In this document: one piece after another, positions 1 through 27,582 of the stretch
How the letters are laid out: the number at the start of each line of letters is the position of its first letter
Position numbering within the stretch: the stretch's first letter is position 1
Source: a virus
Virus record (IMG/VR): IMGVR_UViG_3300032050_000658
Location: 1 to 27,582 of that record
Strand: one strand, 5' to 3'
DNA length: 27,582 nucleotides
Program-made: the position numbers and the translations under genes
The notes under the pieces: generated by a model
The model's database searches: none
Told to the model about the DNA's origin: nothing
What the model saw: the letters and a program-made list of their open reading frames with translations, nothing else

Positions 1-404
1 GTTTCTGTAATGTCAAGTTGTTGAACTCATCACCCAGCGCGATCTGTTCTTGAAAGAGAGCATAGTCCTTCTCGCGTTGTGCGGCAGCAGCTGCGTCTCG
101 TAGTTCAGCGAGTTTTAGCTGGTATGTTTCTTCATACTGTAACTTAAGGGCGTTCTTTTGCTCCTCAGAGAACTGCGTTTCCTGGATTGCCTTAAGGTCA
201 TTCTCTTTTTGGATCTCGAGTTCCTTCTCTGCGCGCGCCTGCTCGTCCTCAATGCTAAGAACCGTAAATTCCTGTTGCATTGCGAGCAACTTATCATCGT
301 ATGCCTTCTGTTGCTCTTCTCGTTTCTTCTGACCGTCTGCTTGTATCTTGGTCTTGTCTTGCTGGTACTTAGCGTCGGCAGCCAATGTCAATGCTTCGAT
401 GGTC
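1..404. repeat. Terminal repeat, left copy
   Basis: Bases 1-404 align without gaps to 27179-27582. I counted 23 mismatches, about 94% identity. Bases 1-127 match perfectly; differences cluster at 128-242 and 335-341. Both copies encode the same coiled-coil stretch of the tape measure in the same frame. The two protein versions differ mainly at KAIQETQFSEEQ versus KALEETTFTEEQ, and at QADGQ versus QNDGQ. It is either the overlap of a circular contig at a strain-variable locus or a true internal duplication of the gene. Confidence 0.95.
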
Positions 405-1669
405 TTTGCAGACGCACCTTGCTTTTTCATTTCTGCAATATCAGCATCGGTCTTTTGCTTAGCGAACTCTAGAGCCTTGAGAGCACGTTCTTCATCGTTC
501 TTAATAGAGTCCAATGTGAACTGTTGCTGCAGCGCAAGTAGTTTCTCTTGGCCAGATTTCTCCAATGCAGCAAGTCTTTCCCTCTCGGCCTTGCGTTTGT
601 CGGCAGCAGCCTTGGCTTGTTCTGCGCGTTTCTCCTCGGCCTTCTTCCTTTCTTCTGCTTGACCTTTCTCAAAGTTGATAGTTTCTACCTTGATGTCGGT
701 CTGAGTGTCGGCTACCTCCTTGCGAAGTTGTTTGAGTTGTTTGATTTGTTCTTCGGTTGCGTCATCACCAAGAGCAATGATAGCAGCGATTGCGTCCTGT
801 CTCTTCTTGACCTCTGCATTTAATAGCTGAATCTTTGTCTCGTAGATTTTCTTTTCGCTGGCACCTTCTGCTTGTAGGATCTTTAAGCGACGGTTGATAG
901 AATCGATGTTCTTGTTCGCTGCAGAATCCACTGCATCATAGGAGTCGAGTACGGCTTGTGCATTGGCCTTGGTCTTTGCAGTCGCAGCGTCGTCGATTAG
1001 TCCACCCGATATGAATGATAGTACGTTTCGGATTCCGTCCACCACAACATTGATCGCATCGCTCAAGAAATCAAATTGTTCGATCGCCTTCTTAATAGGA
1101 TTGATGAGGGCAATGATCCCCACGATAAGTAGACCTACCGCAGTGACGATAAGTCCGATAGGGTTCAGACTCAACGTAATGTTGAATGCCTTGTTGATCG
1201 CGTTGAGAATCGCTGTACCTGCAGCAGCCGCCTTTTCTGCGACTTGTCGTCTGATGACAGCGATAGTTACTTTGTTCTCTGAGATTTCTCGAGCAGAGTT
1301 GACAGCAGAGATACCTTTCATCACGTTCATGACGATCTTACCCATTGCTTCGTTCTCGCCCGCAAGAACCTCGGCAGCGTTGGCTGCACCGTCGAAAGAT
1401 TCTCGGAACAGACCTATCGCTTTGCCTCCGTCAACACCGGTCTTTTCTGCAGCATCTCCTGCTTCTTTGCTTGCTTGCTTCATAGCCTCGAGTTTAGTCT
1501 TGGCTGCATCAAGATTGGTGTTGAGTTTTGATAGAGCCTCCGCTCCGTAGTCACCACTGTCGATCTGGTTCTGCAGTTGGACTACTGCTTCTTCCAGTTC
1601 TTCAACACTGGTGATCGCTTGTTGTACTCCGTTGACCTCAAGGGTAAACTCTAAGACTTCTTCTGCCAT
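1..1669 (-). CDS. Tape measure protein, N-terminal part (runs off left edge)
   Basis: Sets tail length and lies inside the tail tube during assembly. The frame opens at ATG 1669, one base after the stop of the upstream tail gene, and stays open for 556 codons to the window edge. Visible features: a predicted helical N-terminus (residues 1-75), one strong hydrophobic segment at about 171-189 (IGLIVTAVGLLIVGIIALI), then a long Lys/Glu/Ala/Gln-rich coiled coil from about 225 onward. The coiled coil contains related units built on the pattern KLLALQQQFT-SI-E-ERALKALE and KLLAMQQEFT-SIEDEQARAEKELE. A membrane-like segment followed by coiled coil is typical of tape measures. The C-terminal part is at 26424-27582, which supports a circular or circularly permuted genome. 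The true full length is uncertain because of the terminal repeat. Confidence 0.88.
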   Translation of the reverse strand, partial: MAEEVLEFTLEVNGVQQAITSVEELEEAVVQLQNQIDSGDYGAEALSKLNTNLDAAKTKLEAMKQASKEAGDAAEKTGVDGGKAIGLFRESFDGAANAAEVLAGENEAMGKIVMNVMKGISAVNSAREISENKVTIAVIRRQVAEKAAAAGTAILNAINKAFNITLSLNPIGLIVTAVGLLIVGIIALINPIKKAIEQFDFLSDAINVVVDGIRNVLSFISGGLIDDAATAKTKANAQAVLDSYDAVDSAANKNIDSINRRLKILQAEGASEKKIYETKIQLLNAEVKKRQDAIAAIIALGDDATEEQIKQLKQLRKEVADTQTDIKVETINFEKGQAEERKKAEEKRAEQAKAAADKRKAERERLAALEKSGQEKLLALQQQFTLDSIKNDEERALKALEFAKQKTDADIAEMKKQGASAKTIEALTLAADAKYQQDKTKIQADGQKKREEQQKAYDDKLLAMQQEFTVLSIEDEQARAEKELEIQKENDLKAIQETQFSEEQKNALKLQYEETYQLKLAELRDAAAAAQREKDYALFQEQIALGDEFNNLTLQK

Positions 1670-1670
1670 G

Positions 1671-4600
1671 TTATTCTGATGGTAATGTTAGGATTTTGAA
1701 TATGTAACCTACGCTGTTAATCGGTGTAGGCGTTTCTAATGATACGGGTTCTCCGATTGGAGTGTTGGTTATGTCTCTGCTGATTAGTAGTTCTTCGCCT
1801 ACGTAAAGTTGTAGGAACACGCTGTATGCGCTCGAAGGATATGCTGTCACTGTGTAACTACATTGTGCGTAATAGTTAGGATCAGCAAGAGTGAATTGCT
1901 GGATCGTATTGGTTACTCCACTATTGATAAAGATCTGACCGTCAGGAAAAGGTTCGTATGTTACACCGTTCTCGCTGATTCCCAACTGCAGGTTTGCTTC
2001 ATATTGGTCATTAAGCAATGTAGTCTGGTACGACATGTAGGTAACGTCGTTAGGCAACTCGTTGTTGTTGCAGTTTCCAAACTGTGTTACGGTCATTGCA
2101 CCAACGCCAGTAGGTCCGGTACAAGAACAGAATGGCATAGCACTGGTGAAAGGCTGTACTGTCGGGTTTACGGTCTGACCAAAACAAGTCTGATAGGTGA
2201 ATGATCTTGGCGCGATAGAGTTATTGGTAACCGACCAGCTAAAACATCCCGTACATCCAGCCGTTCCACCCGTGGCTCCTGTTGGTCCGTTAGGACATAC
2301 ACCTTGTAAGTAAGGCTCGAACCCTGTGAACGTCGATGTAGGTGTATTACAAGAACAGATCAACTGACATACTTGACCAGGAATGGATCCCAATACCTGT
2401 TGGTTGCTGAAACAGTCGATGTAAGAATAGTTGATCACATAGTTGTTGTTGTTGCAGACCGCCCACTGTTGGCATGATCCAATACATGGTGTGCCTGGGC
2501 CTGTGCCACCCGTGGTTCCTGTCGCACTGGTAGCTCCAGCGACTACGTCAACATCGCCTATCCTAATTAGTTGTACCTTAGTGACTCCTCCACCACCTAC
2601 TTGATAGTCCATGATTTTGGTAGGCAACCACCAAGAATTCGCAGCATAGATCTTGTCGTTGAACTTTAGGTTTGAGATGTCATCGTCGTGAATGAAGAAC
2701 TGACCTTCGGCAATGCGACCGTACGGACTATAATATAGGTTGTACCAATCTTGCCAATAAGAGTTCCAAACTGTATTGCTGGTACGACCCGTGATACCGG
2801 CTGTTATGGTATCGAATAAGTATGGATCGTTTTGCCAGTGTAGGTCCAGTGTCTGTGGGTTAGGAGGGAACTGTTCAAAACTAGAGACGAGTGGATAAGT
2901 TAATTGGTTCACCGCAGATCCAGCATCGTTCTTAAGGTGCCATGTACGTGGTGCAGATCTCTTTCCGTTATAGAACACTATTCGCGGTTTCGGAATGATA
3001 GGCTCTCGTCTACCTAAGGAATCCGTAGGAGCATTGTCTTTGGCAAGAGAAGGTATGATGAACTGTGCCGATGCAGTGTCTCCTGCTGTTGGTGTAGGAA
3101 TGCTTTGTAGCGGAGTCGGAGCAAAGATGCCCTTGATCTCCTGAGTATCCTTGATCAATTCGATTCCACTGTCGAGCTTGAACTGTCCGTAAGGCTTCTT
3201 GTTGTCTTGCGTGAAAAAGAAGTTCGAGAAGTCACTGTCCTCTTGGTCATTGTAGACCAGCTCGCGTTTTTGAGTCAAGAACAGTGGGCTGACCTTAAAG
3301 TCTTTGCTTCCGTCGAGTTTCAGCGACCAATCCAACTCGTCACCTTGAGTTACCCATTGGTCCCAAGGAGTAATCTCGAACGTTTTCTCTCCGTCCTTGT
3401 TGGGCTCGAGCACTAACCTAAACCTGTCGATCACACTCTTTAGAAAGTCCATCTGTTTAAAGTTACAGGGCATCACCTTGGTAGGATTCACAAAGGTAGG
3501 TGCTGCAGAAACAGTAAAGTCAATGTAAGGTGCATCTAAGAATCCTGAGAAAGAACCTACGTTAAACAGTTGGACCCTTACGCCTAAGCTAACTCCTGCG
3601 TTGATAGAATTGACAAATGGTACGATGTTGTAGCCAGCGTCGTTGCCCGACCCTACGGAGAAAGTATCGAAGTCTATCGTAGCACCTGTGTTGGTGTTGA
3701 TGAGATCCACTCGTATGTCTGCACCTAACGGGTTGGTAGTGATGGTTTCCCAGTCGACTCCAACGTTGATGGTATAAGAACCCGTTCCCGATACCAGGTA
3801 GTAACCGTTGTTGATATTGAAGTTGTTCCCAGGATCGTTAAAGATCGTAGGATCGTCATTGTAGTAGATGTATTGGTTGGCAGCTACTGGGCTATCATCA
3901 GAGTAAATACTGGCATTGCCCGTATTGTCGGGTGCTGCTTCAACTCGGGCGACGTTTTCGCTCAGCATGTAGAGAGCTTTCCAACGGTTGCTGTCAAAGA
4001 ACGCTCCCGTGAACCCATAGCCAGCTGTCTTAAAGATCTTCCTCCACACAGCGTCGATACGGATCGCAGGTTTGAGCTGAGACTGTTCCAATGGGTGGGA
4101 GTTCTGTGTGAATGATCTGGTGTAGCCGTGAGTCATCGTTGAGTTCTGTACCACTCCGTTGTTGTCGTAACGGTAACCCCACTCCACAAGAGGATATAGG
4201 ATGTCTCCGTTGAACAGACCCGTACCACCGGTGAAACCCGTTCCTGCGTTCCAGCTGTTGGTAATGTTGGTGTAGGTTTGGTCGTGTGTATACTCAGAGA
4301 AATCTAGCTCACAAAGGAATGCGTCTCCTACGGCTGCAGAGAAATCGTTGGTCTCTCCCATAAAGAGGACTTCATATTCCACTTGGTTTTCTCTACCGTT
4401 GAGATAGATGTTGACCAGACGGATGTTTCCACTTGCAAAGTAGAACCCGTCGGCCTGCACCCAAGCAGTAGCCTTTTGTGTTGCGTTGAATGTTACGCTG
4501 TTTACATCGAATACTCCTTGGAAAAACTGTTGGTTCTTAAAGGTATGTGGTAGACGGAACTGGCGACTAAAAGCACCCGCCGTCTGTTGGACGTTTTGGA

Positions 4601-4700
4601 CTTCCTCAACTGCAAACGACATCTTGATAGGATCCGCATCGTAAATGTCGAGCTGGACCGTCTGACCCGTTTGAGTTCTTGCGTATAGTTGTACTGCCAT
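1671..4700 (-). CDS. Large tail tip or baseplate-like protein with duplicated Cys-rich module
   Basis: A 1009-residue structural protein directly before the tape measure gene. The N-terminal 130 residues (DADPIKMSFAVEEV, then GAFSRQFRLPHTFKNQQFF and a G-IRLVNIYLNG stretch) match a pattern I associate with tail proteins of Bacteroidota phages. The middle is beta-rich with many aromatic residues. Residues about 739-802 and 816-877 form two related Cys-rich modules sharing C-x2-3-C, W-V-NN, Y-x2-CF-x-Q, CSC and a closing Cys. They are joined by a short collagen-like GPTGATGG linker. The C-terminal 130 residues look like a further beta domain. A role as tip, baseplate or host-contact protein is inferred from size and position. 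The gene sits 1 bp from its neighbour on each side, so it is co-transcribed. Confidence 0.72.
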   Translation of the reverse strand: MAVQLYARTQTGQTVQLDIYDADPIKMSFAVEEVQNVQQTAGAFSRQFRLPHTFKNQQFFQGVFDVNSVTFNATQKATAWVQADGFYFASGNIRLVNIYLNGRENQVEYEVLFMGETNDFSAAVGDAFLCELDFSEYTHDQTYTNITNSWNAGTGFTGGTGLFNGDILYPLVEWGYRYDNNGVVQNSTMTHGYTRSFTQNSHPLEQSQLKPAIRIDAVWRKIFKTAGYGFTGAFFDSNRWKALYMLSENVARVEAAPDNTGNASIYSDDSPVAANQYIYYNDDPTIFNDPGNNFNINNGYYLVSGTGSYTINVGVDWETITTNPLGADIRVDLINTNTGATIDFDTFSVGSGNDAGYNIVPFVNSINAGVSLGVRVQLFNVGSFSGFLDAPYIDFTVSAAPTFVNPTKVMPCNFKQMDFLKSVIDRFRLVLEPNKDGEKTFEITPWDQWVTQGDELDWSLKLDGSKDFKVSPLFLTQKRELVYNDQEDSDFSNFFFTQDNKKPYGQFKLDSGIELIKDTQEIKGIFAPTPLQSIPTPTAGDTASAQFIIPSLAKDNAPTDSLGRREPIIPKPRIVFYNGKRSAPRTWHLKNDAGSAVNQLTYPLVSSFEQFPPNPQTLDLHWQNDPYLFDTITAGITGRTSNTVWNSYWQDWYNLYYSPYGRIAEGQFFIHDDDISNLKFNDKIYAANSWWLPTKIMDYQVGGGGVTKVQLIRIGDVDVVAGATSATGTTGGTGPGTPCIGSCQQWAVCNNNNYVINYSYIDCFSNQQVLGSIPGQVCQLICSCNTPTSTFTGFEPYLQGVCPNGPTGATGGTAGCTGCFSWSVTNNSIAPRSFTYQTCFGQTVNPTVQPFTSAMPFCSCTGPTGVGAMTVTQFGNCNNNELPNDVTYMSYQTTLLNDQYEANLQLGISENGVTYEPFPDGQIFINSGVTNTIQQFTLADPNYYAQCSYTVTAYPSSAYSVFLQLYVGEELLISRDITNTPIGEPVSLETPTPINSVGYIFKILTLPSE

Positions 4701-4701
4701 A

Positions 4702-6144
4702 TTAGACGTATTGTGTTGTTACTGGTTGTGCCACAGTGAATTCGATTTCGTAGTTGAACATCTTTTGTCGAGCGTATGTTTGTACTTCGTAACTGCTAGA
4801 CTTGATGGTAACTGCGTAAGGTCCTTTGTTTTCGGGACTGTACCCAAGGACATGCGGACTGTTAAAGAGTCCTTTGAGAAACTCACTCTGTTCTTCGGTA
4901 ACCCAGTCTGTCATTGCGGTATATGTAGTCTCGATGGTCTTGTTGTTGACAGAGTCTCCGTAAGTAGCAGGTGACAGTGTGTTAGGACCATAGATGCCTG
5001 ACGAGTTGTACCTAGGTTCTTTATAGTATGTCTCTGTCTTGCTGGCGTACTTTTCTGTATTGCGTAGAGTAAAGTTGAACCAGTCACGACCACCTAGGTT
5101 GTTCAACCATGAGAATCTCCAACGGCCGAATCCACTAGGGTTACAGTCATCTATCACAAATTCCATCCTTTCACTGAGCGGGGCTCCAAGGGCGCAGCTA
5201 GATCCTGTTATGCCCGTAGCGGGAGCGGCGAACAGTTGGACAGTATATCGCTCGGTACCTGGCGCAATCGCTCCTATAAGGTTCGTTACGTCGGCAGGAC
5301 CGCAAGCGATCTGACCAACATTGTAGACGTATGATGCAGTGGTTCCTACGTTCACTGTGCAAGATGACCATGGACCACCTCCTGCACCCAGAGTATTGTA
5401 GACTTCATCGGTACCGTAAGGCACAGACGTTCCACCGTAGAAGAATGAGAACTGAGCAGCGTAGACATAAAAGCGAGTTCCTGTTCCGTCGGTACGGTTC
5501 CAGAAAGTAAGAGTATGTCGGTCATCGCTGGTAACCACGTTGGACCTTAGGTTGTTGGTGCCTGTCACCGAGTGCGATCTGTAAAGACCTGTGCTACCCG
5601 TGGCAGGTTTCATAGAGTAAGGACGGTCTGTAAGCGTAGGATTCACCTCGAACTCGTAGGTCTGCATTGCGTCCTTGTAGCCAGCGTGGAACCTAACGCT
5701 TGTTCCGGTGTTTCCCGTGGCAAGTACTACACCGTCTCCGCGAGCAGCGAGCCTGAAGGCGGGTGAACCTGCCGTATTGCCGATTCCGTTGTAGATCGTG
5801 AGCACACCGCCTGTCGCTCCGCGGTACTCTTCACCGGTCAGGACAAACATTTCACCGTTTAGAGTGGATCCCGTTCCCCACTGTAGGTTGATGTTCTGTG
5901 GATCTTCCAACAGTCCAACACTAGGATCTAGGTAACCCGCAGCAAAGGCTCCCAGGTTGATGATCCCGTAGCCGGCAGGGTTTGGTCTCTGCTTGAGACG
6001 GTTTACGAACTGTCCGTTCACGTAGACATCGAAGACGTACTTCATGTCGAGCTGCGCTGTCTTGTCGCTCAGGCACTGCCACACCAAGTCGGTGTAGGAC
6101 GGGTTCCATACGTATGGTCGGTGTTGTACTGATACTATGCTCAT
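4702..6144 (-). CDS. Structural tail protein, probably distal tail or tip component
   Basis: A 480-residue protein starting MSIVSVQHRPYVWNPSYTDLVW. It is rich in Gly, Thr, Tyr and Asn and has no membrane segment or enzyme motif, as expected for a beta-structured virion protein. The C-terminal third includes FGRWRFSWLNNLGGRDWFNF and later WVTEEQSEFLKGLF, segments I associate with tail proteins encoded just ahead of the tip gene in Bacteroidota phages. Its start overlaps the end of the -1 frame of the tail-assembly chaperone by 4 bases (6141-6144), and its stop lies 1 bp from the next gene. The exact tail position of the product cannot be told from sequence alone. Confidence 0.68.
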   Translation of the reverse strand: MSIVSVQHRPYVWNPSYTDLVWQCLSDKTAQLDMKYVFDVYVNGQFVNRLKQRPNPAGYGIINLGAFAAGYLDPSVGLLEDPQNINLQWGTGSTLNGEMFVLTGEEYRGATGGVLTIYNGIGNTAGSPAFRLAARGDGVVLATGNTGTSVRFHAGYKDAMQTYEFEVNPTLTDRPYSMKPATGSTGLYRSHSVTGTNNLRSNVVTSDDRHTLTFWNRTDGTGTRFYVYAAQFSFFYGGTSVPYGTDEVYNTLGAGGGPWSSCTVNVGTTASYVYNVGQIACGPADVTNLIGAIAPGTERYTVQLFAAPATGITGSSCALGAPLSERMEFVIDDCNPSGFGRWRFSWLNNLGGRDWFNFTLRNTEKYASKTETYYKEPRYNSSGIYGPNTLSPATYGDSVNNKTIETTYTAMTDWVTEEQSEFLKGLFNSPHVLGYSPENKGPYAVTIKSSSYEVQTYARQKMFNYEIEFTVAQPVTTQYV

Positions 6145-6431
6145 ATTGTCTTGTTCTTAAATTTAGCCATCATTTTCTGATGTTCCATTTCTAGTCTTTT
6201 TGCTTCGTCGCGTTTTCTTGCAAGGTAATTGAATGCTGTTCTAACATTGAGTCGAGATGCTCGTTCAAGTTCAAGAGGAGTCTCTCCCGCGCAGACGTAG
6301 AGTATGTCTTGCCAGGTTCGAGCAATCGTAGCAGGGTTTCTGACAGTTGGTTCACTGCTTGCGGATTCTTCTCCATCTCCGATCTTAAAGAGTCGACTAT
6401 AGCTTTTGTACAAGCTTCCGCGAACGCGAAA
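6141..6431 (-). CDS. Tail assembly chaperone, -1 frame extension (gpT-like)
   Basis: This -1 frame is open directly from the slippery site and reads FRVRGSLYKSYSRLFKIGDG onward for 96 residues to a stop at 6141. It has no ATG of its own near the junction; a TTG at 6413 is the only nearby alternative start. Joining 6937-6431 to 6431-6141 gives a 265-residue fusion. The extension includes TWQDILYVCAGETPLELERA and a basic helical end (YLARKRDEAKRLEMEHQKMM). It is the probable equivalent of lambda gpT, which reaches the tail tube protein while the G part binds the tape measure. The region 6191-6430 is coding in both frames. Confidence 0.78.
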   Translation of the reverse strand, partial: FRVRGSLYKSYSRLFKIGDGEESASSEPTVRNPATIARTWQDILYVCAGETPLELERASRLNVRTAFNYLARKRDEAKRLEMEHQKMMAKFKNKTI

Positions 6432-6937
6432 AAAAAAGCGGTAGCTCCTCTCATCGCATCGAGGTCCAGCTCTAGGAAATCATCGGCGTTGGCACCATGC
6501 TTTTTAGAATCGTACTCCTCGATCACATATGTTGTGCCCCAGTAGCCAGTGACTGGTCGGTAGAGAATCGCCAGTAGCTCGTGAGTCCTGTAGTCTGCGT
6601 TGTGACTGTGCATGATCAGCTCAGCGTCTGCGAGTTCTCCTACACTGATCTCGTCCATGTGAAGGAGCCCGTAGTGCTTGTCACCCAAACGGATCTCGGT
6701 CTGCAAGGGATTGTCTTCCTTCACCTCGAACAACTTCTGTACCTCGTTCCACAGTGGTACGAATTGGTAAGGTCTGAGCTTTCTGATGTCGTCTTCGGGA
6801 CAGCCTGATAAGTGGCTGATGATTCCTGCCGCAGCGTTGGTTCCTTCGTACCACGATTTCTCTCTCATGACGTAGAGATCTTTGAGTCTAACCTTGTCTA
6901 TGGTGTACTCTTCTTTTCCTATTTTGAATTTGATCAT
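6191..6937 (-). CDS. Tail assembly chaperone, zero-frame product (gpG-like)
   Basis: A 248-residue protein, MIKFKIGKEEYTIDKVRLKDLY at the N-terminus, whose gene sits between tail-completion genes and the tail tip genes. In lambda-type phages this position holds gpG and the frameshifted gpG-T, which bind the tape measure during tail assembly. The first 169 residues are shared with the frameshift product. After the T-run at 6429-6437 the zero frame continues for 79 residues (AFAEACTKAIVDSL and onward) to a stop at 6191. The start overlaps the upstream gene by ATGA (6934-6937). The function is assigned from gene order and the frameshift layout, not from a recognised motif. Confidence 0.8.
   Translation of the reverse strand: MIKFKIGKEEYTIDKVRLKDLYVMREKSWYEGTNAAAGIISHLSGCPEDDIRKLRPYQFVPLWNEVQKLFEVKEDNPLQTEIRLGDKHYGLLHMDEISVGELADAELIMHSHNADYRTHELLAILYRPVTGYWGTTYVIEEYDSKKHGANADDFLELDLDAMRGATAFFFAFAEACTKAIVDSLRSEMEKNPQAVNQLSETLLRLLEPGKTYSTSARERLLLNLNEHLDSMLEQHSITLQENATKQKD
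6429..6437 (-). other. Programmed -1 ribosomal frameshift slippery site
   Basis: On the minus strand the gene reads GC T TTT TTT TTC. The T TTT TTT heptamer (6437-6431) fits the X XXY YYZ rule in the correct phase for a -1 shift. The -1 frame is open from here to 6141. A small hairpin (TTCGC, loop GTTC, GCGGA) follows at once and may help pausing. Confidence 0.85.
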
Positions 6938-7368
6938 TTCTTAATTGTCTTAAAGTATAGTCTAACTTCGTCCTTCATATCGGACAAGATCTGTTCTCGT
7001 AGTCTGTTGGCTCTTGCTTGCCCTCCCATGCTGGTCCAGTACTGTGGCTGGATCCCGTAAGATCCTTTCTGATAACCACGGAACTCTGACAGACGGAAAG
7101 GACTAGAGTTGCGAGTCCCAAACTTGATTGTGTTGTAGTCGCCTGTTCCCAGGTTCGTATAGACACCGTACGCAAAGTAGCCGACCTTCACTGTGAAGTC
7201 GCCGCCTTTGGTTCCTACCTTTACGTCGAGACTAGATGCTAGTGCTCCGGTAGCGTAAGGGTTCTGACCTGGCTGAGGAATCTGCGTCTTGATCACGCGT
7301 TCCATCTCGTCTCGTAGTTCATCGAGACGTTTCTTAATCCTACTGCGTATTCTTGGTCCTAGGCTCAT
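6934..7368 (-). CDS. HK97 gp10-like head-tail or minor tail protein
   Basis: A 144-residue protein starting MSLGPRIRSRIKKRLDELRD. The start at 7368 is chosen because it overlaps the upstream stop as TAATG; a longer frame to 7521 would lie inside the preceding gene. The basic helical N-terminus followed by PYATGALASSLDVKV and YFAYGVYTNLGTG is the pattern of the HK97 gp10-like family, which takes part in joining heads and tails. It lies between the tail-terminator-like gene and the tail chaperone, the usual place for this family. The stop overlaps the chaperone start by 4 bases. Confidence 0.68.
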   Translation of the reverse strand: MSLGPRIRSRIKKRLDELRDEMERVIKTQIPQPGQNPYATGALASSLDVKVGTKGGDFTVKVGYFAYGVYTNLGTGDYNTIKFGTRNSSPFRLSEFRGYQKGSYGIQPQYWTSMGGQARANRLREQILSDMKDEVRLYFKTIKK

Positions 7369-7838
7369 TAGTATTCGATGAATGCAGCGTTGCAGAGATC
7401 CAACGGATTCTTGGTGATTATTTGTAGACTGGCTGACCAACCTGCGGTGCTTTGCTTCTGTGCTTCCACAAAAGGAGTACAGGTGATGGGAGCCGATATG
7501 TTTACGTCGAGCTGTCCCCAAGTGGTCAACCTAAACTTTGCCAGGATATCTTGAAGCACTGACAGTGTTGTGTCGTGTACCTCGAGCACTGCGGCGCGAT
7601 TCTTACGGGCTAGATCCATTACGATTAGGTTGGCGTTATAGATCGCGAATCCGTTTTGGAAAGTAACGTTCAGTGGCTGTAGGAACACATAGATGTACTG
7701 CTGTTCGGGATAGTCGGGTTCGTTAGTCTCGACGTCTGACAGAGCTATACTCCAGTTAAAGAACTTGACAGCAAGGTGAGAATCACAGATCTGTTGGAAG
7801 ATTCCTATGAGATCTTTGTATGTAGTCGGTGTTGCCAT
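7368..7838 (-). CDS. Putative tail terminator or tail completion protein
   Basis: A 156-residue protein, MATPTTYKDLIGIFQQICDS at the N-terminus. The core (YIYVFLQPLNVTF, then YNANLIVMDLARKNR and a helical segment with VLQDILAKF) has the alternating strand and helix look of small tail-completion proteins in Bacteroidota phages. No enzyme motif is visible. It overlaps the upstream gene by 1 base at 7838 and the downstream gene by 1 base at 7368, and sits just before the gp10-like gene, the classic position of a tail terminator. The assignment is mostly from context. Confidence 0.5.
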   Translation of the reverse strand: MATPTTYKDLIGIFQQICDSHLAVKFFNWSIALSDVETNEPDYPEQQYIYVFLQPLNVTFQNGFAIYNANLIVMDLARKNRAAVLEVHDTTLSVLQDILAKFRLTTWGQLDVNISAPITCTPFVEAQKQSTAGWSASLQIITKNPLDLCNAAFIEY

Positions 7839-8062
7839 TAGATTTGTTGATTTTTGTTCTTTTCAGATGTAGCAGCTTGTATAGCAGATACTGGGCCGAA
7901 TCCAAGTGTAGGAACATTCTGTCTTGCTTCTTGGATCTCTTGTGCTTTTTGAGTCTGCTCGATGAACTGGCTGACCGCAGCCTCGATCTTCTTCATGTCT
8001 GATTTGATCCTAGCGTTGCGAGCAGCAACTTTCTTGCGATGTAGTTTCTTTGCGATTCCCAT
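7838..8062 (-). CDS. Small basic helical protein, unknown
   Basis: A 74-residue protein beginning MGIAKKLHRKKVAARNARIK. The first half is strongly basic, the middle is a predicted coiled helix (IEAAVSQFIEQTQKAQEIQEA) and the tail is polar. I do not recognise the family. It is the first gene after the terminase block and its ATG lies directly next to a 21-bp repeat that looks like a promoter (8061-8081), so translation may begin at or very near the transcript start. A role with head or tail assembly is possible only by neighbourhood. Confidence 0.62.
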   Translation of the reverse strand: MGIAKKLHRKKVAARNARIKSDMKKIEAAVSQFIEQTQKAQEIQEARQNVPTLGFGPVSAIQAATSEKNKNQQI

Positions 8063-8100
8063 TTATAGTAAATATAAGTTTAGTGTTAGTTGATACACAA
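8061..8100 (-). promoter_or_regulatory. Putative phage promoter, copy 1 of a 21-bp repeat
   Basis: Bases 8061-8081 are identical to 22157-22177. On the minus strand the core is TATATTTACTATAA, close to the Bacteroidota -7 box TAnnTTTG with the final G replaced by A. A TTG is 21 bases upstream (8098-8100). The repeat is itself nearly palindromic (TTATA-GTAAA-TATAA). It lies in the only gap between terminase and the tail genes. A shorter match is at 24421-24429. Confidence 0.5.
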
Positions 8101-9375
8101 TTATGAATAGAGGCCGTCTTCACTGTACAATCTATCTGGATTGGAGTTGTTGGTCATGCGTCCCATCGGTTTTTTGATGATAGCATACTTACCTGATGGT
8201 TTCTCTCTAGACAGTGCATATCTTAATGCGTCCAGTAAGTGGTTGTTCTCGTCCTTTGGAGTGTTTGTCCCAGTACGGTAAACATAGTTCATATACTCAT
8301 GTTTTAGATTCTCGGAATGTGGATGGCAGTATACTTCATATGAGCTGACCTTTTGGATTCCGTGGCGTACTGAGTCTGGTCCTTTCACTGCTGGGTGGAT
8401 GTTATAGCCTGCGCGTCTTACTTCTTCGATCGATTTAGGTTCTGCACTATCCGCAAGTATGTAGTCTTTCTTAGAGATGCCTAACAGTCCTAGGGCTTCT
8501 ATGATGTCTGTATTCGTCATTCCCGTCTGATAAAGTAATTCCCTAATCCACAATCTGTTACTCTTTCTACGGACTTCTATTACTGCGGTGGGGTCATTTG
8601 AGTAACCAAAGTCCATTCCTATTAGTCTCTCTGCTTCTGGATCTGGTGCAAAGTCGAATGACCAGTTCTTATATACAGCGCCTTCGTTAAGTTCTGACCA
8701 TTGACCTAGGATGTGGTGATTGTAGTACTCGGGATCTATGTCTCGCATACGTTCCCATTCTTCAATCTTGAGCGGATCGATGTTGGCAGCATTACATAGG
8801 TATGTAGTATGAATGAAGCAATGGTCTGCATACCACTTAGAGTTAGGACTACCATCGGGATTGTAGAATCTGCGGAATATCCAATGGTCTTTGCTTGTAG
8901 GGTTAAAGCATAGGAAGATCTTTCTTTCCACACCACGAGTACGGAATGAGTCGATTAGTTTAATATACTCTTCTTCAGAATTGACTTCGGTTGCTTCATC
9001 TATTAAAAGGTGAGTCACACTGGCTAGACCTTTAGATTTTGCGGTCATGCTTCCTTCTGCAATCTTCATGGCATGTGTGATAATCATATTGCCATTGGGG
9101 TGTGCGATCGTATCACCAGAGATCTGCAGCAAAGGTTTAAGGTTCAGCTGATCCAACAAGTCGAGTATGTCTTGCAAGATCGAGTGAGTTAAAGACTTGG
9201 CAGTATACCTAGAGATTACACCACGGAAGTACTCATCACCAAATAGTTTGATGATAAAGTACATAGCTACTTGTGTAGACTTTCCACTTGCTCGACCACC
9301 ACTGATAAGGTAGTATGTCTTCTTGGAGTGGAACAGTGGTCCGTAAGGTTCTAGGATCTTAAAGTCTTCAGTCAT
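8101..9375 (-). CDS. terL: Terminase large subunit, PBSX type
   Basis: A 424-residue ATP-driven DNA packaging motor and nuclease acting at the portal. Walker A is GGRASGKST (about residues 26-34) and Walker B is LLIDEATE (about 123-130). The C-terminal nuclease domain shows GMDFGYSNDPTAV, ILADSAEPKSIEEV and LLDALRYAL, supplying the expected acidic metal ligands. Length and motif order fit the PBSX/Terminase_3 family. The ATG at 9375 overlaps the terminase small subunit gene by 8 bases. It is the most securely identified gene here. Confidence 0.96.
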   Translation of the reverse strand: MTEDFKILEPYGPLFHSKKTYYLISGGRASGKSTQVAMYFIIKLFGDEYFRGVISRYTAKSLTHSILQDILDLLDQLNLKPLLQISGDTIAHPNGNMIITHAMKIAEGSMTAKSKGLASVTHLLIDEATEVNSEEEYIKLIDSFRTRGVERKIFLCFNPTSKDHWIFRRFYNPDGSPNSKWYADHCFIHTTYLCNAANIDPLKIEEWERMRDIDPEYYNHHILGQWSELNEGAVYKNWSFDFAPDPEAERLIGMDFGYSNDPTAVIEVRRKSNRLWIRELLYQTGMTNTDIIEALGLLGISKKDYILADSAEPKSIEEVRRAGYNIHPAVKGPDSVRHGIQKVSSYEVYCHPHSENLKHEYMNYVYRTGTNTPKDENNHLLDALRYALSREKPSGKYAIIKKPMGRMTNNSNPDRLYSEDGLYS

Positions 9376-9649
9376 TCTCTTCTTTAGGCTTAGGAATAAT
9401 TATGTTGATAGGATTCTCCATGTTGAGATCCATCTCTTGCTTCTTAGGAATAACGAAAGGACTCAGTTTCAACAACAAGTCAATTGCTCTACCCGGGTCG
9501 CGTTCAGCAACTCGGTCGAGCCAGGCTTGTAGCTGTGGAAGGTTGCCTTGGATCAGTGCCAAGTATGCGTCCTTTACTTCCTGTGTGTCTTTGTTAGGAA
9601 CACCTTTGGGTCTACCATTAGGGTTCCCACTCTTTCCTTTCTCAAACAT
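9368..9649 (-). CDS. Terminase small subunit-like DNA-binding protein
   Basis: A 93-residue protein starting MFEKGKSGNPNGRPKGVPNK, the GNPNGRPKG signature of DUF5681-type small terminase or packaging proteins. A helical stretch (TQEVKDAYLALIQGNLPQLQ) and then DPGRAIDLLLKLSPFVIPKK follow. It overlaps terL by 8 bases and the upstream small gene by 8 bases, so the three are translationally coupled. It probably recognises phage DNA for packaging. It is shorter than many small terminases. Confidence 0.78.
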   Translation of the reverse strand: MFEKGKSGNPNGRPKGVPNKDTQEVKDAYLALIQGNLPQLQAWLDRVAERDPGRAIDLLLKLSPFVIPKKQEMDLNMENPINIIIPKPKEEND

Positions 9650-9893
9650 TAGGTTCTGATTCTTTTTTCAACTGATGCCATTTGGCTTGCATAAAATTTA
9701 GGACTTGACGTCTGCAACTTCCGCAACCTGTATCAGTTTTCTTAGCGTTTGGATTGTAACTGTTGTACAATTGAAACACTGTTGCCATTTCTTCATTAGT
9801 ATATGAACGACTTGTTTGTTTTAGCAAGTCTTCTCTCTTAAGAGTATACTCATCGAGTTTGGCGTCATTGACTGTATTAATTTTAAAGCTCAT
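9642..9893 (-). CDS. Small protein with CGSC motif, unknown
   Basis: An 83-residue protein. The middle has a helical region (YTNEEMATVFQLYNSYNPNA), then TGCGSCRRQVLNFMQAKWHQ. The close Cys pair could bind metal. Similar small CxxCRRxV proteins occur just ahead of terminase in Bacteroidota phages, but no function is known to me. It overlaps the small terminase gene by 8 bases, which supports reality and co-expression. Confidence 0.7.
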   Translation of the reverse strand: MSFKINTVNDAKLDEYTLKREDLLKQTSRSYTNEEMATVFQLYNSYNPNAKKTDTGCGSCRRQVLNFMQAKWHQLKKESEPNV

Positions 9894-9896
9894 ATC

Positions 9897-10184
9897 TTAA
9901 AACATTTTCTGGTGTCGTTTGTCTAATTCGTCAGCAATGAAACCGTTACTCAGACTCAGCAGTATCACTGTCAATAACGAAACCTCCATTGACTGTTGAT
10001 TCAGTAATAAGTACGCGAGTGTCGTCCAAGTCGTCAGACACAGGCTGCACGTCAGCGGTTTCTGACTTAGGTTTACGTTTAGCAGTACGCTTAGGAGCTG
10101 CAGTATCTTCTGATAGGGTTTCGAGTTGACCAAGATCACTATCGATGGCGCTATCAGTAGCAGGTTGATTATTGTGTTCATCAT
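9897..10184 (-). CDS. Small membrane protein with CxxC-LxxW motif, overlapping another gene
   Basis: A 95-residue protein starting MMNTIINLLLIAPSIVILVN. It has an N-terminal hydrophobic helix with VNSKP, then KPLTCSLCLTTWTTLAYLLL, then a second hydrophobic stretch (SLLTVILLSL) and a polar C-terminus ending FIADELDKRHQKMF. The T-C-x2-C-L-x2-W motif ahead of a membrane helix matches small membrane proteins I know from Bacteroidota phages. 239 of its bases also encode the C-terminal two thirds of the gene at 9946-10314 in another frame. It fills the otherwise empty gap 9897-9945. Confidence 0.68.
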   Translation of the reverse strand: MMNTIINLLLIAPSIVILVNSKPYQKILQLLSVLLNVNLSQKPLTCSLCLTTWTTLAYLLLNQQSMEVSLLTVILLSLSNGFIADELDKRHQKMF

Positions 10185-10314
10185 TTTCTAGAATAGTTAC
10201 TTCTGCATGGTAAGGCAAAGAGCTGCGTTGTTTCCAACGAAGTACATCGCCTTCAAAGTTTTCGGGTTTTGATTTTAGGACTGAGTCGAGTCCAGCAATT
10301 TTGTATGTTATCAT
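9946..10314 (-). CDS. Acidic low-complexity protein, overlapping the small membrane gene
   Basis: A 122-residue protein. The N-terminus (MITYKIAGLDSVLKSKPENF, then GDVLRWKQRSSLPYHAEV) looks folded. The rest is acidic and disordered with a basic patch (PKRTAKRKPKSE) and an ending VNGGFVIDSDTAESE. Only the first 43 codons are free of overlap; from 10184 to 9946 the same DNA also encodes the membrane protein in a +1-shifted frame. No family is recognised. Without it, 10185-10327 would hold no gene, which supports it. Confidence 0.62.
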   Translation of the reverse strand: MITYKIAGLDSVLKSKPENFEGDVLRWKQRSSLPYHAEVTILENDEHNNQPATDSAIDSDLGQLETLSEDTAAPKRTAKRKPKSETADVQPVSDDLDDTRVLITESTVNGGFVIDSDTAESE

Positions 10315-10327
10315 TTTCTTTTTGGTT

Positions 10328-10630
10328 TTATTTTAGTATGTCACCTCTATGGTAGTGAGCTTTAATGTTTTGAATTGCTTTCTTGAGGTCTGAACCTCGG
10401 TTAGAAGTTGCGAGCAATACCAAAGAATCTCTGAGTTCAGCATCGTGCATAGTCTTGTACTCGAGCATCATCTTAAAACACTCGATGAAACCATGCATGA
10501 ACGCTTGACCTTCACCAAATTCTGATTCGTACATGGCAACTTCGGCGTCCATCCAGGCTTTGTAATGTGGATAGACCTGCATTTGGAATGCCCATGTATT
10601 GTAGTCTTCTATAAGTTCTTCTTTTGTCAT
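10328..10630 (-). CDS. Small helical protein, unknown
   Basis: A 100-residue protein, MTKEELIEDYNTWAFQMQVY at the start, mostly helical with many aromatic and acidic residues and a His-containing C-terminus (AIQNIKAHYHRGDILK). I do not recognise it. Its ATG overlaps the stop of the sigma-like gene as ATGA (10627-10630), so the two are translationally coupled. It sits between the regulator and the packaging genes. Confidence 0.68.
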   Translation of the reverse strand: MTKEELIEDYNTWAFQMQVYPHYKAWMDAEVAMYESEFGEGQAFMHGFIECFKMMLEYKTMHDAELRDSLVLLATSNRGSDLKKAIQNIKAHYHRGDILK

Positions 10631-11112
10631 AGTGATTTCTTTAGTTCTGCTTGTAAGTATTTGCGGACTCGGTTAATGGTAAGGCTGACTGATGTTCTTG
10701 GAATTCCTGTTGCTCTAGATAGGCTAGATATTGTATGTCCTTCATCAACGAATGTTTGGAAGAGCATCTTGTCGTACCAGTGGAGTCCATCGAGTTTTTT
10801 GATAGCAAGCGAGTATAGTTCTTCAGTATAGTCTTCTTCTGTTTCTTCACTGGTATCATAGAGTTCGTTGGATGGTGCAAGGTACTTCCGATAAAAAGCT
10901 GAGGTTCGTGATCTCCAGCATTTAAGTAAGATTGCGACGATGTAGAATGTAGCTCCTCCACTGTCGACAATGTCGAGTACATTCTTCTTACCCAAGAATT
11001 CTTCAATCGCATAATGAAGTGATTCCAACGCCAGCGGGTGGTTACCACTGATGTTCTTGGCGCTTTGTTGTAGGTGTTCGTAGTTTTCACTAATGTACTC
11101 GTTTGGCGTCAA
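10627..11112 (-). CDS. Sigma-factor-like transcription regulator
   Basis: A 161-residue protein. The C-terminal 60 residues contain LHWYDKMLFQTFVDEGHTIS, SLSRATGIPRTSVSLTINRV and RKYLQAELK, a helix-turn-helix of the sigma region 4 type. The N-terminal half (MTPNEYISENYEHLQQSAKN and the ESLHYAIEEFLG segment) resembles a shortened region 2. Such sigma-like proteins are common in Bacteroidota phages and may control late genes. Gene position between replication and packaging genes fits a middle or late switch. Whether it acts as a true sigma factor or only as a DNA-binding regulator cannot be decided here. Confidence 0.72.
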   Translation of the reverse strand: MTPNEYISENYEHLQQSAKNISGNHPLALESLHYAIEEFLGKKNVLDIVDSGGATFYIVAILLKCWRSRTSAFYRKYLAPSNELYDTSEETEEDYTEELYSLAIKKLDGLHWYDKMLFQTFVDEGHTISSLSRATGIPRTSVSLTINRVRKYLQAELKKSL

Positions 11113-11345
11113 AACAGTTTATGCTTAATTTCTTTTTCCCAAGGTAGGTTGCCGGGTGACCACCAAAAACTGTTAAGGTAAGGCTGACCAGAATCTACTC
11201 TTGAGCATAGTTTGCCATACTGATTCTTGCTTAAGTCCATCTTACGCTTTACTTCAGATATGGATTCATACCTTGCAACAAGTACACCGTGAGGTGTATA
11301 TTGCAACACAGGTTTAGATTTGTATTCGAGTGTATTGGATGACAT
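11109..11345 (-). CDS. Small NUMOD1-like DNA-binding protein
   Basis: A 78-residue protein. The core VLQYTPHGVLVARYESISEV followed by KRKMDLSKNQYGKLCSRVDS and a closing SFWW fits the NUMOD1 helix-turn-helix module normally attached to homing endonucleases. No nuclease domain is present. It overlaps the sigma-like gene by 4 bases (11109-11112). It may be a remnant of a homing endonuclease or a small regulator in its own right. It resembles the gene just upstream in layout. Confidence 0.6.
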   Translation of the reverse strand: MSSNTLEYKSKPVLQYTPHGVLVARYESISEVKRKMDLSKNQYGKLCSRVDSGQPYLNSFWWSPGNLPWEKEIKHKLF

Positions 11346-11376
11346 TAGAATGACTTTAGATTAAGTGATTATGGAT

Positions 11377-11661
11377 TTATTTATTGATAAATGAAATGCT
11401 TACAGCGGGTTTGATTGACCAGCCATCTTGAGTACGTTTCCTTGGTCCATTTTTGGTCACAGCCTTTTCACGAGCCAAGATCCACATATATTGTTTGGTC
11501 ATTCCTGTCACTTGAGCGCATTCAGATAAAGAAGCATAGTAACCTACCTCTTCACCATCTTTGTAAAGAATCCATCCAAGTGATCTTTTGCTTGTGCTTC
11601 CTTTAGGATAGTTATTGTGAATTCCTCTACGGTCACCTGATTTGTTAAGTCTTTGTTCCAT
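11377..11661 (-). CDS. Second small NUMOD-like DNA-binding protein
   Basis: A 94-residue basic protein. The segment SLGWILYKDGEEVGYYASLS, then ECAQVTGMTKQYMWILAREK and DGWSIKP, follows the same pattern as the neighbouring gene: a strand pair, a SLSE-type helix, a turn with recognition helix, and a closing W. No nuclease motif is seen. It lies 31 bp ahead of the next gene. The region between the two contains nothing obvious apart from AT-rich sequence. Confidence 0.58.
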   Translation of the reverse strand: MEQRLNKSGDRRGIHNNYPKGSTSKRSLGWILYKDGEEVGYYASLSECAQVTGMTKQYMWILAREKAVTKNGPRKRTQDGWSIKPAVSISFINK

Positions 11662-11677
11662 ATGTTTATTTTTTTAT

Positions 11678-12178
11678 TTATTTCTCCTCATTTAGTTCTT
11701 TTACATCAACGGTAGTATACTTAAGATACTTCTGTCTTGTGCTTTCACCTGTAACATTTACGATTTCACACATTTCTATAATGCGGTCAAGTACGCTGTA
11801 ACCATACCTTTCGGATATTTCATCAATGGTTAGATTCGTTGTGATGTATAAGACCATAGGCATTACTTCAGATTTGAATCGTCTTTCATAAAATAAGTTG
11901 ATCACCTCAGCAAGTTTTTCTTCACCAAAGAATTTAGGTTCTTTGCCTAAGTCATCAATGATGAGTGTGTGGTTCCCACAGATTCCACCGACTGTCTTTT
12001 CATCTCTCTTAATCTTATCTACTATTTCAGCAGCAGACATCATAAGTACTTGACGTTTGACCTCAGTGTTGTCATGTTTGCGAATCACTACTTCTTGCTT
12101 GTGTTCTTCAGCAATTTTACGCATGTTAAGTGTCTTGTGTAGACCACTTTCACCGATGTAGATTTTACCTTGTTTCAT
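11678..12178 (-). CDS. Short DnaC-like helicase-loader ATPase with unusual P-loop
   Basis: A 166-residue ATPase of the DnaC/IstB type. Seen in order: a P-loop at residues 9-16 (GESGLHKT, where His replaces the usual third Gly), Walker B TLIIDDLGKEP (about 91-101), sensor-1-like VLYITTNLT, and VLDRIIEMCEIV with a likely Arg finger. The P-loop is only eight residues from the start, so the N-terminal helicase-binding domain of full-length DnaC (about 245 residues) is absent. The start overlaps the initiator stop by 1 base at 12178, and no longer start is available without entering that gene. It probably loads the host replicative helicase at the phage origin. Confidence 0.78.
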   Translation of the reverse strand: MKQGKIYIGESGLHKTLNMRKIAEEHKQEVVIRKHDNTEVKRQVLMMSAAEIVDKIKRDEKTVGGICGNHTLIIDDLGKEPKFFGEEKLAEVINLFYERRFKSEVMPMVLYITTNLTIDEISERYGYSVLDRIIEMCEIVNVTGESTRQKYLKYTTVDVKELNEEK

Positions 12179-12957
12179 TACTTTATTTTTTGTTTAAGTT
12201 TGTTAAGTGAACTAGAATTTGTTCCACCGTCTTTTGGGTTACTTGTTGGTTTTTCATCGATTGGCTCTTCCCACTTATGGGCGGCCAAGTAATTGTTAGG
12301 TGCCATCAAATACTTATGTTCGGTAGACTTAATATAGATTGGTAAATGTTTACGTATCTTAAGACACATGTCTCTGTATTGTTCCACAGTGTAATTAGGA
12401 TTTTCTTCAATAAGTTTAGTCACTTCTTCCCAAATTTTATCTTGCTTAACTTTCTTAGGATAGTTAGGAATGAATACCACAGAAATGAATTTAGTGAAAA
12501 CTTTCGATGGAACATCGATATTGTTATTTAGTTTTTGATTTGTAGTTATAGATTGTGGATCATCCATGATCTGCTTCGGGATCATCTGTGATCCGCTATG
12601 CGGCTCATTCGTGATCTGCTTGCGGCTCATTTTTGATCTGCTTACAGGCTTGTTAAATTTCTCAAAGAATTCTGGTATGATAGTAATTTTCCTTTCAGTG
12701 TTATTGTTGTTAGATGAATAGTCAGCGTCGATGTAGCCTTTGAGTTTAAGTTGCTTTAAGTATCTTTTTACAGTTGCTTCAGATTTTCCTATGTAATTTG
12801 CTAGAGTTACATTGCTTGCCCAACAGTATCCGTGCATTCCACATAAGTCATATATGAAACACCAGAGTCGTAAGGCGTCAGCAGTAAGTTCGTTGTCCGC
12901 AAGCAGTACGGTGGGAACCATAACGAAGGGACCAGTGAATGATGGACGATTTGACAT
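12178..12957 (-). CDS. Replication initiator with winged-helix domain
   Basis: A 259-residue protein. The N-terminal 90 residues hold a winged helix of the HTH_36 type (LTADALRLWCFIYDLCG, then WASNVTLANYIGKSEATVKR and YLKQLKLKGYID). Residues about 104-134 are a low-complexity linker, and the C-terminal part (about 150-230) contains KVKQDKIWEEVTKLIEENPN and YLMAPNNYLAAHKW, typical of phage DnaD- or O-like initiators that contact the helicase loader. The linker is encoded by the iteron-like array at 12560-12648. The loader gene follows directly. It is the first gene of the minus-strand series. Confidence 0.82.
   Translation of the reverse strand: MSNRPSFTGPFVMVPTVLLADNELTADALRLWCFIYDLCGMHGYCWASNVTLANYIGKSEATVKRYLKQLKLKGYIDADYSSNNNNTERKITIIPEFFEKFNKPVSRSKMSRKQITNEPHSGSQMIPKQIMDDPQSITTNQKLNNNIDVPSKVFTKFISVVFIPNYPKKVKQDKIWEEVTKLIEENPNYTVEQYRDMCLKIRKHLPIYIKSTEHKYLMAPNNYLAAHKWEEPIDEKPTSNPKDGGTNSSSLNKLKQKIK
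12560..12648. repeat. Four iteron-like direct repeats, probable replication origin
   Basis: Four adjacent repeats at 12560-12581, 12582-12604, 12605-12626 and 12627-12648, with lengths 22, 23, 22 and 22. On the plus strand each starts TCAT and contains TGATCTGCTT (TGATCCGCT in the second). The unit length is not a multiple of three, so the repeat is kept at DNA level and not in the protein. The second unit includes GGATCA-TCTG-TGATCC and the first GATCAT-CC-ATGATC, both perfect inverted repeats. AT-rich DNA flanks both sides. Position inside the initiator gene recalls the lambda O/ori arrangement. Confidence 0.72.
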
Positions 12958-13001
12958 TTTGGTATTGAGTTTATTATTTTATTCTATTTATCCAAATTAG
13001 T

Positions 13002-13040
13002 TTTACATAAAATTACATAGTTTTTGACTGTGCAAAACTA
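13002..13040 (-). promoter_or_regulatory. Possible early promoter for the replication operon
   Basis: On the minus strand a TTTTG (13037-13033) is followed after 17 bases by TAATTTTA (13015-13008), near to the Bacteroidota pattern TTG-N17-21-TAnnTTTG. An alternative -7 match, TAGTTTTG, is at 13040-13033 but lacks a well-spaced -33. The initiator ATG is at 12957. Only a weak sequence match. Confidence 0.35.
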
Positions 13041-13052
13041 AATGTATCTTCG
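13024..13052 (+). promoter_or_regulatory. Possible plus-strand promoter before the small RNA
   Basis: TTG at 13024-13026 and, 18 bases later, TATCTTCG at 13045-13052, one base off TAnnTTTG. It would start transcription at about 13058, just ahead of the paired element and terminator. It faces away from the putative early promoter, with which it overlaps. Confidence 0.4.
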
Positions 13053-13057
13053 TGAAT

Positions 13058-13189
13058 AAATATACTACAACGCCAAGGTATTTGAGAATCCTGCCAAACT
13101 GATTCTTAATGTTGTTTTCTGTCTTTAGCCTTGGCGATTCTATATGTTTACCCCTGTTAGGTTCTTGACATTTCCTAACAGGGGTTTTT
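13058..13189 (+). ncRNA. Candidate small RNA or attenuator leader
   Basis: No convincing gene covers 12958-13246. In this stretch, CGCCAAGG (13071-13078) pairs with CCTTGGCG (13129-13136), enclosing a smaller hairpin AGAATC (13085-13090)/GATTCT (13101-13106). A strong terminator follows at 13151-13189. The expected transcript is about 130 nt. A 19-codon frame (ATG 13109 to TGA 13166-13168) ends inside the terminator loop, as leader peptides do. It could be a free-standing RNA or a leader controlling the gene at 13247, which has no obvious promoter of its own after the terminator. Confidence 0.55.
13151..13189 (+). terminator. Strong intrinsic terminator
   Basis: A perfect 11-bp stem, CCCCTGTTAGG (13151-13161) with CCTAACAGGGG (13174-13184), a 12-base loop and TTTTT at 13185-13189. 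There is no T-tract on the opposite side, so it works for plus-strand transcripts only. Confidence 0.88.
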
Positions 13190-13246
13190 AATGTAAGAAG
13201 AACTAAAGCAAAACTGGTGAATAAAATACTTAAATAAATAAACTAA

Positions 13247-13867
13247 ATGGTTCATAAAGTACAATCTAACTTCGTCTATCAATTGGATCCTAGTGATCAT
13301 CAACGTGTGGTAATGTGGTGGAGGAATGTGGGTGACTTCACCAATTACATGAAAGCAGTTGAATTGCCTTATGACTTGTATTATTGTTTTTCCGATGATT
13401 ACGAAAGAATTAACAAAGGTCCTAACGACGGAAAGAAAGTACTTATGACCAATGACCAAAGATTCTGTGTCAGCCGCAAATATGTAGGAGAGATCCACAA
13501 GTATTCGATGAGCGGTGAATACGCGGGTACAATCATGATGGATGAGTTTCGTAGATTGGGTGGAGGGCAACACCTTGTTGGTGTTTACGGATCTCCCTAC
13601 GGCTGGCCAGAACTCCGCGGTCTTAACATTATGTCGATGAATCCACAGCTTGGATTCTATTGGGATTTCGTAAAGTACGATGCGATCCAACCGGTGTACA
13701 TACCTTTGAGGTCTGCCACACTATTGGGTGATGATGCTTACGATAAGTTGATGAACGGTGAACTGATACTTAAGAATCCCGATAGCCTGTTGAGACAGAA
13801 ACTCATCGAGAGCATTAAAAAGAAGAAACTACAACATGAAGAAGTATCAGAGGAAGACCTATACTGA
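13247..13867 (+). CDS. Unknown protein, first gene of plus-strand island
   Basis: A 206-residue protein starting MVHKVQSNFVYQLDPSDHQR. It is rich in Tyr, Trp, Gly and Asp. Segments such as FCVSRKYVGEIHKYSMSGEY and VGVYGSPYGWPELRGLNIMS suggest a folded mixed alpha-beta protein; the last 40 residues are charged and helical. There is no signal peptide and no catalytic motif I can name. The leader is AT-rich (TAAATAAATAAAC) without a Shine-Dalgarno, as usual in Bacteroidota. The gene overlaps the GIY-YIG gene by 32 bases, so they form one unit. It may be regulated by the terminator at 13151-13189. Confidence 0.78.
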   Translation: MVHKVQSNFVYQLDPSDHQRVVMWWRNVGDFTNYMKAVELPYDLYYCFSDDYERINKGPNDGKKVLMTNDQRFCVSRKYVGEIHKYSMSGEYAGTIMMDEFRRLGGGQHLVGVYGSPYGWPELRGLNIMSMNPQLGFYWDFVKYDAIQPVYIPLRSATLLGDDAYDKLMNGELILKNPDSLLRQKLIESIKKKKLQHEEVSEEDLY

Positions 13868-14312
13868 GTTCTATGTTTACGAACTCCTTGATGACAATAA
13901 TGAGTTATTGTATATAGGCCAGACAGCAGTGCCTGAGAAACGTTCTAAGTCACACTATTACAATAAAGGTGGGCTATTCTATAAAAGAAAAGACATTCGT
14001 CTAAATGTCATCGAAACATATTCTACTCGACGCGAAGCAAAGCAACGCGAGCATGAACTGCAAAAGTACTACTGGCCATTAGTAGAGACTGACTTCGAGA
14101 AAAACCTTAAAGGCTGTAAGAGAGGTGGAGAGAATCCACAGAGAGAAGGAAGAGTCAAAGGCGGTGCAATAGGAGGAAAGAAAGGTGGAATAACATCCAC
14201 CCACCGTCTTTTTTACATGTCATGCGGCCGTGAGATTAAGACCCACGGCGCGATGATGTATCATAAAAAGGTTTGTGGTTGCGAAGTTAATTACTGGCGA
14301 CAGCTTGCTTAG
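13836..14312 (+). CDS. GIY-YIG nuclease, homing-endonuclease-like
   Basis: A 158-residue protein. The GIY-YIG core is YVY (13-15) and YIG (26-28) with the conserved Arg as R36, followed by REAKQREHELQKYYWP that supplies a candidate catalytic Glu (E72 or E74). After the nuclease a Gly/Lys-rich linker (RVKGGAIGGKKGG) leads to a C-terminal Cys/His segment, CGREIKTHGAMMYHKKVCGC, which could form a small zinc finger for DNA binding. This layout fits free-standing phage homing endonucleases. Its 3' end overlaps the convergent holin-like gene by 26 bases (14287-14312). Confidence 0.85.
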   Translation: MKKYQRKTYTEFYVYELLDDNNELLYIGQTAVPEKRSKSHYYNKGGLFYKRKDIRLNVIETYSTRREAKQREHELQKYYWPLVETDFEKNLKGCKRGGENPQREGRVKGGAIGGKKGGITSTHRLFYMSCGREIKTHGAMMYHKKVCGCEVNYWRQLA

Positions 14313-14463
14313 AGAATACTGACCAGATTCCACCGATTAGTGTAACGACAGCACCTACGATTTCTGTTGCAGCTGCTTCATCAATTGTGCCTTTGGCAAC
14401 TAATAGACCACCCACGAAAGTCAATGTGTGGCGGATCAATCCTAATACTTTTTCTTTATTCAT
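14287..14463 (-). CDS. Small holin-like protein
   Basis: A 58-residue protein, starting MNKEKVLGLIRHTLTFVGGL and ending FSKQAVASN, with LVAKGTIDEAAATEIVGAVV and TLIGGIWSVF between. The R-H-x-L-T-x2-G-G-x-L-V-x-K-G start, two hydrophobic stretches and the WSVFSK end match the Pam3-gp28-type putative holins as I remember them. The ATG overlaps the stop of the upstream small membrane gene by 8 bases. Its 3' end overlaps the convergent GIY-YIG gene by 26 bases. It would form inner-membrane holes for lysis. Confidence 0.72.
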   Translation of the reverse strand: MNKEKVLGLIRHTLTFVGGLLVAKGTIDEAAATEIVGAVVTLIGGIWSVFSKQAVASN

Positions 14464-14656
14464 CTTTCTTGAGTTTTTTGATTTCCAACAGATACTTATA
14501 GGTAACTACTATCGATGCAATGATCGACACAATGTAAAATCCTATCTTAACATATTCACTTATCGGCATCATACTTACTGCGGCTGTCCCAACGTTTAGA
14601 TAGGTGACAGGTTCCTTTAATAGACTATCTACCACCTTTACTACTGTGTCGCTCAT
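14456..14656 (-). CDS. Small membrane protein, possible second holin
   Basis: A 66-residue protein with one clear membrane segment at about residues 36-53 (YVKIGFYIVSIIASIVVTYK) and a charged C-terminus (LLEIKKLKKDE). A single helix followed by a basic tail is common among phage holins and antiholins. It lies directly before the better holin candidate, which it overlaps by 8 bases, and overlaps the gene before it by 32 bases. Function is inferred from topology and place only. Confidence 0.6.
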   Translation of the reverse strand: MSDTVVKVVDSLLKEPVTYLNVGTAAVSMMPISEYVKIGFYIVSIIASIVVTYKYLLEIKKLKKDE

Positions 14657-14756
14657 CTTTCTTTAAATACTGTTTTAGTTTCTCTTCATTCTTAACTGTA
14701 GCAACGTATTCCTTGCTCAGTTTAATGGTTGTTTGGGCCTGGTCCGTTTGCTTCAT
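14625..14756 (-). CDS. Very short basic protein, unknown
   Basis: A 43-residue frame starting MKQTDQAQTTIKLSKEYVAT and ending KDERHSSKGGR. The start at 14756 is chosen because a longer frame (to 14885) lies wholly inside the connector gene. It overlaps the connector end by 35 bases and the next membrane gene by 32 bases. It is charged and predicted helical, with no membrane segment. The overlap pattern is in keeping with its neighbours, but coding is not certain. Confidence 0.45.
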   Translation of the reverse strand: MKQTDQAQTTIKLSKEYVATVKNEEKLKQYLKKDERHSSKGGR

Positions 14757-15345
14757 AACAGCTATCACAATCATATTCGATATTCCATGAATCGCCCCAA
14801 GCACTTTGGTTCCACTTGTATGGACGTTTAGGTAATACCATTTGGTTAGTAAAGATTCTTCCGCGGAGTGGCAATACACCGTCACCGTCTGTAATAAGAG
14901 GTGCGATGTAAGCAGGATAGTCGCTTGGTCTCTGAGTCAGGAACACAATACCTTTCTGCATATATGATTCAGCGGTATTGAGGATCTCTGCTCTTAAGTA
15001 CTTCATATCGTTCGTAGCGACTGCAGTTGCAGTTTCACTAGTGCTAATCATAAGACCTTTGTTGATGATCTTTGACCATAAGAATGGAAGTGCTTTCCAT
15101 AGAGCATAGTTACACAATGCTTGACCTACATAATCATCCAAGAACTTGCGATTCGCAGTGTTCAACGTCTGAGTCCTTACTTGGTCTCTGAGTTGATCGT
15201 AAAATGTAGAACCCAAATAGCTCTGGAGCCATAGGTCTTGTGCTTGAAGAACATATGGCTTGAGGTCATTAGGATCAACATTCCAGTTGATGGATGTAAA
15301 TGACTTTAGCTTTTGTTCGCTGATAAGTAATACTTCGTACTGCAT
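14722..15345 (-). CDS. Head-tail connector-like protein (DUF6712 type)
   Basis: A 207-residue protein, MQYEVLLISEQKLKSFTSIN at the start. The segment YVLQAQDLWLQSYLGSTFYD, then FLDDYVGQALCNYALWKALP FL, resembles the helical connector family DUF6712 found beside portal genes in Bacteroidota phages. These are thought to act as head-completion adaptors like gp6/gp15 proteins. The C-terminus is Cys/Asn/Pro-rich (DCDSCYEANGPGPNNH). The gene follows the portal gene with a 14-bp gap, which fits an adaptor that docks below the portal. Confidence 0.65.
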   Translation of the reverse strand: MQYEVLLISEQKLKSFTSINWNVDPNDLKPYVLQAQDLWLQSYLGSTFYDQLRDQVRTQTLNTANRKFLDDYVGQALCNYALWKALPFLWSKIINKGLMISTSETATAVATNDMKYLRAEILNTAESYMQKGIVFLTQRPSDYPAYIAPLITDGDGVLPLRGRIFTNQMVLPKRPYKWNQSAWGDSWNIEYDCDSCYEANGPGPNNH

Positions 15346-15359
15346 GTTCTTGTTGTATT

Positions 15360-16547
15360 TTAGATATCTCCTTCTTCTACAGTGATTTCTTCAGGAGTTG
15401 CTACGTCGGTAGGATTTCCTGCAATATCGTCTGCAAAGAGTTTGTTCGGCTCAACATATAATTCTATATCCTCGTATCCTTTCTCCCTTAGAATGAACGT
15501 GAAGTTCTTTAGAAGGAATCCAGTAATTGGCTTAATAACGGTCTGCATAAAGTGAGCGTATGCAACTGTGATTTCATCTTTATTGTTGCCCAGTCCGCTG
15601 CCGCCTTCACGAATACCTAAAAGTAATGGTGAGGTAATGCGGTGTGCTGTCAAGATCCTTGATGTAACTCTTTGGTCGAGCGCCAAGTAGTAACCATCGT
15701 TGCTTGCCTGTATAGGTGTGATCTGTGGTGCAGTCGCAGGGTCATCACTAAATGTTAAGAAGAACTTACCTGCATTGCCGCTTCCACTAAATGTATCAGC
15801 AAGGTTGTTGTAGATCTGCTGTTGCTCAAGTGGATCAGGGATTCCGTTCACCATTGAGATGAATAATGAAGGCACCAATCCGTTCTGTAAGTTAGAATTG
15901 TGGAAGATACTTGTCTGAATATCAGTTAAGCAGTCATTTACTCCTCCAACCCAATCGCTGAGAGGATAAACTGCGTTGCCTGGAGCGTAATCGTAAGCGT
16001 AATAGATCTGTGACGGGAAATCAATAGCAAAATCTTTATCAAACGCTTTGTAAGCCTTTGGTTTGTGTTTGCGATGTTTTCTCCAGTCAGGACAGAAGTA
16101 GTATTCTTCAACTCTGTCGGTTTCAGGATTCATATGTCCGCTACGGATCTTTGAAAAGTCCACATGATAGACATCGGTGATGAATTCACCAGTCTTACCC
16201 CAGATTACATTAAGTGCGAAACCACCATGTATGATGTAGTCGAGCGCTACCTTTTCAAATACTTCATTCCAAGTTTCACCACGACGGTTTGCTTGTTTTA
16301 GTATCCATTCTTGAGCAGGATCTACTGTTCTCAATCCTCCACCGATCGTTGCATCGAGTTTGCTGACGATACAAGTACGGTTTACGGCCGATTGGTTAAA
16401 GATCTCGATGATTAAGTCTGGCCACAGGTTGTCTGAACCAAAAGATATCCAGCTTTGACCACGAACTTCTAAAAACGCGGGCAAGTATTTGCCTACGCCG
16501 TCGAACTTCATGATAGATCCTGGAATTTTAGATGTATTGTTTTCCAT
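15360..16547 (-). CDS. Portal protein
   Basis: A 395-residue dodecameric vertex protein through which DNA is packaged. Features: SWISFGSDNLWPDLIIEIFN near the N-terminus, then VALDYIIHGGFALNVIWGKT, VYHVDFSKIRSG, IQTSIFHNSNLQNGLVPSLF, and SRILTAHRITSPLLLGIREG followed by a helical stretch (AYAHFMQTVIKPITGFLLKN). These are the usual portal landmarks of Bacteroidota phages. The length is at the shorter end for portals. It lies unusually far from the terminase and capsid genes, after the fibre cassette. The start is 1 bp from the stop of the preceding glycine-rich gene. Confidence 0.88.
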   Translation of the reverse strand: MENNTSKIPGSIMKFDGVGKYLPAFLEVRGQSWISFGSDNLWPDLIIEIFNQSAVNRTCIVSKLDATIGGGLRTVDPAQEWILKQANRRGETWNEVFEKVALDYIIHGGFALNVIWGKTGEFITDVYHVDFSKIRSGHMNPETDRVEEYYFCPDWRKHRKHKPKAYKAFDKDFAIDFPSQIYYAYDYAPGNAVYPLSDWVGGVNDCLTDIQTSIFHNSNLQNGLVPSLFISMVNGIPDPLEQQQIYNNLADTFSGSGNAGKFFLTFSDDPATAPQITPIQASNDGYYLALDQRVTSRILTAHRITSPLLLGIREGGSGLGNNKDEITVAYAHFMQTVIKPITGFLLKNFTFILREKGYEDIELYVEPNKLFADDIAGNPTDVATPEEITVEEGDI

Positions 16548-16548
16548 A

Positions 16549-17496
16549 TTAGTTGAATGTTACTGTTCCTGTAGCAGGTGCTACTGTAACTGTTGTTATC
16601 TTAAAGCTTCCGCTAGTTGTTGTTGATGATGTTACACCTGCTGAAAATGTTGCAGATATTGTTAATGGATATTTAAGTATGATTATTCCTGAACCACCAT
16701 TACCACCTGGTCTTGCGGCTTGACCTGTTGTGGTTGTACAAGCTGCACCTCCACCACCACCTGTGTTAGGAGTACCGCTAGTTCCTGTACCATTAACTGC
16801 ACCGCCTCCACCACCTCCAGTTCCACCTCGTCCTTGTCTTGTTGGTGCTGCTGCAGTAGGTGCGCAACCTCCACCTCCACCACCATAATAAGTAGGAGTT
16901 CCAGTTATGTCTACCAAAAGACCAGCTCCACCGTCACCACCAGTAGCACCGTTAGCAGATGTTTGTGCAGATCCGCCTGTTGCTCCAGCACCTCCACCAC
17001 CTCCAGATGCTCTTCTTGTTATGCTATTGCCGTTTGCACTAGTTCCACCTTTGAATCCTTGACCTACAGTACCTTCGCCGCCTGGCCATCCTGGTGAACC
17101 ATCAATTGTATCAGCAGATCCACCACCACCGCAACCGCCACTGTTACCAACGTTTTGTGCAGTAGTTCCTGTTCCTCCGCCTAATGTATAAGCACCTCCA
17201 CCGCCACCAATTGCTGTAAGTCCAAATGCAAATGTATTTTCTCCATTCTTGCCAGTTTCAGATGTAGTACCTGTACCACCAAGTCCAACAGATAAACTAT
17301 AAACAGTATTTTTAGAAATAGTTAATGGTGAAGAACCAATGGAAGTTAAAACTCCACCTGCTCCACCACCAGCACCCATTCGTATAGCAGCAGCTGTTGC
17401 GCCTGCACCACCACCTCCACCTGCTACAAGTAAGTAGTCAAGTGAAAACACCAATGATGCTGTACTTTCTAATATGCCGTAACTTGATAGTATCAT
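16549..17496 (-). CDS. Glycine-rich tail adhesin
   Basis: A 315-residue protein, about one third Gly. After a short N-terminus it begins DYLLVAGGGGGAGATAAAIR, then has about a dozen GGGGG runs separated by loops of Ala, Thr, Ser and Asn, and closes the domain with GGSGIIILKYP. This is the Gly_rich_2 layout, likely folding as a polyglycine-II sandwich as in the T4-like gp38 adhesins, where the loops between Gly runs contact the receptor. The last 40 residues are Thr/Ser/Val-rich. It is 1 bp from genes on both sides. A host receptor-binding role is inferred. Confidence 0.78.
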   Translation of the reverse strand: MILSSYGILESTASLVFSLDYLLVAGGGGGAGATAAAIRMGAGGGAGGVLTSIGSSPLTISKNTVYSLSVGLGGTGTTSETGKNGENTFAFGLTAIGGGGGAYTLGGGTGTTAQNVGNSGGCGGGGSADTIDGSPGWPGGEGTVGQGFKGGTSANGNSITRRASGGGGGAGATGGSAQTSANGATGGDGGAGLLVDITGTPTYYGGGGGGCAPTAAAPTRQGRGGTGGGGGGAVNGTGTSGTPNTGGGGGAACTTTTGQAARPGGNGGSGIIILKYPLTISATFSAGVTSSTTTSGSFKITTVTVAPATGTVTFN

Positions 17497-17497
17497 A

Positions 17498-18580
17498 TTA
17501 CTTTAAATCTCCAAACAAGTACCAAGTAGTATCGTTTTGCTTAATTAAGGTTCCTGCTGAATACTGACTTGATAGTGCTTTATAGTTATTTGCTGAATTT
17601 ACTGTTACACCGGTTGCACCAGCAATGACTACATCACCTGCTCCACCTCTAAGAACCATAACCTGTGTTCCTGTAGCAAAGGCAACAGAACCAACAGTAG
17701 GAACAGATATAGTTGCAGTAGCACCTGCGGTTACCTGAACCACTTTATTTTGGTCAGATAATGCAAGTTCATAATCGGTTGTTTGATTATTGAAAAGAAC
17801 GATTGATGTATCTATACCAGCAGCACCTGATGAACCTGATGTTCCACTAGAACCTGATGTTCCGCTAGATCCTGAAGTTCCTGAGTTACCGCTTGTTCCA
17901 CTAGAACCGCTTGTTCCACTTACACCTGATGTTCCACTAGATCCGCTTGAACCGTCTGTACCTGATGTTCCACTAGAACCTGATGATCCGTTAATTCCTG
18001 ATGTACCACTAGATCCTGATGTACCGTTAATTCCTGAAGTGCCGCTAGATCCTGATGTACCACTAGATCCGCTGGTTCCAGAGTTTCCGCTTGTGCCACT
18101 AGATCCACTGGTTCCTGATGTTCCACTAGTTCCTCTTGTTCCGCTTGTACCCGATGAACCACTTGTACCGTTAGCACCTGAGGTTCCACTAGTACCGTTG
18201 GCACCTGATGTTCCTGATGAACCTGATGTACCACTAGATCCACTAGTTCCTCTTGTTCCACTTGTACCTGATGAACCGCTAGATCCTGAAACACCTGATG
18301 TTCCACTAGTACCACTAGATCCGCTTGAACCTATATTTCCTGGGCCAACCCAGTTTCCTGATGAATCAATGACTTCACCGTAACCGTCGATTCTGTATGA
18401 TTCAGCAGTGAATTGACTGTCTACAACAACTTCTGTTGTGCTGATCTTTAGTGGACTATTTACACCAGCACCGTCACCAACATTTTGCAATGCACCACCG
18501 GTAAGACCAGTGTCATTAGTGATGGTCACAATAGCCTTATAGGTATCGTCAATGTACTGTCCTGTAAGATTTTTGCTCAT
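17498..18580 (-). CDS. Collagen-like fibre protein with GTSG repeats, shorter copy
   Basis: A 360-residue protein. Residues 1-81 form a head domain with STTEVVVDSQFTAESYRIDG and YGEVIDSSGNWVG, also present in the 723-residue fibre. Residues about 82-252 are a run of GTSG/GSSG/GNSG/GANG/GINGT triplets of the G-x-y type, expected to form a collagen-like triple helix. The C-terminal 107 residues (from AAGIDTSIVLFNNQTTDYEL) look like a small beta domain that could trimerise the fibre. It lies between two other putative adhesin genes. Confidence 0.8.
   Translation of the reverse strand: MSKNLTGQYIDDTYKAIVTITNDTGLTGGALQNVGDGAGVNSPLKISTTEVVVDSQFTAESYRIDGYGEVIDSSGNWVGPGNIGSSGSSGTSGTSGVSGSSGSSGTSGTRGTSGSSGTSGSSGTSGANGTSGTSGANGTSGSSGTSGTRGTSGTSGTSGSSGTSGNSGTSGSSGTSGSSGTSGINGTSGSSGTSGINGSSGSSGTSGTDGSSGSSGTSGVSGTSGSSGTSGNSGTSGSSGTSGSSGTSGSSGAAGIDTSIVLFNNQTTDYELALSDQNKVVQVTAGATATISVPTVGSVAFATGTQVMVLRGGAGDVVIAGATGVTVNSANNYKALSSQYSAGTLIKQNDTTWYLFGDLK
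17826..18337 (-). repeat. GTSG collagen-like coding repeat, array 1
   Basis: About 510 bp of 9-base units encoding Gly-x-y triplets, mostly GTS and GSS, with GNS, GAN, GIN, GVS, GTR and GTD variants. Wobble bases vary between units, so selection on the protein repeat is apparent. Confidence 0.9.
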
Positions 18581-18606
18581 TTCTTTATTTGTATTATTTA
18601 TCCTTG

Positions 18607-19419
18607 TTAATAGTTTCTCCCTAATGTTGTACAGAATGTAGACACAGCTGTATGGAAGTCTTCAACCATTTGATTAGATGCTAGTGCTGTACCCCAACTA
18701 AAGAATGCAGTCGTGTTATCATTACCGAATCCAATAGATCCTAATGTACCAATTAAGTATGATGTGTTTGTATTATTGATGTTAGAATCTGATGCTGATG
18801 ATGAAGCATAAATTGACATTGGTGTTCCTCCACCTGCAGTAAGTTCTCTCCAGAAAGCTACATTTGTGTTAGAAGTACGGTTAGTTGCTTGTGCAAAACC
18901 AGTTCCAACATCTCCTCCTAAAGAAACCGCTGCTCCTCCGTCGAACCACTCGAGCTGAGAACATGCACCGTGTGATACGTAAGGACTTCCGCCAGGTTGT
19001 GATGAACCATCATATCCACAAGTGATTGTTCCAGGATTGTTTACGTAACGATAGTAAAACTTATTACCGTTGTAACTATGTACAGGAATATCTGTATCAA
19101 AGTATGAAGTTCCATTAGAAGTAATCCCATCAGCATTAAATGTAAATCCTCCAACAAATGTTCCTGTTGATGATGGATATTTAAGATTGACTTTACATGC
19201 TTGAGATGAACTACCAACAAAAGGAAATGTATGCCATAAAGTATTCCATATGTTAAAGTCCTTAAAGTCAATTACAAGTTGGTTTACGGCATCTTTTTCT
19301 AAATCCGTTAATGAACCACCGCTAGCAACAACACCGTCAAAGAATGCCTGTGCGTCTGGATCATAAGATGGTCCAACTGAAGCGGGTGATTTATAGAATC
19401 CTATTGGTATTGTTATCAT
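18607..19419 (-). CDS. Tail-fibre-associated protein (DPDAQAFF family)
   Basis: A 270-residue protein. SYDPDAQAFFDGVVASGGSL, TDLEKDAVNQLVIDFKDFNI and WNTLWHTFPFVGSSSQACKV form the N-terminal module seen in many Bacteroidota phage adhesin genes (DxDAQAFxxA, then a YPFVGG-type motif and NLKYP). The remaining part is Gly/Ser/Thr/Asn-rich and probably a beta sandwich of the LamG or concanavalin type. It lies between the two collagen-like fibres and overlaps the upstream fibre gene by 4 bases. Probably part of the host-contact apparatus. Confidence 0.7.
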   Translation of the reverse strand: MITIPIGFYKSPASVGPSYDPDAQAFFDGVVASGGSLTDLEKDAVNQLVIDFKDFNIWNTLWHTFPFVGSSSQACKVNLKYPSSTGTFVGGFTFNADGITSNGTSYFDTDIPVHSYNGNKFYYRYVNNPGTITCGYDGSSQPGGSPYVSHGACSQLEWFDGGAAVSLGGDVGTGFAQATNRTSNTNVAFWRELTAGGGTPMSIYASSSASDSNINNTNTSYLIGTLGSIGFGNDNTTAFFSWGTALASNQMVEDFHTAVSTFCTTLGRNY

Positions 19420-21587
19420 GATGTATATCCTGTTTGTGAAACTCCGTAAAATGATACACCGTCGAACATAAATGAGAATATGTCAACGAATCCTGCAGTT
19501 CCACTTGGTGTTGGTGGTGTATTGGCTGGCCATTTAACGTTTGTAGGCCACTGAATTACTCCAGCTGTTCCTTGCACAACTTTAAGAATGTAAGTACCTC
19601 CTACAACACCATTTGAAAACACAAATGGTTGTGGTCCTGTAGCAAGTGTTCTTTGTTGTACGTTTCCTTGGTTCCAGTTTATGGTTGCAGTAGCACCTGT
19701 TGCACCAACCGATGCAGTGTAACCACCGTTTGCTTGTCCAGAAGATTTGAAGTTAGCGTAAGAAGTAATACCAGCCGAACTTATTTCAGCAGCAAGAAAC
19801 TCAGAGTCTGCCAATACAGTGTATATGTCGAACTTGGTTTCTGTAGTGCTTACTTTAGTTGCTTGGATTCTTTGCAATCCAGTAGTAATGCTGTCGAACT
19901 CAAATGATATAGATCCATCATTAGCTGCATTTGCATTAACGTTAAATCCTCTAAATCCTGTTCCGGTTACACCTGCCGTAAGAATTGCTTCAAATGTAGC
20001 TAAAGGATTGGCAACATTCGTTGCGAAAGATTCTAAAGATCTGAATGCATTGTCATAAACTAATGCTGCAGAACCTGTGATTCCTGTTCCTGTTCCAAAT
20101 CCTACTTGTTCAGCAGGCAACACAGGAGTAATTCCGCTGGTTCCGCTAGAACCTGATGTTCCAGATGTACCGTCAACACCTGATGTTCCCGATGTTCCGT
20201 TTACACCTGAAGTACCACTAGAACCACTAGTTCCACTTACACCGCTAGATCCGCTAGTTCCACTAGAACCGTTTGTTCCGCTAGTTCCTGACGAACCTGA
20301 TGTGCCACTAGATCCATTTGCACCGCTGGTACCTGATGAACCTGATGTACCGCTGGTTCCTGGTGCACCATTTGCACCACTAGTTCCACTTGTACCGTTG
20401 ATACCCGATGTTCCACTAGTTCCTGATGTACCACTTGGTGTAGTAGTGACAATGAACAGAACATCTTGGCTATTTGTGAAAGTATATGTTGAAGTTACTA
20501 AAGTAACACCATATGTCCAGTATGTAGTATTGTCAGTCTTTGTGGTAATCTCCCAAGTTTGATAGTTTGCTTGGTTATTTCGATCCTGAATAGTAACTTT
20601 TGTACCAATTGAAAGGTTACCTAAGAAAATATCAACGTTATTCGTTAATTCATCGGTGTCTGAAACAATAATCTGTGTTGAACTTGTTTGTGTAGCGTTG
20701 TTCCAAATAAGGAATCCTGCTCCAGGATCACCTGATTGTGATGTTGTCTTTGCTTTATAGTTAAAGAAAGAGTTTGAAAGACCGCTTGTTCCGCTGGATC
20801 CTGATGTTCCGCTCGAACCATTAGTTCCCGATGTACCGTTAGTTCCGTTTGCACCCGATGTACCACTAGAACCTGAAGTTCCGCTAGATCCATTTGCACC
20901 GCTGGTTCCTGATGATCCGCTAGTTCCAGAGTTTCCACTAGATCCGCTGGTTCCACTAGAACCATTAGTTCCTGACACACCCGAAGTACCGCTAGATCCA
21001 CTAGTTCCTGATGAACCGCTGGTTCCGTTAGCGCCGCTTGTTCCTGATGTTCCGTTAGCACCGCTTGTTCCGCTAGAACCATTAGTACCGCTAGTACCGC
21101 TGGATCCACTTGAACCGTTAGCGCCTGATGTACCACTAGATCCACTAGTACCGCTCGTACCTGATGAACCTGATGAACCCGATGTTCCTGATGTACCAGA
21201 GCCACCACCTGTACCGCCATTCACATGTACGATTACGTTTCCTGTAGCACCTGGTGTAACAGTCACAGCTCCTGTAAAGTCAATGAACTCTGCGTCTGCT
21301 TTAAGAACTGTTCCGTTCTGTCCTACGTCTACGAATCCACCAACAGGTACACCTACCCATTCACCATTGTTGTTTATGACTTCACCGTACCCGTCGATAT
21401 CGACAGATTGAGCAGTGAATTGGTCAGTCATTTTGACTTCAGTCGTGCTTACCTCCATAGGAAAGGCTGTGCCCGTTCCGTCGGTAAGTGCTTGTAGCTG
21501 ATTTGTTAGTTGTCCGTTACCTGTCGCACCAACGGTTACAAGTTGCTGATACGACTGACGAATCTTTCTTCCTTTTAAGTTGCTCAT
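19416..21587 (-). CDS. Long collagen-like tail fibre with two GTSG shafts
   Basis: A 723-residue protein. Domain order: head domain 1-128 (STTEVKMTDQFTAQSVDIDG and YGEVINNNGEWVG, shared with the 360-residue fibre), first GTSG/GSSG shaft about 129-268, a globular insert about 269-383 (SNSFFNYKAKTTSQSGDPGA and onward), second shaft about 384-485, and a C-terminal beta domain (from TPVLPAEQVGFGTGTGITGS) ending in SFMFDGVSFYGVSQTGYTS. Two shafts with an inserted knob are expected for a jointed trimeric fibre. The GTSG shaft is a pattern known from phage and other viral collagen-like proteins. The next gene overlaps by 4 bases. Confidence 0.82.
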   Translation of the reverse strand: MSNLKGRKIRQSYQQLVTVGATGNGQLTNQLQALTDGTGTAFPMEVSTTEVKMTDQFTAQSVDIDGYGEVINNNGEWVGVPVGGFVDVGQNGTVLKADAEFIDFTGAVTVTPGATGNVIVHVNGGTGGGSGTSGTSGSSGSSGTSGTSGSSGTSGANGSSGSSGTSGTNGSSGTSGANGTSGTSGANGTSGSSGTSGSSGTSGVSGTNGSSGTSGSSGNSGTSGSSGTSGANGSSGTSGSSGTSGANGTNGTSGTNGSSGTSGSSGTSGLSNSFFNYKAKTTSQSGDPGAGFLIWNNATQTSSTQIIVSDTDELTNNVDIFLGNLSIGTKVTIQDRNNQANYQTWEITTKTDNTTYWTYGVTLVTSTYTFTNSQDVLFIVTTTPSGTSGTSGTSGINGTSGTSGANGAPGTSGTSGSSGTSGANGSSGTSGSSGTSGTNGSSGTSGSSGVSGTSGSSGTSGVNGTSGTSGVDGTSGTSGSSGTSGITPVLPAEQVGFGTGTGITGSAALVYDNAFRSLESFATNVANPLATFEAILTAGVTGTGFRGFNVNANAANDGSISFEFDSITTGLQRIQATKVSTTETKFDIYTVLADSEFLAAEISSAGITSYANFKSSGQANGGYTASVGATGATATINWNQGNVQQRTLATGPQPFVFSNGVVGGTYILKVVQGTAGVIQWPTNVKWPANTPPTPSGTAGFVDIFSFMFDGVSFYGVSQTGYTS
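20134..20436 (-). repeat. GTSG collagen-like coding repeat, array 2
   Basis: About 300 bp of Gly-x-y triplet codons forming the second shaft of the 723-residue fibre, with GTSG, GSSG, GING, GANG, GAPG and GVNG variants. Confidence 0.88.
20783..21203 (-). repeat. GTSG collagen-like coding repeat, array 3
   Basis: About 420 bp of Gly-x-y triplet codons forming the first shaft of the 723-residue fibre. It uses the same set of variants as the other two arrays, which could promote recombination between fibre genes. Confidence 0.88.
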
Positions 21588-21593
21588 TTTCTT

Positions 21594-22142
21594 TTATGCA
21601 TTATTCCATGTTGGATTAGCTTGATCGTAAACAAGTCCGGTAGTATCCCAAACCTGACCGCTACAAGCGCCAAATTGTGTATGTTGTTTGTTCCACCAGT
21701 TTCTGGTTAGGTTCCAAATTAAGCAATAGTCAGGTATCGGACTAACATATACTATTGCTTCAAAGTTTTCGTTATCGCTAATGTATGTTTCGTATGCGAT
21801 TTCTGGGCTTTCCGTCAACAACTGCATCTGACCTGTCTCAACAAGCTCTGCTCCGTTGGGATTTAGGTCAAGATCCGGTGTATTCCATACTCGATAGTCC
21901 CAGTTTCCGTTTGGACTCAGGTAAAGAGTACCATCGAATGGGTCTTCTTCGTCTATCGGAACCAGTGAAAGGCTAAGTTCTACGAATCGACGGTTTCTAC
22001 GAAGTATGATTGGGTAAGCATAGAACCATTCTTTAGTGAATATGTTCTGAAATCCGCATAAGAAATAGTCCTCTGAGAATTGATTCACTGCATCGCAGTA
22101 AATTACGAATGTATTTCCACCGGTTTGTAAGAAATTAATCAT
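21594..22142 (-). CDS. Putative structural protein, first gene of the fibre operon
   Basis: A 182-residue protein. It starts MINFLQTGGNTFVIYCDAVN and has many aromatic residues in strand-like stretches (YAYPIILRRNRRFVELSLSL, then LYLSPNGNWDYRVWNTPDL). The ELVETGQMQLL segment matches a family of small beta-rich virion proteins in Bacteroidota phages that commonly lie next to fibre genes. No enzyme motif is seen. It is the first gene after the terminator at 22201-22228 and the repeat promoter at 22157-22177, so it begins a new transcription unit that includes the fibres, portal and holins. Confidence 0.6.
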   Translation of the reverse strand: MINFLQTGGNTFVIYCDAVNQFSEDYFLCGFQNIFTKEWFYAYPIILRRNRRFVELSLSLVPIDEEDPFDGTLYLSPNGNWDYRVWNTPDLDLNPNGAELVETGQMQLLTESPEIAYETYISDNENFEAIVYVSPIPDYCLIWNLTRNWWNKQHTQFGACSGQVWDTTGLVYDQANPTWNNA

Positions 22143-22156
22143 CGAGTTTGAGTCCT

Positions 22157-22192
22157 ATTTATAGTAAATATAAGTTTGTGATCAAGTGACAA
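22157..22192 (-). promoter_or_regulatory. Putative phage promoter, copy 2 of a 21-bp repeat
   Basis: Bases 22157-22177 are identical to 8061-8081. The -7-like core TATATTTA is at 22172-22165 and a TTG is 17 bases upstream (22192-22190). It lies directly after a terminator and 15 bases before the start of the fibre-operon gene, as a promoter should. Confidence 0.6.
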
Positions 22193-22200
22193 GACTTCAC

Positions 22201-22228
22201 AAAAAAAGAGGGACCTTGTGAGTCCCTC
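22201..22228 (-). terminator. Intrinsic terminator after the tail tube gene
   Basis: On the minus strand GAGGGAC (22228-22222) pairs with GTCCCTC (22214-22208) around a 7-base loop, followed by seven T (22207-22201). It ends the transcript of the probable tail tube gene, whose stop is at 22249. Confidence 0.9.
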
Positions 22229-22248
22229 CTTCATTGGAAAATCTAAGA

Positions 22249-22773
22249 TTAGGCGTTGGTGATAGTCACACCAGCGAAAACTGTAGGCGAAGCCAATTCA
22301 AGTGCGCCTTCTGGTTCTTGACCAGAGATTGTCACGGTGTATTGGTTAGCGTCTCCAGGTGCTACACCAGTTACGGCGCCACCGGCAGAGATTTGAGCTC
22401 CGCGAGTAAGGCCGATTAGCCAGTACTTGTCGTTTGAGTCTTGGAAGATCGCTTTGATATCGCGGTTCTTAGCCAAAAGAAGCAACTGATCGCGTTTGCA
22501 AGAGTCCATTTTGTTGAACACTAACGCTAGATCTTGTTGATAGAAGACAGTTCCTGCTGCAGGAGCGATGTTTGTGGTCTCAGTGTATGAGCCAGTGTCT
22601 TTAGGGAATTGGAACTCATAAAGAGTACCAGTACCTGTTCCACTAGTTACGATTCCGCATGTACCACCTACAGTAGAGGTGATAGCTACATCAGTTCCAA
22701 CCCAGGCAGCCTTGATACCACCAAGACCGTCGATGCAGTCGAGTAGGATGTTATCTGTTATATTGCAAGCCAT
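22249..22773 (-). CDS. Probable tail tube (major tail) protein
   Basis: A 174-residue protein, MACNITDNILLDCIDGLGGI at the start. Strand-rich segments follow, with LYEFQFPKDTGSYTETTNIA, FYQQDLALVFNKMDSCKRDQ, LLLLAKNRDIKAIFQDSNDK and YWLIGLTRGAQISAGGAV. This D-S-N-D-K-Y-W-L-I-G and G-A-x-I-S-A-G layout is what I associate with tail tube proteins of Bacteroidota phages. It has its own A-rich leader (22774-22797) and is flanked by terminators on both sides, in keeping with high, separately controlled expression. An alternative is a head decoration protein. Confidence 0.58.
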   Translation of the reverse strand: MACNITDNILLDCIDGLGGIKAAWVGTDVAITSTVGGTCGIVTSGTGTGTLYEFQFPKDTGSYTETTNIAPAAGTVFYQQDLALVFNKMDSCKRDQLLLLAKNRDIKAIFQDSNDKYWLIGLTRGAQISAGGAVTGVAPGDANQYTVTISGQEPEGALELASPTVFAGVTITNA

Positions 22774-22800
22774 GTTATTGTTTTGTTTTTTGGGTTTGGT

Positions 22801-22823
22801 AAAAAGGGGGAGTTGCCTCCCCC
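22801..22823 (-). terminator. Intrinsic terminator after the capsid gene
   Basis: On the minus strand GGGGGAG (22823-22817), a GCAA tetraloop of the GNRA type, CTCCCCC (22812-22806), then five T (22805-22801). It lies 6 bases after the capsid stop codon. It may limit read-through into the following gene or protect the capsid mRNA 3' end. Confidence 0.9.
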
Positions 22824-22829
22824 GTTTGA

Positions 22830-23723
22830 TTATGCGAGGTCGTTAGTAGCGAAAGAGTTGTAAAGACCGGCAAGACCGATGCGGTAAGCAGAAAGCATAC
22901 GAACTTCGTCGTTGTCTCTTGAGTACCAGATGTTGATCTTGTCTTGGTCATCAGTAAGACCAGTTACAGCGATGATGTGCTCTTTAGGTCCGCAGATGAT
23001 ACGGTTAGAAGTACCCAAACCAGCCACAGGAACAGCAGTTACGTTAGTTCCAGGGATGATTACAGTTTGGCCCAAACCGTAGTTCAATACCTTATCGCCA
23101 GGAGCGAAGTGGAAATAGTTAGCAACTACCAATCCACGAGTAAGGGCGCGGAAGTTAGCGTAGCTCATGTACATGATCAAGTCAGTACGAGAAAGAACGC
23201 TCTGTGGAAGTGCGTCGATCAAGTCGTTAACTTGAGCAAGTGCGTTACCTGCAGTAAGACCAGCAGGAGTACCACCTTGAAGTGAGCAACCGTTAGCCTG
23301 AGTAAACTCAGAGATGATTGCAGCACCCATCTTTTGCTCAAGGTTTAAGCGAGTTTGCTTAACCGCTTCAGCAGCGATGAATTGCTCGAAAGGAAGTTCT
23401 TCACCGAACGCAGAAGGGTTCATTTGTGAAGACAACCAGTAGTCTCTCAAGTCTTGTACACAAAGAGATTGTTTTGACTGGATGTTCTCAACAGTCACAG
23501 GGATTTGGTCGAATGTAGTAGTACCAGTAGGTGACCATCCGCATGAACGGTTGTCGAATACCATACCACTCATATCCAATACGTTGATGGCAACAGTACC
23601 AGCAGCGTAGCCAGGACGTACGGTTACGTAGTTCATTAAGTCAGCACCGAGTACGGCTTCGCTGATCAAGATACCACTATTCTCGTCGGTCCATGGAGCG
23701 AGGTTTGATAGATTGAAACTCAT
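22830..23723 (-). CDS. Major capsid protein
   Basis: A 297-residue protein placed directly after the protease and scaffold-like genes, the standard head-gene order. MSFNLSNLAPWTDENSGILI starts the chain. ALPQSVLSRTDLIMYMSYAN, FHFAPGDKVLNYGLGQTVII and the closing WYSRDNDEVRMLSAYRIGLA are consistent with an HK97-type capsid fold, where the E-loop lies early and the P- and A-domains follow. There are few charged clusters and no disordered region. An A-rich leader without Shine-Dalgarno precedes the ATG, and a strong terminator follows. Abundant expression is expected. Confidence 0.82.
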   Translation of the reverse strand: MSFNLSNLAPWTDENSGILISEAVLGADLMNYVTVRPGYAAGTVAINVLDMSGMVFDNRSCGWSPTGTTTFDQIPVTVENIQSKQSLCVQDLRDYWLSSQMNPSAFGEELPFEQFIAAEAVKQTRLNLEQKMGAAIISEFTQANGCSLQGGTPAGLTAGNALAQVNDLIDALPQSVLSRTDLIMYMSYANFRALTRGLVVANYFHFAPGDKVLNYGLGQTVIIPGTNVTAVPVAGLGTSNRIICGPKEHIIAVTGLTDDQDKINIWYSRDNDEVRMLSAYRIGLAGLYNSFATNDLA

Positions 23724-23752
23724 GATTTATGTTTTGTTTTTTGTTTTGTAAA
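23724..23752 (-). promoter_or_regulatory. A-rich translation leader of the capsid gene
   Basis: The minus-strand leader contains ACAAAACAAAAAACAAAACA before the ATG at 23723. Similar A-rich leaders precede 24385 and 22773. Bacteroidota genes seldom use Shine-Dalgarno and favour A-rich upstream regions, so this probably acts as the ribosome loading site for strong expression. Confidence 0.65.
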
Positions 23753-24385
23753 TTAGTTCTTTGGTTTGCTTGATTGGTCAAATTCTTTTCTGAATTTAGC
23801 AAGAGCAGATACCTTACCTTCGAATGTTTCGAAAGATTCTTTTTGGAATGCAGTCTTCAAAGGAGCAGCAGCTGGTTCTTTAGCAAATTTAGAGTATTTC
23901 TCTTTCATTGCACCCATTTCGGTTTTCACTTCTTCAACAACCTGCATTACTTCTTCGATAGCCATTTTCACTTTGGTCATTTCCTCGTCAACGATGTCTT
24001 CGAACTTTTTTCTCATTTGTTCTTCGATCTTATCTTCGATGATTTCAGATACGATTTCTTTGATGGCCTCTGGAGCAACAGGCAATGATTCTTCAGCAGC
24101 AGCAACAGCTACAGGCTCAGTTACGATGTCCTCTTTAAGTTTAGGTACAATGCTTGTGATCACACCAGCTGCATCAACAGTAATAGTCAAGTCCGGAGTC
24201 TCATGTGTGCCTTCAGGAGCTGCTGTCTTATTGCCGGCTTCGTCGACAACGTAAAGTGTAGCACCTACAGCAAATGAGTCGGCCTCAACAGTAGTTACTC
24301 CGTCGATAAGCACAGCGGTCTCAAACTTTGCCTGTAAACCCAAGATCAATCGGATTTGGTTTAGTTTGGAAACGTTCTTTTTCAT
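23753..24385 (-). CDS. Scaffold-like protein
   Basis: A 210-residue protein. The first 85 residues form a small beta module (LQAKFETAVLIDGVTTVEAD and onward, with a second piece around LTITVDAAGVITSIVPKL). Residues about 100-165 are a strongly acidic coiled coil (AIKEIVSEIIEDKIEEQMRK and VMQVVEEVKTEMGAMKEKYS). The basic C-terminus (FEGKVSALAKFRKEFDQSS) would bind the capsid shell, as in other scaffolds. It lies between protease and capsid genes, which is the scaffold position. It begins after an A-rich leader and a promoter-like palindrome. The protease probably degrades it during maturation. Confidence 0.72.
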   Translation of the reverse strand: MKKNVSKLNQIRLILGLQAKFETAVLIDGVTTVEADSFAVGATLYVVDEAGNKTAAPEGTHETPDLTITVDAAGVITSIVPKLKEDIVTEPVAVAAAEESLPVAPEAIKEIVSEIIEDKIEEQMRKKFEDIVDEEMTKVKMAIEEVMQVVEEVKTEMGAMKEKYSKFAKEPAAAPLKTAFQKESFETFEGKVSALAKFRKEFDQSSKPKN

Positions 24386-24415
24386 TTGGTTTTTGTTATT
24401 TTGTTATTGGTTTAA

Positions 24416-24450
24416 CTCTAGTAAATATAGAGGTATGTCGAGTTGACATT
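24416..24450 (-). promoter_or_regulatory. Promoter-like site with nested palindromes before the scaffold gene
   Basis: The minus strand contains TATATTTAC (24429-24421), the same core as the two 21-bp repeats. Here it sits in an inverted repeat CTCTA-TATTTAC-TAGAG (24432-24416). Upstream, ATGTC-AACTC-GACAT forms a second small palindrome that might be an operator. It would drive the scaffold and capsid genes separately from the protease. Confidence 0.45.
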
Positions 24451-24452
24451 TC

Positions 24453-26405
24453 TTATTGTACAATTTCTGCGATCTTAGAGAGTAGGCCAGCCGCTTCAAT
24501 CTCTGCCAACTCTTCTTCAGTTACAAAGTTGCCTTCCACAGAGAATCCTTTGAGTTCTCCGTTCTTGACTCTTTGCCATACATTATCACTATTGACTCTC
24601 ATCTTGACCATCCAGGTACCTTTAGGTAATCCTTCGTATCCGTAAATAGTCTTTGCTTTGTCGGTCTCAGGATCTTCGATGATCCAGCTTTCAAAGATGT
24701 AGGTATCAGCAGGCTTAGAACCGTCGTGATCTTGGTTGGTGTTGTGAGTGCTTTGCTCTCTCATGAATTTCTCAGCGATCTTAGCGACTGCGTCTTCAGA
24801 GAATGCTACGTAATAGATCTCCTTGGTCTTCTTGTCATAGCGTGGAATCTCCATGTCGGGTACCATCGCTGGTCCGACTAGTATTCTCTTGTCGCCTTCC
24901 TCACCAAAGAACATCTTGCTCATTACATATCCACGGTTAGGTTGGTCGATCATAGGTACACCTGCCTTTCCAGTGGCCGGTCCTTTGTTTACGATTTCAC
25001 CATCGGGTTTAGCGTAGAACTTTTGCCAACGGTGTTTGCAGTTAGGACCGCCTTTGTATTTCCATATGTCGTAAAAGGCTGAACCTCCTTCACCGAAACC
25101 AGGATTCACCGAGAAATTGGTCGCGGTGTCGATTTCTTCAAAGGTGTACAGTCTGTCAAGGAACAACATTTGGCGACAGAAGTCTCTTTGTGCAGGAGGA
25201 CCTACGTATTTGTAGAATGTTCTACCACCAGCACCGTCAGCAGGCGTGATGTCTCCTTCTTGCCAAGGGATTAGGTCTGCATTGGCAAACTCTAGGTTAT
25301 AGTCGTTCTGACTGATACCTACCTGTGAAAAGTACGCAAGCAAGAGCTCTTCATCAGCGCTCATCAAGACAGGTCTTGTCTCTAGGATAGGTTTCTTTTT
25401 CTTCTTGTTGGACTCACCAGTCTGGTCGATGTAAGCAGGAGCGTTCACTACGACTTCCAGCTTTTCTTTCTTAATCTCTTCGAGTTTGCGACTTGCCCAT
25501 TCGATGCCTTCGGTACCACCCCATGCGTCCCACATTAGTTTGCCGCATCCTTCACCGTAAGGAGTATCACTGTTTTGTTTGTGACGAGCAAAACTAGCCA
25601 TACGAGAAATGGTATCTTCAGAGATAGGTTCACCTTTTGCCAATTGGTTGGCTCTTATCTTTCCTACCGGTGTTCCGCAAGATCCCCACCCATTCTCTTC
25701 TGCGTACTTAAGAGCTCTACTTGCGTTGTTCTTAGCCGCTTCGGGATAATCACTGTATGACTCGAAAGACTCGCGTTCCATTGTGATAGGACCACCTACG
25801 ACCCAGGCATCGCATGTTCTCTTTGCAGCACACTTAAAGTCAAATGCTTCGCAATAGCCAAGTTCACCAGCTTCAATTGTCTTTTCTGGATCTACCTCTG
25901 ATCCGATGCCAGATGCTATACACTCCTTTATAGAGGGAGAAACTACAAAGAACGAGCAATTACCACATAAGGCTTTCTTTGCGTCCTCTACAGTGTCTCC
26001 AAACATATCGGCCTTTTTCTGCCAATACTCTTCGTTAGGTAGGTTAGGATTTAGTGGTCCGTAATTCGCTGTGTCTATTGCGTTTTGACGGTTCTCTAAG
26101 TTAAGAGCAATGTCGGTAGTCGCAGGTGGACATTCTTCCTGAAACTTTCCTTCCCAATAAGAATAGCAGACAGCTAGTCTTTGATCTTGGTCGGGAAACT
26201 CTCCAGCGATCGCGCTCATGCAACGACCTATAAAGTCACCTTCACTTTCACCGGCGCTCGGTGTTACGAACTTTTCTTTTTTGAACGCAAGAAAGTTGAT
26301 CTCGATGGCAGGTTCTTCAACCAATGCGATCGCATCTACTCCGCTCTGGATCAACTGATCTATAACGGTGAGATCAATTACTTTCTTTTTCTTGTTTGGT
26401 TCCAT
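24453..26405 (-). CDS. Multi-domain head maturation protease, XkdF-like
   Basis: A 650-residue protein with several modules. Residues about 50-87 (ESEGDFIGRCMSAIAGEFPD and QRLAVCYSYW) are a short motif that recurs in phage head proteins. C147, C150, C162, C185, C192 and C198 form a Cys-rich module that may bind iron-sulfur or zinc. Residues about 255-297 (GEPISEDTISRMASFARHKQ, then GCGKLMWDAWGG) are another recurrent phage segment. The C-terminal part is the XkdF-type serine protease: candidate catalytic His at H554 or H560 in HNTNQDH and Ser622 in KGFSVEG. It lies ahead of scaffold and capsid genes. It probably cuts scaffold and capsid N-termini. It is much larger than plain prohead proteases. 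Confidence 0.82.
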   Translation of the reverse strand: MEPNKKKKVIDLTVIDQLIQSGVDAIALVEEPAIEINFLAFKKEKFVTPSAGESEGDFIGRCMSAIAGEFPDQDQRLAVCYSYWEGKFQEECPPATTDIALNLENRQNAIDTANYGPLNPNLPNEEYWQKKADMFGDTVEDAKKALCGNCSFFVVSPSIKECIASGIGSEVDPEKTIEAGELGYCEAFDFKCAAKRTCDAWVVGGPITMERESFESYSDYPEAAKNNASRALKYAEENGWGSCGTPVGKIRANQLAKGEPISEDTISRMASFARHKQNSDTPYGEGCGKLMWDAWGGTEGIEWASRKLEEIKKEKLEVVVNAPAYIDQTGESNKKKKKPILETRPVLMSADEELLLAYFSQVGISQNDYNLEFANADLIPWQEGDITPADGAGGRTFYKYVGPPAQRDFCRQMLFLDRLYTFEEIDTATNFSVNPGFGEGGSAFYDIWKYKGGPNCKHRWQKFYAKPDGEIVNKGPATGKAGVPMIDQPNRGYVMSKMFFGEEGDKRILVGPAMVPDMEIPRYDKKTKEIYYVAFSEDAVAKIAEKFMREQSTHNTNQDHDGSKPADTYIFESWIIEDPETDKAKTIYGYEGLPKGTWMVKMRVNSDNVWQRVKNGELKGFSVEGNFVTEEELAEIEAAGLLSKIAEIVQ

Positions 26406-26423
26406 AGTGTATTTATCTTTTTG

Positions 26424-27582
26424 TTAAAGTCTTGATAAGTTGTTGATTTGGTAGTCTGCTTGTTGTTGGTCAGATACATCGGTAGCCACAACGTATGTCT
26501 TGATAGGAGGAGGTGAACTCAATTTAGATTCTAAAGAGTTAAGCTGGTTCATTGCTTCCATTCCTACCATACCTCCGTCTGCAAACTTGCGGCCTCCACC
26601 AATTTGGTTGATCGCTGAGATTACTCCTGCGTACATACGAGTAGAGTTCTTGTTCACTACGTATTCACCGCCTTCCAATTCGCCAAAGGCTGTTTGGATT
26701 CCACCCATTGCGTGTGATGGTCCGTTGAGTAGACCACCTTGTGCGAACTTAGCAGGAGCAGGTGCGCCACCACCGTTGCCTCCACCGCCACCTCCACCTT
26801 TGGTAGGTATCTGAGTGCTGGTGATTTTCTTAACGTTCAAGAGACCAGCTGCGACAACAGAGGCAGCCAGAATAAAGTTGAACGGAGGAGGTGCCGCTCC
26901 CAAAGCTTGCGAAGCACCCTTGTAAGTGTTGATGACCGCATCGGCAACTGCAAGAGCCTTACCGGCTTTGGTTTCTTCTCCAACGAGGCTAGCAACGTTC
27001 TGAATTGCTCCTTGTACTGCATCGAGTGCAGCAGCGCGGTTCGCGGCGATTTGATCAGCCGTACTCTTTGTGAATTCTGCATAATCAGCTTCAATTTGTT
27101 TACGTTCCTCCGCAGTGAGTTTCTCATTTTGGAGTAAGGCAGCGTACTGTGCGTTCTTTTGGTCAGCAACCTCTTGCTGTTTCTGTAATGTCAAGTTGTT
27201 GAACTCATCACCCAGCGCGATCTGTTCTTGAAAGAGAGCATAGTCCTTCTCGCGTTGTGCGGCAGCAGCTGCGTCTCGTAGTTCAGCGAGTTTTAGCTGG
27301 TATGTCTGTTCATACTGTAACTTAAGGGCGTTCTTTTGCTCCTCGGTGAAGGTAGTCTCCTCGAGTGCCTTAAGATCGTTCTCTTTTTGGATCTCTAACT
27401 CCTTCTCTGCGCGTGCCTGCTCGTCCTCGATGCTAAGAACCGTAAATTCCTGTTGCATTGCGAGCAACTTATCATCGTATGCCTTCTGTTGCTCTTCTCG
27501 TTTCTTCTGACCATCGTTCTGTATCTTGGTCTTGTCTTGCTGGTACTTAGCGTCGGCAGCCAATGTCAATGCTTCGATGGTC
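26424..27582 (-). CDS. Tape measure protein, C-terminal part (runs off right edge)
   Basis: The frame is open from the right edge to a stop at 26424. It starts in the coiled-coil repeat shared with 1-404, continues as coiled coil (KLTAEERKQIEADYAEFTKS), and then shows the classic C-terminal end of tape measures in Bacteroidota phages: KAGKALAVADAVINTYKGAS, an Ala-rich hydrophobic stretch (FNFILAASVVAAGLL), NVKKITSTQIPTK, a run of Gly, FAQGGLLNGPSHAMGGIQTA, FGELEGGEYVVNKNSTRM and AINQIGGG. If the ends are one locus, the joined protein is 807 residues (1-1669 joined through to 27178-26424). The protease gene starts 18 bp downstream. Confidence 0.88.
   Translation of the reverse strand, partial: TIEALTLAADAKYQQDKTKIQNDGQKKREEQQKAYDDKLLAMQQEFTVLSIEDEQARAEKELEIQKENDLKALEETTFTEEQKNALKLQYEQTYQLKLAELRDAAAAAQREKDYALFQEQIALGDEFNNLTLQKQQEVADQKNAQYAALLQNEKLTAEERKQIEADYAEFTKSTADQIAANRAAALDAVQGAIQNVASLVGEETKAGKALAVADAVINTYKGASQALGAAPPPFNFILAASVVAAGLLNVKKITSTQIPTKGGGGGGGNGGGAPAPAKFAQGGLLNGPSHAMGGIQTAFGELEGGEYVVNKNSTRMYAGVISAINQIGGGRKFADGGMVGMEAMNQLNSLESKLSSPPPIKTYVVATDVSDQQQADYQINNLSRL
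27179..27582. repeat. Terminal repeat, right copy
   Basis: The counterpart of 1-404, with the same length and phase and 23 mismatches. The perfect match is limited to 27179-27305 (127 bases) at its left side, plus blocks of about 81 and 61 bases further right. See the left copy for interpretation. Confidence 0.95.

Follow-up and report, generated by a model that had tools for sequence, protein, structure and literature searches.

The window, that is, the whole 27,582-nt stretch of viral DNA analysed here, carries on its minus strand a gene (6191-6937) that is read from an ATG at 6937 to a stop codon at 6193-6191 and encodes a putative tail-assembly-chaperone-type protein of 248 aa, composed of an N-terminal domain and a zero-frame tail. 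A run of nine T (T9, 6429-6437), the only A/T homopolymer of at least 8 nt in these 27.6 kb, lies inside the gene in the context ACC GCT TTT TTT TTC GCG, with GCT TTT TTT TTC read from codon 167, and holds the heptamer T_TTT_TTT in phase at 6437-6431. The -1 frame is bounded by stops at 6482 and 6143-6141 and is open between them, from 6479; a shift at the run would yield a 265-aa fusion ending in a -1 tail of 98 aa counted from the run start (6141-6437), whose core is conserved in homologues. After the run the zero frame continues for 78 codons over this -1 tail, leaving both frames open along a dual-coded stretch of 238 nt (6191-6428). Example peptides are LLLNLNEHLDSMLEQHSITLQENATK for the zero-frame tail and TWQDILYVCAGETPLELER for the -1 tail. 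At its end the -1 frame shares ATGA (6141-6144) with the next gene (4702-6144), whose start codon overlaps the -1 stop; this -4 offset recurs in 22 relatives.

These elements bear out what the sequence-only reading had described: the heptamer in the right phase, a -1 frame open to 6141 and lacking its own start at the junction, the 265-residue fusion beside the 248-residue product and the long continuation of the zero frame past the slip site. No ATG, GTG or TTG precedes the run in the -1 frame, the first candidate being TTG at 6413. An internal start of its own for the -1 frame was considered and rejected, as candidates lie only past the run, within a tail that one relative (L157, below) carries fused. 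Transcripts one U short would enter the third frame, which closes 2-21 codons past the run among the members listed.

Upstream (6934-7521, minus strand) lies a neck or tail-completion gene resembling HK97 gp10 (phrog_5, E 1.5e-4; PF04883, E 0.009, under the curated cut-off). A tape-measure-like gene with coiled coil, found at the contig ends, is located two genes past the chaperone gene. The locus is thus placed between connector/tail genes and the tape measure, with two intervening genes, unlike in lambda. Weak matches to Pfam Phage_TAC_7 were obtained for six of 56 relatives (best E 5.6e-4) and none for the window protein, and profiles compared against HK97 gp13, lambda G and lambda T yielded no match. 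Neither structural model found a match in the PDB with Foldseek; in a viral structure library the matches were mostly uncharacterised phage proteins, that of phage P12024S included. Confidence in the zero-frame model is good up to about residue 200 and low in the remainder, in agreement with the shorter zero-frame tails of a distant clade; for the -1 tail the model is a helical domain whose core is confidently predicted. It is the gene order, together with expression logic and the weak Pfam matches, that points to a tail chaperone, without clear homology to lambda G. The gpG/gpGT position assigned in the earlier reading fits in neighbourhood and expression logic but has no counterpart in sequence or PDB fold, whether to lambda G or to HK97 gp13. 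We propose by analogy that the gene works like gpG/gpGT and claim no strict family membership beyond that.

About 90 distinct homologues, many of them 20-30% identical, were retrieved from IMG/VR using the protein, two neighbours and two alignments as queries. Run lengths were read with one parser in 88 of these, whose counts share phylogeny: at the same protein position, T9 was found in 77, T10 in nine and T8 in one, T7 never occurred, and every homologue carrying the run has T_TTT_TTT in phase. Aligning the C-terminal tails, as had been suggested, showed a conserved core in the -1 tail, which measures 75-106 aa in the complete members carrying the run, with the exception of L141. The zero-frame tail extends roughly 25-46 codons past the run in the distant clade and mostly 75-107 in the clade of the window, and in 22 of 85 members the zero frame passes the -1 stop.

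The sequence-only reading had named homologues without the T run, or with an early -1 stop, as the observations that would speak against it; each exists as a single case and the layout is otherwise kept. In L157 (2587-3279) a shorter N-terminal domain is followed in the same frame, without a T run, by a -1-type tail, i.e., a natural single-frame fusion. The sole real exception is L141 (2492-3350, T10), where a -1 stop (TAA) lies seven codons past the run and the remaining tail is intact and conserved; this stop may be real, a sequencing error or a sign of other recoding. A tblastn search of phage isolates with the window protein or with relative L044 returned no match, the cultured isolates P12024S and P12024L being matched only via the distant clade, and no confirmed homologue was found in bacterial genomes. 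A near-identical contig, L028 (3490-4310, same contig as L002), has the same T9 as the window; one base of a GAGATC in the chaperone gene is missing there, directly behind six clustered differences, so that the zero frame breaks at residue 96; this is probably a sequence error or a recent mosaic.

Reduced synonymous change across the overlap, the signature anticipated from the sequence, is found in the relatives. Using row-disjoint pairs of relatives, some from the same clade, we observed differences at 0.16 of the -1-frame fourfold sites in the overlap (42/269) vs 0.42 of the zero-frame fourfold sites in the single-coded region upstream (179/429; Fisher p 1.4e-13, pooling sites from related pairs), and the distribution of changes over the codon positions shifts from 28/13/60% to 38/23/40%. 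Suppression extends through the whole overlap. Zero-frame fourfold sites within it are also seldom changed (44/272). In a middle group with overlaps of about 50-65 codons, fourfold differences along the same -1 tail amount to 3/43 (7%) inside the overlap vs 11/23 (48%) outside. Synonymous sites were used instead of zero-frame residues because the invariant Gly at residue 209 follows of necessity from a -1 Trp (TGG) that is itself invariant; residue conservation in the zero frame was accordingly dropped as evidence. Because fourfold sites are suppressed along the overlap in either frame, these comparisons show that both frames are read and under purifying selection, as two alternative tails on the same DNA.

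It could be argued that only the -1 tail matters and that the zero frame is open by chance, its long tail being passive. In the window alone, the long zero-frame opening is in fact only mildly unlikely (p = 0.035 with synonymous codons resampled, 0.067 with codons permuted within the tail), the protein is poorly modelled beyond about residue 205, and the distant clade manages with 25-46 codons. Across the family, zero-frame openness is far beyond chance: with the -1 protein fixed and codons redrawn, the zero frame would mostly close within 2-57 codons (medians), whereas 49 relatives, which as related sequences are rows of one phylogeny, stay open for 60-103. Over the same related rows the geometric mean p is 0.07 under the within-tail permutation null vs 0.002 under the resampling null. 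Since -1 fourfold suppression also runs through the whole overlap, and only there, we regard a passive zero-frame tail as improbable. For the window's own overlap, dual coding is suggested by the relatives together with its p of 0.035-0.067, its own gene being compared with one near-identical contig. Still more improbable is a sequencing error, or replication slippage at the T run that causes phase variation, even though homopolymers of such length are prone to replication errors: no run-bearing homologue shows the fused register, variants with T8 or T10 retain the zero frame, the near-identical contig is also T9, and both frames are under selection.

How the frame transition takes place is a separate matter. 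Tail-chaperone frameshifting is textbook ribosomal recoding, and the well studied tail chaperones all use ribosomal slips. Slipping of the ribosome requires T_TTT_TTT, and for this a run starting at codon position 3 needs T7, one starting at position 2 needs T8 and one starting at position 1 needs T9. Our counts by start phase are T9 44, T10 4 and T8 1 for position 3; T9 28 and T10 5 for position 2; and T9 5 for position 1. The codon phase of the run has changed at least nine times on the tree with its length staying at about nine. Residues at the run edges vary with the phase (S/N/G/A ahead of the run and L behind it in one, V/L and Y/W in another) and, as they changed along with it, the DNA run is better kept than the encoded protein. 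In the rest of these contigs, runs of length 7, 8 and 9 number 313, 72 and 27, each added base making them about 3-4 times rarer. A length that is steady through phase changes, when longer runs are rarer elsewhere, indicates that run length itself appears to be under selection.

Baranov and co-workers take a 9A/9T run whose length is conserved in homologues as their criterion for purposeful transcriptional slippage, and selection against A/T runs is visible from length nine in a large share of bacterial genomes (PMC1088944). The family presents just such a run, of about nine and conserved through three codon phases. RNA structure past the run was searched for and not found (mean MFE z 0.02 over 32 sequences; window z -0.5). 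Given the conserved T9 length across phases and the lack of structure past the run, RNA polymerase slippage is the reading we prefer, at a fair level of confidence, over a ribosomal slip. The latter, a -1 frameshift at T_TTT_TTT of the kind known from lambda G/GT and P2 E/E', would give the same two products and is a possibility to which we assign about half that weight. It has in its favour that the heptamer is in phase in every run-bearing member, T9 always containing T_TTT_TTT and thus a good slip site, that an SD-like AGAGGAG stands about 10 nt before the run in the window, and that ribosomal slips are the rule for tail chaperones, some without a stimulator (PMC5009743). Stimulators are usual, not obligatory, some phage slips needing none; the SD-like motif occurs in just 11 of 88 members, the purine-rich AGAGGAG of the window included, and no structure lies downstream. 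Moreover, T9 persists even where the phase makes T7 or T8 sufficient, and no alternative slippery heptamer appears in about 90 diverse homologues. Polymerase and ribosomal slippage may also both be at work. Of the programmed ribosomal -1 frameshift put forward in the sequence-only reading, two products via a frame transition at the T run are upheld by layout and selection; the ribosomal nature of the slip is the less likely part, the phase-independent T9 fitting the polymerase better.

We therefore consider it reasonably probable that this is a tail-assembly-chaperone-type gene with two products obtained mainly through transcriptional slippage at T9. Faithful U9 transcripts would give the 248-aa zero-frame protein. 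At T9, RNA polymerase would sometimes add one U (or drop two), and ribosomes on the slipped transcripts would read the -1 frame into the 265-aa protein, which keeps the common N-terminal domain but has another helical tail. On the model of lambda gpG/gpGT, binding of the tape measure protein would fall to the shared domain and recruitment of the tail tube protein to the T-like -1 tail. The occurrence of slippage, its mainly transcriptional nature, the ratio of products and the chaperone role are all predictions from sequence.

The layout, and the selection on both frames, suggest two products of the gpG/gpGT type. Lambda G/GT and P2 E/E' likewise consist of one gene with a shared N-terminal domain and a -1 extension giving two products, located between head-tail connector genes and the tape measure. 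Their zero frames end 18 nt (lambda) and about 20 nt (P2) past the slip, compared with 238 nt here; the SEA-PHAGES mean is 26 nt (PMC10885494). The contrast with lambda drawn in the earlier reading stands, but a long overlap is not unique to this phage, since zero-frame tails of at least 75 codons occur in 44 of 85 complete members. Further differences from lambda and P2 are the slip element, here a length-conserved T9, and the lack of a sequence or fold match. In its run the gene resembles Shigella mxiE and spa13, Thermus dnaX (A9), Citrobacter and Yersinia tssM and IS elements, which likewise have a run of the A9/T9 class and two products per gene; conserved run length is a mark of transcriptional slippage genes (PMC1088944, PMC4256274, PMC5009743). 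None of those is a tail chaperone, and slippage was proven experimentally there, whereas here we infer it.

The nearest cultured counterparts are the Nonlabens (Persicivirga) phages P12024S and P12024L (CDS 38 and 40, respectively), with a homologous N-terminal domain, T9 and an 83-aa -1 tail. They differ from the window in that the zero-frame tail is short (27 codons) and the gene comes directly after the large terminase. In the deposited annotation of both (L163:2974-3668, L164:2974-3668) the 83-aa -1 tail is missed and a small downstream ORF (P12024S_39 and P12024L_41) is called instead. Gene callers miss the -1 tail entirely, as in these records, and the existence of two cultured relatives makes the mechanism directly testable.

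That tail chaperones use frame transitions, their zero frame closing shortly past the slip, is already known; new are the 238-nt overlap, with selection on either frame seen in relatives, and a conserved element that is a run of polymerase-slippage length. No description of transcriptional slippage in tail chaperones was found in the open-access literature. For the family as a whole, a bolder reading, only slightly less probable than that for the gene itself, is that a large group of mostly uncultured phages, with flavobacterial cultured members, makes its G/GT pair by polymerase slippage on T9, and that one branch turned the overlap (240-320 bp) into two complete C-terminal tails. A polymerase route to both products, if true, would mean that selection keeps the outcome over the mechanism, comparable to dnaX. 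The overlap is also a clean natural case of overprinting, with the same tail single-coded in one branch and dual-coded in another.

Other features of the window were noted. The two window ends divide the tape-measure-like gene into minus-strand pieces at 2-1669 and 26424-27569: an open-ended ORF of 556 aa runs from 1669 and is continued by 27569-26424, a repeated coiled-coil segment being common to both. Probably the genome is circular or circularly permuted, with the contig opened within this gene. On the same strand, 17498-18580 and 19416-21587 encode two proteins with long collagen-like GTSGSSGTSG repeats, which are probably fibre or virion decoration proteins. On the plus strand, a 158-aa ORF (13836-14312) with a YELLD...LLYIGQT motif adjoins 13247-13867 (same strand) and, by eye, looks like a GIY-YIG endonuclease.
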